From the NCBI RefSeq assembly GCF_019931575.1, contig NZ_CP082923.1:2294001-2358000 (forward strand): 64,000 nt of DNA. The letters are read 5' to 3'. Origin of the DNA: Caulobacter segnis. Lineage in GTDB: Bacteria > Pseudomonadota > Alphaproteobacteria > Caulobacterales > Caulobacteraceae. This document shows positions 1-64,000 of the stretch, piece by piece (the stretch's first letter is position 1; each line of letters begins with the position of its first letter). The notes beneath the pieces are model-generated. The model saw only the letters and a program-made list of their open reading frames with translations, did not search any database and had not been told where the DNA came from. Both the position numbers and the translations under genes were made by a program.

Positions 1-771
1 CCGTTCTCGATCGGGGTGCGGATCGAGCATCCGCAGTCGTGGATGGATAAGGCCCGGTTCGGGGCCTGCGCCGGCCACCCCGATCTGGGCGCGGCCGACT
101 ACAGCCTGTCGCACCACTGCAAGAACGGCCGCACGGTCTACAGCTTCTGCATGTGTCCGGGCGGCACGGTGGTTGCAGCGACGTCGGAGCCCGGACGGGT
201 CGTGACCAACGGCATGAGCCAGTATTCCCGCAACGAGCGGAACGCCAATTCCGGCTTCGTCGTCGGCATCGATCCCGAGCGTGACTATCCGGGTCATCCG
301 CTGGCGGGCGTCGAGTTCCAGCGCAAGTGGGAGAGCCTGGCCTATGTCGCCGGCGGCTCCAGCTACAAGGCGCCGGGCCAGAAGGTCGGCGACTTCATGG
401 TCGGCCAGCCGTCGACGGAATTCGGCGAGGTCCTGCCGTCCTACAAGCCGGGCGTGACCCCGACGGACCTGTCGGCCTGCCTGCCGGACTTCGTGATCGA
501 GGCGATGCGCGAGGCCTTGCCGGTGTTCGGTCGCCAGATCGCCGGCTACGACCATCCGGACGTCATCCTGACTGGCGTCGAGACCCGGACGTCCTCGCCG
601 ATCCGGATCACGCGGGGCAAGGACTTCCAGAGCCTGAACACCGCCGGCCTGTTCCCGGCCGGCGAGGGCGCGGGCTATGCTGGCGGCATCCTCTCGGCGG
701 CGGTGGACGGCATCAAGGTCGCCGAGGCGGTGGGGCGCGCCTACATGGCCGAGGGGCTGATCCCGGCCTAG
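1..771 (+). CDS. FAD-dependent oxidoreductase, C-terminal part (cut by window edge)
   Basis: The reading frame is open from the first base, so the true start lies outside the window and at least 256 residues of the C-terminal part are visible. The end has a conserved GLFPAGEGAGYAGGILSAAVDG stretch, shown here only by its key residues G-E-G-A-G-Y-A-G-G, which resembles the FAD-binding closing segment of the uncharacterised NAD(P)/FAD-dependent dehydrogenases often annotated as 'FAD-dependent protein'. The Rossmann N-terminus is missing, so substrate cannot be judged. The next gene is convergent, and the 18-base gap shows no clear terminator. The family call rests on the C-terminal motif only. 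Confidence 0.75.
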   Translation, partial: PFSIGVRIEHPQSWMDKARFGACAGHPDLGAADYSLSHHCKNGRTVYSFCMCPGGTVVAATSEPGRVVTNGMSQYSRNERNANSGFVVGIDPERDYPGHPLAGVEFQRKWESLAYVAGGSSYKAPGQKVGDFMVGQPSTEFGEVLPSYKPGVTPTDLSACLPDFVIEAMREALPVFGRQIAGYDHPDVILTGVETRTSSPIRITRGKDFQSLNTAGLFPAGEGAGYAGGILSAAVDGIKVAEAVGRAYMAEGLIPA

Positions 772-789
772 AGGGCGCGCCCGCGGGCC

Positions 790-1863
790 TTATTCGGCCA
801 ACTCGCTGACCTGCTCAAGCGTCGGATAGTCGGTATAGCCCTTGGCGTCGGAGCCGTAGAACGTCGCGAAGTCGGGCGCGTTCAGCGGCGCGCGCTTTTG
901 TAGGCGTTCCACGAGGTCCGGATTGGCGATGTAGGCCTTGCCGAACATCACCGCGTCGGCCTTGCCGGTTGCGATCGCAGCGTTGGCGCTGTCGAGGTCG
1001 AACTTCTCGTTGGCGAAGTAGAGCCCGCCGAACGCGGCCTTCAGCGCCGGACCCAGGCTGTCGGCGGCCTCGTATTCACGGGCCGAGACGAAGGCGATCT
1101 TACGCTCGCCCAGGGCCTTGGCGACGTAGCCGAAGGTGGCGGCCAGGTTGCTGTCGCCCATCGAGTGGCTGTCGGCGCGCGGGGCCAGGTGGACGCCGAC
1201 GCGACCGGCGCCCCACACGGAGACAACCGCGTCGACGACTTCCAGCAGCAGGCGGGCGCGGTTCTCGATCGAGCCGCCATACTGGTCGGTGCGAGTGTTG
1301 GAGCCGTCCTGCAGGAACTGGTCGAGCAGGTAGCCGTTGGCGCCGTGGATCTGCACGCCGTCGAAACCGGCGGCCTTGGCGTTCTGGGCGCCCTTGCGGA
1401 AGGCCTCGACGACGCCGGCGACTTCCTCGGTCGAGAGGGCGCGCGGCGTGGGGTAGGGGCGTTCGGGGCGCAGCAGGCTGACATGGCCCTTGGCGGCGAT
1501 GGCGCTGGGGGCGACGGGCAGCTCGCCGTTCAGGTGCGACGGGTCGGAGATCCGGCCCACGTGCCAGATCTGCATAAAGATGCGGCCGCCCTTGTCATGC
1601 ACGGCCTTGGTGACCTGCTTCCAGCCTTCCGTCTGGTCCTGCGACCAGATGCCAGGCACGCCGGCGTAGCCTACGCCCTGCGGCGTCACCGGCACGCCTT
1701 CGGTGATCAGCAGGCCCGCCGAGGCGCGCTGGCCGTAGTACTCGGCCATCAGGGCGTTGGGGATCTGGGTCGGGCCGGCGCGCAGCCGGGTCAGCGGCGC
1801 CATGACGACGCGGTTGGGCAGGGTAAGCTCGCCGACGCGCAGCGGGTCGAACAGGTTGGGCAT
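790..1863 (-). CDS. nemA: Old yellow enzyme family alkene reductase (NemA-like)
   Basis: A protein of 357 residues, the usual length for FMN-dependent old yellow enzymes that reduce activated C=C bonds, nitroesters or N-ethylmaleimide with NAD(P)H. The N-terminus reads MPNLFDPLRVGELTLPNRVV, typical of the family. The substrate-binding His-Asn pair is present in HGANGYLLDQF, followed by the YGGSIENR loop. The ATG at 1863 is preceded by GAGGGA at good spacing; a much longer upstream extension in the same frame is low-complexity and not believable. It is transcribed away from the nitrate operon and shares a 461-base divergent spacer with it. Family assignment is firm; the physiological substrate is unknown. 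Confidence 0.9.
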   Translation of the reverse strand: MPNLFDPLRVGELTLPNRVVMAPLTRLRAGPTQIPNALMAEYYGQRASAGLLITEGVPVTPQGVGYAGVPGIWSQDQTEGWKQVTKAVHDKGGRIFMQIWHVGRISDPSHLNGELPVAPSAIAAKGHVSLLRPERPYPTPRALSTEEVAGVVEAFRKGAQNAKAAGFDGVQIHGANGYLLDQFLQDGSNTRTDQYGGSIENRARLLLEVVDAVVSVWGAGRVGVHLAPRADSHSMGDSNLAATFGYVAKALGERKIAFVSAREYEAADSLGPALKAAFGGLYFANEKFDLDSANAAIATGKADAVMFGKAYIANPDLVERLQKRAPLNAPDFATFYGSDAKGYTDYPTLEQVSELAE

Positions 1864-2177
1864 AGAAGACTGTCCCTCAGGAAAGGGGCGCCGACCCTCC
1901 GTCGGCGTCTGCGCAGCTATCTGGGGGTGTCGCGCCCTATCGCAACCGCAACAGGATCTATTTCGTCTGAAAGGGAGGCGGTGAAAATCTGAAAATCTAA
2001 AGGCCCTGAATCGCGGATGGGCCGGGTTCTGACGGTTGAAACGCGGAATTAGCGTGCAGAGCGCTGCCGGGAGCTGCTTTGCTGCTGTGCAAAACGACAC
2101 TGTTTGCGGGTCGTAGCCGCTGAGAACGCGGTTTTGCGATTGCCGGTTCGAGGTATCGGCCGCCTCCTGTTCACGAC

Positions 2178-2201
2178 ACGGGGGACAACGACGTTTCCCG
2201 T
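2178..2201 (+). promoter_or_regulatory. ANTAR-type RNA hairpin P1 (hexaloop AACGAC)
   Basis: A nine-base-pair stem, ACGGGGGAC against GTTTCCCGT with two G-U pairs, closes a six-base loop AACGAC at 2187-2192. A at loop position 1 and G at loop position 4 are the signature of RNA hairpins bound by ANTAR-domain antiterminators. Hairpin P2, 44 bases further on, has the same loop, giving the two-hairpin arrangement these proteins recognise. Confidence 0.75.
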
Positions 2202-2245
2202 TGGCCTGCAAGGGCCGCCGTCGGCGCCGTAGCCGTCTGGCAAGC

Positions 2246-2263
2246 TTGGACAACGACGTCCGG
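2246..2263 (+). promoter_or_regulatory. ANTAR-type RNA hairpin P2, the antiterminator (hexaloop AACGAC)
   Basis: The stem TTGGAC/GTCCGG (four Watson-Crick and two G-U pairs) closes loop AACGAC at 2252-2257, with A1 and G4 as in P1. Bases 2255-2263 are also the first nine bases of the terminator left arm, so P2 and the terminator cannot form together. Stabilisation of P2 by NasT should therefore let transcription continue into the porin and nitrate transporter genes. Confidence 0.75.
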
Positions 2264-2305
2264 AGAGACCACTGCGCGTGGTCTCGCCGGGCGTCTTTTT
2301 GTTTT
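2255..2305 (+). terminator. Intrinsic terminator in the nitrate operon leader (attenuator)
   Basis: An 18-pair stem has left arm 2255-2272, loop TGCGC at 2273-2277 and right arm 2278-2295, with one G-U pair and one A/G mismatch. It is followed by TTTTTGTTTT at 2296-2305. It lies 20 bases before the porin ATG, so it would stop transcription before the first gene. Overlap with hairpin P2 makes it a conditional terminator. Confidence 0.85.
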
Positions 2306-2324
2306 GGCCTTAGGGGATGAAGGC

Positions 2325-3725
2325 ATGAAATCCGTTCGACTTTTGCTGCACTGCGGTGCGGCCGCGATGGCGCTCGCCTGTAGCACGGCGGCCTGGGCCC
2401 AGGCGGCTCCCGACCCGGCGCCCAAGCCGGCCGAGGAACCGGCGGCCGAACCCGCCGCCGAGGCCGCGCCCGAGCCGGCGGCCGAACCACCGCCGCCACC
2501 CGCGCCGCCGCCGACGATCAGCGACCAGATCGGGGCCGGCAAGCTGATCCTGGAGGTCCGGGCTCGCTACGAGACCGTCGACCAGACCCGCACCGCCACC
2601 CTGCTGGACAAGGCCGACGCCTTTACCGTCCGCACCCGCCTGGGCTGGGAGACCGCCGAGTTCAAGGGCTTCAAGGGTCTCGTCGAGTTCGAGGATGTCC
2701 GCCAGATCGGCAACGAGCATTACGCCGTCAACGTGCCGGGCGCGGCGACCGCGCCGTTGAACGGCGCCGACAAGGCCCGCTATCCGATCGTCAACGATCC
2801 GGACGTCACCGAGCTGAACCGCGCCCAGCTGACCTGGACGCCCAGCGCGGTGCTGCAAGTCACCGCCGGCCGCCAGCGCATCCTGCTGGACGACCAGCGC
2901 TTCGTCGGCAATGTCGGCTGGCGCCAGGACGAACAGACCTTCGACGCCGTCCGCGCCGACGTGGCCCTGGGCCGCTTCAAGGCGACCTACGCTTATGTCA
3001 CCCACATCAACCGCATCCTGGGCGAGCTGCGTGACTGGGACAGCGACAGCCACCTGTTCAACGCCACCTGGTCGCCGGCCGAGGCGCTGAGGCTGCAAGG
3101 CTTCGTCTACGCCCTCGACTTCGGCAACTCGGCGGTCAACTCGTCGATCACCAAGGGCGTCAAGGCGTCGGGCAAGACGTGGCTGGGCCTCTACCAGCTG
3201 TCCTACAACGCCACCTTCGCTCGCCAGTCGGACTATCGCCACAACACGGCGAACTTCGACCTCGACTATTTCAGCGCCGACCTGGCCGGGACCTTCGACA
3301 TCTACACGGCCAAGATCGCCTACGAGAGCCTCGAAGGCGACGGGACACGCGGCTTCACCACGCCCCTGGCCACGGTCCACGCCTTCAACGGCTGGTCCGA
3401 CGCTTTCGTCTCGCCGGGCGGCAACAAGAGCTTCGTCGATGGGATCGAGGACCTCAACTTCGGCCTGAACATCAAGCCGCGCTTCCGGGCGACGTACTTC
3501 TTCAACACCGACATCGTGGCCCGCTACCACGACTTCGACGATCAGCGGACCGGCGCGAACCTGGGCCACGAGTGGGACCTGCAGTTCACCGCCGCCATCA
3601 CCGCCAAGCTCTCGGTCCAGCTCAAATACGCCGACTTCCAGCGCGTGAAAACCGTCCCGGTCGGCACGGCCGCGCCGCCGGCCTCGCGGACCAAGACCTG
3701 GCTCACCCTCGAATACAAGTTCTAG
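2325..3725 (+). CDS. Outer-membrane porin, first gene of the nitrate uptake operon
   Basis: A protein of 466 residues. A signal peptide (about residues 1-25, cut near AWA-Q) is followed by a Pro/Ala/Glu-rich stretch of about 36 residues. A long beta-barrel with alternating hydrophobic residues follows and ends in YKF, the C-terminal aromatic typical of outer-membrane proteins. The barrel resembles alginate-export/porin families. The ATG at 2325 is chosen because AGGGG precedes it at 8 bases; an upstream in-frame TTG at 2304 lies in the terminator T-run. The nitrate-binding protein starts 12 bases after the stop, so this is probably the outer-membrane channel for nitrate or nitrite. That substrate is inferred from position only. 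Confidence 0.75.
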   Translation: MKSVRLLLHCGAAAMALACSTAAWAQAAPDPAPKPAEEPAAEPAAEAAPEPAAEPPPPPAPPPTISDQIGAGKLILEVRARYETVDQTRTATLLDKADAFTVRTRLGWETAEFKGFKGLVEFEDVRQIGNEHYAVNVPGAATAPLNGADKARYPIVNDPDVTELNRAQLTWTPSAVLQVTAGRQRILLDDQRFVGNVGWRQDEQTFDAVRADVALGRFKATYAYVTHINRILGELRDWDSDSHLFNATWSPAEALRLQGFVYALDFGNSAVNSSITKGVKASGKTWLGLYQLSYNATFARQSDYRHNTANFDLDYFSADLAGTFDIYTAKIAYESLEGDGTRGFTTPLATVHAFNGWSDAFVSPGGNKSFVDGIEDLNFGLNIKPRFRATYFFNTDIVARYHDFDDQRTGANLGHEWDLQFTAAITAKLSVQLKYADFQRVKTVPVGTAAPPASRTKTWLTLEYKF

Positions 3726-3737
3726 CCCTCAGGAAGC

Positions 3738-5030
3738 ATGACCATGAGCAAGACCGACACCAAGACGTCCGGCCTGACGCGTCGCCACGCCCTGATGGGC
3801 GCGGCCGCCACGGTCGCCGCCGCCAAGGCCGCCTTCCCGGCGGGGGCCCACGCCGCCGGCGCCGGACCCGAGACCGCCAAGGCCCGCCTGGGCTTCATCG
3901 CCCTGACCGACAGCTCTCCGGTGATCATCGCCAAGGAGCGCGGTCTGTTCGCCAAATACGGCCTGCCCGACCTCGAGGTGGTCAAGCAGGCCTCGTGGGC
4001 CGCCACCCGCGACAACCTGGTGCTGGGCTCCGAGCGAGGCGGCATCGACGGGGCGCACATCCTGTCGCCCATGCCCTATCTGATGACGACCGGCGCCATC
4101 ACCAACGGCGTCCCGACGCCGATGTACATCCTGGCCCGCCTGAACACGAACGGGCAGGGGATCTCGGTCGGCAACGACCTGAAGAGCGTCAAGGTCGGGC
4201 TGAACAGCGCCGGCGCCAAGGCCAAGTTCCAGCAGCTCAAGGCGTCCGGAAACATCGCCAAGATCGCCATGACCTTTCGGGGCGGCACCCATGACCTGTG
4301 GGTCCGCTACTGGCTGGCGGCGGGCGGCATCAATCCGGACGTCGACGTCGCGACCATCGTGATCCCGCCGCCGCAGATGGTGGCCAACATGAAGGCCGGC
4401 ACTCAGGACGCCTTCTGCGTGGGCGAGCCGTGGAACGGTCAGTTGGTCAACCAGCATGTCGGTTATACCGCCTGCCTGACCTCCGAACTGTGGATGAACC
4501 ACCCGGAGAAGGCGCTGGGCATGCGCGCGGCCTGGGTCGACAAGTATCCCCGCGCCGCCCAGGCGATCACCGCCGCCGTGCAGGAGGCGCAGCTGTGGTG
4601 CGACAAGGCCTCGAACCTGCCGGCCATGTGCTCGATCGTCTCGGGCCGCCAGTACGTCAACGTGCCGATCGGCGACATCCTGCCCCGCCTGCAGGGCACG
4701 GTGGACTATGGCGACGGCCGGACCCTGAAGAACTCGCCGCACCGGATGAAGTTCTGGGCCGACAACGCCAGCTTCCCGTTCAAGTCCCACGACCTGTGGT
4801 TCCTGACCGAGGACATCCGCTGGGGCGTGCTGCCGCAGAAGACCAACACCAAGGCCCTGGTCGACAAGGTCAATCGCTCGGACATCTGGCGCGCGGCGGC
4901 CAAGACCATCGGCCAGGCCGGTCCGGCCGGCGACAGCCGCGGCGTCGAGCGGTTCTTCGACGGCAAGGTGTTCGACCCGGCCAATCCGGGCGCCTACCTG
5001 GCCAGCCAGCCGATCAAGAAGCTGGTCTGA
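3738..5030 (+). CDS. nrtA: Periplasmic nitrate-binding protein of an ABC transporter (NrtA/CmpA family)
   Basis: A protein of 430 residues. The N-terminus carries a twin-arginine signal (TRRHALMG followed by an Ala-rich hydrophobic segment), so it is probably exported folded by Tat. The mature part has the NrtA-like signature LGFIALTDSSPVIIAKE near residue 53 and an IPPPQMV stretch followed by CVGEPWN. It delivers nitrate, or possibly nitrite or cyanate, to the permease encoded next. Two ATGs compete (3738 and 3744); AGGAAG at 3730 is better spaced for the second. NasS, 4.4 kb downstream, is clearly homologous but has no signal peptide. Confidence 0.9.
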   Translation: MTMSKTDTKTSGLTRRHALMGAAATVAAAKAAFPAGAHAAGAGPETAKARLGFIALTDSSPVIIAKERGLFAKYGLPDLEVVKQASWAATRDNLVLGSERGGIDGAHILSPMPYLMTTGAITNGVPTPMYILARLNTNGQGISVGNDLKSVKVGLNSAGAKAKFQQLKASGNIAKIAMTFRGGTHDLWVRYWLAAGGINPDVDVATIVIPPPQMVANMKAGTQDAFCVGEPWNGQLVNQHVGYTACLTSELWMNHPEKALGMRAAWVDKYPRAAQAITAAVQEAQLWCDKASNLPAMCSIVSGRQYVNVPIGDILPRLQGTVDYGDGRTLKNSPHRMKFWADNASFPFKSHDLWFLTEDIRWGVLPQKTNTKALVDKVNRSDIWRAAAKTIGQAGPAGDSRGVERFFDGKVFDPANPGAYLASQPIKKLV

Positions 5031-5044
5031 GGAGAGGGCGCGCC

Positions 5045-5938
5045 ATGACCTATCCCAAGCCCTCGTTCACCCCCGCGGCCCCGGCGCCCGCGCCGGCGGT
5101 CGCCGTCGCGACCATCGCGCCGGCCAGGCCGTCGCCGCTGCCGGAGCTGGGCCGCCGGGCCAAGGCCGTCGCCGGCGTCGCGATCCCGCCGGTCCTGACC
5201 CTGCTGGTCGTTCTGGGTCTCTGGCAGGCGATCGTTGGCGACTCCTATGCCGGCCTGCCGTCGCCCAAGCAGGTGTGGCTGGAGTCCAAGGATCTGATCC
5301 TGCATCCGTTCTACGATAACGGCGGCGTCGACAAGGGCCTATTCTGGCACGTGTTCACCAGCCTGAAACGCGTCGGGGTGGGCTTCTCGATCTCGGCGGT
5401 CTGCGGGATCCTGCTGGGCGTCTTCGTCGGCTCCAACCGCTGGGCGCATCGGGGGCTCGACTCGATCTTCCAGGTCCTGCGCACCGTGCCGCCGCTGGCC
5501 TGGCTGCCGATCTCGCTGGCCGCCTTCCACCAGGCCCAGCCCTCGGCCCTGTTCGTGATCTTCATCACCGCGATCTGGCCGATCATCATCAACACCGCCG
5601 TCGGCGTGCGGAACATCCCCAGCGACTATGTCAACGTCGCCAAGGTGCTGCGCCTGTCGCCGGTGGAGTACTTCTTCAAGATCCTGCTGCCGGCCACCAC
5701 GCCCTACATCTTCACGGGCCTGCGGATCGGCATCGGCATGAGCTGGCTGGCCATCGTCGCCTCGGAAATGCTGCTGGGCGGCGTCGGCATCGGCTTCTTC
5801 ATCTGGGACCAGTACAACGCCTCGCGCATCGCCGACATCATCGTGGCCCTGGCCTGGGTCGGCGTGACGGGCTTCTTCCTCGACCGCCTGGTGGCCCTGG
5901 TCGGCCACTTCGTCTCGCGCGGCAGCGCCGCCAGCTAG
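5045..5938 (+). CDS. nrtB: Nitrate ABC transporter, permease subunit
   Basis: A protein of 297 residues. After a Pro/Ala-rich cytoplasmic N-terminus of about 40 residues there are about six hydrophobic segments. A BPD-type permease loop lies around residues 195-240 (KILLPATTPYIFTGLRIG), the contact site for the ATPase. ATG 5045 is preceded by GGAGAGG. An in-frame upstream extension overlaps nrtA and is rejected. It lies 14 bases after nrtA and 6 bases before the ATPase gene, so the three form one importer. Confidence 0.92.
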   Translation: MTYPKPSFTPAAPAPAPAVAVATIAPARPSPLPELGRRAKAVAGVAIPPVLTLLVVLGLWQAIVGDSYAGLPSPKQVWLESKDLILHPFYDNGGVDKGLFWHVFTSLKRVGVGFSISAVCGILLGVFVGSNRWAHRGLDSIFQVLRTVPPLAWLPISLAAFHQAQPSALFVIFITAIWPIIINTAVGVRNIPSDYVNVAKVLRLSPVEYFFKILLPATTPYIFTGLRIGIGMSWLAIVASEMLLGGVGIGFFIWDQYNASRIADIIVALAWVGVTGFFLDRLVALVGHFVSRGSAAS

Positions 5939-5944
5939 GGAGCC

Positions 5945-6736
5945 ATGCACATGGCCAAGGCCTATCTTTCCATCGAGAACGTCGGCGTCACCTTCACCAA
6001 GGGCGCGGCTCGCACCGAGGTGCTCACGGGCGTCGACCTGAAGGTCGAGAAGGGCGAGTTCGTCTCGATCATCGGCCACTCCGGCTGCGGCAAGTCCACC
6101 CTGCTGAACGTGGTGGCGGGTCTCACCCCGGTCACGACCGGGGCGGTGATCCTGGATCGGCAGGAGGTCAACGCGCCCGGTCCCGACCGCGCCGTGGTCT
6201 TCCAGAACCACTCGCTGCTGCCGTGGCTGTCGGTGCGCGAGAACGTCTCGCTGGCGGTCGACAAGGTGTTCGGCGGAGCCAAGTCCGCCGCCGAGCGCCG
6301 CGACTGGACGCTGCACAATCTGGAGCTGGTCAAGATGACCCACGCCCTGGACAAGCGTCCGTCCGAGATCTCCGGCGGCATGAAGCAGCGGGTCGGCATC
6401 GCCCGAGCCCTGTCCATGGAGCCCAAGGTGCTGCTACTGGACGAGCCGTTCGGGGCCCTGGACGCCCTGACCCGCGCCCACCTGCAGGACAGCGTCATGG
6501 AGATCCACGCGGCGCTGAACAACACGGTGCTGATGATCACCCACGACGTGGACGAGGCGACCCTGCTGTCGGACCGCATCGTGATGATGACCAACGGCCC
6601 GCGCGCCTGCGTCGGCCAGGTGCTGGACGTTGACCTGCCGCGCCCGCGCGATCGCTTGGCCGTGGCCGAGCATCCGACCTATGTCCACGCGCGGGCGGCG
6701 GTGATCGAGTTCCTTTACGCCCGCAGAGCCGCCTAG
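5945..6736 (+). CDS. nrtC: Nitrate ABC transporter, ATPase subunit
   Basis: A protein of 263 residues, the short NrtD/SsuB-like form without the extra C-terminal binding-protein domain seen in cyanobacterial NrtC. Walker A is GHSGCGKST (about residues 44-52), the Q-loop is in VFQNHSLLPW, the signature is SGGMKQR and Walker B is VLLLDEPFGALD, followed by the switch His in THDVDEA. ATG 5945 sits only two bases from GGGAG, so ATG 5951 (MAKAYL) may be the true start. It ends the operon; its stop overlaps the convergent oxidoreductase stop by four bases. Confidence 0.92.
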   Translation: MHMAKAYLSIENVGVTFTKGAARTEVLTGVDLKVEKGEFVSIIGHSGCGKSTLLNVVAGLTPVTTGAVILDRQEVNAPGPDRAVVFQNHSLLPWLSVRENVSLAVDKVFGGAKSAAERRDWTLHNLELVKMTHALDKRPSEISGGMKQRVGIARALSMEPKVLLLDEPFGALDALTRAHLQDSVMEIHAALNNTVLMITHDVDEATLLSDRIVMMTNGPRACVGQVLDVDLPRPRDRLAVAEHPTYVHARAAVIEFLYARRAA

Positions 6737-8115
6737 GCGGGCTTCAGCTCCTGCAGCGTCGTCGGGATCAGTTCGGACACCGTCGGATGGATATGCACCG
6801 CCCGCGAGATCACCGTGTAGGGCGCCTTGGCGTACATCAGGTCGATCATGCCGTGGATGGCCTCGTCGCCGTTCAGGCCCAGGATGGCGGCGCCGAGGAT
6901 CTGCTTGGTCTCGGCGTCAACCACCACCTTCATGAAGCCTCGCGTCTCGCCCTTCTCGACGGCGCGGCCGACGCGGGTCATCGGGCGCTGGCCGATCAGC
7001 AGCGGGCGGCCGGTGGCTCGGGCCTCGGCCTCGGTCATGCCCACACGGCCCAGCGGCGGATCGACGAACAGGCCATAGCAGCTGATGCGGTCGCTGACCT
7101 TGCGCGGATCATTGTCCAGCAGGTGGGCGGCGATGATCTCGAAGTCGTTGTAGGCCGTGTGGGTGAAGGCGCCCTTGCCGTTGCAGTCGCCCATCGCCCA
7201 GACGCCGGGGACATTGGTGCGCAACTGGTCGTCGACGACGACATAGCCGCGCTTGTCGATCTCGATCCCGGCCTTGTCGAGGCCCAGGTCGTCGGTGTTG
7301 GGCCTGCGGCCCACGGCCAGCAGCACGTGCGAGCCGACGACCTGCGGCGCGCCGGCCTGGCAGGTGACGTGGACGCAGACGCCCTCGTCGAGGTTCGAGA
7401 AGCTGATGCACTCGGCGTTCAGGCGGAAGGTGACGCCTTCGGCCTCCAGGATCTCGCGGATCGCATCCGAGACCTCGGGGTCCTCTCGGCCGATCAGGCG
7501 CGGGCCCATCTCGACCACCGTCACCTGGCTGCCGAAGCGCCGGAACATCTGGGCGAACTCCAGACCGATATAGCTGCCGCCGACGATGACCAGGTGCTCG
7601 GGCAGCGTATCCAGCTGCATCATGCCGACATTGCTCAGATAGGCGATATCGTCGACGCCCGGCATGTCGGGGACATTGGCGCGGCCGCCGACGTTCAGGA
7701 AGATCTTCGGCGCGGTCAGCAGGTCGTCGCCGACGCGGACGGTGTCGGCGCTTTCGAAGCGGGCGTGGCCCTGGATCACCGTCATGCCGGGCATGCCGCG
7801 CAACCAGGTCTCGACATTGCCGCGGGCGTTGCGGACGACGGTCTGCTGGCGTTCCTTGACGTGCTTCATGTCGACGCCGACCTGGCCGTCCAGCACCACG
7901 CCGTAGTCGGCCGCGCGGCGGGCCAGGTGGGCGGCGTAGGCGCTGGCCACCAGGGTCTTGGTCGGCATGCAGCCGGTGTTGACGCAGGTTCCGCCGAAGT
8001 CCTTCCGCTCGATCAGGGCCACGGTCTGGCCCGCGGCGGTCAGCCGGCCAGCCAGCGAGGGGCCGGCCTGGCCGGCGCCGATGATGATCGCGTCGAAGGA
8101 CCTGGCGGTCGTCAC
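6733..8115 (-). CDS. FAD-containing pyridine nucleotide-disulfide oxidoreductase (mercuric reductase / lipoamide dehydrogenase-like)
   Basis: A protein of 460 residues. The N-terminal FAD-binding motif is IIIGAGQAGPSLAGRL. The redox-active disulfide is GGTCVNTGCMPTK. A second GxGxxG-like NAD site is VIVGGSYIGLEFA, and the C-terminal dimer domain has HPTVSELIPT with the catalytic His. This combination defines the class I disulfide reductases; mercuric reductase lacks lipoamide specificity and no extra HMA domain is seen, so the substrate is open. It starts at GTG 8115, overlapping the stop of the upstream membrane protein. It is convergent with the nitrate operon and not obviously part of it. 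Confidence 0.85.
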   Translation of the reverse strand: MTTARSFDAIIIGAGQAGPSLAGRLTAAGQTVALIERKDFGGTCVNTGCMPTKTLVASAYAAHLARRAADYGVVLDGQVGVDMKHVKERQQTVVRNARGNVETWLRGMPGMTVIQGHARFESADTVRVGDDLLTAPKIFLNVGGRANVPDMPGVDDIAYLSNVGMMQLDTLPEHLVIVGGSYIGLEFAQMFRRFGSQVTVVEMGPRLIGREDPEVSDAIREILEAEGVTFRLNAECISFSNLDEGVCVHVTCQAGAPQVVGSHVLLAVGRRPNTDDLGLDKAGIEIDKRGYVVVDDQLRTNVPGVWAMGDCNGKGAFTHTAYNDFEIIAAHLLDNDPRKVSDRISCYGLFVDPPLGRVGMTEAEARATGRPLLIGQRPMTRVGRAVEKGETRGFMKVVVDAETKQILGAAILGLNGDEAIHGMIDLMYAKAPYTVISRAVHIHPTVSELIPTTLQELKPA

Positions 8116-8576
8116 AGGGCCACCGCGAAGATCGCGAAGGCGCCGATCACGGCGATCGCGTCCTCGATCAGGGCGGCCGGACGATCCTTGCCGAACTTGG
8201 CGGCCAGACGAGCGCGGAACTCGGCGCCGACCAGAGTGCCGATCACCGCGCCGACCGCGCCGAGCGCCGCGCCGCGCACCCAGTGGGTGGCGGGCATCAT
8301 CAGCACCGCGCCGCTGAAGGCGCCGGTCAGCACGCGGGTGATGAACTGATGCGGGACCTTGCGGCTGGGCGTCTTGGGAAGCTGGTCGGCGACCAGTTCG
8401 AGCACGGCCAGAAGGCTGAAGGCGACGATGGGAATCCAGCCGCCCAGCCAGGCCAGCGGGTAGCCCGCCAGCGGGACCCAGCCCAGGCGCGCCCCCCAGG
8501 CGGCCGCGGCGACGGGGCTCATGGCGCGCAGGCCCGCGACGGCGCCGATCAGCAGGGCCAGCAGGTAGAGAGTCAT
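8112..8576 (-). CDS. DUF4126 family membrane protein
   Basis: A protein of 154 residues with four hydrophobic segments: a start like MTLYLLALLIGAVAGLR, a WIPIVAFSLLAVLELV helix, an alanine/glycine-rich central pair and a final AIAVIGAFAIFAVAL helix. This matches small inner-membrane proteins of the DUF4126 family, whose function is not known. The ATG at 8576 has a GGAG upstream. Its last four bases overlap the GTG of the flavoprotein, so the two are co-transcribed; a role in supporting that reductase is only a guess. Confidence 0.75.
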   Translation of the reverse strand: MTLYLLALLIGAVAGLRAMSPVAAAAWGARLGWVPLAGYPLAWLGGWIPIVAFSLLAVLELVADQLPKTPSRKVPHQFITRVLTGAFSGAVLMMPATHWVRGAALGAVGAVIGTLVGAEFRARLAAKFGKDRPAALIEDAIAVIGAFAIFAVAL

Positions 8577-8883
8577 CGAGAAGGCTCCGCTCAAGCTTAT
8601 GTCGCCGGATCTGGCGCCGTCGCAGGGGACAACGCAAGGTGGATTTGGGGTCTTGTACGTTTTGGTTGCACCGGGAACGCGACAACGCAACGGGCGGCAA
8701 GGCCTTGCGGGTCCGGACGCTGTCACGGCACGGGCGCGCGGCGCAAGGCGCTGGACCGGCACGGCTTGCCGATTTGCTCAAGGAGAAGTCTTCGGCGCCT
8801 GCATTTCGTGCAATCCTCTGCGTGGACGCCCCCAGTGGGGGAAAGTTCCCCCGCGCGGCGCGGCGCCGCTTAGGACGGAGCCG
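8577..8883 (+). promoter_or_regulatory. Divergent spacer before nasT, with two alternative hairpins
   Basis: A 307-base spacer between the DUF4126 gene and nasT, without a believable gene. Close to nasT, CCCCC-AGT-GGGGG (8829-8841) and GGGGGAA-AG-TTCCCCC (8837-8852) share the same G-run and cannot both form. Neither loop has the ANTAR A1/G4 pattern. Promoters for both directions must lie here, but I could not identify them with confidence. Confidence 0.4.
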
Positions 8884-9456
8884 ATGCGGGTGCTCGTCAT
8901 TGATCCAGATACCGCGCGCGCCGCGCTCGTGGCCCAGGGGCTGGAGGGCGTGCAGCCGCTCGAGGTGCGCCGTTCGGCCGTCTATGACGAGGCCGAGGTT
9001 CTGGCCTTCGCGCCGGACGTGGTGGTCATCGCCGCCGAAAGCCCCGACCGCGACACCCTCGATAGTCTCAAGGAGTCCAGCGCCGGGCACGCGGTCGTGA
9101 TGTTCGTCGATCGCTCCGAGCCCGGTCTGGCCGAGCAGGCCGTGCGCGCCGGCGTGGCGGCCTATGTCGTCGATGGCCTGGCTCCCAACCGGGTGCGCTC
9201 GATCCTCGATGTCGCCATGAGCCGCTTCGCCCTGACGCAGCAACTGCGCGGCGACCTGGCCAAGGCCAAGGCCGATCTGGAATCGCGCAAGACCGTCGAG
9301 CGGGCCAAGGGCCTGCTGATGAAGGAGCGCGGCCTGGACGAGGACGGCGCCTATCGCCTGCTGCGCAAGCTGGCCATGGACCGGGGAAAACCGATCGGCG
9401 CGGTCGCCGCCGACCTGCTGGCCTTCGCCGGAGTGCTGAAGGGAGACGGTCAATGA
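8884..9456 (+). CDS. nasT: ANTAR-domain response regulator and transcription antiterminator NasT
   Basis: A protein of 190 residues. Residues 1-120 form a receiver-like domain (MRVLVIDPD start, VVVIAAESPD, VVMFVDRSE), with the phospho-acceptor region degenerate as in NasT. A coiled-coil helix follows (QLRGDLAKAKADLESRK). The ANTAR domain is last (ERAKGLLMKERGLDEDGAYRLLRKLAM). ANTAR proteins bind paired hexaloop hairpins in leader RNA and prevent termination. ATG 8884 has GGAG at proper spacing; the frame extends upstream without support. The last four bases overlap nasS (ATGA), so the two are translationally coupled. The likely target is the leader at 2178-2305. Confidence 0.92.
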   Translation: MRVLVIDPDTARAALVAQGLEGVQPLEVRRSAVYDEAEVLAFAPDVVVIAAESPDRDTLDSLKESSAGHAVVMFVDRSEPGLAEQAVRAGVAAYVVDGLAPNRVRSILDVAMSRFALTQQLRGDLAKAKADLESRKTVERAKGLLMKERGLDEDGAYRLLRKLAMDRGKPIGAVAADLLAFAGVLKGDGQ

Positions 9457-10598
9457 GCGGCCTCTCGGACCTGCGCCTGGGATTCATCCCGCTGACCGAT
9501 TGCGCGCCGCTGGCCGTGGCGCAGGCCCTGGGCTTCTTCGAGGAGGAAGGGCTGAGCGTCACCCTGGAGCGTGAGGCCTCGTGGGCCACCATCCGCGACA
9601 AGGTCGCCGTCGGCGCGCTGGACGGCGCCCACATGCTGGCGCCGATGGCCCTGGCCGCGACGGCCGGCGGCGAGGGCGAGATCCTGGCCCCGTTGGCCCT
9701 GAACCAGAACGGCAGCGCCGTCACCGTCTCGATCGCCCTGGCCGAGGAGATCGGCGCGATCGCCCTGAAGGACTTTTCCGGACCGCCCGTCACCGCCGCG
9801 GCCCTCGCCAAGGTGGTCGCCGCGCGCCGCGCGCGCGGGGAGGGCCCGCTGACCTTCGCCGTGGTCTTCCCCTACTCGATGCACAACTACCTGCTGCGCT
9901 ACTGGCTGGCCCAGGGCGGCGTCGATCCCGACCGCGACGTGCGGATCGTGGTCATTCCGCCGCCGCGCATGGTCGAGCGGATGCGGGCGGGCGAGGTCGA
10001 CGGCTTCTGTGTCGGCGCGCCGTGGAACGCGGTGGCCGACGCCGAAGGCGTGGGCCGGATCCTGGTCGCCGCCTCGCAGTTCTGGCCCGGCGGTCCCGAC
10101 AAGGTGCTCGGCGTGCCCGCCGCCCTGGCCAGGCAGCGACCAGACGAGCTGCGCGCCTGCCTCCGCGCGGTGATGCGCGGCGCGGCTTGGGCCGACGCGC
10201 CGGAGAACCGCGAGGCGCTGGTCGAGCTCCTGGCGCGCCCCGACCGCGTGGGCGCGCCCCCCGCCGCCATCGTCCGCGCCCTGGGCGGCGAGATCGTCTT
10301 CCATCGCGACGCCGCCGGCCTGCCGCGCCGCGAGCACGGCCTTTGGTTCCTGTCGCAGATGACCCGCTGGGGCCAGATCGGCGCCGAGCACGACCTGCAG
10401 GCTCTGGTCGATCGGGTCTATCGGCCCGACCTCTATCGCGACGCGGCCCTGTCGCTGGGGCCGATTCTGGAGCCGGCCCTGGCCTTCGCCGACGCCGCCG
10501 GTCCCGTGGAGGCGCGGCTGTTCGACGGCCGGGCGTTCGATCCCAAGGCCGTGCGCGACTACGCCGCCGGCTTCGCCATCGGCCGGATGCTGGCCTGA
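9453..10598 (+). CDS. nasS: Cytoplasmic nitrate/nitrite sensor NasS
   Basis: A protein of 381 residues, homologous to the NrtA binding protein (LGFIPLTDCAPLAVAQ at the start, REASWATIRDK, the VVIPPPRMV stretch, CVGAPWN). It has no signal peptide, so it acts in the cytoplasm. In known NasS-NasT pairs, NasS without nitrate sequesters NasT, and nitrate binding releases it to antiterminate the nitrate genes. Overlap of its ATG with the nasT stop matches the need for balanced amounts. It ends 235 bases before the MFS transporter. Confidence 0.9.
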   Translation: MSGLSDLRLGFIPLTDCAPLAVAQALGFFEEEGLSVTLEREASWATIRDKVAVGALDGAHMLAPMALAATAGGEGEILAPLALNQNGSAVTVSIALAEEIGAIALKDFSGPPVTAAALAKVVAARRARGEGPLTFAVVFPYSMHNYLLRYWLAQGGVDPDRDVRIVVIPPPRMVERMRAGEVDGFCVGAPWNAVADAEGVGRILVAASQFWPGGPDKVLGVPAALARQRPDELRACLRAVMRGAAWADAPENREALVELLARPDRVGAPPAAIVRALGGEIVFHRDAAGLPRREHGLWFLSQMTRWGQIGAEHDLQALVDRVYRPDLYRDAALSLGPILEPALAFADAAGPVEARLFDGRAFDPKAVRDYAAGFAIGRMLA

Positions 10599-10833
10599 TC
10601 TGCCTGCTTCGTGGGCGCCGCTCGTGCATAAATGCTGAGCAATCGTGCGCCGCAAACCGCGTTGGCGCCGCAGCGCGGTATGGCGGTGACATGAAGCCCG
10701 TCACCCGTCTTCTATAGCCTCAAGGCCAACGAACAACGGCGTTCGCGGCTGCCAGAGGACCGCTCGGATGCGGTCAGCCACCCGGGGCGACGACGCCCCG
10801 CTCTCGCAGACACGCAATCCGTCGAGGCCGACA
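10599..10833 (+). promoter_or_regulatory. Leader of the nitrate/nitrite reductase operon
   Basis: A 235-base spacer before the MFS transporter. It holds a hairpin GGTGAC/GTCACC with a nine-base loop (10685-10705) and then a hexaloop hairpin of ANTAR type at 10725-10749. Further on are GACCGC/GCGGTC (about 10759-10776) and a GGGGC/GCCCC hairpin (about 10783-10799). There is no U-tract, so an intrinsic terminator is not apparent. The layout hints at, but does not prove, NasT control. Confidence 0.45.
10725..10749 (+). promoter_or_regulatory. Candidate ANTAR hairpin (hexaloop AACGGC) before the nitrate reductase operon
   Basis: The stem CGAAC/GTTCG (10730-10734 with 10741-10745) closes loop AACGGC at 10735-10740, with A1 and G4. 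Outer pairs GCC/GGC add three more after a small internal loop. A matching upstream hexaloop hairpin is not clear, so this is a weaker case than 2178-2305. Confidence 0.45.
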
Positions 10834-12054
10834 ATGATCTCCCGCGATTTCCTGAAGGCCGGCCATGCGCCGACCCTGTTCGCCGCCTTCCTGTATTTCG
10901 ATCTCAGCTTCATGGTCTGGGTGATCCTGGGTCCGCTGGGCGTCGCCATCGCCAAGGACTTCCACCTCGATCCCGCCCAGAAGGGCCTGATGGTCGCCAT
11001 CCCCGTGCTGGCCGGCGCCGTGTTGCGCCTGGTCAACGGCGTGCTGGTCGACCGGATCGGGCCGAAGAAGACCGGCATGATCGGTCAGCTGATCGTGCTG
11101 GCCGGTCTGGTCCTGGCCTGGCTGGTCGGCATCCACAACTACCAGCAGGTGCTGGCCCTGGGCGTCATCCTGGGCGTGGCCGGCGCCTCGTTCGCCGTCG
11201 CCCTGCCGCTGGCCTCGCGCTGGTATCCGCAGGAGCATCAGGGCCTGGCCCTGGGCATCGCCGGCGCCGGCAACTCGGGCACGGCCCTGGCGGCTCTGTT
11301 CGCGCCGGCCCTGGCCAAGATGTTCGGCTGGCAGACCGTGATCGGCCTGGCCGCCATCCCGCTGGCCGTCGCCTTCGTCGTCTACATGCTGCTGGCCAAG
11401 GACGCGCCCGAGCAGCCGGCGCCCAAGAAGCTGGCCGAGTACATGGACGTCCTGAAGGTCCCTGACGCCTGGTGGCTGATGCTGCTGTACGGCGTGACCT
11501 TCGGCGGCTTCGTCGGCCTGGCCTCGTCGCTGACCATGTACTTCAACTCGGAGTACGGCCTGGATCCGGTCATCGCCGGCTTCTTCACCGCCGCCTGCGT
11601 CTTCGCCGGTTCGTTCATCCGTCCGGTCGGCGGGGCCCTGGCCGACAAGTTCGGCGGCGTGCGCACCCTGAGCTTCGTCTACATCCTGGCCGCCCTGGGC
11701 CTGGCCGTCGCCAGCTTCCAGCTGCCGTCGCCCTTCATCGCCCTGGCCGTGCTGCTGTTCTCGATGATGGTCCTGGGCGCGGGCAACGGCGCGGTGTTCC
11801 AGTTGGCCCCGCAGCGCTTCCGCAAGGAGATCGGCGTCATGACCGGCCTGATCGGCATGACGGGCGGCATCGGCGGCTTCTACCTGGCCTCGACCCTGGG
11901 CATGGCCAAGAAGATGAGCGGCTCCTACCAGCCGGGTTTCATCGGCTTCGCCCTGCTGGCGCTGTTCGCCTTCTTCGCCCTCCACGGCCTCAAGGCCCGC
12001 TGGCGCGCCGTGTGGCCGACCCTGCACGGCGACGCCGCCGCGGTCCGCGTCTGA
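10834..12054 (+). CDS. narK: MFS nitrate/nitrite transporter (NarK/NasA family)
   Basis: A protein of 406 residues with about twelve hydrophobic segments. The NNP family signatures are visible: an early FMVWVILGPL helix, RLVNGVLVDRIGPKK in the loop after helix 2, and glycine-rich GAGNSGTALAALFAP and GAGNGAVFQLAPQRF nitrate-signature segments. ATG 10834 (MISRDFLK) has GAGG seven bases upstream and matches the usual family N-terminus; the longer upstream frame runs through leader hairpins. It is the first gene of the nir/nas operon and gives the cell a second nitrate route beside the ABC importer. Confidence 0.9.
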   Translation: MISRDFLKAGHAPTLFAAFLYFDLSFMVWVILGPLGVAIAKDFHLDPAQKGLMVAIPVLAGAVLRLVNGVLVDRIGPKKTGMIGQLIVLAGLVLAWLVGIHNYQQVLALGVILGVAGASFAVALPLASRWYPQEHQGLALGIAGAGNSGTALAALFAPALAKMFGWQTVIGLAAIPLAVAFVVYMLLAKDAPEQPAPKKLAEYMDVLKVPDAWWLMLLYGVTFGGFVGLASSLTMYFNSEYGLDPVIAGFFTAACVFAGSFIRPVGGALADKFGGVRTLSFVYILAALGLAVASFQLPSPFIALAVLLFSMMVLGAGNGAVFQLAPQRFRKEIGVMTGLIGMTGGIGGFYLASTLGMAKKMSGSYQPGFIGFALLALFAFFALHGLKARWRAVWPTLHGDAAAVRV

Positions 12055-12082
12055 TCCACCTCCTCCGACAAGCGAGATAGCC

Positions 12083-14563
12083 ATGACCAAGGCCAAAGAG
12101 CCTAAGGAACGTCTGGTCGTCATCGGCAACGGCATGGCCGGTTGCCGGGCGGTCGAGGAAGTGCTGAAGCGCGATCCTTCCCGCTACGACGTCACCATCT
12201 TCGGCGCCGAGCCGCGGGTGAACTACAACCGCATCATGCTGTCGCCGGTGCTGGCGGGCGAGAAGACCTTCGATGACATCGTCATCAACGACGAGGCCTG
12301 GTACCGCGACAACGCCATCACCCTGCACGCCGGTCGCACCGTCACGGCGGTGGACCTGGACGGTCGCAAGGTGGTCGCCGAGGGCGGTCTGGAAGTCGCC
12401 TACGACAAGCTGATCCTGGCCACCGGCTCGGACCCGTTCCGCCTGCCGCTGCCGGGCGCGGACCTGAAGGGCGTGGTCACCTTCCGCGACCTCGACGATG
12501 TCGAGGCCATGGTCGAGGCCTCCGGCAAGCCCGGCGCCCGCGCCGTGGTCATCGGCGGCGGTCTGCTCGGCCTGGAAGCCGCCTACGGCCTGGCCCGTCG
12601 CGGCATGGCCGCCACGGTCGTCCATCTGATGGACGTCCTGATGGAGCGCCAGCTCGACGAGAGCGCCGGCTACCTGCTGCGCGAGGCCCTGGCCGAACGC
12701 GGCGTCGAGACGGTGCTGGGCGCCCATTCGGACGAGATCGTCGGCGAGGATGGCAAGGTCGCCGGCCTGAAGCTCAAGGACGGCCGGATCCTGCCGTGCG
12801 ACCTGCTGGTCATGGCGGTCGGCATCCGTCCGAACGCGACCCTGGGCAAGGCCGCTGGCCTACAGGTCAATCGCGGGATCATCGTCGACGACGCCATGCG
12901 CACCTCCGATCCGGCCGTGTTCTCGGTCGGCGAATGCGTCGAGCACCGGGGCAATTGCTATGGCCTGGTCGCGCCGATCTGGGACATGTGCCGGGCCCTG
13001 GCCGAGGCGCTGACGGACGGCGAGGGCGCCTATGCCGGCTCGGTGCTGTCGACCCGCCTGAAGGTCTCGGGCGTCGACGTCTTCTCGGCCGGCAAGTTCG
13101 CCGGCGGCGACGGCTGCGAGGACATCGTGTTCCGCGACGCCGCGCGCGGTGTCTACAAGCGCGTGGTTATCGAGGACGGCAAGGTCGCCGGCGCTGTGCT
13201 GTTCGGCGACGCGGCCGACGGCGGCTGGTACTTCGACTTGATGCGGGCGGGGACGGACGTCGCCGAGATCCGCGAGACCCTGATCTTCGGGCAAGCGATC
13301 ACGGAGGGCCTCTCGGGCCTGGACCCTAGCGCGGCCGTTGCGGCCATGCCCGACACGCAGGAAATCTGCGGCTGCAACGGCGTCTGCAAGGGTGCGATCA
13401 CCTCGGCCATCACGACCCAGGGCCTGACCACGCTGGACGACGTCCGCGCGGTGACCAAGGCCTCGGCCTCGTGCGGGTCCTGCACGCCGCTGGTCGAGCA
13501 GGTCATCCGCCTGACCCTCGGCGACGGCTTCAAGGCCCAGACCGGCCCCAAGCCGATGTGCAAGTGCACGCACCATCCGCACGGCGACGCGCGCGAGGCG
13601 ATCGTCGCGCTCGAGCTGAAGTCCATGCACGCCGTCTTCCAGACGATGGAATGGACCACGCCCGACGGCTGCGCCTCGTGCCGGCCGGCCCTGAACTACT
13701 ACCTGCTGTGCGCCTGGCCGGGCGAGTACCAGGACGACAGTCAGTCGCGCTTCATCAACGAACGCGTCCACGCCAACATCCAGAAGGACGGCACCTATTC
13801 GGTCGTGCCGCGCATGTGGGGCGGCATGACCAGCCCCGCCGAGCTGCGCGCCATCGCCGACGTCGCCGACAAGTACGACATCCCGTCGGTCAAGGTGACG
13901 GGCGGCCAGCGCATCGACCTGCTGGGCGTCAAGAAGGACGACCTGCCGGCGGTGTGGGCCGACCTCAACAAGGCCGGCATGGTCAGCGGTCACGCCTACG
14001 CCAAGGGCCTGCGCACGGTGAAGACCTGCGTCGGCAGCGACTGGTGCCGGTTCGGCACCCAGGACTCCACGGGCCTGGGCATCAAGCTCGAGAAGTTCAT
14101 GTGGGGCTCGTGGGCCCCGGCCAAGGTCAAGCTGGCCGTGTCGGGCTGTCCCCGCAACTGCGCGGAGTCGACCTGCAAGGACATCGGCGTCATCTGCGTC
14201 GACAGCGGCTACGAGATCCACGTCGGCGGCGCCGCCGGCCTGCACATCCAGGGCACCGAACTCCTGACCAAGGTTCCGACCGAGGAGGAGGCGATCCAGG
14301 TGATCTCGGCGGTCATGCAGATGTATCGCGAAGGCGGCTGGTACCTGGAGCGGATCTACAAGTGGATGGCCCGTGTGGGTCTCGACACGATCCGCACGGC
14401 GACCGTGGACGACCTCGACAACCGCGCGGCGCTCTTCGCTCGCTTCGTGAAGTCGCAGGAGACCGCCCAAATCGACCCCTGGGCCGAACGCGCCACCGGC
14501 GGCGTGGCGGCCGGCGAGTTCAAGCCCATGGCGACCCTTCCCCTGGAGATGGCGGCCGAATGA
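12083..14563 (+). CDS. nirB: Assimilatory nitrite reductase [NAD(P)H], large subunit
   Basis: A protein of 826 residues. The N-terminal FAD/NAD(P)H reductase module starts with VVIGNGMAGCRAVEEV and has a second nucleotide motif VVIGGGLLGLEAAYGL. A BFD-like [2Fe-2S] domain follows near residues 430-466 (CGCNGVCKG and SCGSC). The C-terminal half is the siroheme/[4Fe-4S] reductase with conserved cysteines in TCVGSDWCRFG and GCPRNCAESTC. It reduces nitrite to ammonium in six electrons. It lies 28 bases after the transporter, and its stop overlaps the nirD start (ATGA). Domain order and length are normal. Confidence 0.95.
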   Translation: MTKAKEPKERLVVIGNGMAGCRAVEEVLKRDPSRYDVTIFGAEPRVNYNRIMLSPVLAGEKTFDDIVINDEAWYRDNAITLHAGRTVTAVDLDGRKVVAEGGLEVAYDKLILATGSDPFRLPLPGADLKGVVTFRDLDDVEAMVEASGKPGARAVVIGGGLLGLEAAYGLARRGMAATVVHLMDVLMERQLDESAGYLLREALAERGVETVLGAHSDEIVGEDGKVAGLKLKDGRILPCDLLVMAVGIRPNATLGKAAGLQVNRGIIVDDAMRTSDPAVFSVGECVEHRGNCYGLVAPIWDMCRALAEALTDGEGAYAGSVLSTRLKVSGVDVFSAGKFAGGDGCEDIVFRDAARGVYKRVVIEDGKVAGAVLFGDAADGGWYFDLMRAGTDVAEIRETLIFGQAITEGLSGLDPSAAVAAMPDTQEICGCNGVCKGAITSAITTQGLTTLDDVRAVTKASASCGSCTPLVEQVIRLTLGDGFKAQTGPKPMCKCTHHPHGDAREAIVALELKSMHAVFQTMEWTTPDGCASCRPALNYYLLCAWPGEYQDDSQSRFINERVHANIQKDGTYSVVPRMWGGMTSPAELRAIADVADKYDIPSVKVTGGQRIDLLGVKKDDLPAVWADLNKAGMVSGHAYAKGLRTVKTCVGSDWCRFGTQDSTGLGIKLEKFMWGSWAPAKVKLAVSGCPRNCAESTCKDIGVICVDSGYEIHVGGAAGLHIQGTELLTKVPTEEEAIQVISAVMQMYREGGWYLERIYKWMARVGLDTIRTATVDDLDNRAALFARFVKSQETAQIDPWAERATGGVAAGEFKPMATLPLEMAAE

Positions 14564-14910
14564 CCCTCCAAGCTCATATCGATCCCGACTGGCGCGACGT
14601 CGGCGCCGTGACCGACATCCCCGAGCGCGGCGCGCGTCGGGTGGCCACGGCCCAGGGCGACGTCGCCGTGTTCCGCACCGGCGACGGCCAGGTCTTCGCC
14701 CTGGTTGACCGCTGCCCGCACAAGCACGGCCCCTTGAGTCAGGGCATTGTCCACGGCCATGGCGTAACCTGCCCGCTGCACAGCTGGGTCATCGATCTGG
14801 CCACGGGCCAGCCCACCGGCGCCGACGCCGGCAAGGGCTGCACGCCCGTCGTGCCAGTCCTCGTCAAGGACGGCCGCGTCCTGCTGGCCCAGCCGGTGAT
14901 GGCGGACTGA
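14560..14910 (+). CDS. nirD: Nitrite reductase small subunit (Rieske-like)
   Basis: A protein of 116 residues with a Rieske-type fold. Unlike many NirD proteins that have lost the cluster ligands, this one keeps both pairs: CPHKHGPLS and CPLHSW, which could bind a [2Fe-2S] cluster. It partners NirB. It starts at the ATGA overlap with nirB, and its stop TGA overlaps the nasA ATG (TGATG). Confidence 0.93.
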   Translation: MTLQAHIDPDWRDVGAVTDIPERGARRVATAQGDVAVFRTGDGQVFALVDRCPHKHGPLSQGIVHGHGVTCPLHSWVIDLATGQPTGADAGKGCTPVVPVLVKDGRVLLAQPVMAD

Positions 14911-17591
14911 TGGCCGACGGCTCCCCCGCGCTCCCGACGATCAAGACCACCTGTGCCTATTGCGGCGTCGGTTGCGGCGTCGCGGGCATGGTGGGCGAGG
15001 GGCGGTCGGTGTCGGTCGCCGGCGACGCCGTCCACCCGGCTAATTTTGGACGCCTGTGCTCCAAGGGTTCGGCCCTGGGTGCGACGGTCGGACTGGAAGG
15101 GCGGATCCTGGAGCCGACCATCGGCGGCAAGGTCGCCAGCTGGGCCGAGGCCACCGCCCTGGTCGCCAGGCGGTTCAAGGAGACGATCGCCCGCCACGGC
15201 CGCGACAGCGTCGCCTTCTACGTTTCGGGTCAGCTGCTGACCGAGGACTACTACGTCGCCAACAAGCTGATGAAGGGCTTCATCGGCTCGGGCAATATCG
15301 ACACCAACAGCCGCCTCTGCATGGCCTCGGCCGTCGCCGCCCACAAGCAGGCCTTCGGCGCCGACCTGGTGCCGGGCTGCTACGAGGACCTGGACCAAGC
15401 GGACCTGGTGGTGTTCAGCGGCCACAACGCGGCCTGGACGCACCCGGTGCTGTTCCGCCGCATGGAGGCGGCCAGGGCGCGTGGCCAGAAGCACGTGGTC
15501 ATCGACCCGCGCCGCACCGACACCGCCGAGGGCGCGGACCTGCACCTGGCCATCGCCCCGCAGAGCGACGTGCGTCTGTGGAACGGCCTGCTGGCCGAGC
15601 TGATCCGGCGCGGCGCGATCGATCGCGACTACATCGCCGAGCACGTGAACAATTTCGAGCAAGTCATCGCCGCGCTTGCGGAAAATGACCAGTCGATCAC
15701 CGCTGTCGCCGCCGACTGTGGCGTGGCGGTCGAGGACCTGCGGACCTTCTACGACCTGTTCGCCGCCAACGCGCGGACGGTCAGCCTGTTCTCGATGGGC
15801 GCTAACCAGTCGGCCCAGGGCGTGGCCAAGGGCCTGGCGATCATCAACGCCCACCTGGCCACCGGTAGGATCGGCAAGCCAGGCGCGTGCCCGTTCTCGA
15901 TCACCGGCCAGCCCAACGCCATGGGCGGACGCGAGACCGGCGGCATGGCCAACACCCTGGCCGGCCACATGGACTTCGCGCCCGAGGATCGCGACCGCGT
16001 GGCCCGCTTCTGGGGGGCGCCTGACACGGCGCGCGCGCCGGGCCTGAAGGCCATCGACATGTTCGAGGCCGTCCGCGACGGGCGGATCAAGGCGATCTGG
16101 GTGATGGCCACCAACCCCGCCGTCAGCCTGCCCGACAGTGGCGCGATCCGGGAGGCCCTGGCCAGGTGCCCGTTCGTGGTGGTCTCCGACTGTGTCGAGA
16201 CCGACACCACCGCCTTCGCCGACGTCAAGCTGCCGGCCCTGGGCTGGGGCGAGAAGGACGGCACGGTCACCAATTCCGAGCGCCGCGTCTCGCGCCAGCG
16301 GGCCCTGTTTCCGGCCCCGGGCCAGGCGCGCGCCGACTGGAAGATCATGGCCGACGTCGCCACGGCCATGGGCTTCGACGGCTTCGGCTGGACGAGCAAC
16401 GCCAGCGTCTTCCGCGAATGGGCCCGCCTGACGGCCTATGAGAACGAAGGGCGTCTGTTGAATCTGTCTGGCCTTTCGGCTTTGACGCCAGAGGCTTACA
16501 ACGAACTCCTACCGGTCCAGTGGCCCGTGGGGGGTGACAGCAAGGGCACGCCGCGCCTGTTCGCCGACGGCCGCTTCCAGACGCCCGATGGCCGCGCCCG
16601 GATGGTCCCGGTCAAGCCGAAGGGGCCGGCCGAGGCGACGGGCGACGCGTTTCCGATGTCGCTGAACACCGGCCGCATCCGCGACCAGTGGCACACCATG
16701 ACCCGAACGGGTCTGGCCCCGGACCTGTGCCGGCACGCTCCGGAACCCTATGTCGAGATCCATCCCGACGACGCCGAGGCCCTGGGATTGAAGGACGGCG
16801 CCCTGGCGCGGGTGACGACCTCGCGCGCCGAGGCCGTCGCCGTGGCCAAGGTCAGCGACCGCCAACGTCGTGGCGGGCTGTTCATGCCCATGCACTGGAC
16901 CGACGCCTTCGCGCCGTCGGGCCGCGCCAACGCCCTGGTCGCGTCGCACGTCGACCCGACCTCGGGCCAGCCGGAATTCAAGCACACGCCCGCCCGCGTC
17001 CGCGCCTATCGCGAGACCTGGAAGGGTTTCTTCCTGAGCCGGTCCGCCCTGATTTCCCCGGTCGGGACGGACCTCGTCTGGCGGCGTATTCCCCACGACG
17101 CCTGCCAGCAGCACGAGTTCGCCGGCCGGGGCGACGCTGTCGAGCGCGACGCCCTCCGCAAGGCCCTGACCAAGGGGCTGGCCGGCGAACTCGTCAGCTA
17201 CGAGGACCCCGCGAGCGGCGCGCGCCGCCAGGCCTGGGTCGAGAACGGGCGGCTGATCGCCGTCCTCTACATGACCACCTCGGGCCGCCTGCCGCCGCGC
17301 GACTGGCTGGCCGAGCTATTCGGCGAAGAGACCCTGACCGCTGAGGCGCGCTCGGCCTTGCTGTTCGGCCGTCCGCCCGGCGCGCCGGTCGACAAGGGGC
17401 CGATGGTCTGCGCCTGCCTCAAGGTCGGCGCCAAGGCGGTCAACCTCGCCATCGCCGCCGGGGCCGATACGCCGGACGCCGTCGGGGCGGCCACGGGCGC
17501 GGGGACCAACTGCGGGTCCTGCCGTCCGGAGATCGCCCGCATGATCAAGGCTTTGGCCGCAACTCCCAAGGAGCCCGCCCATGTCGGTTGA
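14910..17591 (+). CDS. nasA: Assimilatory nitrate reductase, molybdopterin catalytic subunit
   Basis: A protein of 893 residues of the DMSO-reductase family. The N-terminal [4Fe-4S] ligands are C15, C18, C22 and C50 (TTCAYCGVGCG, GRLCSKG). The bis-MGD binding body follows, with MGANQSAQG and TGQPNAMGGRETGG. The final 62 residues form a BFD-like [2Fe-2S] domain with Cys 834, 836, 868 and 871, as in NasA of enteric bacteria. It reduces nitrate to nitrite in the cytoplasm. No separate NasB/NasC-type electron-transfer flavoprotein is encoded nearby, so the electron donor is not evident. Its 3' end overlaps cobA by 11 bases. Confidence 0.95.
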   Translation: MADGSPALPTIKTTCAYCGVGCGVAGMVGEGRSVSVAGDAVHPANFGRLCSKGSALGATVGLEGRILEPTIGGKVASWAEATALVARRFKETIARHGRDSVAFYVSGQLLTEDYYVANKLMKGFIGSGNIDTNSRLCMASAVAAHKQAFGADLVPGCYEDLDQADLVVFSGHNAAWTHPVLFRRMEAARARGQKHVVIDPRRTDTAEGADLHLAIAPQSDVRLWNGLLAELIRRGAIDRDYIAEHVNNFEQVIAALAENDQSITAVAADCGVAVEDLRTFYDLFAANARTVSLFSMGANQSAQGVAKGLAIINAHLATGRIGKPGACPFSITGQPNAMGGRETGGMANTLAGHMDFAPEDRDRVARFWGAPDTARAPGLKAIDMFEAVRDGRIKAIWVMATNPAVSLPDSGAIREALARCPFVVVSDCVETDTTAFADVKLPALGWGEKDGTVTNSERRVSRQRALFPAPGQARADWKIMADVATAMGFDGFGWTSNASVFREWARLTAYENEGRLLNLSGLSALTPEAYNELLPVQWPVGGDSKGTPRLFADGRFQTPDGRARMVPVKPKGPAEATGDAFPMSLNTGRIRDQWHTMTRTGLAPDLCRHAPEPYVEIHPDDAEALGLKDGALARVTTSRAEAVAVAKVSDRQRRGGLFMPMHWTDAFAPSGRANALVASHVDPTSGQPEFKHTPARVRAYRETWKGFFLSRSALISPVGTDLVWRRIPHDACQQHEFAGRGDAVERDALRKALTKGLAGELVSYEDPASGARRQAWVENGRLIAVLYMTTSGRLPPRDWLAELFGEETLTAEARSALLFGRPPGAPVDKGPMVCACLKVGAKAVNLAIAAGADTPDAVGAATGAGTNCGSCRPEIARMIKALAATPKEPAHVG

Positions 17592-18351
17592 GAGCAAGCT
17601 CGGCAAGGTCCTGCTGGTCGGCGCCGGTCCGGGACCCGTGGACTTGATGACCGTCCGCGCCTTCCGCGCCGTCGAGAGCGCCCAGGCGCTGCTCTACGAC
17701 GCCCTGTGCTCGGAGGAAGCCATCGCCCTGGCGCCGCCCGGCTGCGTGCGCATCCAGACCGGCAAGCGGGCCGGCAAGCCCAGCATGAAGCAGGACGAGA
17801 TCAACCGCCTGATGCTGCGCCTGGCGCGCAAGGGCCTGCGGGTGGTGCGGCTGAAGGGCGGCGATCCGTCGATCTTCGGCCGGGTGGGCGAGGAGGCCGC
17901 GTTCCTGAACGGCTTCGGCGTCGAGACCGAGGTCGTGCCCGGCGTCACCGCCGCCTGCGCCGCCGCCGCCCAGTTCGGTTTCCCCCTGACCCATCGCGGC
18001 GAGGCCCGCCGGGTGGTCTTTACCACCGCGCGGCTGGAGGCCGGCAAGCTGTCGGGCGACTGGAGCGCCGCGGCCGATCCCGAGGCGACCCTGGCCGTCT
18101 ATATGGGCGGCGACGTCGCGGGCGACCTGGCCCAGCGGATGATCGCGGCCGGCCGGCCGGCCGACACCCCCGCCGTGGCCGTCGAGAAGGCGGGCGGCGC
18201 GGACGCCAGGCTCTATCCGGCCACCTTGGCCACCCTGGCCGAACGCGTGGCGGAAGCCGGCGACGGGCCGCTGCTGATCGTGGTCGGCGAGGTCGCCGCC
18301 CAGGCCCACGCGGTCTCCGAGATCGTCGAGCGAGGCCGCCGCACGGCCTGA
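17581..18351 (+). CDS. cobA: Uroporphyrinogen-III C-methyltransferase (siroheme synthesis)
   Basis: A protein of 256 residues, the length of the single-domain SAM-dependent methyltransferases that make precorrin-2. Signatures seen are VGAGPGPVDLMTVRA at the start, VVRLKGGDPSIFGR in the middle and VVPGVTAACAAAA. It lacks the CysG N-terminal dehydrogenase/ferrochelatase half, so that step must come from another gene. Its place as last gene of the nitrate operon fits supply of siroheme to NirB. The ATG lies inside the nasA end. Confidence 0.93.
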   Translation: MSVESKLGKVLLVGAGPGPVDLMTVRAFRAVESAQALLYDALCSEEAIALAPPGCVRIQTGKRAGKPSMKQDEINRLMLRLARKGLRVVRLKGGDPSIFGRVGEEAAFLNGFGVETEVVPGVTAACAAAAQFGFPLTHRGEARRVVFTTARLEAGKLSGDWSAAADPEATLAVYMGGDVAGDLAQRMIAAGRPADTPAVAVEKAGGADARLYPATLATLAERVAEAGDGPLLIVVGEVAAQAHAVSEIVERGRRTA

Positions 18352-18439
18352 CGCCCGCAATACTGACAGTAGGGTGGCAGCAGGCCCTCTCTAGAACGGT
18401 GTCCAGCGAGCGAACGACGCCAATCGAGAGGGACGACCC

Positions 18440-18847
18440 ATGCTGAAGACCTATACCGGCGGCTGCCACTGCGGCGCGGTCCGTTACGAGGCCAAGATCG
18501 ACCTGGCGGCCGGCACGGGTCGCTGCAACTGCTCGATCTGCGCCAAGACCCGCTCGTGGGGCGCGCTGCTCAAGCCGGACGCCTTCCGCCTCCTGGCCGG
18601 CCGGGACCATCTGGGCGCCTATCAGTTCGGCACGATGAGCGGCGACCATCGCTTCTGCACGACTTGCGGCGTGCGGGTGTACGGCGAGGCCAATGTCGAA
18701 CAGTTGGGTGGTGAGGTCGTCTCGGTTCAGGTGGCCACGCTGGACGCCGATCCCGAGGAGTTGGCCGCCGCGCCGATCAACTACGGCAACGGTCGTGACA
18801 ATCTCTGGTGGGAGCAGCCCAGCGCGGCGGAAATGCGCTACCTGTAG
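18440..18847 (+). CDS. GFA/CENP-V family zinc protein
   Basis: A protein of 135 residues with the cysteine pattern of the glutathione-dependent formaldehyde-activating (GFA)/CENP-V fold: [12 protein letters not shown] near the start, [11 protein letters not shown] at about residue 31 and [12 protein letters not shown] at about residue 72. These cysteines bind two zinc ions. Family members are mostly of unknown activity; formaldehyde activation by Gfa has been disputed. An 88-base gap after cobA separates it from the nitrate operon, and the next gene follows by 7 bases. Confidence 0.85.
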
Positions 18848-18854
18848 GGCCGCC

Positions 18855-19373
18855 ATGACCAGCCTTCGCTTCCAGGCCCGGATCGAGATCAACGGCATAA
18901 ACCCGTTCGTTCCGGTCGAACCTGGACAGGCCGCGCGCCTGCGCGAAGGCTGGCGCAAGCCGATGCCGGTGCGGGTCCAGATCAATGGCGCGCCCGCCCA
19001 GCCCTGGCGGATCAACATGATGCCCCGGGGCGATGGCGGCTTCTTCCTCTATCTGCACGGCGAGGTCCGCGAAGCGGCCGGCGCGGCGGTGGGCGACACG
19101 GTCGAGGTGTCCATCGCCTTCGACGACGCCTATCGTGGCGGTCCGGCCCATCCCATGCCCGAGGCGTTCTCGGACGGGCTGAAGCGGGACCAGGCCGCCG
19201 CCAAGGCCTGGGCGGCCCTGACGCCCAGTCTTCAGAAGGAAGCGCTGCGCCGCTTCGCCAGCGTGAGGTCCGAGGCCGCCAAGGCGCGCAACATCGAGGC
19301 GGCCCTGGCGGTGCTGGGCGGCGAGGCGGGTCGGTTCATGGCCCGCGACTGGAAGGGCGGCGCGGTCGTCTAG
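18855..19373 (+). CDS. DUF1905 / YdeI-like (OmpD-associated) family protein
   Basis: A protein of 172 residues. The N-terminal part (residues 1-90, FQARIEINGINPFVPV and the INMMPRGDGGFFLYLHG stretch) fits the DUF1905 beta-barrel domain. The C-terminal helical part (ALTPSLQKEALRRFASVRSEAAKARNI) fits the YdeI/bacteriocin-protection helix domain. Function is not known. It follows the GFA gene by 7 bases and probably shares its transcript. Its stop overlaps that of the convergent metC gene within a CTAG palindrome. Confidence 0.7.
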   Translation: MTSLRFQARIEINGINPFVPVEPGQAARLREGWRKPMPVRVQINGAPAQPWRINMMPRGDGGFFLYLHGEVREAAGAAVGDTVEVSIAFDDAYRGGPAHPMPEAFSDGLKRDQAAAKAWAALTPSLQKEALRRFASVRSEAAKARNIEAALAVLGGEAGRFMARDWKGGAVV

Positions 19374-20518
19374 ACCAGCTTCTCGAACGCCTGATCGAGA
19401 TCGGCCTTCAGGTCGTCGACGTTCTCGAGGCCAATGTGCAGGCGCAGCAGTGGCCCTTCCAGCTCCACGGGAACCGAGCGGTTCTTCAGCTGCGGGTCGC
19501 AGTGGATGGCCAGGCTTTCGTAGCCGCCCCACGAGAAGCCCAGGCCGAACAGCTGCAAGGCGTCCAGGAAGGCGTGGACGGCGCGCTGCGAGCGGGGCTT
19601 CAGTACGACGCCGAACAGGCCGCAGGCGCCGCTGAAGTCGCGCTTCCACAGGGCGTGGCCGGGATCGTCGGGCAGCGCGGGGTGCAGCACGCGCGACACC
19701 TCCGGCCGGCCTTGCAGCCAGCGGGCGATCGCCAGGCCGCTATCCTGGTGCCGCGCCAGGCGAGTCGACAGGGTCCGCAGGCCGCGCAGCATGGTGTAGG
19801 CGTCGTCGGGCGAGACCGACCAGCCGATGTCCCACATGGCGTCGCCAAGCTGGTTGCCGATCACCGTGTCCATGGTGGTCGCCGATCCCATGAAACAGTC
19901 CGAATGGCCGCCGACATATTTGGTCAGGGCCTGGACGCTGATCGTCACGCCGTGCGCTAGCGGCTTGAAATAGAGGCCGGCCGCCCAGGTGTTGTCGATC
20001 AGGGTGATGATGCCCCGGTCGTTGGCGGCCTTGGCGATGGCCGGGACGTCCTGCATCTCGAAGGTCAGGGAGCCGGGCGCCTCCAGCAGGATCAGCCGTG
20101 TCTTGGGCGTCGCCAGGGCCATCAGGGCGTCGGGCGCCAGGGCTGGGTCGTAATAGGTCGTCGTGACGCCGAAGCGGGTCAGCACGCGGTCGCAGAACCG
20201 GCGGGTGGGCTTGTAGGCGCTGTCGACCACCAGGATCTCGTCGCCAGCCTTCAGCACCGCCAGCATGGCGCCGGTGATCGCCGCCAGGCCCGACGGATAG
20301 AGCGTCACGTCCGGCGAGCCCTCCAGCTCGGCCAAAGCCCTCTGCAGGGCGGCGGGCGAGGAGAGGCCGGTGATGCCGTAGGTGATCTGGTTGTCGTCGT
20401 ACAGCGACGCGGCGTTGGGCAGCAGGACCGTCGAGCCGCGCTGGATCGGCGGATTGACCACCCGGGCCAGGTTTGTCGGCTCGGAGCCCTTGCGGATCAG
20501 GCGGGTTTCTTCATCCAT
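19370..20518 (-). CDS. metC: Cystathionine beta-lyase (PLP-dependent Cys/Met metabolism enzyme)
   Basis: A protein of 382 residues of the Cys/Met PLP family. The PLP lysine lies in SVQALTKYVGGHSD, with the preceding phosphate-binding YPSGLAAITGA and the IDNTWAAG motif carrying the PLP-contacting Asp. These details (TWAAG and short loops) fit cystathionine beta-lyase better than gamma-synthase. It makes homocysteine, pyruvate and ammonia from cystathionine. ATG 20518 (MDEETRLIRKG) fits the family; 21 upstream in-frame residues are not conserved in character. It is divergent from the amino-acid-binding lipoprotein. Confidence 0.9.
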   Translation of the reverse strand: MDEETRLIRKGSEPTNLARVVNPPIQRGSTVLLPNAASLYDDNQITYGITGLSSPAALQRALAELEGSPDVTLYPSGLAAITGAMLAVLKAGDEILVVDSAYKPTRRFCDRVLTRFGVTTTYYDPALAPDALMALATPKTRLILLEAPGSLTFEMQDVPAIAKAANDRGIITLIDNTWAAGLYFKPLAHGVTISVQALTKYVGGHSDCFMGSATTMDTVIGNQLGDAMWDIGWSVSPDDAYTMLRGLRTLSTRLARHQDSGLAIARWLQGRPEVSRVLHPALPDDPGHALWKRDFSGACGLFGVVLKPRSQRAVHAFLDALQLFGLGFSWGGYESLAIHCDPQLKNRSVPVELEGPLLRLHIGLENVDDLKADLDQAFEKLV

Positions 20519-20592
20519 GGGGGCACTCTTCGGCGACGCGGCGTAGAGCTTGTGGTTTAAGGCCAGCCGCGCGCGGTTCAAGGAGCGATCGG

Positions 20593-21675
20593 GTGTCGAC
20601 GCGTTTCAGTTTGGCGATTTTGGCGGTGCTGGCCCTGGCCAGCTGCGATCGTCCCGCATCGTCTCCCGATCCCGCGCCGGCCGAGACGGTCGCCCCGCTG
20701 AAGATCAAGCCCGCCGCGCCCAGCCCGACCCTGAAGGCCGTCCGCGCGCGCGGGACCCTGCGCTGCGGGGTCAATCCCGAGCTGCCGGGCTTCGCCTTCC
20801 GTGACAATGGCGGCCGCTGGCGCGGATTCAATGTCGACTTCTGCCGAGCCCTGGCCGCCGCCGTGCTGGGCGAGCCCGACAAGGTGACCTTCGTTCCCCT
20901 CGGCAACGACGAGCGGATCTCGGCCCTGCGCTCGGGCAAGGTCGACGTCCTGTGGCGCAATACCTCGTGGACCTTCTCGCGCGACGCCGGCGACCAGCTG
21001 GACATGGCGGCGATCTCCTATTTCGATGGCCAGGGTTTCCTGGTCCGCCGCAGCCTGAACCTGACCAGCGCCGTCGAGCTGAACACCGCCAAGATCTGCG
21101 TCCAGAGCAACGCCACCTCGGCCCAGAACCTGGAGGACTTCTTCCGTTCACGCGGCATCGCCTACACGGCCATGGTGTTCGACAGCGAGGAGCAGACCCG
21201 CGCGGCCTACCAGGCTGACAAGTGCGACGCCCTGACCGCCGACATCTCGGCCCTGGCGGCGGCGCGGTCGGTGCTGGACGATCCGGGCGCGCATGTCATC
21301 CTGCCCGACGCCATCTCCAAGGAGCCGTTGGGGCCGCTGGTGCGCCAGGATGATCCGGCCTGGACCGGCATCGTCCGCTGGACCCTCGACGCCCTGATCC
21401 TGGCCGAGGAGCATGGGGTGACCAAGGCCAACGCCAAGGAGATGAAGGCCGGCGCCGATCCCGAGGCGCGGCGGCTGCTGGGCGAGGGCGGCTACGGCGC
21501 CATGCTGGGCCTGGACGCCGACTGGGCCTATCGCGCCATCACCGCCGGCGGCAACTACGGCGAGATCTTCGAGCGCGACATCGGCGGTGGGTCGGCGCTG
21601 AAGCTGGACCGCGGCCTGAACGCTCTGTGGAACGCCCAGAAGCCCGGCCTGCTGTACGCGCCGCCGATGCGGTGA
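20593..21675 (+). CDS. Amino-acid ABC transporter substrate-binding lipoprotein (AapJ-like), without transporter partners
   Basis: A protein of 360 residues starting at GTG 20593 with AGGAG about 8 bases upstream. The signal peptide ends in lipobox LASC, so it is a lipoprotein. A linker rich in Pro and Ala precedes the binding domain (RARGTLRCGVNPELPGFAF, GFNVDFCRALAAAVLG, LRSGKVDVLWRNTSWTFSRD), which is close to AapJ/BztA general L-amino-acid binding proteins. No permease or ATPase gene is adjacent; an ABC set at 37.5-39.7 kb has its own binding protein. It may feed a distant transporter or act as a sensor. Confidence 0.85.
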   Translation: MSTRFSLAILAVLALASCDRPASSPDPAPAETVAPLKIKPAAPSPTLKAVRARGTLRCGVNPELPGFAFRDNGGRWRGFNVDFCRALAAAVLGEPDKVTFVPLGNDERISALRSGKVDVLWRNTSWTFSRDAGDQLDMAAISYFDGQGFLVRRSLNLTSAVELNTAKICVQSNATSAQNLEDFFRSRGIAYTAMVFDSEEQTRAAYQADKCDALTADISALAAARSVLDDPGAHVILPDAISKEPLGPLVRQDDPAWTGIVRWTLDALILAEEHGVTKANAKEMKAGADPEARRLLGEGGYGAMLGLDADWAYRAITAGGNYGEIFERDIGGGSALKLDRGLNALWNAQKPGLLYAPPMR

Positions 21676-22533
21676 TCAGGTCGCGGGGCCCGTGGCCACC
21701 GGCGTATCCGCCAGGCCGCCCCATTCGGTCCACGAGCCGTCGTAGACGGCCGAGCGCGGCCTGCCCATGCGGAACAGGGCCAGGGCCACGACCGAGGCGG
21801 TGATGCCCGAGCCGCAGGTCGAGACGATCGGCTTGTCGATGTCGACGCCGGCGGCCTCGAACACCGTCTTCAGCCTGTCGGCCGGCAGCATCGTGCCGTC
21901 CGGGGCGATCAGGGCCGAGAGCGGGATGTTACGGGCGCCGGGCATGTGGCCGCCGCGCAGGCCAGCGCGGGGTTCGGGATCGCGGCCCTCGAAGCGGCCG
22001 GCGGCGCGGGCGTCGATGATCTGCTCGTCGCCGGTCTCGACGACGCCGCGCATCTGCTCCAGCGAGCGATAGATGTCGGCCTGCCAGCGCGGGGTGAAGT
22101 GACGTTCCTGCGGCGAGGCGGGACCGTCCTCGATCGGACGGCCCTCGGCGATCCATTTGGGCAGGCCGCCGTCCAGCACCACGACATCCTCGTGGCCCAT
22201 GGCGCGGAAGTGCCACCAGGCGCGGGCGGCCGGCAGGATGCCGGTGGTGTCGTAGACGACGATCCGCGACCCGTCGCCCAGGCCCAGCTTCTTGACCCTC
22301 GAGGCGAACTTGGTCGCCGTCGGGATCATGTGCGGCAGGTCGCTGGTCTCGTCGGAGATGTCGTCGATGTCGAAGAACACCGCGCCGGGGATGTGGGCGG
22401 CCAGGAACTCCTTGCCCGGATCGCGCTGGGCGGCCGGCATGTGCCAAGAGGCGTCGACCACGCGCACGTCCGGCGCGTCGAGATGGTCGGCCAGCCAGGC
22501 GGTGGAGACCAGCGGATCGGACGGGGTGCTCAT
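21676..22533 (-). CDS. sseA: 3-mercaptopyruvate sulfurtransferase (tandem rhodanese)
   Basis: A protein of 285 residues with two rhodanese domains (about 1-145 and 155-280). The N-terminal one has the inactive WHMPAAQRDP and HIPGAVFFDIDDISD signatures. The C-terminal one carries the catalytic loop CGSGITAS, the mercaptopyruvate-sulfurtransferase form rather than thiosulfate sulfurtransferase. It transfers sulfur from 3-mercaptopyruvate to acceptors such as thiols or cyanide. It lies among other sulfur amino-acid genes and is followed by the binding lipoprotein on the other strand. Confidence 0.93.
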   Translation of the reverse strand: MSTPSDPLVSTAWLADHLDAPDVRVVDASWHMPAAQRDPGKEFLAAHIPGAVFFDIDDISDETSDLPHMIPTATKFASRVKKLGLGDGSRIVVYDTTGILPAARAWWHFRAMGHEDVVVLDGGLPKWIAEGRPIEDGPASPQERHFTPRWQADIYRSLEQMRGVVETGDEQIIDARAAGRFEGRDPEPRAGLRGGHMPGARNIPLSALIAPDGTMLPADRLKTVFEAAGVDIDKPIVSTCGSGITASVVALALFRMGRPRSAVYDGSWTEWGGLADTPVATGPAT

Positions 22534-22606
22534 GGGGACGCCTTCTCAGGATCTGACTCGCGGCAACATCGCCGCCGAGCGCCGCGATCGCAAGCGTGAT
22601 CCAGGC

Positions 22607-23617
22607 CTAGATCCAAGGCGGCGTCGGCAGGCCCTTTTCCGCGAGGAACTCGGGATTGAACAGCTTGGACTGATAGCGCGAGCCGTGGTCGCACAGGATG
22701 GTCACGATGGTGTGGCCAGGGCCCAGTTCCTTGGCCAGCTTGATCGCGCCGGCGATGTTGATGCCCGACGAGCCGCCCAGGCACAGGCCCTCGTATTGAA
22801 CGAGGTCGTAGATGACGTGCAGCATCTCCTCGTCGGTGACGCGGAACGGGAAGTCGACGGCCAGATCCTCCAGATTGGCGGTGACGCGGCCCTGGCCGAT
22901 GCCCTCGCTGATCGAGGTCCCCTCGGCCTTCAGCTCGCCGTCCTTGTACCAGCTGAAGAGCGAGGCGCCGTAGGGGTCGGCCAGGCCAATCTTCACGCCG
23001 GGCTTGCGCTCGCGCAGCGCCGCGGCGACGCCGGCCAGCGTGCCGCCAGAGCCCACCGCGCAGATGAAGCCGTCGACCGCGCCGCCAGTCTGCGCGAAGA
23101 TCTCCGGGCCGGTGGTGCGATAGTGGGCCTCGCGGTTGGCGACGTTGTCGAACTGGTTGGCCCAGATCGCGCCATTGGGCTCGGTCTTGGCGAGTTCCTC
23201 GGCCAACCGCCCGGAATAACGGACATAATTGTCGGGGTTGGAGTAGGGGGCGGCGTCCACCTCGACCAGCTCGGCGCCCAGCAGGCGGATGGCGTCCTTC
23301 TTCTCCTGGCTCTGGGTGCGCGGGATGACGATCGTCGTCTTGTAGCCCAGCGCCGAGGCGACCATGGCCAGGCCGATGCCGGTGTTGCCGGCCGTGCCCT
23401 CGACGATGCGGCCGCCGGGCTTCAGCAGGCCCTTGGCCTCGGCGTCGCGGATGATGCCCAGCGCGGCGCGGTCCTTGACCGACTGGCCGGGGTTCATGAA
23501 CTCGGCCTTGCCCAGGATCTCGCAGCCCGTGGCCTCGCTGGCGCGCTGGAGGCGGATCAGCGGGGTGTTTCCGATCGCGTCCAGGACGGTGGGGAGAACG
23601 CTGGGCAGGGCGGTCAT
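22607..23617 (-). CDS. cysK: Cysteine synthase / PLP-dependent beta-replacement enzyme
   Basis: A protein of 336 residues of fold-type II. The PLP lysine is in NPGQSVKDRAA, the substrate loop is EGTAGNTGIG and the phosphate-binding Gly stretch is GSGGTLAGVAAAL. The C-terminal LCLGGSSGINIAGA motif is conserved. It makes cysteine from O-acetylserine and sulfide; a cystathionine beta-synthase-like role cannot be excluded because the TAGNTG loop differs from TSGNTG of CysK. ATG 23617 was chosen; the frame extends upstream without similarity. It lies upstream of sseA on the same strand, 73 bases apart. Confidence 0.88.
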   Translation of the reverse strand: MTALPSVLPTVLDAIGNTPLIRLQRASEATGCEILGKAEFMNPGQSVKDRAALGIIRDAEAKGLLKPGGRIVEGTAGNTGIGLAMVASALGYKTTIVIPRTQSQEKKDAIRLLGAELVEVDAAPYSNPDNYVRYSGRLAEELAKTEPNGAIWANQFDNVANREAHYRTTGPEIFAQTGGAVDGFICAVGSGGTLAGVAAALRERKPGVKIGLADPYGASLFSWYKDGELKAEGTSISEGIGQGRVTANLEDLAVDFPFRVTDEEMLHVIYDLVQYEGLCLGGSSGINIAGAIKLAKELGPGHTIVTILCDHGSRYQSKLFNPEFLAEKGLPTPPWI

Positions 23618-23799
23618 GATGGGCCTTCGAGGGACGTCTTGGATCGCTGGTAGATCGTGCCGCGCCCCGCCAGCGCAACCCCAATTTTCCTGAACGCGGA
23701 TGAGCCCGGCCGACAAAGCCTGAGCCCGGCCATAGGTTTGGCGGGCTATCCACAGGTCTGGCGTTTCGATACAGAGCCGATTGGCTTGGTATTCGGCGC

Positions 23800-25029
23800 C
23801 TAGCTCCGGCTCAGGCCCAGCTGGATCACGTTCGTCCGCTCGGTGCGGAAGCCGGCCTCGCAATAGCTGAGATAGAACCGCCACAGCCGCCGGAAGCGCT
23901 CGTCGAAGCCGTCCTTGCGGATGTCGCTCCAGGCGGCCTCGAAGCGGCGACCCCATTCGGCCAGGGTGTCGGCATAGTTCTGGCCGAAGCGCTTGAGATC
24001 GCTCCATTCCAGGCCCGCGCGCTCGGTCTCTTCCTTCAGGCGCGCCTCGCTGGGCAACATGCCGCCTGGGAAGATGTAGCGCTGGATGAAGTCGGTGCGG
24101 CCGCGGTACTTCGAGAACAGCTCGTCGCGGATGGTGATGATCTGCAGGCCCGCGCGGCCGCCGGGCCTCAGGGTCTCGCGGATCTTGTCGAAATAGGCCG
24201 GCCAGTAGGCCTCGCCCACCGCCTCGAACATCTCGATGGAGGCGACAGCGTCATACTGGCCCTGGACGTCCCGATAGTCGATCAGCTGGATGTCCGCCTT
24301 TTCCGAAAGGCCCTGTTCGAACAGGCGCTTGCGGGCGAAATCGTACTGGGCCTGGGAGATGGTGATGCCGGTGACCCTGGCCCCGACCTCCTTGGCCGCG
24401 AACTCGGCGAAGCCGCCCCAGCCGCAGCCGATCTCCAGCACGTGCTTGCCCGGCGTCAGATCGATGGTCCGCGCCAGGGCCGCGTACTTGGCGGCTTGCG
24501 CCTCGGGCAGGGGCTGGTTGGGCCGCTCGTACAGGGCCGACGAGTAGGTCATGCTGGGGTCCAGCCAGCGCGAATAGAAGCCGTTGCCCAGGTCGTAGTG
24601 GGCGTGGATGTTGCGCTTGGAGCCGGCCCGGCTGTTGCCGTGCAGCAGGTGGTAGAGGACGTTGACCGCGCGCATCACCGGATTGCCCGACAGCAGCGCC
24701 GACAGCCGGTCGAAGTTCAGCGAGAAGGCCTCCAGCACGGCCGACAGGTCCGGCGTCTCCCATTCGCCGGCCATGAAGCCCTCGGCGAAGCCGATGGTCC
24801 CGGCCGAGAAGGCGCGGCGGATGAAGTTGTAGTCGTTGATCCGAACGATCGCGTCCGGTCCGGGCTGGTCGCCCGTGACCCTCAGGGTCTTGCCGGTTGG
24901 CAGGATCCAGGTGACCGAACCCGTGTCCCAGTTGGTCGCCACCACGCGAAGAGCGGCGCGGAAGGCCGTCGGCGCGGCCTTCAGGTCGGGATCGTTCCAG
25001 AGCGCAGTATCCAAGGCGAGGCCTCGCAT
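23800..25029 (-). CDS. cfa: Cyclopropane-fatty-acyl-phospholipid synthase family SAM methyltransferase
   Basis: A protein of 409 residues. An N-terminal domain (about 1-110) is followed by the SAM-binding methyltransferase domain with LEIGCGWGGFAEFA at about residue 190 and the EMFEAVGEAYWPAYF stretch. The tail PGGMLPSEARLKEE is typical of CFA synthases. It transfers a methylene group to unsaturated fatty acyl chains of membrane lipids. Length is close to E. coli Cfa (382). A 182-base gap follows toward cysK. Confidence 0.9.
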   Translation of the reverse strand: MRGLALDTALWNDPDLKAAPTAFRAALRVVATNWDTGSVTWILPTGKTLRVTGDQPGPDAIVRINDYNFIRRAFSAGTIGFAEGFMAGEWETPDLSAVLEAFSLNFDRLSALLSGNPVMRAVNVLYHLLHGNSRAGSKRNIHAHYDLGNGFYSRWLDPSMTYSSALYERPNQPLPEAQAAKYAALARTIDLTPGKHVLEIGCGWGGFAEFAAKEVGARVTGITISQAQYDFARKRLFEQGLSEKADIQLIDYRDVQGQYDAVASIEMFEAVGEAYWPAYFDKIRETLRPGGRAGLQIITIRDELFSKYRGRTDFIQRYIFPGGMLPSEARLKEETERAGLEWSDLKRFGQNYADTLAEWGRRFEAAWSDIRKDGFDERFRRLWRFYLSYCEAGFRTERTNVIQLGLSRS

Positions 25030-25084
25030 CCGGTGACGCGTTTATTAACGCTGTTAACCACCGTTTCGTAAAGCCCCGGCTCAG

Positions 25085-26524
25085 CTAGAGGCTGCGGTAA
25101 GCCTCCATCGCCTTTTCGCGCGCTTGAGCGTGGTCCACGATCGGTCTTCCATAGAGACGTTTGGCGGCGGCCGGCAGATGCAAGGCCCAGGTCCACGGCT
25201 TGTGGATAACGTCGTCGGGAACGCTGGCCAGCTCCGGAATCCAGCGCCGGACATAGGCGCCCCTCGGGTCGAACTTCTCGCCCTGGGCGATGGGATTGAA
25301 GATCCGGAAATAGGGCGAGGCGTCGGCGCCGCTGCCGGCCACCCACTGCCAGTTGCCGACATTGTTGGGCAGGTCGGCGTCGACCAGGGTGTCCCAGAAC
25401 CAGGCCTCGCCCTCGCGCCAGTCGACCAGCAGGTGCTTGATCAGGAACGAGGCGACGATCATCCGCACGCGGTTGTGCATGAAGCCGGTGGCCCATAGCT
25501 CGCGCATGCCGGCGTCGACGATGGGGTAGCCGGTCTCGCCCTTCGTCCAGGCCTCGAAGGCGGCGTGGTTCTTCACCCATGGAAAGGCGTCGAACTCGGG
25601 CTTGAAGTTGCGGGTCGGCAGGTCCGGCCAATGGAACAGGATGGCGTGGTTGAATTCGCGCCAGCCGATCTCGGACAGGAATTTCTCGACCTCGGCGGCG
25701 GGGGCGTCGCCGTGCTCGGCGGCGTTGCGGGCGGCCAGCCAGACCTGGCGCGGGCCGATCTCGCCGAAATGCAGGTGCGGCGACAGGCAGGACGTGGCCT
25801 CGACGCCCGGCAGATCCCGCTTCTCGCCATAGCCATCGACCGGCCCCGACAGGAAAGCGTCCAGCTGCGCCAACGCCCCGGCCTCGCCGGGCGTCCAGAG
25901 GCCGAACCCCTTGGACCAGTCGGGCTTGCTCGGATGCAGGCCCCAGGTTTCGAGGCTTTCAGCGCGGGGGAAATGCTCCGGCGCTTTCAACGCCTTGGGC
26001 GCGGGATCCACGGTGACGTGGCTCAGGTGCTCGCGCGCCGCGCGCCAGTAGGGCGTGAAGACCTTGTAGGGCTGACCCGCCCCGTTCTTGACGGTCCAGG
26101 GCTCGTTCAGCAGGCCGGCGTTGAAGCTCTGGCCATCGACGCCGGCGTCCTTCAGGCGGGTCTTGATCGCGGTGTCGCGGTCGATGCTGGCCTTGTCGTA
26201 GAGCCGGTTCCACAGCACGCCGGTCGCGCCGGCGTGGCGGATGACGTCGTCCAGCACCTCGGCGGCGACGCCCTTGCGCAGCACCAGCCTATTGCCAAGC
26301 TTCTCAAGGCTTTCACCCAGGCTCTTCAGCGACTTGTCCAGCCACCACAGCGAGGCCGCGCCCCTCGGGCGCAGGCCAGGCGTCTCGTCGAGGACGTAGA
26401 GGCAGATCACGGGGCGGCCGCTGTCGGCGGCATGGCGCAGGGCGGGATTGTCGGCTATGCGCAGGTCGTTGCGGAACCAGACGATGATGGCCCCACTGTC
26501 GTCACTGTTCTTCCGCACTTGCAC
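25085..26524 (-). CDS. phrB: Deoxyribodipyrimidine photolyase (class I CPD photolyase family)
   Basis: A protein of 479 residues. The N-terminal antenna domain starts IIVWFRNDLRIADNPAL. The FAD-binding C-terminal domain has LSPHLHFGEIGPRQVW, the WREF motif and TGYPIVDAGMRELWATGFMHNR, then DLPNNVGNWQWVAGSG. It repairs cyclobutane pyrimidine dimers using blue light. The frame begins at GTG 26524, but AGGA sits only two bases before it; GTG 26518, two codons further in, is better spaced. It is divergent from kdsA. Confidence 0.92.
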   Translation of the reverse strand: MQVRKNSDDSGAIIVWFRNDLRIADNPALRHAADSGRPVICLYVLDETPGLRPRGAASLWWLDKSLKSLGESLEKLGNRLVLRKGVAAEVLDDVIRHAGATGVLWNRLYDKASIDRDTAIKTRLKDAGVDGQSFNAGLLNEPWTVKNGAGQPYKVFTPYWRAAREHLSHVTVDPAPKALKAPEHFPRAESLETWGLHPSKPDWSKGFGLWTPGEAGALAQLDAFLSGPVDGYGEKRDLPGVEATSCLSPHLHFGEIGPRQVWLAARNAAEHGDAPAAEVEKFLSEIGWREFNHAILFHWPDLPTRNFKPEFDAFPWVKNHAAFEAWTKGETGYPIVDAGMRELWATGFMHNRVRMIVASFLIKHLLVDWREGEAWFWDTLVDADLPNNVGNWQWVAGSGADASPYFRIFNPIAQGEKFDPRGAYVRRWIPELASVPDDVIHKPWTWALHLPAAAKRLYGRPIVDHAQAREKAMEAYRSL

Positions 26525-26585
26525 CGTCCTGCCCGAAGGGTCACCTCTTGGGCGCCCGAAGTCCTAATACGCCGGAATACTCGCC

Positions 26586-27449
26586 TTGGATCAGCCGCAA
26601 GCCGTCTCCCCGAACGCCGTCGTCGAGATCAAGACGCCGACCGGCGCGCCCGTCCGCATCGGCAATGGCGAGAAGCTGTCGATCATCGCTGGCCCCTGCC
26701 AGATGGAAAGCCGTCAGCACGCGCTGGAGACGGCGCACGCGCTGAAGGAGATGGCCGACCATCTCGGGATCGGCCTGATCTACAAGACCTCGTACGACAA
26801 GGCCAACCGCACCTCGGCCAACGCCCAGCGCGGCATCGGCCTTCACGACAGCCTGCCGATCTTCCAGGAAATCCGCGAGGTCACCGGCCTGCCGACCCTG
26901 ACCGACGTGCACGAGACTAGCCACTGCCCGATCGTGGCCGAGGCCGTCGACGTCATCCAGATCCCCGCCTTCCTGTGCCGCCAGACCGACCTGCTGGTCG
27001 CCGCCGCCAACACCGGCCGGGCGATCAACATCAAGAAGGGCCAGTTCCTGGCCCCGTGGGACATGAAGAACGTGGTCGCCAAGGTGACCGGCGCGGGCAA
27101 CCCGAACGTCATGGCCTGCGAGCGCGGCGCCTCGTTCGGCTACAACACCCTGGTCAGCGACATGCGGTCCCTGCCGATCATGAAGGAGATCGGCTGCCCG
27201 GTGGTGTTCGACGCGACCCACAGCGTCCAGCAGCCGGGCGGGCAGGGCACGTCCTCTGGCGGCCAGCGCGAGTTCGTCCCGACCCTGGCCCGCGCGGCCG
27301 TGGCCGTCGGCGTGGCCTGCGTGTTCATCGAGACCCATCCGGATCCCGACAACGCCCCGTCGGACGGTCCCAACATGGTGCCGATGAGCCAGTTCGAGGC
27401 CCTGGTCGCCAACCTGCTGCGCTACGACGCCCTGACCAAGGCGGCGTAA
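26586..27449 (+). CDS. kdsA: 3-deoxy-8-phosphooctulonate (KDO-8-P) synthase
   Basis: A protein of 287 residues, the normal KdsA length. It condenses arabinose-5-phosphate and PEP for the LPS inner core. Signatures: [10 protein letters not shown] near residue 35, [30 protein letters not shown] and [11 protein letters not shown]. The cysteine in AGPCQ and the [13 protein letters not shown] end fit the enzyme. The only start consistent with full length is TTG 26586, which has no clear ribosome binding site, so the message may be leaderless or start differently. hldD follows after 3 bases. Confidence 0.92.
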
Positions 27450-27452
27450 GGC

Positions 27453-28454
27453 ATGAGCCGTCGCATCGTTCTCGTCACCGGCGGCGCGGGCTTCATCGGC
27501 TCGAACGTCGTCGCCCGCCTCTGCGAGGATCCGGCCCTGGACGTCGTGGTCTGCGATCGTCTGGGCGACGCGGCCGCCGGCAAGTGGCGCAACATCGCCA
27601 AGCACCCGATCGCCGACTTCGTCGCGCCCGAGCAGCTCTTCGATTGGCTGGCCAGGCGCGGCGCCGAGGTCGAGCTGATCATCCACATGGGCGCGGTGTC
27701 CTCGACCACGGAAGCCGACGCCGACAAGATCGTGCAGTCCAACTTCGTGCTGTCGCGGAATCTCTGGGACTGGTGCGTGGAGCACGGCAAGCGCCTGATC
27801 TACGCCTCGTCGGCGGCGACCTATGGCGACGGAAGCCTCGGTTTCGAGGGCAAGGACGACCTGGCCTCGCTGCAGGCCCTGCGACCGCTGAACGCCTACG
27901 GCTGGTCCAAGGCCCTGTTCGACATCTATGCCGTGCGCGAGGCCCATCGCGGTCGCGCCCCGGCCCAGTGGGCGGGCCTGAAGTTCTTCAACGTCTATGG
28001 TCCCAACGAGGACCACAAAGGCGGCATGAAGTCGGTCGTCGCCCAGATCTGGCCGCGCGTCGCGGCCGGCGAGGGCGTCAAGCTCTTCAAGTCGCACCAC
28101 CCGGACTACGAGGATGGCGGCCAGCTGCGCGACTTCGTCTATGTCCGCGACGCGGTCGACGTCATCGCCTGGCTGTCCAGGAGCCCGGCCGTGAACGGCG
28201 TCTTCAACCTGGGCTCGGGCCACGCGCGTTCGTTCCGCGACCTGGCCGTGGCGACCTTCGAGGCCGCCGGCCGCACGCCCGACATCACCTATATCGACAT
28301 GCCCGAAGTGCTGCGCGGCAAGTACCAGTACTACACCCAGGCCGACATGAGCCGCCTGCGGGCCGCGGGCTACAACGCGCCGATGACCGCCCTGGAGGAC
28401 GGCGTGGCCGACTACGTGGCCGGGTACCTCAACACGGACGACCCTTACCGCTGA
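27453..28454 (+). CDS. hldD: ADP-L-glycero-D-manno-heptose 6-epimerase
   Basis: A protein of 333 residues of the extended SDR family. The NAD(P) motif is VTGGAGFIGSNVVARL. The catalytic tyrosine-lysine is in YGWSKALFD, with a Ser in the ASSAATYGDG loop. The sequence KFFNVYGPNEDHKGGMKSVV is specific for the HldD/RfaD group. It converts ADP-D-glycero-D-manno-heptose to the L-form used in LPS core. It directly follows kdsA, so the two LPS-core genes form an operon. Confidence 0.92.
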   Translation: MSRRIVLVTGGAGFIGSNVVARLCEDPALDVVVCDRLGDAAAGKWRNIAKHPIADFVAPEQLFDWLARRGAEVELIIHMGAVSSTTEADADKIVQSNFVLSRNLWDWCVEHGKRLIYASSAATYGDGSLGFEGKDDLASLQALRPLNAYGWSKALFDIYAVREAHRGRAPAQWAGLKFFNVYGPNEDHKGGMKSVVAQIWPRVAAGEGVKLFKSHHPDYEDGGQLRDFVYVRDAVDVIAWLSRSPAVNGVFNLGSGHARSFRDLAVATFEAAGRTPDITYIDMPEVLRGKYQYYTQADMSRLRAAGYNAPMTALEDGVADYVAGYLNTDDPYR

Positions 28455-28567
28455 TCCTGGGCCGCCGATCCCTTCCGCTGACGTCAGGGCACGGTTGCGA
28501 GGCGCTGTCGCCGGCGTAGGCTGACCTTCGAGATCGAGGCGCGAACCTCGACGTCAGGGAGTTGGTC

Positions 28568-30034
28568 ATGGCCGGCATCGCCGCCTGGGGCGCCTATGCG
28601 CCGCGTCTTCGTCTGAGCCGCAAGGCGGTGACCGAGGCCAACGCCTGGGTCGCCCCGAACCTGAAGGCCAAGGGCAAGGGCGAGCGGTCGATGGCCAACT
28701 GGGACGAGGACGCCCTGACCATGGCGGTCGAGGCGGCCCGCGACGCCCTGGGTCCCGACGATGATCGTTCTCATATCGACAGCCTCTACTTCGCCTCGAC
28801 GACCGCGCCGTTCGCCGACCGGCTAAACGCGGGGATCGTCTCGGCGGCCTTGACCCTGGAGAAGTCGATCGCCGCTAGCGATGTCACCGGCTCGCAGCGC
28901 TGCGGCCTGACGGCGCTGGGCCAGGCCCTGGCCGCTGGCGGGACCGCGCTGGTCGCCGTCGGCGAGCACCGGAAGGCCCGCGCGGTCTCGGCCCAGGAGC
29001 TGGACTTTGGCGACGGCGCGGCGGCGTTCGTGGTCACCGACGATCCCGGCGCGGCGGAACTTCTGGGGCGGGGCTCCGTCACCGACGACTTCGTCGACCA
29101 CTTCCGGGGCGACGACGGCGGCTTCGACTACTACTGGGAGGAGCGCTGGATCCGCGACGAAGGTGTCGTCAAGCTGGTCCCGCCAGCGATCAGGAAAGCG
29201 CTGGAAATTGCTGGCCTAAGCCCTTCCGACATCGATCATTTCTGCTTCCCGTCGACCTTCGCCGGCATGGCCGCGACCCTGGCCAAGGCGGTCGGGATCC
29301 GGCCCGAGGCCGTTCGCGATAACCTCGCCGCCGTGATGGGCGAGGCCGGCTGCGCGCACGGACCGATCATGTTCGCGCATGCCTTGGAAGACGCCAAGAA
29401 GGACGAAGTCATCCTGGTCGCCCAGTTCGGTCAGGGCGCCGAGGCGCTGGTGTTCCGCGCCACGGGAGCCGGCCACGGCCCGGCGCGCGGCGTCACCGGC
29501 TCGTTGGCCGATCGCCAGGAAGAGACCAACTACCTGAAGTTCCTGACCTTCAACGGCCTGGTCGAATGGGACAAGGGCATGCGGGCCGAGAAGGACAACA
29601 AGACGGCCCTGACGACCCTGTATCGCAACGAGGACATGATCCTGGGCCTGGTCGGCGGCCGCTGCCGCGAGACCGGCGTCGTCCAGTTCCCGCGCACCCG
29701 CATCTCGGTCGCGCCGAACAATCCCGCCGTCGACACCCAGGAGCCGTACCGCTTCGCCGAGCGCAAGGCTTTGGTGCTGAGCTATTCGGCCGACTACCTG
29801 ACCTTCTCGATGGCCCCGCCAAACCACTACGGCATGATCGTCTTCGAGGGCGGCGGGCGGATCATGATGGACATCACCGACGTCGCGCCGGGCGATGTCG
29901 AGACCGGCCTGCCGGTGCGGATGGTGTTCCGCATCAAGGAGGTCGACGAGAAGCGCGGCTTCGTCCGCTACTTCTGGAAGGCCGCGCCGGATCGCGCGGC
30001 CATCGCCTCTCAAACCGCTCAAGCCGCCGAATAG
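28568..30034 (+). CDS. HMG-CoA synthase-like thiolase-fold protein fused to a DUF35-like OB-fold domain
   Basis: A protein of 488 residues. Residues 1-300 resemble 3-hydroxy-3-methylglutaryl-CoA synthase/KAS III enzymes (MAGIAAWGAYAPRLRLS start, ELDFGDGAAAFVV, FCFPSTFAGMAATLAKAVG). The only cysteine in the expected active-site neighbourhood is Cys112 (SQRCGLTAL), and its alignment to the catalytic Cys is uncertain. Residues 315-480 resemble a DUF35 acyl-CoA-binding domain with a degraded zinc ribbon. ATG 28568 has GGGAG at 7 bases. The thiolase gene follows by 11 bases, as in archaeal HMGCS-thiolase-DUF35 clusters. Reaction not known. Confidence 0.75.
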   Translation: MAGIAAWGAYAPRLRLSRKAVTEANAWVAPNLKAKGKGERSMANWDEDALTMAVEAARDALGPDDDRSHIDSLYFASTTAPFADRLNAGIVSAALTLEKSIAASDVTGSQRCGLTALGQALAAGGTALVAVGEHRKARAVSAQELDFGDGAAAFVVTDDPGAAELLGRGSVTDDFVDHFRGDDGGFDYYWEERWIRDEGVVKLVPPAIRKALEIAGLSPSDIDHFCFPSTFAGMAATLAKAVGIRPEAVRDNLAAVMGEAGCAHGPIMFAHALEDAKKDEVILVAQFGQGAEALVFRATGAGHGPARGVTGSLADRQEETNYLKFLTFNGLVEWDKGMRAEKDNKTALTTLYRNEDMILGLVGGRCRETGVVQFPRTRISVAPNNPAVDTQEPYRFAERKALVLSYSADYLTFSMAPPNHYGMIVFEGGGRIMMDITDVAPGDVETGLPVRMVFRIKEVDEKRGFVRYFWKAAPDRAAIASQTAQAAE

Positions 30035-30045
30035 GGAGACCGATC

Positions 30046-31248
30046 ATGCCTCAGGGTATCCGCGACAAGGTCGCCATCCTCGGGATGGGGTGTTCGAAGT
30101 TCGGCGAGCGCTGGGACGCCGGCCCCGACGACCTGATGGTCGAGGCCTATCTGGAGGCCATGCAGGACGCCGGGGTCGAGCCGACCCAGCTGGACGCGGC
30201 CTGGTTCTCGACCCACATCGACGAGATCGGCTCGGGCAAGGGCGGCACGCCGCTGTCGATCGCGCTTCGTCTGCCCAACATCGCCGTCACCCGGGTCGAG
30301 AATTTCTGCGCCTCGGGCTCGGAGGCCTTCCGGGGCGCGGTCTACGCCGTGGCGGCGGGGGCGGCCGACATCGCCTTGGCGGTCGGCGTGGAGAAGCTGA
30401 AGGACACCGGTTATGGCGGCCTGCCGGTCGCCAATCCCGGCACGCTCAATCCGCAGGTCATGCCGAACGGCTCGGCGCCGGGCAACTTCGCCCAGCTGGC
30501 CAGCGCCTATCGCGCCAAGCATGGCGTCTCCAAGGACGACCTCAAGCGCGCCATCGCCCACGTCTCGGTCAAGAGCCACGCCAACGGCGCCAAGAACCCC
30601 AAGGCCCACCTCCGGAAGCCGATCACCGCCGAGCAGGCCCTGAACGCGCCGATGATCGCCGAGCCGCTGGGCCTGTTCGACTGTTGCGGCGTGTCCGACG
30701 GCGCGGCGGCGGCCATCGTCACCACGCCCGAGATCGCCCGGAGCCTGGGCAAGCACGACCTTGTCACCGTGAAGGCGCTGCAGCTGTCGGTCTCGAACGG
30801 CTACGAGAGCCAGTACAACGGCTGGGACGGCAGCCACTTCCACACCGCCCGCGTCGCCGCCGGCAAGGCCTACAAGGAAGCCGGCATCGAGCGGCCGCGC
30901 GAGCAGATTTCGATGATGGAGGTGCACGACTGCTTCTCGATCACCGAGCTGGTGACGATGGAGGACCTGTTCATCTCGCCCGAGGGCCAGGGCTGGCGCG
31001 ACGTGCTGGACGGCTTCTACGACGCCGACGGCGGGGTGCCGTGCCAGATCGACGGCGGCTTGAAATGCTTCGGCCATCCGATCGGCGCCTCGGGCCTGCG
31101 GATGTTGTACGAGATGTACCTGCAGCTCCAGGGGCGAGCCGGCGAGCGCCAGCTTTCCAATCCCGTTTTCGGCATGACCCACAATCTGGGCGGCGCCCCG
31201 GCCAGCAATGTCTGCTCGGTGGCGATCATCGGCCAGGAAGGGGCGTAG
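30046..31248 (+). CDS. Thiolase-family acetyl-CoA acetyltransferase
   Basis: A protein of 400 residues in the SCP2/archaeal-type thiolase group. The acyl-binding cysteine is in ENFCASGSEAF (about residue 87). The catalytic His lies in VHDCFS, and the second Cys and Gly motif is in CFGHPIGASG. It either condenses two acetyl-CoA or cleaves a 3-ketoacyl-CoA. It is tightly linked to the fused HMGCS-like/DUF35 protein, so the pair probably forms a complex channeling an acyl-CoA intermediate. ATG 30046 has GGGAGA upstream. Confidence 0.88.
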   Translation: MPQGIRDKVAILGMGCSKFGERWDAGPDDLMVEAYLEAMQDAGVEPTQLDAAWFSTHIDEIGSGKGGTPLSIALRLPNIAVTRVENFCASGSEAFRGAVYAVAAGAADIALAVGVEKLKDTGYGGLPVANPGTLNPQVMPNGSAPGNFAQLASAYRAKHGVSKDDLKRAIAHVSVKSHANGAKNPKAHLRKPITAEQALNAPMIAEPLGLFDCCGVSDGAAAAIVTTPEIARSLGKHDLVTVKALQLSVSNGYESQYNGWDGSHFHTARVAAGKAYKEAGIERPREQISMMEVHDCFSITELVTMEDLFISPEGQGWRDVLDGFYDADGGVPCQIDGGLKCFGHPIGASGLRMLYEMYLQLQGRAGERQLSNPVFGMTHNLGGAPASNVCSVAIIGQEGA

Positions 31249-31292
31249 GAAAGGGGCTTAAAGCCTGGCGGGGCTTGGTGTACCCAGGTTTC

Positions 31293-32441
31293 ATGGGCGG
31301 TCAGTTCAAAGGCTTTAAGCGTTGGATCTTCGCCGGGGCGGTGCTGTTGCTGGCGCTGATCCTCGCGCCGGCCTTCGTGTGGCGCTACGACATCCTCAGC
31401 AACGCCCTGGACCCCAAGGTCCCGTTCCTCACCTATCACCCGCCGCCCGCGCCGGACTACGGCCAGGCCGCCTCGTGGGCGCTGCTGCCCCGTAACGCCG
31501 AGCGGACCGCGCCGGCCGACCGGCCGGTCGACGTGTTCTTCGTCCACCCGACCACCTTCGACGGCGGCCGCGACTGGAACGGCGGGATCGACCAGCCCAA
31601 GGCCCAGCGCTTCCTGTCGCGGGTGGTGATCCCGAACTACGCCGGGCCGTTCGACCGGGTCGGACGGGTGTTCGCGCCGCGCTACCGCCAGGCCAGCCTC
31701 TACACCTATCTGACCCTGCGCGACGACGCCCGCGAGGCGCGGCGCTTCGCCTATGGCGACGTGCTGCAGGCCTTCCGGGCCTATCTGGTCCGCTATGGCC
31801 AGGACCGGCCGTTCGTCATCGTCGGGGTCGAGCAGGGCGGTTCGCTGGCCGCGCGCCTGCTGCGCGAGGAGATCGCCACCAAGCCGGAGCTGAAGCGCCG
31901 CCTGGTGGCCGCCTATCTGATCGAGACCGCCGCGCCCGCCGACGAATACGCGCCCGACGCGCCCTTGCCGGCCTGCGAGCGCAAGGCCGAGACCGGCTGC
32001 GTGGCCGCCTGGATCTCGGCGCCGGAAGGCGATTTCCAGCGGGTGCAGGAGCTTATCGGCCGGTCGCTCGTCTGGGACCGCTCGGACCAGCTGGTCAATC
32101 TCGAGGGCCGCACGCCGCTGTGCTTCAATCCGCTGCTCGGCGCCGTCTCGCCCGAGCGGGCCCCGGCGCGGCTGAACCTGGGGGCGACCAACGCCACGGG
32201 GCTGGACTGGGGCGCCCGGCCGGCCTTCCTGCAGCGCCAGGTGGCCGCGCGGTGCGAGAACGGCGTGCTGCGCACCAGCAAGCCCAAGTCCAGTGCGCTG
32301 CGCGACAGCGGGTCCTGGGCCGACCGGCGCAAGGTCGACGCCTACAACCTGTTCTACGCCGACCTGGAGGCCGACGCCCTGGCGCGGGTCGCGGCGATGA
32401 CAGGTCGGCCGCTAGCCGCTACGCCCCCCGCCATCCAGTAG
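31293..32441 (+). CDS. DUF3089 family alpha/beta-hydrolase-fold protein, catalytic residues apparently lost
   Basis: A protein of 382 residues with one N-terminal membrane anchor (WIFAGAVLLLALILAPAFVW) and a periplasmic DUF3089 domain (VDVFFVHPTTF at 79-89). In relatives as I recall them the nucleophile elbow reads GHSQG; here it is GVEQG, with Glu180 at the Ser position. The C-terminal segment reads RKVDAYNLFYADL, with Lys where a His precedes DYNLFY. Both changes suggest a non-hydrolytic role. Two cysteines near 227-238 may pair. ATG 31293 has a weak ribosome site; GTG 31278 is an alternative. It follows the thiolase by 44 bases. Confidence 0.7.
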   Translation: MGGQFKGFKRWIFAGAVLLLALILAPAFVWRYDILSNALDPKVPFLTYHPPPAPDYGQAASWALLPRNAERTAPADRPVDVFFVHPTTFDGGRDWNGGIDQPKAQRFLSRVVIPNYAGPFDRVGRVFAPRYRQASLYTYLTLRDDAREARRFAYGDVLQAFRAYLVRYGQDRPFVIVGVEQGGSLAARLLREEIATKPELKRRLVAAYLIETAAPADEYAPDAPLPACERKAETGCVAAWISAPEGDFQRVQELIGRSLVWDRSDQLVNLEGRTPLCFNPLLGAVSPERAPARLNLGATNATGLDWGARPAFLQRQVAARCENGVLRTSKPKSSALRDSGSWADRRKVDAYNLFYADLEADALARVAAMTGRPLAATPPAIQ

Positions 32442-32795
32442 GGCCGCCAGGCCGCCATAGGTCGGCTGGTCGATGGCGATCTGGCCGATCGCCGTGGCGC
32501 GCAGGTGGGCCAGCAAGGCGGGCTCCAGCGGATCGATCGCGCCGGTCTTCAGCGCCTCGCACAGCCCGGCGTTCAGCGTGGCGAAGTCGCCCGTCTGACC
32601 CAGCAGCGCCGTCAGCCGCGCGACCGCCTCGGCCTCCAGCCGCGCGCCGTATTCGGCCTCGCGGGCCAGGGTCGCGCGGGCGTTGTCGGCCACCCGGGCC
32701 AGGAAAGCCTGGCGGGCGTCGCCGGGGACGGCCGGTTCGGCGTCGAAGGCGGCGACGGCCTCGGAGAGCTCGGCGGCCGTGGGATGGCTGATCAT
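32412..32795 (-). CDS. DUF6285-type small protein paired with a phosphotransferase
   Basis: A protein of 127 residues, helical and alanine-rich (HPTAAELSEAVAAFDAE, FLARVADNARATLAREAEYG). This profile matches the DUF6285 proteins that usually follow aminoglycoside-phosphotransferase-like genes near acyl-CoA dehydrogenases. Its ATG overlaps the stop of the phosphotransferase (ATGA), so the two are coupled. Its 3' end overlaps the convergent DUF3089 gene by 30 bases. Function unknown. Confidence 0.7.
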   Translation of the reverse strand: MISHPTAAELSEAVAAFDAEPAVPGDARQAFLARVADNARATLAREAEYGARLEAEAVARLTALLGQTGDFATLNAGLCEALKTGAIDPLEPALLAHLRATAIGQIAIDQPTYGGLAALLDGGGRSG

Positions 32796-33757
32796 GCGGC
32801 CTCCATCAGGGCCACCAGGTCGATCTCGGTCTCGCTGGTCCGACGGCCGATCATGGCGCGCTCGATCGAGCGGTCCGCGCCCGTCACGAAGCTTTGATAC
32901 ATCATCAGGCACATGACGCCCCACTTCAGCGAGCCCAGGGCCTGCCAGAACCGGACGCGGTCCAGCGTGATTCCGCCGCCGTGGCCGTCCAGCAGGTCAT
33001 CGTAGTCGCCAAAGCCGCCGACGGGCTTCTTCCATGCGCCGAAACGCCAGGAATTGACGCAGATCCAGCCCAGGTCCTCGGCGGGGTCGCCCAGGTGGGC
33101 CAGCTCCCAATCCAGCACCCCGACCAGACCGCCGGTCGGATGGATCATCAGGTTGCCGTTACGAAAGTCGCCGTGGACCAGAACCGGCCGTTCGGGCGGC
33201 GGCGGGGCGATGGCCTCCAGCCAACGGAAGGCCGCCTCCAGGATCGGCCGCCGCGCGCCCAGTTCGCGATAGATGGCCTCGTAACGCGCCAGCTCGCCGC
33301 GCGCGTCCGAGGTCGCCAGCGGCGGTAGTCCCTCGGTGGGGACGGCGTGGATCCGGGCCAGCACCTGGCCGCAGCGGCGCGCCAGGCCCAGCCGGACGGC
33401 GGCGAAGGCCTCATCGCGGACGATCCGGCGGCCCAGGGTCTCGCCCTCCAGGCGACGCATGACATAGGCTTCGCCCAGGCCGTCCTCGGGCGCGCAGACC
33501 TGGACCACGCTGGGCGTCGGCGCGCCAGCGGCGTCGGCCGCGCGGATCAGGGCGGCCTCGGCGGCCAGGGCCAGGGCGGTCTCGCGCATGGCCGCGCCCT
33601 CGGGGCGGCGACGCAGGATCAGCGGCGTCCCGTCGTCCAGGTCGAAGGCCCAGGTTTCCAGGCTGGCGCCCCCCGACAGCCGGCGGGCGTTGATCGCGCG
33701 CGTCGCGGTCGGCGACAGGCGCGGGGCGAGGTGGTCAAGGGCGGCGGCGACGTCCAT
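32792..33757 (-). CDS. Aminoglycoside-phosphotransferase-like kinase (ACAD10/11-associated family)
   Basis: A protein of 321 residues of the APH/choline kinase fold. A nucleotide-binding N-lobe (RLSGGASLETWAFDLDDG) is followed by the catalytic loop LVHGDFRNGNLMIHP and the metal-binding VLDWELAHLGDPAEDLGW. The family is often linked to acyl-CoA dehydrogenases and may phosphorylate hydroxyacyl-CoA, as in mammalian ACAD10/11; that is inference. ATG 33757 has GGAAG upstream, and 29 further in-frame residues upstream are not needed. Confidence 0.88.
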   Translation of the reverse strand: MDVAAALDHLAPRLSPTATRAINARRLSGGASLETWAFDLDDGTPLILRRRPEGAAMRETALALAAEAALIRAADAAGAPTPSVVQVCAPEDGLGEAYVMRRLEGETLGRRIVRDEAFAAVRLGLARRCGQVLARIHAVPTEGLPPLATSDARGELARYEAIYRELGARRPILEAAFRWLEAIAPPPPERPVLVHGDFRNGNLMIHPTGGLVGVLDWELAHLGDPAEDLGWICVNSWRFGAWKKPVGGFGDYDDLLDGHGGGITLDRVRFWQALGSLKWGVMCLMMYQSFVTGADRSIERAMIGRRTSETEIDLVALMEAA

Positions 33758-33862
33758 GGAAGAAGCTTCCAGTCTTGACCCGGCGTCACGCAAGAGCCCC
33801 GCATCTTTACGGCGAGGCCGCAGCGCCTTAGGCACGAGGCTCAACTCTTTTCAGGATCGCCC

Positions 33863-34807
33863 ATGCCCTCCGGTCTCGCCGCGCTGCTCGACGACGTCGC
33901 GGCCATCACCAAGCTCGCCGCCGCCTCGCTGGACGACGTGGGCGCCGCCGCCGGCAAGGCCGGCACCAAGGCGGTGGGCGTGGTGGTCGACGACGCGGCG
34001 GTTACGCCCGGCTACGCCATGGGCTTCACGCCGGACCGCGAGCTGCCGATCGTCTGGAAGATCGCCCTGGGGTCGCTGCGCAACAAGCTGCTGTTCTTGC
34101 TGCCCGGCGCCCTGGTGCTATCCGCGTTCGCGCCGTGGGCCGTGACGCCGATCCTGATGGTCGGCGGCGCCTATCTCGCTTTCGAGGCCACCGAGAAGGT
34201 CATGGAGGCCTTCACGCCGCAGGCCGAGGGCGAGGCGATTGAGGAACTGGCGCTCAGCGGGCCGGCCCTCGAGAAGCAGAAGGTCGACGGCGCGATCCGC
34301 ACCGACCTGATCCTGTCCGGCGAGATCATGGCCATCGCCCTGGCCGAAGTGGCCCACCTGGGCCTGGCGATGCAGGCCGGAGCGCTGGCCGCGGTCGGCG
34401 TGCTGCTGACCATCGCCGTCTATGGTGCGGTGGCGCTGATCGTGAAGATGGACGACATCGGCCTGCATCTCTCGCGTCGCCAGGGCAAAGGAGCCCAGGC
34501 CTTCGGCCGTGGCCTGGTCAAGGCCATGCCGGTGACCATGGAGGCCCTGACCGTGATCGGCACGGCCGCCATGTTGTGGGTGGGCGGCGGCATCATCGTC
34601 CACGGTCTGGAGAAGTTCCACCTGACGCCGATCCCGCACTGGGTCGAAGGCTTCTCGCACTGGGCCAGCCTGGTCCCTGGCGTCGGCGCCATCACCGGCT
34701 GGCTGGCCTTTGCGCTCGGCTCGGCCGTGGTCGGCCTGGTCATCGGCGGCGTCCTGGCGGGCCTGATGCACCTCTGGCATCACCGCAAGGGCGCGGCGGC
34801 GCACTGA
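33863..34807 (+). CDS. DUF808 family inner-membrane protein (YedI-like)
   Basis: A protein of 314 residues. The N-terminus MPSGLAALLDDVAAITKLAAASLDDV is characteristic of DUF808/YedI, shown here by its conserved LLDDVA and SLDDV turns. Several hydrophobic segments follow (LLFLLPGALVLSAFAP, LVGAITGWLAFALGSAVVGLVIGG-like). Function is unknown. It stands alone between a divergent kinase operon and the convergent recG. Confidence 0.88.
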   Translation: MPSGLAALLDDVAAITKLAAASLDDVGAAAGKAGTKAVGVVVDDAAVTPGYAMGFTPDRELPIVWKIALGSLRNKLLFLLPGALVLSAFAPWAVTPILMVGGAYLAFEATEKVMEAFTPQAEGEAIEELALSGPALEKQKVDGAIRTDLILSGEIMAIALAEVAHLGLAMQAGALAAVGVLLTIAVYGAVALIVKMDDIGLHLSRRQGKGAQAFGRGLVKAMPVTMEALTVIGTAAMLWVGGGIIVHGLEKFHLTPIPHWVEGFSHWASLVPGVGAITGWLAFALGSAVVGLVIGGVLAGLMHLWHHRKGAAAH

Positions 34808-34811
34808 GGCC

Positions 34812-36908
34812 TTAGCCCGCCTCGTTCAGCGGCGAGGCTGGTTTCCAGTCGAACAGCTCCTGCAGCATCCGCAGGGCCTGGCCGCGCGGCGAGGTCAGCT
34901 CGGGGTCGCGGGCCAGGATCAGGCGGGCGTCGTCGGCGGCGACGGCGATCAGGTCGCGGTGCGCTACCGGGTCAGCCAGGCGATAGGCCGGAAAGCCGCT
35001 CTGCTTGAGGCCCAGCGGGTCGCCGCCGCCGCGCAGCTCCAGATCCTTCTCGGCGATCTCGAAGCCGTCGTCGCTGCGGCGCAGGATGTCGAGGCGCTTC
35101 TGGGCCACCTCGGACAGCGGCGGGTCGTAGAGCAGCACGCACGAACTTTCCCGCTCGCCCCGGCCGACGCGGCCGCGCAGCTGGTGCAGCTGGGCCAGGC
35201 CGAAGCGGTCGGCGTGCTCGATGACCATGATGCTGGCGTTGGGGACGTTGACCCCGACCTCGACCACCGTGGTGGCGACCAGCACGCTGACCTCGCCGTC
35301 GACGAAGCGCTGCATGACCGCGTCCTTGTCGGCGGCCGGCATCTGGCCATGGACCAGCCCGACGCCTGGCAGGTGGCGGGCGAGGTCGGCGGCGCGGTCC
35401 TCGGCGGCGCGCAGGTCGACCTTGTCGGACTCGGCGACCAGTGGGCAGATCCAGAAGGCCTGGGCGCCGCCGGCGATGGCGCCGCGCAGGCGCTCGACGA
35501 TCTCGGGCACGCGCGGGGTCGGCGCGGCGCGGGTGGCGACCGGCGTGCGGCCCGGCGGCTTCTCGTCGATGCGCGAGACGTCGAGGTCGCCGAAGACGGT
35601 GAGCTCCAGGGTGCGCGGGATCGGCGTCGCCGACATGGCCAGCAGGTGGACGCCCCAATCCTCGCCCGAGGGGCCCTTGTCCTGCAGGCGCCGACGCTCG
35701 TTGACGCCGAAGCGGTGTTGTTCGTCGATAATGGTCAGGGCCAGACGCTTGAAGGCGACATCGTCCTGGAACAGGGCGTGGGTGCCGACGGCGACGTGGT
35801 GGGTCCCGTCCGCCAGCCCCGCGAGCTTGGCCGAGCGACCGGCGCCCTTGTCGCGGCCGGTCAGCAGCACCGCCGACAGGCCCAGCGCCCGCAGCGGCGC
35901 GGCGATGGTCTCGAAATGCTGGCGGGCCAGGATTTCGGTCGGGGCCATCAGGGCCGACTGGAAGCCAGCTTCGGCGGCGTCGGCCATGGCCAGCATGGCC
36001 ACCACCGTCTTGCCCGAGCCCACGTCACCCTGCAGCAGCCGACTCATCCGCTCGCCCGAGGCCAGGTCGCCGCGAATTTCCGAAAGGCTGCGGATCTGGG
36101 CGCCGGTTAGCTTGAAGGGCAGAGCCTTCTCGGCCGCGTCCGACAGGTCGCCGGACGGGATGCGCGGGCCGGGCGTCGCGCGGCGCGAGGCCTTGCGCTG
36201 GGCCAGGGCCAACTGGTGGGCCAGGAGCTCGTCATAGGCCAGGCGCCGGCGCGGCCGGGCCAGGGGCGACAGGTCGGCCTCGCTGGCCGGGGCGTGCAGG
36301 ACCGTCAGGGCCTCGCGCCAGCCCGGCAGCTTCTCGCGTTCGCGCCAGGCGGCGTCCTGCCACTCGGGCAATTCGGGCGCGCGCGCCAGGGCTTCGAGGG
36401 CGAACTTGCGGAAGGTGCGCGAGGGCAGGCCGTGCATGGCCGGATAGACCGTCTCGACCTCGGGAATGTCTCCGGCGCGTTCCTCGTCGACGATATAGTC
36501 CGGGTGGGCGATCTGGAGTTCGGAGGCGTACTTGTCCGGCCGCTCGACCTTCCCGCTGACCGCGCGTCGGGCGCCCTTGGGGTGTTGACGCTCAAGGTGA
36601 GGGCCATGGCCCTTGAACCAGATCAGGGTCAGGAAACCCGTCCCGTCCCAGGCGCGTATCTTCCAGGGCTGGCTGGGGCGTTGCGACGGGAAATGGGCGT
36701 CGATGGTGACGATGAAGGTCTGGACCTGGTCCTCGACGGCCTGGTCCACCGTCGTCACGCTCCGCCGGATCAGGCCGGTCGGCGCTGTGAACAGCACGTC
36801 GCGGGTGATCGGCCCGGCCAGCTTTTCGACCAGGGGCGCGACACGTGGGCCCACGCCCTTGAGCGTGGACACCGAGGTGAACAGGGGGAAGAGAATCTCC
36901 GGGCGCAT
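34812..36908 (-). CDS. recG: ATP-dependent DNA helicase RecG
   Basis: A protein of 698 residues, normal for RecG. The N-terminal wedge/OB domain starts with FTSVSTLKGVGPRVAPLVEKL. The helicase core has Walker A GDVGSGKTVVA, the DEQH box in IIDEQHRFGVNER, motif III AMSATPIPRTL and motif VI QLRGRVGRGERES. It remodels stalled replication forks and Holliday junctions. It faces the DUF808 gene convergently and has a palindrome-rich spacer at its 5' end. Confidence 0.96.
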   Translation of the reverse strand: MRPEILFPLFTSVSTLKGVGPRVAPLVEKLAGPITRDVLFTAPTGLIRRSVTTVDQAVEDQVQTFIVTIDAHFPSQRPSQPWKIRAWDGTGFLTLIWFKGHGPHLERQHPKGARRAVSGKVERPDKYASELQIAHPDYIVDEERAGDIPEVETVYPAMHGLPSRTFRKFALEALARAPELPEWQDAAWREREKLPGWREALTVLHAPASEADLSPLARPRRRLAYDELLAHQLALAQRKASRRATPGPRIPSGDLSDAAEKALPFKLTGAQIRSLSEIRGDLASGERMSRLLQGDVGSGKTVVAMLAMADAAEAGFQSALMAPTEILARQHFETIAAPLRALGLSAVLLTGRDKGAGRSAKLAGLADGTHHVAVGTHALFQDDVAFKRLALTIIDEQHRFGVNERRRLQDKGPSGEDWGVHLLAMSATPIPRTLELTVFGDLDVSRIDEKPPGRTPVATRAAPTPRVPEIVERLRGAIAGGAQAFWICPLVAESDKVDLRAAEDRAADLARHLPGVGLVHGQMPAADKDAVMQRFVDGEVSVLVATTVVEVGVNVPNASIMVIEHADRFGLAQLHQLRGRVGRGERESSCVLLYDPPLSEVAQKRLDILRRSDDGFEIAEKDLELRGGGDPLGLKQSGFPAYRLADPVAHRDLIAVAADDARLILARDPELTSPRGQALRMLQELFDWKPASPLNEAG

Positions 36909-36952
36909 CTGACCGGACCATAACCGGTCCCGCGCCCGGAGGCAGACCCCTC

Positions 36953-37056
36953 GAGCGCGTTAGGTTTAAGTGTGAGCGGTTAAACCGCTCGAACGCGCTC
37001 TAAATGTAAAGGCTGGAGTCTGTCTGGTTTAGATGACCTCATCTAAACCAGACAGA
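36953..37056. repeat. Cluster of nested palindromes in the recG upstream spacer
   Basis: Three inverted repeats lie in 104 bases. GAGCGCGTT (36953-36961) pairs with AACGCGCTC (36992-37000) and encloses GAGCGGTT-A-AACCGCTC (36974-36990). An 18-base perfect arm (37019-37036) pairs with 37039-37056 across CC. The GAGCGCGTTxAGGTTTAA segment looks like intergenic repeats common in this group. Such elements may be terminators, RNA decay signals or REP-like mobile repeats. Confidence 0.75.
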
Positions 37057-37070
37057 GCTCTAGGGGCCGA

Positions 37071-37373
37071 TCAGTCGCCCTGATTCATGATCGGCTGAAG
37101 GGCTATGACGATGTCGGAATATTCGTCGGCGCGCGACGCACCCGAGACGTTCAGGCGCGTGTAGAGCCAGGTCGCGCCATGCCGGGCATAGGCCTCGGAC
37201 CAGCGGGCCTTGGAGTCGATCAGGTTGTTGGCCTCGCCCGCGTAGACGACGGCCCCCTTGGAGTCGACGTACACGTAGTTCCCGGCGATCGTGGTGTTGG
37301 GATCACCGTTCTCGGCCAGCTTGTAGCGGTACACGGCGCCCGAGGCGCCCTTGAGTTCGATGTAAGGCTTCAC
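37071..37373 (-). CDS. Small protein with a degenerate GIY-YIG-like domain
   Basis: About 100 residues from GTG 37373, which has GAGGA just upstream; a TTG at 37421 would add 16 residues. Unrecognised by name. From residue 32 it follows the GIY-YIG layout: NYVYV in place of GIYxI, then VVYAG, an Arg at 57 (KARW), a Glu at 84 (ADEYSDIV) and an Asn at 97 (LQPIMN). This matches the expected Arg-Glu-Asn order of the nuclease, but the first motif is changed. A short beta-rich leader (YIELKGASGAVYRYKL) precedes it. No operon partner is evident. Confidence 0.6.
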   Translation of the reverse strand: MKPYIELKGASGAVYRYKLAENGDPNTTIAGNYVYVDSKGAVVYAGEANNLIDSKARWSEAYARHGATWLYTRLNVSGASRADEYSDIVIALQPIMNQGD

Positions 37374-37522
37374 GCTGTCCTCGCCAATAAAAGCCACCCG
37401 GCGTAGGGCTTTTGGATTCAATTATTTAGAGTGCGTCTGAGCAGCGAGGCCGCCTACGCATTCGCCTGACGCGATACCACGACGTGAAGCGTCCCGTGGG
37501 CCAAATTATGGCTACCGAGAGA

Positions 37523-38260
37523 CTACTGCAGGACGCCAGACCTGGCCAGGAACCGACGGGTCCGCTCCTCGCGGGGAGATGCGAGCAGCTGGCGGGACGG
37601 TCCTTGCTCCACGATCACGCCGCCGTCCATGAAAATCGTTCGGTCGGCGACATCTCGCGCGAAATCCATCTGGTGGGTGACGATCACCATGGTCCGCTTC
37701 TCGGCCGCCAGGTCGCGGATCACGGCCAGCACTTCGCCCACCAATTCAGGGTCCAGCGCCGAGGTCGGCTCGTCGAACAGGATGACCTCGGGGTCCATGG
37801 CCAGGGCGCGGGCGATGGCGCAGCGCTGCTGCTGGCCGCCGGACAGCGCGGCTGGATAGGCATCGGCGCGACCGCCCAGACCGACCTTCTCCAGCAGGGC
37901 GATTCCCTTGGCGCGCGCCTCGCCCGGATCGGCCTTGCGGACCACGATCGGGCCCTCGATCACGTTCTCCAGCGCCGTGCGGTGCGGGAAGAGGTTGAAG
38001 TTCTGGAAGACGAAGCCGACCTGGCCGTTCAGGGCCCTGGCCAGCGGGACCTTGCCGCCGTTGGCGACGCCCGCGATGGTCAGCTCGCCGCCGTTCAACG
38101 GCTCCAGGCCCGCCAGGCAGCGCAGCAGGGTGCTCTTGCCCGAGCCGCTGGGGCCGATCACGGCCACGACCTCGCCGGGGACGACGGTCAGGTCGACGCC
38201 CGCCAGCACGGGCGTGTCGCCGAAGCTCTTCCTCAGGCCCTTGGCGTCAATGGCGCTCAT
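37523..38260 (-). CDS. Polar amino-acid ABC transporter, ATPase subunit
   Basis: A protein of 245 residues. Walker A is GPSGSGKST, the Q-loop is VFQNFNLFPH, the signature is LSGGQQQR and Walker B is VILFDEPTSALDPE, followed by the H-loop THQMDFA. The GLEPLNGG and FNLFPHRTALENV details are typical of GlnQ/TcyN-like amino-acid importers. Its ATG overlaps the permease stop (ATGA), so the order in the operon is binding protein, permease, ATPase. Confidence 0.92.
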   Translation of the reverse strand: MSAIDAKGLRKSFGDTPVLAGVDLTVVPGEVVAVIGPSGSGKSTLLRCLAGLEPLNGGELTIAGVANGGKVPLARALNGQVGFVFQNFNLFPHRTALENVIEGPIVVRKADPGEARAKGIALLEKVGLGGRADAYPAALSGGQQQRCAIARALAMDPEVILFDEPTSALDPELVGEVLAVIRDLAAEKRTMVIVTHQMDFARDVADRTIFMDGGVIVEQGPSRQLLASPREERTRRFLARSGVLQ

Positions 38261-38916
38261 CGCCGGCCCTCCGCGGCGCGGCGCTCGAGACGACCCTGCA
38301 CGGCCGCCAGGACCGTGGAGACGATCCAGTAGATGGCCGCCGCGGCCAGGTACATCGTGAAGATCTCGTAGGTGCGGGCGGTGATCAGCTGGGCCTGACG
38401 GAACAGTTCGGGCACCTGGATGGTGGCCGCCAGGGAGGTGTCCTTGACCAGGCCGATGAAGCTGTTGGACAGCGGGGCCACGGCGGTGCGGGCGGCCTGG
38501 GGCAGGATCACCCGGCGCAGGGTCTGGCCCCGGCTCATGCCCAGTACGCTGGCGGCTTCCCACTGGCCCTTGTCGACGGCGGCGATGGCGCTGCGCAGGA
38601 TCTCGCAGGCGTAGGCGGCGATGTTCAGCGAGAAGCCGATGCCGGCGGCGACCAGCGGCGGCATCTCCAGCCCGAACTGCGGCAGGCCATAATAGATCAG
38701 GAACAACTGCACCAGCAGCGGCGTGCCCCGGAAGGCCGAGACATAGACCGCCGCCGGCCAGCGTAGCAGCGGGGTGCGCGCCAGCCGCATCAGGGCCAGG
38801 CCGAAGCCCAGCAAGACGCCCACGCCCATGCCGATGACGCTGAGCAGCACCGTATAGCCGGCGCCTTTCAGCAGCAGGGGCGCGGACTGGCGCAGCAGGT
38901 CGAGACCGGTCTCCAT
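38257..38916 (-). CDS. Polar amino-acid ABC transporter, permease subunit
   Basis: A protein of 219 residues of the HisM/TcyL permease family. It has about five hydrophobic segments, with the FRGTPLLVQLFLIYYGLP signature and the EAA-like loop EAASVLGMSRGQTLRRVILPQA that contacts the ATPase. It imports a polar amino acid, probably cystine or similar, as judged from the binding protein. The start follows the binding-protein gene by 4 bases. Confidence 0.92.
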   Translation of the reverse strand: METGLDLLRQSAPLLLKGAGYTVLLSVIGMGVGVLLGFGLALMRLARTPLLRWPAAVYVSAFRGTPLLVQLFLIYYGLPQFGLEMPPLVAAGIGFSLNIAAYACEILRSAIAAVDKGQWEAASVLGMSRGQTLRRVILPQAARTAVAPLSNSFIGLVKDTSLAATIQVPELFRQAQLITARTYEIFTMYLAAAAIYWIVSTVLAAVQGRLERRAAEGRR

Positions 38917-38920
38917 GGGT

Positions 38921-39706
38921 CTAGCGGGTGACGTCCGCGCCGAACCACTGCTGGGAGATCGCCGTCAGTTTGCCGCTCGCGCGCAGGGCGTTGATGGCCT
39001 GGTCGATCACCACCTTGAGGCCCGGATCCTTCTTCATGGCCACGCCCGCGCCCTGGGCGGCGAACGGCGGCCCCGAGGCGACGAATTCCGGCGAGGTCTT
39101 GACGAAGTCGGCGGCGACCAGGCGGTCGTTCAGCACCACGTCGATGCGGCCGGCGCGCAGGTCCTGGTACTTGGTCGGATCGTCGTCATAGGTGCGGACA
39201 TCGGCCTTGGCCACGTTGGCGCGGACCCACTGCTCGTAGTTGGTGCCCAGGCCCACGCCGACCTTCTTGCCGACCAGATCCTCGGGCTTTTCCAGACCGG
39301 GCCTGTCCTTCAGCTTGATGATCTGGATGCCCGAGACCGTGTAGGGCTCGGAGAAGTCGTACTTGGCCTGGCGGTCGGGCGTGATGGTGATCTGGTTGAT
39401 CACGACGTCGACGCGGCCGGATTCCAGCGCGCCCAGCAGGCCGGCGAACGGCGCGGGGCTGAAGGCGACCTTCACGCCCAGCTGCGCGGCCAGGGCCTTG
39501 GCGAAGTCGACCTCGAAGCCGGCCAGCTGGCCGTCCTTGTCCTGGAAGTTGAACGGCGGATAGGTGCCCTCCAGGCCGACGCGCAGCGTCCCGGACGCCT
39601 TGATCCGCTCCCAGCCGGTGGCGCCAGCCTTGGGCTTGGGGGCGCAGGCGGCGACCAGGGCGAGGCCAAGACCGGACAGGACGGCGCGGCGGGCGGGGAA
39701 TCGCAT
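38921..39706 (-). CDS. Polar amino-acid (probably cystine) binding lipoprotein
   Basis: A protein of 261 residues. The signal peptide ends in lipobox LVAAC. The type-3 binding domain has SGTLRVGLEGTYPPFNFQDKDGQLAGFEVD, a sequence close to FliY/TcyJ-type cystine-binding proteins, recognised here by GTYPPFNF and GFEVDFAKALA. ATG 39706 was preferred over an in-frame ATG at 39730. It is the first gene of the transporter operon. Cystine uptake would fit the nearby sulfur amino-acid genes, but specificity is inferred. Confidence 0.88.
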   Translation of the reverse strand: MRFPARRAVLSGLGLALVAACAPKPKAGATGWERIKASGTLRVGLEGTYPPFNFQDKDGQLAGFEVDFAKALAAQLGVKVAFSPAPFAGLLGALESGRVDVVINQITITPDRQAKYDFSEPYTVSGIQIIKLKDRPGLEKPEDLVGKKVGVGLGTNYEQWVRANVAKADVRTYDDDPTKYQDLRAGRIDVVLNDRLVAADFVKTSPEFVASGPPFAAQGAGVAMKKDPGLKVVIDQAINALRASGKLTAISQQWFGADVTR

Positions 39707-39778
39707 CGGAACGACCTTGGGACGAAACAATCCGGCCCAGTTCTATACGCCGGCGCGCCGTTCGCCAGCCCGAACTGG

Positions 39779-40894
39779 CTACCGCTTGCGGACGAACACC
39801 GTGCCGGCCGAATAGCCGGCGCCGAAGCTGCAGATCAGGCCCGTCTCGCCCGCCGCGAAGTCGTCGTTGGCGGTGTGGAAGGCGATGATCGAGCCGGCCG
39901 AGCTGGTGTTGGCGTACTCGTCCAGAATGATGACGTTCTCGCCCGGGGCGGGATCGCGACCCAGCACCTTGCGGCCGATCATCTCGTTCATGTTGATGTT
40001 GGCCTGGTGCAGCCAGAGACGCTTCAGCGTCGTCGGGTCGATGCCCAGGTCGCTGGCGTGCTCGACGATCATCTCGCTGACCATCGGCACCACTTCGCGG
40101 AACACCTTGCGGCCCTCCTGGACGAACAGCTTGTCCTTGGCGCCGATACCCTCGGGCGCGGCGCGGTTCAGGAAGCCGAAATTGTTGCGGATGTTGTTCG
40201 AGAACTGGGTCTTCAGGCGCGTGCCCAGGATTTCCCAGCCGTCGGTCGCCTGATCGGCGGCCTCGACGATCACGGCCGTGGCCACGTCGCCGAAGATGAA
40301 GTGGCTGTCACGGTCCTTGAAGTTCAGATGGCCCGAGCAGATCTCGGGATTGACCATCAGCACGGCCTTGGCGCTGCCGGTCGTGACGAAGTCGGCGGCG
40401 GTCTTGATGCCGAAGGTGGCCGATGAGCACGCCACGTTCATGTCGAAGGCGAAGCCCTCGATCCCAAGGGCCTGCTGAATCTCGATGGCCATGGCCGGGT
40501 AGGGGCGCTGCATGTTCGAGGCCGCGCAGATCACCGCGCCGATCTCGGAGACGGGCTTGCCCCAGCGTGCGATCGCCCGCTTGGCCGCCTCGACCGCCAT
40601 CTCGGCCAGGATCGACAGTTCGTCGTTGGAGCGCTCGGGGATGACCGGGCGCATCAGGTCGGGATCGATGATGCCGTCCTTGTTCATCACGAAGCGCGAC
40701 TTGATGCCGGACGCTTTCTCGATGAATTCAGGCGAGGAGGGGGCCAGGGCGACGACCTCGCCGGCCGCGATGGCCTGCGCGTTGGCGGCGTTGAACCGCT
40801 CGACGAAGGTGTTGAAGGCTTCGACCAGCTCGGCGTTGGAAATGCTGTGGGGTGGGGTGAACAGCCCCGTGGCGGCGATGACGGCTTGCGGCAA
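39779..40894 (-). CDS. Beta-ketoacyl-ACP synthase III family protein (FabH-like)
   Basis: A protein of about 371 residues from TTG 40894, which gives the length of the 373-residue FabH-like group with the PPHSISNAEL start. The frame continues to ATG 40981 or 40999 without similarity, so the start is uncertain. The Cys-His-Asn triad is present: MNVACSSATF, LWLHQANINMNE and ANTSSAGS. These enzymes start fatty acid or alkyl chain synthesis with an acyl-CoA. It is not beside acyl carrier protein genes, so a special product rather than bulk fatty acids is possible. Confidence 0.85.
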   Translation of the reverse strand: MPQAVIAATGLFTPPHSISNAELVEAFNTFVERFNAANAQAIAAGEVVALAPSSPEFIEKASGIKSRFVMNKDGIIDPDLMRPVIPERSNDELSILAEMAVEAAKRAIARWGKPVSEIGAVICAASNMQRPYPAMAIEIQQALGIEGFAFDMNVACSSATFGIKTAADFVTTGSAKAVLMVNPEICSGHLNFKDRDSHFIFGDVATAVIVEAADQATDGWEILGTRLKTQFSNNIRNNFGFLNRAAPEGIGAKDKLFVQEGRKVFREVVPMVSEMIVEHASDLGIDPTTLKRLWLHQANINMNEMIGRKVLGRDPAPGENVIILDEYANTSSAGSIIAFHTANDDFAAGETGLICSFGAGYSAGTVFVRKR

Positions 40895-41133
40895 GACGGC
40901 GGTCCCGATGATACGCGCGGACCTCTTCCTCGATGGGGGCGGGCCCGCGTTCTGACGCTTGTTTGAGCCCGTAGATAGCATGGAAGACGCCCCCGTCATC
41001 CCCGTGGCTTTTCAGCCACGACACGCAATGACCTTAAACGCGGCCGTGAACCGCCGCATGGCCGCCGCGTTATCCGCCTAGCCCTAGGCTGGCTGAGGGA
41101 GCTGAAGACTACGAGTAGAATTGGAGTACAACA

Positions 41134-41667
41134 ATGAAGACTCTCATCGCCACTACCCTGGTCGCTGGTTCGGTTCTCGCGACTCCGATGTTCGCTCAGG
41201 CTCAGAATTCGACGGATGTCTATGGCTCGGTGAACTATGGCCAAACTCGGACGAAGGGCGCGGACACCGGCGCTATTCAAGGGCGCGTGGGCGCCAAGTT
41301 TACGCCTAATTTTGGCGTCGAGGCCGAGGTGGCCGGCGGCGTCGACAGCGACACGACCTATACGTCGGCCGGTTCGGCCAAGGTGAAGGCCGAGCACCAG
41401 GCGGCCGCCTACGCCGTCGGCTACCTGCCGGTGACCCCGAACCTGGACCTGCTGGCCCGGGCCGGCTACGGCACGACCAAGTTCTCGACGAACAATCCGG
41501 CCGCCACCCAGTTCGACGGCAGCCGCGAAAGCTGGAATTACGGCGTCGGCGCCGAATACAAGCTGGACGGCAAGAACGGCATCCGCGCCGACTGGACCAA
41601 GTCCGAGTACACCAAGAGCGATCTGAGCTCGAACACGGTGTCGGTGGGCTACGTCCGCCACTTCTAG
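41134..41667 (+). CDS. Small outer-membrane beta-barrel protein
   Basis: A protein of 177 residues with a signal peptide (MKTLIATTLVAGSVLATPMFAQA, cleaved after AQA). An eight-strand-like barrel follows, with Tyr/Gly-rich strands such as DVYGSVNYGQT, LDLLARAGYG and SWNYGVGAEY, and the chain ends in VGYVRHF with terminal Phe. It resembles the OmpA-like/porin_OmpL-type small barrels. Function unknown. It is monocistronic, with a strong terminator 24 bases after its stop. GGAG precedes the ATG. Confidence 0.85.
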   Translation: MKTLIATTLVAGSVLATPMFAQAQNSTDVYGSVNYGQTRTKGADTGAIQGRVGAKFTPNFGVEAEVAGGVDSDTTYTSAGSAKVKAEHQAAAYAVGYLPVTPNLDLLARAGYGTTKFSTNNPAATQFDGSRESWNYGVGAEYKLDGKNGIRADWTKSEYTKSDLSSNTVSVGYVRHF

Positions 41668-41690
41668 GCGCGGCCCCACCGACCTGAACG

Positions 41691-41722
41691 ACGGCGCGCC
41701 TCTCGCGGGGCGCGCCGTTTTT
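41691..41722 (+). terminator. Intrinsic terminator after the small barrel gene
   Basis: A ten-pair perfect stem, ACGGCGCGCC (41691-41700) with GGCGCGCCGT (41709-41718), is followed by a T-run within 41718-41722. Confidence 0.88.
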
Positions 41723-41794
41723 CATGGGCGCTTGACGCTCGCCGTCGGCTCGGCAATCTGAACGGCAATAAGTTACGGGGGAGACGCGTCGGGT

Positions 41795-42178
41795 TTGGAC
41801 AAGGCGCTATTGATTCAACTGGGCGGCTCCGTCGCGGCCGTCGTCCTGCTCGTGGCCTTGGCGGCGTGGCTGGGCGTGACGCGGGCGACCCCGCCGCTGG
41901 ACGCCGAGGCGGCCAGGGCGCTGCTGGCCCAGGAATTTCCCGATCACCGGCCAGGCGCCGTCTGGATCGCCGCCGACGGCGCCGGGGTCATCGCCCGCGC
42001 GGACGCCCTGGCCCTGGTGCTGTACCGGCGTGGCGACGGCTATGTGGCCCGCGACCTGCCATGGGCCGCCGTCGCGGCGCTGAAGCCCACCAATGGCCGA
42101 CTGATCCTGCGCCTGGCCGACGCCCGTCCCGTCCTGGCCGTCAATGACGACGTCTGGCCGCCGAAAGAGCTCGCCTGA
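41795..42178 (+). CDS. Small membrane-anchored protein of unknown function
   Basis: A protein of 127 residues from TTG 41795, with GGGGGAG about 12 bases upstream. It has one N-terminal membrane helix (GGSVAAVVLLVALAAWLGV) and a small cytoplasmic or periplasmic domain with ALALVLYRRGDGYVARDLPW. Not recognised. Its stop overlaps the ATG of the next gene (TGATG), so it is translationally coupled to the sterol-desaturase-like enzyme and may be its accessory subunit. Confidence 0.65.
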   Translation: MDKALLIQLGGSVAAVVLLVALAAWLGVTRATPPLDAEAARALLAQEFPDHRPGAVWIAADGAGVIARADALALVLYRRGDGYVARDLPWAAVAALKPTNGRLILRLADARPVLAVNDDVWPPKELA

Positions 42179-43098
42179 TGCTGAAAGCCGCGTTCGATCC
42201 CGTCCAGTTGGCCATCCCGTTCTTCGTGGTGGCGATCGTCCTGGAGATCCTCTTGGGCCGCTTCGGCAAGGCCCGCGCGAACTACGAGGCCCGCGACGCG
42301 GCCATGTCGCTGAGCATGGGCCTGGGCAGCAACGTGGCCGGCCTGCTGCTCGGCGGCGTGATCTTCGCCGCCACGGTCTGGGTCTGGCATCACCGCATCT
42401 TCACGATCCCGATGACGGCCGTCTGGGCCTGGGTCGTGCTGTTCCTGCTGGAGGACCTGACCTACTACTGGTTCCACCGCCTGGCCCACGAGCGGCGGAT
42501 CTGGTGGGCCAGCCACGTCAACCACCACACCTCGACTCACTACAACCTGACCACCGCCCTGCGGCAGACCTGGACGGGCGGCGTGGCCGGGACCTGGCTG
42601 CTGTGGCTGCCGCTGTCGTTCCTGGGTTTCCCGCCGGCCATGGTCGCGATCCAGAAGGGGGTCAGCCTCGTCTACCAGTTCTGGATCCACACCGAGGCGA
42701 TCAAGCGCATGCCCCGCTGGTTCGAGGCGGTGTTCAACACACCCTCGCATCACCGCGTGCACCACGCCCGCAACGCCCGCTACCTGGACGCCAACTACGC
42801 CGGGATCCTGATCATCTGGGACCGCATGTTCGGCACCTTCATCCCCGAGGTCGACGAAGAGCCTTGCCGCTACGGTACGGTGAAGAACCTGGGCAACTTC
42901 AACCTGCTGTACAACGTCTTCCACGAGTGGATCGGCATCGGCAAGGACGTGGCCGGTTCGAAGTCGCCGCGCGAGGTCCTGGGCTACGTCTTCGGCCCGC
43001 CGGGCTGGAGTCCCGACGGCTCGCGCGACACGTCCCGCACGCTGAAGGCCAAGTGGCGGGCGCGGACCGAGGCGGGTGAGGGGATCTCGCCGCAATAA
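42178..43098 (+). CDS. Fatty acid hydroxylase / sterol desaturase superfamily membrane enzyme
   Basis: A protein of 306 residues with several hydrophobic helices. The di-iron histidine clusters of the superfamily are present: WFHRLAHE (HxxxH), HVNHHTSTHY (HxxHH) and HHRVHHARN (HxxHH), and a late HE in FHEWIGIG. Such enzymes hydroxylate or desaturate lipid chains, sterols or carotenoids. Substrate cannot be told; no terpene genes are nearby. It is coupled to the small membrane protein upstream. Confidence 0.9.
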   Translation: MLKAAFDPVQLAIPFFVVAIVLEILLGRFGKARANYEARDAAMSLSMGLGSNVAGLLLGGVIFAATVWVWHHRIFTIPMTAVWAWVVLFLLEDLTYYWFHRLAHERRIWWASHVNHHTSTHYNLTTALRQTWTGGVAGTWLLWLPLSFLGFPPAMVAIQKGVSLVYQFWIHTEAIKRMPRWFEAVFNTPSHHRVHHARNARYLDANYAGILIIWDRMFGTFIPEVDEEPCRYGTVKNLGNFNLLYNVFHEWIGIGKDVAGSKSPREVLGYVFGPPGWSPDGSRDTSRTLKAKWRARTEAGEGISPQ

Positions 43099-43167
43099 AG
43101 CCTCACTGTGGCGAGCTGATCCTGGGTTGAGTGGCGTCCTCCCCGAAGCTCACACGGAGAGCCCCAG

Positions 43168-44217
43168 ATGCTGCGGTTCATCGGTCTGCTCGTCGCGGCC
43201 ATGGTCGTGCTCGCCCTCGCGCCCGGCGCTCGGGCACAGAGCCAGATCCGCGATTTCACCATCGCCTCCAGGGCCTTCGACGGAAACAAGATCGGCCTCG
43301 ACGGCCAGCGGCGCGCGCGGGCCTACCTGCCGGACGGCTACGCCACGTCGGGCCGGCGCTATCCGGTCATCTACTTCCTGCACAATGTGTTTGACGACGA
43401 GAAGGCCGTGTTCGACCGCGACGGTTTCGGGCGGCTGCTGGACCAGGCGATCGCGGCCAAGGCGATCCCGCCGGTCATCGTCGTGACGGCCGACTTCAGC
43501 ACGCCGCTGGGAAGCTCGATCTACGCCAGCTCGCCCGTCACCGGCCGCTGGGACGACTTCCTGGCCGTCGAACTGGTGGGCTGGACGGACCGAACCTTCC
43601 GCACCCTGGCCCGGCGCGAGAGCCGAGGTCTGGCCGGCGACCGGATGGGCGGCCACGGCGCCCTGGCCATGGGCATGCGCCACGCCGACGTGTTCGGCGC
43701 CGTCTACGCCCTGCACCCAGTTGGCGCGGGCGTCGGGATGCAGCCGATGTGGTCACGGCCAAACCTCGAGCTCCTGCAAAGCGCCAAGTCGCTGGGCGAC
43801 CTCAAGGGCGACGGCTTTTCACAGCTCTTCACGGCCATCTACCAGGCTCACCTGCCCAATCCGGACAAGCCGCCGCTCTATGTCGACCTGCCGGCGCGCA
43901 AGGTTGACGGCAACGTCGTGGTCGACGCCCGCGCGACAGCGCGACTGATCGACAGCTTCGCGCTCGACCATCAGGTTCTGCGCCACGCCGATGCGCTCAA
44001 GAGCCTGCGCGGGTTGAAGTTCGACTGGGGCCGCAACGATCCCAATCCCGACCACGTGATTTCCGCCCAGGCCTTCTCGCGTCTGCTGACCGAACTGGGC
44101 GTGCCGCACGAGGCCGAGGAATATGTCGGCGGCTGGGGCGACCGTACCTGGGGCGAGACCGGTCGGGTCTACACGGCCATGCTGCCGTTCTTCGCCCGCA
44201 CCCTGGCCGGCGAGTAG
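43168..44217 (+). CDS. Secreted esterase-fold protein (PF00756-like) lacking catalytic Ser and His
   Basis: A protein of 349 residues with a signal peptide cleaved near ARAQ (residue 24). The body follows the esterase D / antigen 85 fold: RRYPVIYFLHNV, PPVIVVTADF, then a GxSxG-type elbow. Relatives read AGHSMGGYGA there; this protein reads AGDRMGGHGA, with Arg159 (codon 43642-43644) at the nucleophile. Near the C-terminus the usual GGH is GGWGDRTW. A hydrolase function therefore seems lost and a binding role is more likely. It precedes the convergent NrtR-like regulator by 2 bases. Confidence 0.75.
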   Translation: MLRFIGLLVAAMVVLALAPGARAQSQIRDFTIASRAFDGNKIGLDGQRRARAYLPDGYATSGRRYPVIYFLHNVFDDEKAVFDRDGFGRLLDQAIAAKAIPPVIVVTADFSTPLGSSIYASSPVTGRWDDFLAVELVGWTDRTFRTLARRESRGLAGDRMGGHGALAMGMRHADVFGAVYALHPVGAGVGMQPMWSRPNLELLQSAKSLGDLKGDGFSQLFTAIYQAHLPNPDKPPLYVDLPARKVDGNVVVDARATARLIDSFALDHQVLRHADALKSLRGLKFDWGRNDPNPDHVISAQAFSRLLTELGVPHEAEEYVGGWGDRTWGETGRVYTAMLPFFARTLAGE

Positions 44218-44219
44218 AG

Positions 44220-45200
44220 TCAGTCCCGCAAAAGCGGCAGCGACAGGCCCGTGGCCTGGCGCGTGGCGACCATGTCGCGGCGGAAGCGAAACAGCTCGGC
44301 CGGGCGGCCGCCGGTCTCGGCGTCCAGGCGTCCCAGCCCCTCGACCAGTTCCTCGCGCTCGACCACGCGGCGGAAGTTCTGCTTGTGCAGCTGGACGCCG
44401 GCGATGGCCTCGACCGTGCGCTGCAGGGTCGAGAGGGTGAACTCCTCGGGCGTCAGCTCGAACACCACCGGGCGGTACTTGATCTTACCGCGCAGGCGCG
44501 AGAGGCCCGTGGCCAGGATCCGACGGTGGTCCGAGATCATCGGTTCGCCCAGCGCGGCCGACAGGGCCTCGGGCTCGGCCGGATCGTGGCCGTCGGCGCG
44601 ATCGCGGTCGCGTGCGGCCTCAGGGGCCAGGCCGGCCTCGTAGAGCAGCTCGTAGCGCTCCAGCACCCGTTCCTCGTTCCACGGCGCGCCGTCCAGGGCG
44701 AAGGCCAGGCGGGCGCGCGACCACTTGGCGGCGTCGTCGCCGGACCAGCGTTTCAGCGCCGGGGCGATGGCCTCGTCCAGCAGGGTGGGGCGACCCAGAC
44801 GCCAGTCCTCCCAGGGGAAGAACCGCGTCCAGGGCGCCCAGGCGGTGTCGGGCGCGTCGGTGTCGACGGCCTTGGGCGTCAGGCCCAGATAGCCGACCGA
44901 GACGACGCGCGCCGCGCCGGCCCCGACCTCGGCGCGCGGCGCGTCGCGGCCCTTGTCGCCGAAGGTGTAGAGCTGCTCGACATAGCCCAGCTGGAACCGG
45001 GTCTGGGCGGTCACGAAGGCGCGAAGGCCCAGCTCGAAGGTGCGGTGCGCTTCGGGATCGAACGGGCCGAACGGCAGGCCCGAGAGCGGCGAGGCGATGT
45101 CGGTGACGGCGTCGTGCGGTCGCACGGTCAGGACGACGGCCTCGCCGTCGCGGATCGCGACGACCACCGCCGAAAGGCCGATGACGACCGAGATGCTCAT
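44220..45200 (-). CDS. NrtR-like Nudix-derived NAD-biosynthesis regulator
   Basis: A protein of 326 residues. The N-terminal two thirds resemble a Nudix-fold domain (VVIGLSAVVVAIRDGEAVVLTVRP, LPFGPFDPEAHRTFELGLRAFV), but the classic Nudix box is not intact. The C-terminal 90 residues form a winged-helix segment (KYRPVVFELTPEEFTLSTLQRTVEAIAG). This is the build of alphaproteobacterial NAD regulators, which repress NAD salvage or synthesis genes and sense ADP-ribose-type ligands. It overlaps the upstream HD-domain gene by ATGA. Confidence 0.8.
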   Translation of the reverse strand: MSISVVIGLSAVVVAIRDGEAVVLTVRPHDAVTDIASPLSGLPFGPFDPEAHRTFELGLRAFVTAQTRFQLGYVEQLYTFGDKGRDAPRAEVGAGAARVVSVGYLGLTPKAVDTDAPDTAWAPWTRFFPWEDWRLGRPTLLDEAIAPALKRWSGDDAAKWSRARLAFALDGAPWNEERVLERYELLYEAGLAPEAARDRDRADGHDPAEPEALSAALGEPMISDHRRILATGLSRLRGKIKYRPVVFELTPEEFTLSTLQRTVEAIAGVQLHKQNFRRVVEREELVEGLGRLDAETGGRPAELFRFRRDMVATRQATGLSLPLLRD

Positions 45201-45880
45201 TCGGTCTCGAACGCCGCGCTGGGCGCGGACTCGAAGCCGGCGGCCTTCGACAGCACATGGAACCGCTGGACGTAGCGGGCCTGGGCCTCGAAGGGCGGCT
45301 GCGGAATGATGCGCAGGTCGTAGCCGACCGGCGGCGCGCCGAAGATCGACAGGGACTCGGCGTGCTCGAAACCCGCCAGCTGGGTGGCCTCGAAGAAGGC
45401 GCAGGCGCGGTCGGCCTGCTTGATCAGTTTCTTGATCGGGGCGGGGGTCTTCACGGGCAGGCCGAAGCGGATGTGGATGGCGTCCTCCAGCCTAGCCTCG
45501 AAATCCTTGTAGCTCACCCCCAGCGCCGCCTTGAACGGGCTGATCATGTCGCCGATCACGTATTCGCTGGCGTCGTGGAGGAGGGCGGCCAGGCGCCAGC
45601 GCGGCTCCAGGTCCGGCTTGATGTGCGCGGCGATCTCCTCGACCACCAGGCTGTGCTGGGCCACCGAGAAGCCGTGGTCGCCGACCGTCTGGCCGTTCCA
45701 CCGCGCGACGCGGGCAAGGCCGTGGGCGATGTCCTCGATCTCGATGTCCATCGGCGACGGATCGAGCAGGTCGAGCCGACGTCCGGAGAGCATTCTTTGC
45801 CACGCGCGGGGCGGTGCGCCCCTATGCAGCCCTTTGGCCACGAGATCGTTCCTTACGGTGAAGGTGGTTGACTGGCGCAT
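45197..45880 (-). CDS. HD-domain phosphohydrolase (YfbR-like)
   Basis: A protein of 227 residues. The metal-binding HD motif is present in DHGFSVAQHSLVVEE and ALLHDASEYVIGD, giving the H...HD...D pattern of the 5'-nucleotidase YfbR-like group. ATG 45880 is used although no strong ribosome site is seen. It is co-transcribed with the NrtR-like gene, so a role in nucleotide or NAD pools is plausible. Confidence 0.82.
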   Translation of the reverse strand: MRQSTTFTVRNDLVAKGLHRGAPPRAWQRMLSGRRLDLLDPSPMDIEIEDIAHGLARVARWNGQTVGDHGFSVAQHSLVVEEIAAHIKPDLEPRWRLAALLHDASEYVIGDMISPFKAALGVSYKDFEARLEDAIHIRFGLPVKTPAPIKKLIKQADRACAFFEATQLAGFEHAESLSIFGAPPVGYDLRIIPQPPFEAQARYVQRFHVLSKAAGFESAPSAAFETE

Positions 45881-45946
45881 CGGTTGAGAAAGATCAATGT
45901 GGCGGTCGCCGTCATCTGTGGAAATGCCCTTGAAGGGAGTTCGATC

Positions 45947-46759
45947 ATGAGTTGGGCGAGAATCATGGTTCCGCTGGCCGGAACCCCGAACGACAAGGGC
46001 GTCATCACCTCCGCCGCGGCTTTGGCCGGAGCATTCCAGGCCGAGCTGGCCTGTGTCCATGCTCCCGCCGACATGGCCGACCTGATGCCCTGGATGGGCG
46101 AAGGGTTCATGGGCGGCGTGCAGGTCACCGCGCTGGAAAGCCTCAAGGAAGCCGCGCAGGAAGGCGCCAAGGCCTGCGGCAAGCTGGCGGCCGACACCGC
46201 CTATCCGCGCACGCGGGTCATCAGCCTGGACTCGCCCGTCTGGGCGGGTCTGGCCATGGAAGGGCGCCTGTCGGACGTCATCGTGTTCGACGACGCCTCG
46301 GCGCGCGGCAAGGGGCCGTTGGCGGAGGCGTTCCAGCAACTGGTCGCCGACGAGCAGCGCCCGACCTTGGTGGCGCGTCCCGGCTTTAAGGTCGACGGCG
46401 TGGCCCTGGTGGCCTGGGACGGCGGCAAGGAAGCCAGCCGCGCCATGCGCACGGCCCTGCCGCTGCTGCAGAAGGCCAGCTCGGTGATCGTGGCCGGGGC
46501 GCCCGCCGCCTCGTCGCGGGCCTTCGAGCTGGAGCGGCTGGTGGAATTCCTGTCCGCCCGCGGCGTCAAGGCCGCGGTGAAGGTTCTCGAGGGCGGCAAC
46601 GACGCCGCGAGCCTGCTGCTGGGGGCGGCGAAGGACACGGGGGCGAACCTCCTGGTCGCCGGCGCGTTCGGTCATCCCAGGCTGCAGGAGTTCATCTTCG
46701 GGGGGACCACCCGCACGCTGCTCAACAGCGACGGGCCCTCGCTGTTCCTGTCGCACTGA
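45947..46759 (+). CDS. Universal stress protein (tandem UspA)
   Basis: A protein of 270 residues with two UspA-like domains. Domain 1 (MSWARIMVPLAGTPNDKGV) has a degenerate C-terminal end. Domain 2 has the ATP-binding GxxGx9GS/T pattern in VAGAFGHPRLQEFIFGGTTRTLL. ATG 45947 is preceded by GAAGGGAG. It is divergent from the HD-domain gene and stands before a small conserved gene by 34 bases. Confidence 0.85.
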   Translation: MSWARIMVPLAGTPNDKGVITSAAALAGAFQAELACVHAPADMADLMPWMGEGFMGGVQVTALESLKEAAQEGAKACGKLAADTAYPRTRVISLDSPVWAGLAMEGRLSDVIVFDDASARGKGPLAEAFQQLVADEQRPTLVARPGFKVDGVALVAWDGGKEASRAMRTALPLLQKASSVIVAGAPAASSRAFELERLVEFLSARGVKAAVKVLEGGNDAASLLLGAAKDTGANLLVAGAFGHPRLQEFIFGGTTRTLLNSDGPSLFLSH

Positions 46760-46793
46760 CAATTCAAATCAAGAGAGAAGGGGAGACTGGCGA

Positions 46794-47168
46794 ATGTCCC
46801 TGTCCCGTATCGTCATGCGCCTCGCGCGCAATCCCGGCACCGAGTTCGCCGGCGGCGACGACCATCGTGGCTACGCTCTGACCGCGCCTCTGACCGAGGA
46901 CGGCCATATCGACGAGGGCGAATACGCCAAGGTGAAGGGCGAGTGCAGCGTGCGCCGCTTCGCGCCGGACGAGGACGCCGTGGATGGCCGCCTGAACAGG
47001 CGCGGGACCCGCTGGTTCTTCGACTATGACGACGAGGACAGCACCGACGACGAGCCGCTGCACCGCCTGGGCGAGCACCGCTTCGCCCTGGGCGAATACG
47101 TCACCGTCACCGATGAGGATGGTCGTCCGCTGACCTACAAGGTGATGGAGGTCGTGCCGGTCCAGTAG
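46794..47168 (+). CDS. Small acidic conserved hypothetical protein
   Basis: A protein of 124 residues, strongly acidic in its middle (FFDYDDEDSTDDEP), with a C-terminal LGEYVTVTDEDGRPLTYKV. No signal or membrane segment. I do not recognise a domain. GGGGAG lies about 9 bases before its ATG. It may be co-transcribed with the universal stress gene. Confidence 0.7.
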   Translation: MSLSRIVMRLARNPGTEFAGGDDHRGYALTAPLTEDGHIDEGEYAKVKGECSVRRFAPDEDAVDGRLNRRGTRWFFDYDDEDSTDDEPLHRLGEHRFALGEYVTVTDEDGRPLTYKVMEVVPVQ

Positions 47169-47183
47169 GACCGGCGCGGGCCC

Positions 47184-47993
47184 TCAGCCGCCCACGTTGT
47201 GGCGGACCAGGGCCTTCATGTCCCGGAAGATGTCGTGGTCGTCGGTGTTGCGGGTCTTGGCCTCGACGACGGCGACGGCCAGCGGGCCGCCCTTGGGGCC
47301 GCGCGCCTCGTAGCCCGCCAGGCGATAGCCCTTGGGGGCCTTGTCGTTGGCCAGGATCAGGGTCGAGCGCACGGCGTCGCCGCCCTTCTTGGCGCGGATT
47401 TCGGCGCCGTGGTCGTCGGCCTTGATGGTCACGTCGCCGTCGTGCTCGTCTTCGGCCGAGACGTTGACCCCGCCTTCGGTCTTGACGTTGACGTTCTTGT
47501 TGACCTTCACCTCGGCGGCGCCGCCGTCGCTGTTGATGGTCAGGTGGCCGATGCGGATGTCGGCGCTGTCGTCATTGGCGTCGATATTGATCCCCGGCAG
47601 GTGGATGCTCGTCTTGTTCTTGCCGGTTTTGCCCGTCTTTTCCGGCGGCTTCGGCGTGGCCGGCGGGGGGGGCATGATCGTCTTCAGCTCGCCCTCGATC
47701 GGCGCCAGCGCCGCCTCGGCGTCGCCGCCGTTCAGGCGGACCAGGCGCAGGTTCACCGTGGCCTCGGCCGACTCGTAGCCGCAGGACTGGCCGTCCTCGG
47801 CGACGCTGACGCGTGTCAGCTGGCCCTGGCGGTCGGGGCAGTCCAGGCGATCGATGACGCGCATCGGCTCGCGACGGCCGATGCGCCGCTCATGGCGGTC
47901 CGGCTGATCGGTCTGGGCGGGGTGGCAGGCGGTCAGGGCCGTCGCGCCGACGCCGATCGTCAGCGCCGCGGCCAGCCATTTGGAATGACGCAT
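47184..47993 (-). CDS. Lipoprotein with repetitive beta-strand region
   Basis: A protein of 269 residues starting at ATG 47993. The lipobox LTAC is at about residue 23. After a short N-terminal domain with two Cys (RLDCPDRQGQ and QSCGYESAEATV), a Pro-rich linker leads to a region of short alternating strands (INIDANDD, DIRIGHLTINSD, VNVKTEGGVNV, VTIKADDHGAEI). This resembles DUF4097-type or autotransporter-like repetitive beta structure. Function unknown. It faces the small acidic protein convergently, 15 bases apart. Confidence 0.7.
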   Translation of the reverse strand: MRHSKWLAAALTIGVGATALTACHPAQTDQPDRHERRIGRREPMRVIDRLDCPDRQGQLTRVSVAEDGQSCGYESAEATVNLRLVRLNGGDAEAALAPIEGELKTIMPPPPATPKPPEKTGKTGKNKTSIHLPGINIDANDDSADIRIGHLTINSDGGAAEVKVNKNVNVKTEGGVNVSAEDEHDGDVTIKADDHGAEIRAKKGGDAVRSTLILANDKAPKGYRLAGYEARGPKGGPLAVAVVEAKTRNTDDHDIFRDMKALVRHNVGG

Positions 47994-48093
47994 GGGTGCT
48001 TCCTGGGACCTTCCCTCGTTCGCGCGGGAAGGTGGTCGCACGCTCGGCGCGCGTCCAGTGAATTCAAGGTAACGGCTGTTTGGTCGCGGCCGG

Positions 48094-48963
48094 CTATTGG
48101 CCGGGACGCGCCCCTGAGCCCTCGCGGCGGGCCAGGAAGGCCAGGCGCTCGAACAGGTGCACGTCCTGCTCGTTCTTCAGGAGGGCGCCGTGCAGCGGAG
48201 GGATCAGCTTGGTCGGATCCTTCTCGCGCAGGACGGTGTCGTCGATGTCCTCGACCAGCAGCAGCTTCAGCCAGTCCAGCAGCTCGGAGGTCGACGGCTT
48301 CTTCTTCAGGCCCGGCACCTTGCGCATGTCGTAGAAGATGCGCAGCGCCTCGGCGACCAGCTTCTGCTTGATGCCCGGGAAGTGGACGTCGACGATGGCC
48401 TGCATCGTCGCCTCCTCGGGGAAGCGGATGTAGTGGAAGAAGCAGCGGCGCAGGAAGGCGTCCGGCAGTTCCTTCTCGTTGTTCGAGGTGATGATCATCA
48501 CCGGCCGGACCTTGGCCTTGATGGTCTCGCCGGTCTCGTAGACGTAGAATTCCATGCGATCGAGCTCCTGCAGGAGGTCGTTCGGGAACTCGATGTCGGC
48601 CTTGTCGATCTCGTCGATCAGCAGCACCGGGCGCTGTTCGCTCTCGAACGCCTCCCAGAGCTTGCCCTTCTTGATATAGTTGCTGACGTCCTTGACCCGC
48701 TCGTCGCCCAACTGGCTGTCGCGCAGGCGGGTGACGGCGTCGTATTCGTAGAGGCCCTGCTGGGCCTTGGTCGTCGACTTGATGTGCCAGGTGATCAGGG
48801 GCGCGCCCATCGCCTTGGCGACTTCGTAGGCCAGCACGGTCTTGCCGGTGCCGGGCTCGCCCTTGATCAGCAGGGGACGCTCCAGGGCCACGGCGGCGTT
48901 CACCGCGACCTTCAGGTCCTCGGTCGCCACGTAGTCGGAAGTGCCTTCGAAGCGCTGGCTCAT
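48094..48963 (-). CDS. MoxR-family AAA ATPase
   Basis: A protein of 289 residues. Walker A is GEPGTGKT (residues 35-42), Walker B is LLIDEIDKA (about 108-116) and sensor 1 is ITSNNEKELPDAFLRRCFFHY with the arginine finger. MoxR proteins act as chaperones that insert cofactors or assemble complexes, usually with a VWA protein. No VWA gene is adjacent in this window, which is unusual. ATG 48963 (MSQRFEG) is preferred; ATG 48993 would add ten residues. Confidence 0.88.
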   Translation of the reverse strand: MSQRFEGTSDYVATEDLKVAVNAAVALERPLLIKGEPGTGKTVLAYEVAKAMGAPLITWHIKSTTKAQQGLYEYDAVTRLRDSQLGDERVKDVSNYIKKGKLWEAFESEQRPVLLIDEIDKADIEFPNDLLQELDRMEFYVYETGETIKAKVRPVMIITSNNEKELPDAFLRRCFFHYIRFPEEATMQAIVDVHFPGIKQKLVAEALRIFYDMRKVPGLKKKPSTSELLDWLKLLLVEDIDDTVLREKDPTKLIPPLHGALLKNEQDVHLFERLAFLARREGSGARPGQ

Positions 48964-48975
48964 GAATCGGATCCG

Positions 48976-49000
48976 GTTCGAACAGTTGTTCAAATTGAAC
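48976..49000. promoter_or_regulatory. Palindromes upstream of moxR-like gene, possible operator
   Basis: GTTCGAAC (48976-48983) and GTTCAA-A-TTGAAC (48988-49000) lie close together in the spacer before the MoxR gene. GTTC copies are 8 bases apart, not the 7 required for the alphaproteobacterial LexA box, so this may be another repressor's operator. Confidence 0.3.
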
Positions 49001-49052
49001 GGATCAAACTACCGGCGCGAACGCCGTTGGCAAGTACCGCGATCGATCCGGG

Positions 49053-49631
49053 TCAAAGCGGAGCGTCGAGGGCGGCTTCGCTGAAGCCCTTGGCGAGCAG
49101 CCGGGCCCGCACGCGCGGCCGGTCCGCCCGCCAGTCCTCGGCCAGCAGGCCCAGGCCGATCACGTCGACGGGACGGCCCTGCTTGACCACGTGGGCGCGC
49201 AGCAGGGCCTCGCGCTGGAAGCCGCTGGAGAGGTGGGAGGCGAGGGCGGCCGTGTTGGTCGCCAGCACCTCGGACCACAGCTTGCGCAGGCCCAGACCCT
49301 CGAAGGCGTGGTCGGCGACCTTGAACTCGGTGAAGCCGCCCACGCCCAGGCCGCGAGCGCCTTCCTCGGCCAGGTAGCGGGCGATGGTGGCGCGGCCCTG
49401 GTCGCGGTCGATGTCGACCAGGCTGGTCAGGCCGACGGGCGCGTCGGCCAGCAGGACGATCCAATCATGGCGGCGGCGGTTGGCGGCCAGGCCGTCGAAC
49501 CAGCGATCGTGCTCGTCGCGCGCGATCAGGTGGTCGGAATACATGAAGGCCGCGACGCGCGGGCTGTTGCGCCAGGCCAGAAGCCGGTCGCGGTCCTCCT
49601 CGCCGACAGGGCGCAGACGCACGTCAGACAC
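49053..49631 (-). CDS. GNAT acetyltransferase, PseH-like, in flagellin glycosylation operon
   Basis: A protein of 192 residues from GTG 49631, which overlaps the stop of the upstream cytidylyltransferase. It resembles PseH/FlmH: LRPVGEEDRDRLLAWRNSPRVAAFMYSD at the start, DEHDRWFDGLAANRRR, the acetyl-CoA loop (LAEEGARGLGVGGF) and LGLRKLWSEVLATNTAALASHLSSGFQRE. PseH acetylates the amino sugar precursor of pseudaminic acid. A second similar gene lies at 56811. It is the last gene of the flmG operon. Confidence 0.8.
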   Translation of the reverse strand: MSDVRLRPVGEEDRDRLLAWRNSPRVAAFMYSDHLIARDEHDRWFDGLAANRRRHDWIVLLADAPVGLTSLVDIDRDQGRATIARYLAEEGARGLGVGGFTEFKVADHAFEGLGLRKLWSEVLATNTAALASHLSSGFQREALLRAHVVKQGRPVDVIGLGLLAEDWRADRPRVRARLLAKGFSEAALDAPL

Positions 49632-50343
49632 GGCGGTCGCCTCCCAGCATGGCCAGGTCCGGCCGGCCATGGACGAAGGCGCGGACGGCGTCGGACGTGA
49701 AGTCCGGATCCTCCGCGTAGAGGGCGTCGTAGACCGCGCGGACGAAGTCCAGGTCGTCGGGCCGATCGACGGTCCAGCGCACCTCGCCCTCATGGGCGTC
49801 CTGGGCGTAGCCGGCCAGCCGGAAGCGCTCCGGATGGCGATACAGGAACGGGGTCACGTGCTCGCGATCATAGGGATCGGTCGTCGCCGCCGCCGCCTGC
49901 CGCAGGGCGTCGGCGCGCATCACCTCGACGTCCAGCCCCTTGGGAAAGGTGCGCGGCTCGGCGACGTTCGACGCGTAGTCGGCGCCGGTCTCGCGGAAGC
50001 GGGCGACGGTGGTGTCGATCACGGTCGGATCGGCCAGCGGACAGTCTGCGGTCAGGCGGACCAGGGTGTCGGCCGGGCCGAAGGCGTCCAGCGCGCCGAT
50101 GAAGCGCCCCAACACATCGGTCAGGTCGCCGCGATGGACGGGCACGCCGGCCGCCGCGAGGGTTCGCGCCAGGACGTCGTCGCCGGACTCGACTGAGGTG
50201 GCCACGACGATGCGGTCCAGGGACCCGGCCCGCCGCAGGCGCTCGATCTGGCGCAGGATCATCGGCGCGCCGGCCACGGGCGCCAGCACCTTGCCCGGAA
50301 GACGGGTCGAGGACATCCGGGCCTGCAGGACGGCGAGGATCAT
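49624..50343 (-). CDS. SpsF/PseF-like cytidylyltransferase for nonulosonic acid
   Basis: A protein of 239 residues. The nucleotide-binding start is ILAVLQARMSSTRLPGKVL, the hallmark of SpsF/NeuA-type cytidylyltransferases, and RLTADCPLADP carries the metal-binding Asp residues. It probably activates a sialic-acid-like sugar (pseudaminic acid) with CMP for transfer to flagellin. Its ATG overlaps the stop of flmG, and its end overlaps the GNAT gene. Confidence 0.82.
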   Translation of the reverse strand: MILAVLQARMSSTRLPGKVLAPVAGAPMILRQIERLRRAGSLDRIVVATSVESGDDVLARTLAAAGVPVHRGDLTDVLGRFIGALDAFGPADTLVRLTADCPLADPTVIDTTVARFRETGADYASNVAEPRTFPKGLDVEVMRADALRQAAAATTDPYDREHVTPFLYRHPERFRLAGYAQDAHEGEVRWTVDRPDDLDFVRAVYDALYAEDPDFTSDAVRAFVHGRPDLAMLGGDRRV

Positions 50344-52139
50344 TTCGCGCCGGCGACCTTGTCGGACAGGGCCTGGGCGACCCGCGTCATCACCGGCTCC
50401 CAGTCGCTGAAGTCGGCGGGCGAGAACACACGGGTCTGCGGGTACCAGGGATAGTGATCGGTCCCGAGCTTGGTCCAAACCGCCGGGGCGGTCATCAGCC
50501 ACATCGGCGCGCCGGCGGCGCCGGCCAGGTTGGCGGTGGCGTTGGAGAAGCCGATGACCAGGTCGACCGCTGCGCAGAGGGCGGTCACGTCGTCGAGGTC
50601 TTCCTTCAGGTCGATGCCCGGCGGCTGCCAGATGTCCACGCCGAGCTTGGCCTTGGCGAAGGCGATCTCTTCCTCGCAATCGCCGTACTGCAGGTTCACG
50701 AAGGTCACGCCGGGGGTCCGCAGCACCGCGCGCCAGGCTTCGAAGGGCGAGAACTGGCGGCCGCGCTCGGCGTTCAGCTTCAGGCTCTTCCACAGCAGGC
50801 CGACCTTGGGCGCGGGCCCCAGCTTTTCCAGTTCGGCCTTCCAGTGGGCGACGCGCGCCGGGTCGGGCTTCAGATAGTTCGTCGTCTTGGGGAAAGTCTC
50901 GACCGAGCCGCGCAGGCTGGGCAGGAAGTCGCCGATCGCGGCCCAATAGTCGAATCGGTCCCAGTTCTCGACTTCCGGCGCGGTGCGGAAGATCCGGCCC
51001 TCGAACGACACCGTGCGGTGCGGAGTGACCTCGATCCCCGGAAATGAACGCTGGAACAGCGGGATCAGGCGGCGCTGGACCGCCAGGGTCAGCGCGCCGT
51101 CAGGGCCCAGCCGCTCCAGGATGTCGGGCAGCATGTTGGCGAACATCACCTCGTCGCCCAGGCCCTGCTCGGCGCTGATCATCAGGGTCTTGCCCCGCAG
51201 GTCCTGGCCCGACCAGCGCGCGCCGGGGATGTGGAAGCGCGGCGCCTCGCTCATGTCCGGCGAGAAGCGGGCCTCATAGGCCTCCCAGCCCTCGGCCACG
51301 CGGCCCAGGGCCAGCAGGATCGTGGCGCGGGCGAAACGCATCATCGCCAGGTCCTCGGCCGAACCGGGGTGGCGCATGGCCGATTCGCAGTCCTCCAGCG
51401 CGCCGTGAACGTCGCCCAGGTCCAGCTTGGCGAAAGCCCGGTTGTGGTAGGCCTTCGCGAATTCGGGCTCCAGGCGCAGGGCCTCGTCGAAGAAGACCAG
51501 CGAGCCGGCGCTGTCGGCGACATTACAGAGCACCGTACCGAGGGTGTTCCAGAGCAGGGCCGAGGTCGGATTGGCGCCGATCGCGGCCTTCAGCACCTCG
51601 ATCGCCTCGCTCTCGCGGTTCAGTTCGCGCAGGGCGCAGGCCAGGTTGTTGGCGCCTTCAACGTCGTCGGGCCGGGCCAGGCGGTAGTGGGCGAAGAACT
51701 GGGCCGCGATCTCCGGCATGTTCATGCGGAAGGCCAGGCGCCCCAGATCCCCAGCCACAGGGCCATGATCGGGCAGCAGCTTCAGCGCCGCCTCATACGC
51801 GCGCAGGGAAGACGCGAAGTCGCCGGTCTTCTCGCGGGCGATGGCCAGGATGTGCCAGGCCAGGCCCAGGCGCTCGTCCTTCTCCAGCAGCTTCAGGGCC
51901 GTCTTGTCGGCCGTGGCGTAGTCGCCCAGCTTCACCGCCTGGATGGCGCGCGCCAGGGGCTTGGCGTATTCGGCCTTCTTGGTTTCCTGCGCCTGCCGGT
52001 TCAGGCGCTCCAGGGCCTCGGTCGAGGCCGAATCGCCCACCGCATTGGCGATCAGACCGGGATGCGGAACCGCCGCCGCCCCGATATCGACCTGGGCGAG
52101 GGCGCTCGCGGAACTTTCCAGGGCTTTCTTGCGGGACAT
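50340..52139 (-). CDS. flmG: Flagellin glycosyltransferase with TPR domain
   Basis: A protein of 599 residues. Residues about 55-265 are TPR repeats (LGLAWHILAIAREKTGDFASSLRAYEAAL and PTSALLWNTLGTVLCNVADSAGSLV style). Residues about 290-595 are a glycosyltransferase domain of the GT41/GT9-like kind (LMISAEQGLGDEVMFANMLPDIL and PKVGLLWKSLKLNAERGRQFSPF). This is the build of Caulobacter FlmG, whose TPR part binds flagellin and whose GT part adds pseudaminic acid. It is divergent from flbT-flaF and heads an operon with sugar-activating genes. Confidence 0.9.
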   Translation of the reverse strand: MSRKKALESSASALAQVDIGAAAVPHPGLIANAVGDSASTEALERLNRQAQETKKAEYAKPLARAIQAVKLGDYATADKTALKLLEKDERLGLAWHILAIAREKTGDFASSLRAYEAALKLLPDHGPVAGDLGRLAFRMNMPEIAAQFFAHYRLARPDDVEGANNLACALRELNRESEAIEVLKAAIGANPTSALLWNTLGTVLCNVADSAGSLVFFDEALRLEPEFAKAYHNRAFAKLDLGDVHGALEDCESAMRHPGSAEDLAMMRFARATILLALGRVAEGWEAYEARFSPDMSEAPRFHIPGARWSGQDLRGKTLMISAEQGLGDEVMFANMLPDILERLGPDGALTLAVQRRLIPLFQRSFPGIEVTPHRTVSFEGRIFRTAPEVENWDRFDYWAAIGDFLPSLRGSVETFPKTTNYLKPDPARVAHWKAELEKLGPAPKVGLLWKSLKLNAERGRQFSPFEAWRAVLRTPGVTFVNLQYGDCEEEIAFAKAKLGVDIWQPPGIDLKEDLDDVTALCAAVDLVIGFSNATANLAGAAGAPMWLMTAPAVWTKLGTDHYPWYPQTRVFSPADFSDWEPVMTRVAQALSDKVAGAK

Positions 52140-52326
52140 TTCGGCGGACCTCAGACTCTGGTGTTAACCATGTTTTGAGGGGCTATGCTTAATTGAGTCC
52201 TAAGCTGCGGCTCACGGTCGCAAGGGTGGCAAGACAGCGTTAACACGTGCGCGTCTAGCTTGCCCTTCAAGCCGTCGTCATCGACGGTACCGGGCGAAGC
52301 GGCGTCAACGAAGGAGCGGCCTTAAA

Positions 52327-52752
52327 GTGCCTTTGAAGCTGTCGCTGAAGCCCGGCGAGAAATTCGTTCTCAACGGCGCCGTGGTCCAGAATGGAGACCG
52401 GCGCGGTGTTCTGGTGCTCCAGAATAAGGCGTCCGTCCTTCGCGAGAAGGACATCATGCAGCCGGATCAGGTCACGACGCCCGCGCGTCGGATCTATTTC
52501 CCGGTGATGATGATGTACCTCGATGAGGGCGTGGCGGAGAAGTTCTACGAGGAATTCGCGACGCGCCTTAACGATTTCATGGGTGTTGTGCGCAATCCTG
52601 TGGTTCTTCAGGACTGCATCGCCATTTCGAAACACGTCATGGCGCGTGAGTACTACAAGGCTCTTATGCTGAGCCGTAAGTTGATTGAATACGAAGACGA
52701 GAGGTTGGGGCATGTCTCTTCGGGCGTATCAGCAGGCGGCGACGCGGGCTGA
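52327..52752 (+). CDS. flbT: Flagellin mRNA translational regulator FlbT
   Basis: A protein of 141 residues from GTG 52327 with AGGAG about 14 bases upstream. It matches FlbT ([53 protein letters not shown]). In Caulobacter FlbT binds the 5' untranslated region of flagellin mRNA and represses its translation or stability when assembly is not complete. Its 3' end overlaps flaF by 41 bases. Confidence 0.93.
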
Positions 52753-53074
52753 GAATCCCCGTGAAATGGAGTACCGCCTGTTCGGGCAGGTGACGCGCGC
52801 CCTCATGGACGCGTCGCAGGCCCCGGTGGACGACTTCAACACGCGGATCGACGCACTGGATTGGAATCGCAAGGTCTGGTCGGCCTTGGCGACCGACTGT
52901 TCCATGCCGGAAAATCAGCTTCCGATGGAACTGCGCGCCAGCATCATCTCGTTAAGCCTGTGGGTCGGTCGTCACTCCAGCGCCGTGATGCGCAAGGAGG
53001 AGGATTTCGAGCCCCTGATCGAGATTAACCGCATGATCATGCAGGGTCTGTCCGGCCGCGCCGACGCGGCCTGA
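52712..53074 (+). CDS. flaF: Flagellar biosynthesis regulator FlaF
   Basis: A protein of 120 residues beginning [25 protein letters not shown] at ATG 52712, with GAGG upstream. It has the FlaF profile including [14 protein letters not shown] and LSLWVGRHS. FlaF acts with FlbT and flagellin as an activator of flagellin synthesis in Caulobacter. It overlaps the flbT end and is followed by a terminator. Confidence 0.93.
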
Positions 53075-53163
53075 TTTTTCCCGAGGAGCGGCGCGTTGCG
53101 CGCCGCCTGATTCTTCGGTTTCCGCAAGACTGAACGTCTTGCCTACCCATTCCGGAAAAACCT

Positions 53164-53204
53164 GCCGCCCGGCGAATCCTGCATTCGCCGGGCGGCTTCG
53201 TTTT
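53164..53204 (+). terminator. Intrinsic terminator after flaF
   Basis: A 14-pair perfect stem (53164-53177 with 53183-53196, loop CCTGC) is followed by TTCGTTTT. It isolates flbT-flaF from the next flagellin promoter. The CCCGGC content also resembles FlbD enhancer half-sites, but the T-run favours a terminator. Confidence 0.8.
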
Positions 53205-53271
53205 CGGGCTTAGTGATTTCACTAATTCAATAAAATCAGCAATTTAGCTGTTGGCGCCGAGCTGGTCTCGG

Positions 53272-53287
53272 TTGGCCCGCCGCTTGC
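53272..53287 (+). promoter_or_regulatory. Sigma-54 promoter of the first flagellin gene
   Basis: TTGGCCCGCCGCTTGC has GG and GC separated by exactly ten bases, matching the -24/-12 consensus. It lies about 72 bases before the flagellin ATG, so transcription should start near 53299. Confidence 0.88.
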
Positions 53288-53297
53288 GATGGTTCGC

Positions 53298-53349
53298 GCG
53301 GGCAAAACGCCCGCCCGGCAATACGCCGGATAAATCCGACCAAAATGGT
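53298..53349 (+). promoter_or_regulatory. Structured 5' UTR of the first flagellin mRNA
   Basis: Three hairpins lie between the promoter and ATG: GCGGGC-AAAAC-GCCCGC (53298-53314), CCGGC-AATAC-GCCGG (53315-53329) and ACCA-AAA-TGGT (53339-53349). The first and third recur, with compensatory base changes, in the second flagellin leader. FlbT is known to bind flagellin leaders; this structure is a candidate target. Confidence 0.65.
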
Positions 53350-53358
53350 AGGTATCAA

Positions 53359-54177
53359 ATGCTGAACTCGATCAACACCAATGCTGGTGCGCTTCTCGCG
53401 CTCCAAAACCTGAACGCAACTAACACGGAGCTCGCCACCACTCAGAGCCGTATCAACACCGGCAAGAAGATCGCTAACGCCAAGGACAACGGCGCGATCT
53501 GGTCGATGGCCAAGATGCAAAGCGCGAGCTCGAGCTCGTTGAACGCCGTGAAGGATTCGCTCCAGCGCGGTCAATCGACGATCGATGTTGCTCTCGCGGC
53601 AGGCGACACCATCACCGATCTGCTCACGAAGATGAAGGAAAAGGCCCTGGCCGCTTCCGACACCTCGCTGAACACCGCCTCGTTCAACGCCCTGAAGACC
53701 GACTTCGAATCCCTGCGCGACCAAATCCAAAAGGCCGCGGAGAATGCGAAGTTCAACGGTGTCAGCCTGGCTGACGGGACCACCACGAAGCTGAGCTTCC
53801 TGGCCAATTCGGACGGGGACAACTTCACGGTGAACGCCCAGACGCTGTCGCTGGCGGGTCTGAACCTGACGGGCGTGACCTTCACTGACGCTGCTGATGC
53901 GAAAACGAAGATCACCGATCTCACCAACGCGCTGCAAACGGCGACGAACAAGCTGTCGTCCCTCGGTACGTCCTCGACCGGTCTGGATACTCACCTGACC
54001 TTCGTGGGCAAGCTGCAGGACAGCCTGGACGCCGGCGTCGGCAACCTGGTGGACGCGGATCTGGCGAAGGAAAGCGCCAAGCTCCAGTCGCTGCAAACCA
54101 AGCAGCAGCTGGGCGTGCAGGCTCTCTCGATCGCCAACCAGACCCCGCAGTCGATTCTGTCGCTGTTCAAGGGGTGA
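53359..54177 (+). CDS. fljL: Flagellin (FljL-like)
   Basis: A protein of 272 residues with the flagellin D0/D1 ends ([38 protein letters not shown]; end [23 protein letters not shown] ... SILSLFKG) and a short central part. Such length matches the 25-29 kDa Caulobacter flagellins. Compared with the next gene it uses visibly fewer GC-ending codons at its 5' end. The order flbT-flaF-flagellin-flagellin-flaG-flagellin matches Caulobacter; assignment to FljL is by position and is uncertain. Confidence 0.9.
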
Positions 54178-54185
54178 GCCCGATA

Positions 54186-54224
54186 CGCCGGACGGCTGTC
54201 AAAAGCCGTCCGGCGCCTCTTTCC
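54186..54224 (+). terminator. Intrinsic terminator after the first flagellin gene
   Basis: CGCCGGACGGCT (54186-54197) and AGCCGTCCGGCG (54204-54215) form a perfect 12-pair stem. A short T-rich stretch, CCTCTTTCC, follows. Confidence 0.65.
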
Positions 54225-54270
54225 TGCTGGGTGCGCAACAAGTGCCCGGCAACAATTGCCTATGTCGAAA

Positions 54271-54304
54271 GCCTCCCGGCAGGAATTGCCGGGAGGCTTC
54301 GTCG
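54271..54304 (+). terminator. Second hairpin between flagellin genes, terminator or FlbD site
   Basis: GCCTCCCGGCA (54271-54281) and TGCCGGGAGGC (54287-54297) form a perfect 11-pair stem with loop GGAAT and then TTCGTCGTT. The palindromic CCCGGCA/TGCCGGG core lies about 70-95 bases upstream of the next sigma-54 promoter, the expected place for a FlbD enhancer, so either role is possible. Confidence 0.5.
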
Positions 54305-54365
54305 TTAATGGATCTATAACCCAAAAAATTCAGCGCCTTAGCAGGATTGTCGCACCCCGGCAGAA

Positions 54366-54381
54366 TTGGCCCGGCAATTGC
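54366..54381 (+). promoter_or_regulatory. Sigma-54 promoter of the second flagellin gene
   Basis: TTGGCCCGGCAATTGC has GG and GC separated by ten bases, as in the first flagellin promoter. The ATG is 74 bases downstream. Expected transcription start is near 54393. Confidence 0.88.
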
Positions 54382-54394
54382 TGCTGACCTTTTC

Positions 54395-54424
54395 GAGCAA
54401 AACGCTCCCGGCAGCCAAAATGGC
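54395..54424 (+). promoter_or_regulatory. Structured 5' UTR of the second flagellin mRNA
   Basis: Hairpins GAGC-AAAAC-GCTC (54395-54407) and GCCA-AAA-TGGC (54414-54424) have the same loops as the first flagellin leader but different stem bases. This covariation supports a real RNA structure, possibly the FlbT binding site. Confidence 0.65.
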
Positions 54425-54454
54425 GTCGGACACCTTGAAAAGGACCCTATTCGT

Positions 54455-55273
54455 ATGCCGCTGAATAGCATCAATACGAACGCCGGCGCTCTGATCGCCC
54501 TGCAGAACCTCAACACCACGAACTCGGAGTTGCAGGTCACTCAACAGCGCATCAACACCGGTAAGAAGATCGCCAGCGCCAAGGACAACGGCGCCATCTG
54601 GGCGATGTCCAAGACCCAATCGTCCACCGCTTCGTCGCTGAACGCCGTGAAGGACTCGCTGCAACGCGGTCAGTCCACCATCGACGTGGCCCTGGCCGCC
54701 GGTGACACCATCACCGACCTGCTCGGCAAGATGAAGGAAAAGGCCCTGGCCGCTTCCGACACCTCGCTGAACACGACCTCGTTCAACGCCCTGAAGGCGG
54801 ACTACGATTCGCTGCGCGACCAGATCGAAAAGGCCGCCACGAACGCCAAGTTCAACGGCATCAGCATCTCTGACGGTTCGACCACCAAGCTGACCTTCCT
54901 GGCCAACTCGGATGGTTCGGGCTTCACCGTCAACGCCCAGACGCTGTCGCTGGCGGGTCTGAACCTGACGGGCACGACCATCACCAACGCCGCCGACGCG
55001 AAGGCCAAGCTGACGGACCTCGCCAACGCCATCCAGACGGCCACCAACAAGCTGGCCTCGCTGGGTACGTCGTCGACCGGCCTCGACACTCACCTGACCT
55101 TCGTCGGCAAGCTGCAAGACAGCCTGGACGCCGGCGTCGGCAACCTGGTGGACGCGGATCTCGCCAAGGAAAGCGCCAAGCTGCAGTCGCTGCAAACCAA
55201 GCAGCAGTTGGGCGTGCAGGCGCTGTCGATCGCGAACCAGTCGACCTCGTCGATCCTGAGCCTGTTCCGCTAG
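54455..55273 (+). CDS. fljK: Flagellin (FljK-like)
   Basis: A protein of 272 residues, closely similar to the previous flagellin ([20 protein letters not shown] start, [20 protein letters not shown] and identical C-terminal D0 segment). Several stretches of DNA are the same in both genes, for example around 53640 and 54735. ATG 54455 has AAGGAC about 9 bases upstream. By position it corresponds to the major filament subunit FljK. A sigma-54 promoter and structured leader precede it. Confidence 0.92.
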
Positions 55274-55282
55274 GGAACGGGA

Positions 55283-55318
55283 GGAGGCGGGTCCGCGTGA
55301 CCCGCCTCCGCCTTTCCT
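55283..55318 (+). terminator. Intrinsic terminator after the second flagellin gene
   Basis: GGAGGCGGGTC (55283-55293) and GACCCGCCTCC (55299-55309) form a perfect 11-pair stem with loop CGCGT. The downstream GCCTTTCC is only weakly T-rich. Confidence 0.6.
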
Positions 55319-55386
55319 AGAGGGCGAGCACGGGAGAAATTTCAACAGAAGAGGAGGGCCGGCCCATAAGCGCCGGTAATGAGAAC

Positions 55387-55728
55387 ATGGAACCAAAAGC
55401 CGCTTTGTCGGCCATCAGAGACTTCGTCGCTTCTTCGAACGCCCCGGACCTGTCCGAGGGCGCGCAAACCGTTTCGGGCGAGAGCGCGCAAGTCACCGCG
55501 CCGCAATCGGTCCACGAAGCCGAGCCGGTTCATCCGGTCGACGATGGTCCCCAGCCGGGCGACCTGCGTCTGGTCATCGAGCAGGACGACGGTACGGGCG
55601 ACTACATCTACAAGACGGTCGACCGCCGCACCGGCGAGACGCTGAATCAGTACCCGCGCGAGCAGGTCCTGAAACTGCGCGAGGCGACCAGCTACACGTC
55701 CGGCGACGTCTTCGACGGCCAAGCCTGA
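55387..55728 (+). CDS. flaG: FlaG family protein
   Basis: A protein of 113 residues. The conserved C-terminal half (LRLVIEQDDGTGDYIYKTVDRRTGETLNQYPREQVLKL), recognised by its VDRRTGE turn and the IP-like YPREQ end, fits the FlaG family, which affects filament length. The N-terminal half is variable. It sits between the second and third flagellin genes. Confidence 0.88.
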   Translation: MEPKAALSAIRDFVASSNAPDLSEGAQTVSGESAQVTAPQSVHEAEPVHPVDDGPQPGDLRLVIEQDDGTGDYIYKTVDRRTGETLNQYPREQVLKLREATSYTSGDVFDGQA

Positions 55729-55908
55729 GGGCTACATAGGGTCAGGCGGAAGGGCGGGTGCGACGGCGAGCCGCACCCGTAAACAGACATGGTTTATAAG
55801 CGTTAACCATAATCTTACTTTCTGACCTCAATTTTGGCGGCGAACGGATCGCACGCCGAATCGCGCGCGGTCGCAACCAACGGCAAAATCGCCGATCGGA
55901 GGCCGCGC

Positions 55909-56745
55909 ATGACGCTGAGCGTCAATACGAACCAGCCCGCGCTGATCGCGCTGCAGAACCTGAATCGCACCAACGATCAGATGCAGGCGGTGCAGACCCG
56001 CATCAACACGGGCGAGTCGATCTCCACCGCCAAGGACAACGCGGCCGTCTGGTCGATCGCCCAGGAGCAGCGCGCCGACATGAGCGCGCTCGGCGCGGTC
56101 AAGATGAGCCTGGATCGTGCGACCTCGATCGCCGACGTAGCCCTGGCCGCCGGCGAGTCGGTCTCCGACCTTCTGAAGCTGATGCGCGAGAAGGTGGTGG
56201 CCGCCAAGGACACCTCCCTGACCACGACGTCGCTGATCTCGCTGAACAGCGACTTCCAGGGGCTGCTGAAGAACCTGCAGCAGGTGATTTCCAGCGCCGT
56301 GTTCGACGGGGCCAACCTGCTGGACGGCAGCCAGGCCGCCGACATGACCTTCCTGGCCGACGCCGACGCGGCCCAGGCCATCACGCTCAGCCTGCAGAAC
56401 CTGTCGCTGGGCGGCACGATCAACACCCTGGCGGCGACTGACGACATCCTGACGCCGGCCAACGCCTCGGCGGTGTTGACGCGCCTGGACGCCACGATGA
56501 GCGCGGTCAACCAGGCCGTCGGCAACATCGGCACCCAGGCCAAGCAGATCGACGCCCACAGCAACTTCGTGAGCAAGCTCAACGACGTGCTGGAAACCGG
56601 CGTCGGCAACCTGGTCGACGCCGACCTCGCCAAGGAAAGCGCCCGCCTTCAAGCCTTGCAGGTGAAGCAGCAACTGGGCGCTCAGGCCCTGTCGATCGCC
56701 AATGGCGCGCCGCAGATCATCCTGTCTCTGTTCAAGGGCTCGTAA
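55909..56745 (+). CDS. fljJ: Divergent flagellin (FljJ-like)
   Basis: A protein of 278 residues starting [19 protein letters not shown] with GGAGG upstream. It keeps the D0/D1 ends ([53 protein letters not shown]) but differs from the first two flagellins in the middle. By order it fits the 29-kDa flagellin FljJ of Caulobacter. I found no convincing sigma-54 element in its 180-base leader. An 8-pair hairpin (CGGGTGCG/CGCACCCG) lies near 55757-55781 without a T-run. Confidence 0.88.
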   Translation: MTLSVNTNQPALIALQNLNRTNDQMQAVQTRINTGESISTAKDNAAVWSIAQEQRADMSALGAVKMSLDRATSIADVALAAGESVSDLLKLMREKVVAAKDTSLTTTSLISLNSDFQGLLKNLQQVISSAVFDGANLLDGSQAADMTFLADADAAQAITLSLQNLSLGGTINTLAATDDILTPANASAVLTRLDATMSAVNQAVGNIGTQAKQIDAHSNFVSKLNDVLETGVGNLVDADLAKESARLQALQVKQQLGAQALSIANGAPQIILSLFKGS

Positions 56746-56810
56746 CGCTAGGTTAGGCGTCGTCGTGGGGCTAAGCTCTTCCCGGGCTGGCTGGGGATTC
56801 GGCGACGAGC

Positions 56811-57365
56811 ATGATCGAGTTGCGCGACTTGCGGGACGAAGACGAAGGGGTCCTCTTTCAGTGGCGTTCAGAGCCCGAGGTCGATCGCTGGATGTCGGAC
56901 GCCGATCTGCCCAGCCGCGAGGCTCACGCCGCTTGGTTCAAGGCCTTGCGGACCGATCCCGATATGCGCGGCTGGATGATCATCCGCGGCGACGCGCCCA
57001 TGGGGCTGCTGACGCTGACCGGACTCAACAGCCACCACCGCCGCGCCAGCTGGAACTGGTTCCTGGGCTCGGCCGACGCGCGGGGCAGGGGCGTCGGACG
57101 GGCCGCCCAGGTGCTGGGCTTGGACCGCGCCTTCGGCGAGCTGGGCCTGCACAAGGTGTTCGCCGAGGTCATGGCCGACAACGACGCCGCCCTGAAGGCG
57201 CAGTCGTCCGCCGGGTTCCGCCGCGAGGGCTATCTGCGCGGTCACGTGCTGAAGGACGGCCGGCCGCGCGACGTCGTGCTGCTGGGCATCCTGGCTTCGG
57301 AATGGACCGAGCTGCGCGAGGACGCGCGCCGGGCGCTTTCGGACGCAAACCTTATCGCGGCTTAA
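56811..57365 (+). CDS. flmH: GNAT acetyltransferase, PseH/FlmH-like
   Basis: A protein of 184 residues. It begins MIELRDLRDEDEGVLFQWRSEPEVDRWMSD, the PseH-like start. The acetyl-CoA-binding part (DARGRGVGRAAQVLGLDRAFGELGLHKVFAEVM) and the DNDAALKAQSSAGFRREGYLRGH end are intact. It should acetylate a UDP-amino-sugar on the way to pseudaminic acid for flagellin glycosylation. It sits between the third flagellin and flaEY, as in Caulobacter. A homolog is at 49053. Confidence 0.85.
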   Translation: MIELRDLRDEDEGVLFQWRSEPEVDRWMSDADLPSREAHAAWFKALRTDPDMRGWMIIRGDAPMGLLTLTGLNSHHRRASWNWFLGSADARGRGVGRAAQVLGLDRAFGELGLHKVFAEVMADNDAALKAQSSAGFRREGYLRGHVLKDGRPRDVVLLGILASEWTELREDARRALSDANLIAA

Positions 57366-57444
57366 CGTCAATTCTTAACGGGACGTCAGCGGCGGACTGG
57401 CAAGGATACGAGCGGGGGATTCCGAGTCCCCGTCAGGACAGGCC

Positions 57445-60312
57445 GTGATCACGTTCGATTCCAGCATTCTGCTCAGCTACTATCAGGCCCGCTCGGGCGT
57501 GACGGCTGCTGCCGCGTCTGGAACGACGACCTCGGCGTCGGGCTCCAAGGCCGTGGTGCCCACCGCGCCGTGGCTGAGCGGCGCCACGCCAGCGGCCAGC
57601 GACCTGGTCCGCTCGGCGCTGAACGGCCGCAAGTTCGTCGATGAGGCGGCCAGCGCCACGACCCTCAAGGGCGCCAGCGGCGACTACAAGAAGCTGTTCG
57701 CCACCTACCAGGCCCTGAACACCCTGTCGGCGCTGGCGGCCCGCGCCGGCGAGAAGGGCGTCACCGACGGCGAGATCACGCGTCTGCAGACGGCGTTGAT
57801 GAAGGGGCTGGGCGAGATCAGCAGCTACGTCCAGAACCTGTCGCTGGACCAGGCGCGGCTGACCACCGGCGCGGTCATGACCACGGACAAGAGCACCGTG
57901 GGCGTGCCCAAGGCGACCTACGCCTACACGACGGACACGATCTACAGCGGCCAGATCGACGACGAAGTGCCCAAGTTCCAGGGCGATGTCTCGTTCAATG
58001 TCGCGGTGAAGAACTTCGGGGTCACCACCGATGTGACCATGGACCTGTCCGAGATGGGCTCGACGCCCCGGACCATGTCCAACGTCGTCAGCTACATGAA
58101 CAACAAGCTGAAGGACGCCGGTTTCCGGACGACCATCTCGCTGCAGCGCACGACCGGCGAGGAACGCACGGTCCAGGTCGCCGGCAAGCCCGTGACCCTG
58201 CCGGCGACCGGCGACGACTTCGCCCTGAAGATCAACGGCGACTCGGCCGAACAGCTGACCTTCAGCGCGCCGACCACGGCGCCGGCGGTCTATGTCACGA
58301 CCAAGGCCGGCGATCCGGACCCGGACAAGGACACGACCACAGACGACGCCGTCTACGAGACGACCCTGACCAAGTACAGCGCCGCCGGAACGGGCGGCGG
58401 GGCGGGCGCGGGCGCGCCGGGCGGCAAGGTCTTCACCGAGACCCTGCAGGGCACGATCTCGGGCGTCCGCAAGTCGGTGACCGGGGCGGACGGCTCGATC
58501 TACATGCTGGCCGACGTCGACACCGCGGTGGACGGCAAGACCGACCTCGACGGCCAGGTCATCAAGGGCGAGAGCGACGTCGCGCTGCTGAAATACGACA
58601 GCGCCGGCCACCTGCTGTACGCCCGCACCCTGGGCGCGACCGACGAGGCCAGCGGCCTGTCCCTGGCCGTGGCCGACGATGGCAGCGTCGCCGTGGCCGG
58701 CTCGGTCACCGGGCGCCTGGCCGGCGCGGTCAACGGCCCGATCAACAGCGGCGACACCGCCACGACCAGCGACAGCTTCGTCACCCGCTACGACGCCAAG
58801 GGCGATGAGCAGTGGACGGTGCGTCGCGGCGGTCTGCAAGAGGACGAGGCCACGGCCCTGGCCTTCGGCGCCGACGGCGTCCTCTATGTCGGCGGCCGCA
58901 GCAAGTCGGACTTGCCGGGGGCGACCGGCTCGGACCCCAGCGGCGGCTGGGACGCCTATCTGTCGGCCTTCGCCACGGACGCCAACGGCCAGCCCAAGGC
59001 GCTGTTCACCCAGAAGTTCGGCACGACCGAGAACGACTCCGTCTCGGACATCGTCGTCAACGGCTCGCAGGTCATCGTCGGCTCCAAGGAGAACGGCGAG
59101 GCGATGCTGCGCAGCTTCGACGTGGCCACCAGCGTGGTGACCGAGAACGTCACCCAATTGAACCAGTACGGCGCCTACGAGTCCGTGCCGGTGACCTACA
59201 CCAAGACCGCGACCGCCACCGCCGGCTCCACGCGCGACCTGGGCTCGCTGAAGGGCGGCGAACTGGTAGGGCTGAAGATCGACGGCGGCCAGCTCTATGT
59301 CGGCGGCTACACGGCCAACAACCTGATGTCGATCAACGGCGCCACGACCGCGCCGTCGGGCGGCATGGACGCCTTCGTTGGTCGCATGTCGCTGGACATC
59401 TCCAGCAACAGCGCCGACGCCCTGACCTATTACGGCGGCACCGGCGACGACACGGTCACCGGCTTCGACGTCAAGAACGGCACCGCCTGGCTGGTCGGCT
59501 CGGCCGGCGCCAATCTGGACGGCCAGACGACGGTCGGGACCAAGGACGGCTACGTCGCCCAGGTCAATGTCGGGACGGGCGATGTCGACTGGAGCCAGCG
59601 CCTGACCGGCAAGGACGGCTACGCCACCCCGACCTCGGTGGCGGTCTCGTCGTCGGGCGCCTCGCCCCTGGACCTGTTCGGTCTGCCCGCCGGCAAGATG
59701 GACTTCACCCAGTCCGACCGCATCGTCTCGGCGACCGCGGCCCGGGCCGGCGACACCTTCCAGATCCGCACCCGCGAGCGCGGCGCCCTGACCACGATCA
59801 CCATCGAGGCCAGCGACACGCTCGAGACCCTGGCCGACAAGATCAAGCGCGCCTCCGGCTTCCGGGCCAAGGTCGAGATCGGTTCCAGCGGCGACAGCCG
59901 GGTGCTGAAGATCAGCCCGGCCTCGAACACCTCGACGATCGAGATCGTGGCCGGCAAGGGCGGCACCGACGTGCTGACCGCCCTGGGGCTGGGCGGTGGC
60001 GTCGTGCGCGCCACCAAGACCGACGACGGCAAGACCGTCTCGGCCGACGGCAACGGTCCGGTCTACGGCCTGCAGCTGCCGCCGGAGCTGGACCTGACCA
60101 GCGAGACGGGACGCAAGAACGCCAACGTGGTCATCACCCGCGCGCTCTCGCAGATCCGCACGGCCTATCGCGAGATCTCCGACGCGGCCCTGGGCGTGAA
60201 GAGCGACACCGGGACGAGCTCGGGCAAGACCGGCGGCACGGTCCCGGCCTATCTGACCAACCAGCTGGCCAATTACCAGGCCGCGCTGGACCGTCTGACC
60301 GGCGGAAGCTAG
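57445..60312 (+). CDS. flaEY: Large flagellar regulatory/filament-associated protein FlaEY
   Basis: A protein of 955 residues from GTG 57445 with AGGACAGG upstream. The N-terminal 300 residues include a helical region and a part like DVSFNVAVKNFGVTTDVTMDLSEMG. Residues about 328-740 form repeats of the SBBP/beta-propeller type (YDSAGHLLYARTLGATDEASGLSLAVADDGSVAVAG). Residues about 770-850 look like a flagellin IN motif (TITIEASDTLETLADKIKRASGF). The C-terminus (ALSQIRTAYREISDAALG) is helical like a flagellin. This and position next to flagellins fit FlaEY of Caulobacter. Confidence 0.85.
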   Translation: MITFDSSILLSYYQARSGVTAAAASGTTTSASGSKAVVPTAPWLSGATPAASDLVRSALNGRKFVDEAASATTLKGASGDYKKLFATYQALNTLSALAARAGEKGVTDGEITRLQTALMKGLGEISSYVQNLSLDQARLTTGAVMTTDKSTVGVPKATYAYTTDTIYSGQIDDEVPKFQGDVSFNVAVKNFGVTTDVTMDLSEMGSTPRTMSNVVSYMNNKLKDAGFRTTISLQRTTGEERTVQVAGKPVTLPATGDDFALKINGDSAEQLTFSAPTTAPAVYVTTKAGDPDPDKDTTTDDAVYETTLTKYSAAGTGGGAGAGAPGGKVFTETLQGTISGVRKSVTGADGSIYMLADVDTAVDGKTDLDGQVIKGESDVALLKYDSAGHLLYARTLGATDEASGLSLAVADDGSVAVAGSVTGRLAGAVNGPINSGDTATTSDSFVTRYDAKGDEQWTVRRGGLQEDEATALAFGADGVLYVGGRSKSDLPGATGSDPSGGWDAYLSAFATDANGQPKALFTQKFGTTENDSVSDIVVNGSQVIVGSKENGEAMLRSFDVATSVVTENVTQLNQYGAYESVPVTYTKTATATAGSTRDLGSLKGGELVGLKIDGGQLYVGGYTANNLMSINGATTAPSGGMDAFVGRMSLDISSNSADALTYYGGTGDDTVTGFDVKNGTAWLVGSAGANLDGQTTVGTKDGYVAQVNVGTGDVDWSQRLTGKDGYATPTSVAVSSSGASPLDLFGLPAGKMDFTQSDRIVSATAARAGDTFQIRTRERGALTTITIEASDTLETLADKIKRASGFRAKVEIGSSGDSRVLKISPASNTSTIEIVAGKGGTDVLTALGLGGGVVRATKTDDGKTVSADGNGPVYGLQLPPELDLTSETGRKNANVVITRALSQIRTAYREISDAALGVKSDTGTSSGKTGGTVPAYLTNQLANYQAALDRLTGGS

Positions 60313-60369
60313 CCCTCTTTTGAAGTGGCCGAGCTTGAAAGCGTCATCGACGCGTCGTAGCCAGGGGCC

Positions 60370-61056
60370 ATGGACTTTCTGAAAGATCGACGGGTCATCC
60401 TCGGCGGCGGCGCGGCGCTCGCGCTGCTGGCGGGTCTGGGCATCGCCGTGGCCGTGATGTCCGGCCACGACAAGAAGCCGACCGAGGAGCCGCCGGCCTC
60501 GCGCGCCGGGTTGATTGTCGAGACCGGACGTGACGACGACACCAAGCTGGATCCCGCGCGCCCGTTGCGCTGCTTCGTGGGCGGGGCCTTCGTCGGTGAG
60601 ATCACCCTGGCCGAATGCGCCAAGAAGAACGGCGTGGCGACCGGGGCCCTGGACGTGGGCGTCGACGAGACGGGCGCCCTGGCCGCCGCCGACCAGGCCG
60701 GCACCGTCCTGACGCCGCTGCCGCCGACCCCGACCGTCACCGCGCCGGCGGCCACAACGCCGTCCAGCTCGGCTACGCCCTCGACCCCGACCGGCGCCTC
60801 GGCCAACGCGCCGCTGGCCGCCTGCTGGCGCTACGCCGGCAACGAGTGGCGGCGCCTGCCCGGCGAGATCACCCTCAACGCCTGCGCCCAGCAGCTGTTC
60901 AATGGCCGCTGCGAGCGGACCGGCGGCGCCACCTACGGCCGCTGGGGCGAGGAGACTCTGCGCCTGGTGCCGGGCCGCGTCGAGATCTCGTCCGACAACC
61001 GCAGCTTCCACGCCGTGTTCGAGCAGGGCTCCAACTGCTCTATCCCGAACGGCTGA
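60370..61056 (+). CDS. Membrane-anchored protein with duplicated Cys-rich module
   Basis: A protein of 228 residues with one N-terminal membrane helix (VILGGGAALALLAGLGIAVAVM). Two related modules follow: CFVGGAFVGEITLAECAKKNG near 68-88 and CWRYAGNEWRRLPGEITLNACAQQLFNG near 152-179. They share C-x(n)-GEITLxxCA and are linked by a Pro/Thr-rich spacer. Other Cys (RCERTG, SNCSIPNG) may pair in the periplasm. Not recognised. It follows flaEY by 57 bases. Confidence 0.65.
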   Translation: MDFLKDRRVILGGGAALALLAGLGIAVAVMSGHDKKPTEEPPASRAGLIVETGRDDDTKLDPARPLRCFVGGAFVGEITLAECAKKNGVATGALDVGVDETGALAAADQAGTVLTPLPPTPTVTAPAATTPSSSATPSTPTGASANAPLAACWRYAGNEWRRLPGEITLNACAQQLFNGRCERTGGATYGRWGEETLRLVPGRVEISSDNRSFHAVFEQGSNCSIPNG

Positions 61057-61077
61057 TAGGTTTTATAAGTGTAATCC

Positions 61078-61479
61078 ATGAAGCAGACCGTCCTCGCCGT
61101 CGCCGCCGTCCTGGCCGTTTCCAGCCTCGCGCTCACGGGTTGCGAGAAGCAGACCAAGGCGCCCTTCGAGCAGGGCGTCTGCTTCCAGGTGGCGACCAAC
61201 AAGGACGGCACGCTGCGCTTCAATCCGGTGGCCCGCGACGTGCCGCAGATGGAGGAATGCGCCGCCACGCTCGAGGGCGTGCGCATCCGCTTCGTCCGCA
61301 TGGGCCAGTCCAACAGCCTGGGCATGGTTGGCGCCTACCAGGGCTCGTTCATCTTCCTCGAGAAGGAAGGGATCTATGTCGGCCAGACCTATGAGGGCCC
61401 GCGCTTCATGTCGCTGGTCCGCACGGGCGACGGCCGTCTGGCCGTGCCGGGCGCCATTCGCCGCGAACCGGCCCAGTAG
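61078..61479 (+). CDS. Small lipoprotein of unknown function
   Basis: A protein of 133 residues. The signal peptide MKQTVLAVAAVLAVSSLALTGC has lipobox LTGC. The mature part has two further Cys (QGVCFQVATN, EECAATLEG) and a C-terminal GIYVGQTYEG. Function unknown. It follows the duplicated-module protein by 21 bases and probably shares its transcript. Confidence 0.75.
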   Translation: MKQTVLAVAAVLAVSSLALTGCEKQTKAPFEQGVCFQVATNKDGTLRFNPVARDVPQMEECAATLEGVRIRFVRMGQSNSLGMVGAYQGSFIFLEKEGIYVGQTYEGPRFMSLVRTGDGRLAVPGAIRREPAQ

Positions 61480-61533
61480 GGCGGGAGAGGGCGGGGCGCA
61501 TCGTCCGTCCACAGCCCTCTTGCCCGTCCACAA

Positions 61534-61548
61534 GAACGTTACAAGAAC
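61534..61548 (+). promoter_or_regulatory. LexA (SOS) box upstream of ssb
   Basis: GAAC-GTTACAA-GAAC is the exact reverse complement form of GTTC-N7-GTTC, the LexA operator of alphaproteobacteria. It ends 85 bases before the ssb ATG. Confidence 0.75.
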
Positions 61549-61633
61549 AAAACTTGCGCCGGCATTAGCCTCTCGTTAACGTCTCGCCTCAGATTCCGGC
61601 GCGAGGGTCGCCGGGCGAGAACAAGGGCGAGCG

Positions 61634-62143
61634 ATGGCTGGCAGCGTCAATAAGGTCATTCTGGTGGGCAATCTCGGGGCTGATCCCGAGATCCGCAGCC
61701 TGGGTTCGGGCGACCGCGTCGCCAATCTCCGTATCGCGACGTCCGAGACCTGGCGCGACCGCAACAGCGGCGAGCGCAAGGAAAAGACCGAGTGGCACCG
61801 CGTCGTGATCTTCAACGACAACCTGGTGAAGGTGGCCGAGCAGTACCTGCGCAAGGGCTCGACGGTCTACATCGAGGGCGCGATCCAGACCCGCAAGTGG
61901 ACCGACAACACCGGCGTCGAGAAGTATTCGACCGAGATCGTGCTGCAGAAGTTCCGTGGCGAACTGACCATGCTGGGCGGTCGCGGCGACAGCGCCGGCG
62001 CCTCGGCGGGCGGCGGTGAGGAATACGGCGGCGGCTATTCGGGCGGCGGCGGCTCCAGCTTCGGCGGCGGCGCGCCGCGCAGCCAGCCCAGCGGCCCGCG
62101 CGAGAGCTTCTCGGCCGACTTGGACGACGAGATCCCGTTCTAG
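61634..62143 (+). CDS. ssb: Single-stranded DNA-binding protein
   Basis: A protein of 169 residues. The OB fold starts [21 protein letters not shown] and continues with [21 protein letters not shown] and [17 protein letters not shown] Gly/Ser-rich linker ([18 protein letters not shown]) leads to the acidic tip DLDDEIPF that binds partner proteins. It coats single-stranded DNA in replication and repair. A LexA box lies upstream. Confidence 0.96.
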
Positions 62144-62358
62144 AAATGACGGTTTTTCCCGGTGTGCGGATCATCACAGCCTGATCCGCCCCGTGGTCTT
62201 AGACGAAGCCGGTCTGCTTCTTCTCGGGAGTCGGATCGGTGGGGACAGTGGAGCAGCCCGTACAGCGGCTTCGAGCCAATGACGGAGAGCCTCCACGGGG
62301 GCGAGCGGCGAGCGATCCGGGGACGGGCGCTCGCCGCTTTCTTATGGCGCGTGTCTTT
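62144..62358. other. Spacer after ssb with its terminator
   Basis: 215 bases without a convincing gene on either strand. A terminator lies at 62304-62343. The segment 62200-62300 contains no recognisable RNA family, although a small RNA cannot be excluded. Confidence 0.4.
62304..62343 (+). terminator. Intrinsic terminator after ssb
   Basis: AGCGGCGAGCG (62304-62314) and CGCTCGCCGCT (62328-62338) form a perfect 11-pair stem, followed by TTCTT. Confidence 0.78.
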
Positions 62359-62895
62359 CTAGCGGATCAGATCGGCGGGACGCGCCCACCGATACCGCAC
62401 CACCTCGACCGCGCGACCGCCCGGAACCACCTCGGCATAGCGCGCGGCCTCGACGCCGCCCTGACGCGCGTAGAAGTCCAGCGCCGCGGCGTTGGGCGCA
62501 TAGACCTCCAGATGCAGCGGCGCGCCGGCGTGGTCCTCGATCAGCCATCGCGCCACCTCGGCCAGCAGCCGCGTTCCCAGGCCGCCGCCCTTGCGCTCGG
62601 GCGCGACGTGCAGGTTGTCGAGCAGGGCGCCGACCTCGGGATTCAGCCTGAACGAGGCATAGGCCAGGCCGACCGGCGCGCCGTCCTCCATCGCCGCCAG
62701 GATCAGGTCGCGAGCGGGGTCGAAGTCCGCGAACCGGGCGCGCCAGCTGGCGCGCGAGGCGTCAAACAGGTCATGGTCCAGATAGGCGTCGCCATACAGG
62801 CCGCGATAGGCGACCTGGCGGCTGCGGGTATGGAGATCCGCGATGGCGTCCACGTCGTTTCGGGACGTCCCGAGTCGGGCGATGTGTGGTTTCAC
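62359..62895 (-). CDS. GNAT-family N-acetyltransferase
   Basis: A protein of about 178 residues from GTG 62895 (VKPHIARLG); a TTG at 62931 would add 12 residues, and neither has a strong ribosome site. The acetyl-CoA motif A is present in NLHVAPERKGGGLGTRLLAEVARWL, and motif B in LEVYAPNAAALDFYARQGG. The substrate is unknown. It faces ssb convergently. Confidence 0.82.
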   Translation of the reverse strand: MKPHIARLGTSRNDVDAIADLHTRSRQVAYRGLYGDAYLDHDLFDASRASWRARFADFDPARDLILAAMEDGAPVGLAYASFRLNPEVGALLDNLHVAPERKGGGLGTRLLAEVARWLIEDHAGAPLHLEVYAPNAAALDFYARQGGVEAARYAEVVPGGRAVEVVRYRWARPADLIR

Positions 62896-63213
62896 GCCCG
62901 CGAGAAGAAGCGTATCGCGCCGCGAAGACAACCCGCTCCAATCGTCCGGTCGCCGCTCAAGTCGCGGGTTTGCCGCGCCCGTGTTCGAAATCTGGCCAAG
63001 TCCGCTGAGCGGACAACGTTGTCATTGGAATTATTTGCCGAATTCTCTTGTTGGTCCCCGGAACGCGAACCGCCAGTGGACGCGTTCTTGGACGAAGTGC
63101 TAGTGAACGCCCGGATATTGCACTGCGGGATCACGACAAAGCAGCGCTGTTCCAAGGTGAGACGACCCCATCAGAGGGCGCGACCTTCTTCACTGATCGC
63201 AGGGTGAGAAAAA
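62896..63213. other. Divergent spacer between the GNAT gene and ppdK
   Basis: 318 bases without a credible gene; short frames here lack coding character. The stretch is less GC-rich (for example TTGGAATTATTTGCC near 63024) and should hold the ppdK promoter. I could not name a specific element. Confidence 0.4.
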
Positions 63214-64000
63214 ATGCCGGTTGAGACGTTGACCAAGGCCCGTTGGGTGTACGCATTCGGCGGAGGCGGCGCGGACGGCGACGCCTCGATGAAGAACCTC
63301 CTCGGAGGCAAGGGGGCCAATCTCGCGGAGATGTCGGCCCTGGGCCTGCCGGTGCCGCCAGGCTTCACCATCACCACCGAGGCCTGCGTCCACTACTATT
63401 CCAACGGCAAGCAGTACCCGGCCGAGCTGGCCGAACAGGTCAAGATCGGCCTCGCCAAGATCGAGGAGATCACCGGCAAGGCGTTTGGAGACGTGACCAA
63501 CCCGCTGCTGGTCTCGGTGCGCTCGGGCGCGCGGGCCTCGATGCCGGGCATGATGGACACGGTGCTGAACCTGGGCCTGAACGACGAGACCGTCGAAGGC
63601 CTGGCCAAGCTGTCGGGCGACCGCCGCTTCGCCTACGACAGCTACCGCCGCTTCATCCAGATGTACTCGAACGTCGTGCTGAACCTCGAGCACCACATGT
63701 TTGAGGAGATCCTGGACGACCACAAGGATCGCCTGGACGTCCATGTCGACACCGGTCTGACGGCCGACGACTGGGCCGCGGTGATCAAGGACTACAAGGC
63801 CGCCGTCAGCGACCACCTGGGCAAGCCGTTTCCGCAGGACGCCCAGGAGCAGCTGTGGGGCGCCGTCGGCGCGGTGTTCGCCAGCTGGATGAACGACCGG
63901 GCCAAATTCTATCGCCGCATGCACGACATCCCCGAAAGCTGGGGCACGGCCGTGAACATCCAGTCGATGGTGTTCGGCAACATGGGCGACACCTCGGCGA
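63214..64000 (+). CDS. ppdK: Pyruvate, phosphate dikinase, N-terminal part (cut by window edge)
   Basis: 262 residues are visible from ATG 63214. The start WVYAFGGGGADGD, then LLGGKGANLAEMSALGLPVPPGFTITTEAC and VSVRSGARASMPGMMDTVLNLG, are the N-terminal nucleotide-binding signatures of PPDK. The enzyme interconverts pyruvate, ATP and phosphate with PEP, AMP and pyrophosphate. The central His and C-terminal barrel lie beyond the window. Confidence 0.95.
   Translation, partial: MPVETLTKARWVYAFGGGGADGDASMKNLLGGKGANLAEMSALGLPVPPGFTITTEACVHYYSNGKQYPAELAEQVKIGLAKIEEITGKAFGDVTNPLLVSVRSGARASMPGMMDTVLNLGLNDETVEGLAKLSGDRRFAYDSYRRFIQMYSNVVLNLEHHMFEEILDDHKDRLDVHVDTGLTADDWAAVIKDYKAAVSDHLGKPFPQDAQEQLWGAVGAVFASWMNDRAKFYRRMHDIPESWGTAVNIQSMVFGNMGDTSA

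Follow-up and report, generated by a model that had tools for sequence, protein, structure and literature searches.

Positions 2178-2305 of the window (by which we mean the whole 64,000-nucleotide stretch of DNA analysed here) hold a conserved chain of hairpins that ends in a terminator. Judging from the sequence and its relatives, NasT freed by nitrate very likely binds the hexaloop hairpins P1 and P2 in this chain, blocks the terminator and opens the porin-nitrate ABC operon that follows; NasT binding, nitrate control and readthrough are here carried over by analogy from other species. The system is of a known kind; what is new is its long structured linker with a middle loop of the class R1/G4 (A or G at position 1, G at position 4). 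The sequence and the computed fold give the following order along the leader:

2178-2201, + strand: P1, the far ANTAR hexaloop hairpin (2178-2186 with 2193-2201, 9 pairs; loop AACGAC at 2187-2192)
2203-2216, + strand: Ha, the first linker hairpin, with a GCAA tetraloop, from the fold
2217-2241, + strand: Hb, the middle linker hairpin (hexaloop GCCGUA at 2226-2231, G at positions 1 and 4)
2246-2263, + strand: P2, the antiterminator hexaloop hairpin (2246-2251 with 2258-2263, 6 pairs; loop AACGAC at 2252-2257)
2255-2295, + strand: intrinsic terminator hairpin (2255-2263 with 2287-2295, plus 2265-2272 with 2278-2285)
2296-2305, + strand: U-run of the terminator, TTTTTGTTTT, from the sequence

The first-pass annotation had described two hairpins here that share one loop, the second of them overlapping the left arm of a terminator. 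Coordinates, stems and loops were all as it gave them: AACGAC is identical in P1 and P2, and the stretch 2255-2263 is common to P2 and the terminator. Since the loop end and 3' arm of P2 are the 5' arm of the terminator, only one of the two structures can form. The terminator and its T-run are likewise real, but of the 18 pairs given for the hairpin 17 are standard and one is an A-G mismatch, and the leader is not a plain two-hairpin one, as a 44-nt linker with Ha and Hb lies between P1 and P2. For the whole leader the computed folding energy is -71.7 kcal/mol (z -4.83; none of 200 shuffles was equally stable). Taken alone, P2 (whose outer two pairs are U-G) has a computed energy of -5.9 kcal/mol and the terminator one of -32.5 kcal/mol. 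When the transcript was folded as it grew, P2 was present up to 2283, partial or eroded at 2288, and replaced by the terminator from 2292. The U-run ends 20 bases before the porin-like ATG at 2325.

The genes that would be controlled, and the nasT-nasS pair, are as follows:

2325-3725, + strand: porin-like outer-membrane gene (Pfam Alginate_exp PF13372, E 1e-11)
3738-5030, + strand: NrtA-like substrate-binding protein (NMT1_2 PF13379)
5030-5938, + strand: nitrate ABC transporter permease (NCBIfam ntrB TIGR01183, over cut-off)
5945-6736, + strand: nitrate ABC transporter ATPase (NCBIfam ntrCD TIGR01184, over cut-off)
8884-9456, + strand: nasT, ANTAR protein, the sole ANTAR match in the genome
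9453-10598, + strand: nasS, NMT1_2-family sensor, named by position and resemblance

Two further claims, that nasT-nasS lie in the same locus (8884-10598) and that the first gene is an outer-membrane porin, were borne out, the latter by the Alginate_exp match; an NCBIfam search of the porin-like gene gave no match. The genome is one 5.17-Mb contig, in which nasT is the single ANTAR match. The closest named porin loci are from Caulobacter, and the search tool assigns such genomes to the same genus. In several of these (G056, G064, G071, G086, G142, G146) a second porin copy, with 59-61% identity to the window's, adjoins the first. Separately, a hairpin with an A1/G4 loop, gtgggggAAAGTTcccccgc, lies just before nasT (8835-8854); we dropped it as a nasT autoregulatory site, the same stem rule having found a related, shorter form in a single locus (L006) among the nasT loci.

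Two hairpins with A1/G4 hexaloops, of which the second overlaps and excludes an intrinsic terminator, in a genome that encodes an ANTAR protein (here nasT), are what characterises an ANTAR dual-hexaloop leader, and all of these are present here. The stems are joined by a variable linker, as in the search definition of Ramesh 2012 (PMC3369931), which in its available text states no length limit. At 44 nt by sequence, this linker lies outside the 2-25 nt kept in the curation of an actinobacterial survey (PMC8164766, as far as its available text goes) and outside the 5-12 nt of the eut leaders. We treat such limits as rules of particular sets, not as defining, and file the leader as a variant of the ANTAR dual-hexaloop kind. 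An Rfam search of the window gave no family at gathering score, and one of 1900-2500 gave two weak, unrelated matches with E above 1.

According to the available parts of the published accounts, the same elements recur in several well-studied systems. The EutV-controlled eutP leader of Enterococcus faecalis has two A1/G4 hexaloop hairpins, the second overlapping a terminator (PMC3369931, PMC8934654); unlike that leader with its 5-12 nt linker, the one in the window has a linker of 44 nt that contains two hairpins and places a G1/G4 loop at -26. In Paracoccus, NasT is reported to bind the nasA leader RNA, nitrate to split NasS-NasT, and free NasT to be an oligomer of ~130 kDa (PMC3795266). The Paracoccus denitrificans nasA leader shares the NasS-NasT pair and has hairpins HI and HII 46 bp apart before its operon (PMC3795266, PMC5424462), but it controls nasABGHC, whereas the window leader precedes a porin-ABC operon. 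In a P. versutus relative, inspection by eye showed two A1/G4 loops with a spacing of ~25 nt, and the stretch as printed has no U-run. NasT is also described as an antiterminator acting on a terminator in the nosR leader of Bradyrhizobium diazoefficiens (PMC6759348), where the target is denitrification. The nasF leader of Klebsiella oxytoca likewise pairs a nitrate-triggered ANTAR protein with a two-hairpin leader (PMC7496416), but its NasR, unlike the NasT of the window, is described there as a one-component NIT-ANTAR sensor. By analogy, nitrate would release NasT from NasS, the free NasT would bind P1 and P2, P2 held in this way would keep the terminator from forming, and RNA polymerase would read on into the porin and nitrate ABC genes.

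To see how far the leader is conserved, 79 porin loci and the window were collected, from which 54 leaders (the window and 53 of the 79) satisfied our P1-P2 rule. The other 26 loci are L037, L047-L050, L055, L059-L061, L063 and L065-L080; by another rule a leader was found somewhere in the locus, not always before the porin, in L037, L048-L050, L055, L059, L070, L071, L073, L075 and L077-L080. G4 was present in all 54 leaders in both loops, and A1 in 52 (P1) and 53 (P2), the remainder having G1; the rule for P1 used the loop class, so that conservation of its loop is partly by construction, and the rule for P2 did not. The annotation had named loss of A1 and G4 in relatives as the result that would speak against it, and the loops came through this comparison. 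Forty leaders (39 distinct) were then aligned with plain MAFFT. Of the alignment cells, 83.9% were paired in the antiterminator conformation, against 78.9 in shuffles and no more than 49.1 in slid versions; for the terminator conformation the figures were 86.0%, 78.4 and, again, no more than 49.1. None of 500 shuffles reached the paired percentage or the covariation score of either conformation. P1 had 92.2% of cells paired and 8 of its 9 pairs changed on both sides in a 62-row model alignment (the plain MAFFT one showed this for 3 of them), the inner four pairs of P2 were invariant in the 39 distinct rows, and the terminator had 94.3% of cells paired, with both-side changes in 8 of 14 counted pairs.

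A covariance model, R1, built from the plain MAFFT alignment gave 62 matches in 58 of the 79 sources searched, L066 and L059 from outside the set of 54 among them. Its alignment has both-side changes in 22 of 27 pairs, a figure that leans towards the model. On the window's own genome the model found one strong site (E 7e-36; next E 0.04), and second-best matches had E 0.04-6.7. Among 149 genomes of the family, 32 had an R1 match, 53 an ANTAR gene and 28 both; an ANTAR gene was thus found in 28 of 32 genomes with the leader versus 25 of 117 without it. Where the porin locus shows no nasT (22 genomes), 21 have exactly one ANTAR gene elsewhere, and the genome of L041 has none.

We also scanned 200 loci (3.32 Mb), picked for holding a porin or nasT, for an A1/G4 hexaloop hairpin that overlaps a terminator with a T-run and has another A1/G4 hexaloop hairpin upstream. 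This rule gave 94 hits from 124 candidates and 0 or 1 in each of eight first-order Markov resamplings, while 15 other loop classes under the same rule gave 0 to 3 hits. These numbers bear on whether the leader might be an attenuator answering to some other signal or protein than NasT. Such a reading could appeal to NasT binding itself being drawn from analogy and to the four of 32 leader genomes in which an ANTAR gene was not found, two with weak model matches (G013, G087) and two with strong ones (G018, 99% complete; G053, 80%). Against it stand the specificity of the A1/G4 class over the 15 others, the single ANTAR gene per genome wherever one was found, and the presence of nas-type genes no further than 4 kb from the porin in 69 of the 79 loci, and we consider it very improbable. 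Antitermination by NasT ahead of the porin-nitrate ABC operon, as annotated, is the best reading of this nas-type context and single ANTAR gene, together with the conserved loops and the covarying P1 and terminator, as far as comparison of sequences can tell.

We next consider the linker (2202-2245), which Ha and Hb fill, leaving five unpaired bases (U2202 and 2242-2245) if folded. In the plain alignment Ha had 80.9% of cells paired and 4 of 5 pairs changed on both sides. For the Ha and Hb pairs alone, 75.6% of cells were paired versus 67.9 in shuffles, and 34 cells were changed on both sides versus 12.5; none of 500 shuffles reached these values or the covariation score. In 48 of 500 shuffles at least as many pairs had a both-side change. 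Because the pair counts beat the shuffles and the 54 linkers have a mean fold z of -2.99, both linker hairpins are, from these comparisons, selected; the window's own linker, taken by itself, would make a weak case (z -1.17, with 23 of 200 shuffles as stable).

What the linker hairpins do can be approached through spacing. In the available text of the EutV work, eut linkers span 5-12 nt, a linker of 14 nt drastically lowers EutV induction in vivo, and 20 added nt abolish antitermination in vitro (PMC3369931, PMC8934654). By this rule a 44-nt linker is too long, and its predicted hairpins set a G1/G4 loop where ordinary leaders have their first loop, the Hb loop sitting 26 nt before the P2 loop. 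We prefer a reading in which P1 would be the landing site for NasT and Hb the bridge to P2, the Hb of Caulobacter probably still making a weak third contact through its residual G1/G4. In the structure of EutV with RNA, the protein makes base-specific contact with G4 alone, as described in the available part of that report (PMC8934654). A version of the same explanation that dispenses with the third contact is nearly as likely, and we would give it a little under an even chance: NasT would touch P1 and P2 alone, and Ha and Hb, themselves untouched, would fold up the linker and thereby keep the other two hairpins near enough to be reached. Covariation in both linker hairpins suits this pure spacer, as does a Phenylobacterium MAG (L037) in which Ha and Hb are absent and P1 stands 26 nt before P2, a single MAG that could be an assembly matter.

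A survey of the middle position speaks on both sides. Stretches around nasT from 120 genome places were scanned together with the porin loci, and middle loops were classed in the folded linkers. This yielded 105 leaders with P1 and P2, the loop-to-loop spacing being 18-31 nt in 23 and more than 38 nt in 82; the long-linker leaders are related to each other, so that counts among them are not independent events. The hairpin closest to P2 carries a loop of six bases in 40 of the 82, and 37 of these loops are R1/G4 (24 G1/G4, 13 A1/G4), lying 18-32 nt before the P2 loop. One hundred dinucleotide shuffles of the same linkers gave 2.3 such loops on average and never more than 5, and 22 of 58 linkers retained one after similar linkers were collapsed. 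The other 42 of the 82, many of them from Phenylobacterium, have no hexaloop at this position (19 four-base, 10 five-base, 5 three-base and 5 longer loops, and 3 without a hairpin), as a pure spacer would allow. The excess of R1/G4 loops over shuffles argues against a pure spacer, and so do the Caulobacter middle loops (GAUGUA, GCUGUA, GCCGUA, GAUGCA, GAUGAA, GACGCA, GACGUA and GACGGG), where G is fixed at positions 1 and 4 while 2, 3, 5 and 6 vary; a spacer would need none of this.

With their spacing of 26 nt, Hb and P2 would fit among the 23 short-spaced pairs (18-31 nt), and one could suppose that these two are the working pair, with P1 an accessory that only raises the local NasT concentration. 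We regard this as unlikely: it is P1 that has the longest covarying stem and a near-invariant A1/G4, the Hb loop no longer has A1 in Caulobacter, and elsewhere it is often not a hexaloop at all, and in Paracoccus it was mutation of the first hairpin that hurt expression most, according to the part of that study available (PMC5424462).

A1/G4 loops at the middle position occur in Asticcacaulis (e.g. L049, L053, L054, L057), in one Caulobacteraceae MAG (L022) and, outside the class, in a few genomes (L275, L285, L293). In Alcanivorax, where the leaders precede nrtA and not a porin, 4 of 7 (L070, L073, L075, L077) have three A1/G4 loops spaced by 26 and 23 nt, and the remaining 3 have two. We tentatively suggest, rating it slightly below an even prospect, that ANTAR leaders with three loops form a second architecture that is widespread. 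In it NasT would land on a far hexaloop ~60 nt upstream, pass to a middle R1/G4 loop at the canonical ~26 nt and from there to the terminator-overlapping loop, and an oligomeric NasT may hold all three; the Caulobacter porin leader would belong here, its middle loop having changed from A1 to G1 by drift. In the open literature, which is what our search covered (subscription papers lay outside its scope), we found no description of three-loop ANTAR leaders or of a structured linker.

The surroundings of the leader were inspected as well. On its downstream side, a small hairpin at 2307-2324, GCCUU-AGGGGAUG-AAGGC, has the Shine-Dalgarno sequence in its loop, and control might be imagined to act on translation there. 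It has a computed energy of -4.7 kcal/mol and 75.3% of cells paired; shuffles scored as high in 73 of 500 cases for the percentage paired and 138 of 500 for covariation, and a strong terminator lies upstream, which together make this extremely improbable. The hairpin looks conserved by eye, failed these pair-count controls, and is not claimed.

Upstream, within 2110-2177, a TTGC ~50 nt before the P1 loop and a CGACA just before P1 are conserved in many relatives. A reading of the TTGC as a sigma-54 promoter was dropped, as it was made by eye only and Caulobacter NtrC is described, in the available text of PMC10274813, as having no GAFTGA loop. Further upstream lies one more feature:

2080-2094, - strand: NtrC-like motif TTTTGCACAGCAGCA (name inferred), best motif match

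Lying 105-109 nt upstream of the P1 loop, this minus-strand motif matches at no fewer than 11 of 14 positions in 25 of the 54 leaders, a count without chance control. In Caulobacter, NtrC ChIP peaks are reported at nasT and narK, the porin being unmentioned in the available part of that paper (PMC10274813). The motif also occurs in the other orientation ~180 nt before narK in several relatives.

The window contains a candidate second site, before narK:

10730-10745, + strand: narK leader hairpin 1, hexaloop AACGGC (A1, G4)
10758-10775, + strand: narK leader hairpin 2, hexaloop UCGGAU (G4, not A1), 29 nt after hairpin 1
10834-12054, + strand: narK-type nitrate/nitrite transporter, closest to NCBIfam TIGR00886 (302.9 bits, just under the cut-off of 311.7)

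Under a rule asking for a spacing of at least 16 and less than 45, such a hairpin pair was found in 17 of 33 loci with narK, at observed spacings of 21-31. The narK leader of the window has no U-run, and TTTT is absent from the last 100 nt in 14 of the 17 loci with the pair. From its sequence, narK is a second nitrate transporter gene with its own candidate NasT leader, and control there may differ. One MAG (L062) has full leaders of the R1 model type at both the porin and narK (9775-9910 and 11278-11409).

The published ANTAR rule asks for two hexaloops close together. At the level of sequence this family of leaders departs from it, yet seems to comply either through its folded structure or by means of a third loop; leaders of this kind would be lost from a survey restricted, as one was, to linkers of 2-25 nt. 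For the organism, a porin-like outer-membrane gene is placed first in the predicted NasT-controlled operon. The natural variants, with no insert, an inert insert, a G1/G4 insert or an A1/G4 insert, make the movement of an ANTAR dimer or oligomer from P1 to the terminator-overlapping hairpin directly testable, and the unusually long spacer with its two extra hairpins, one of them a likely third docking loop, offers a way to test how such switches measure distance.
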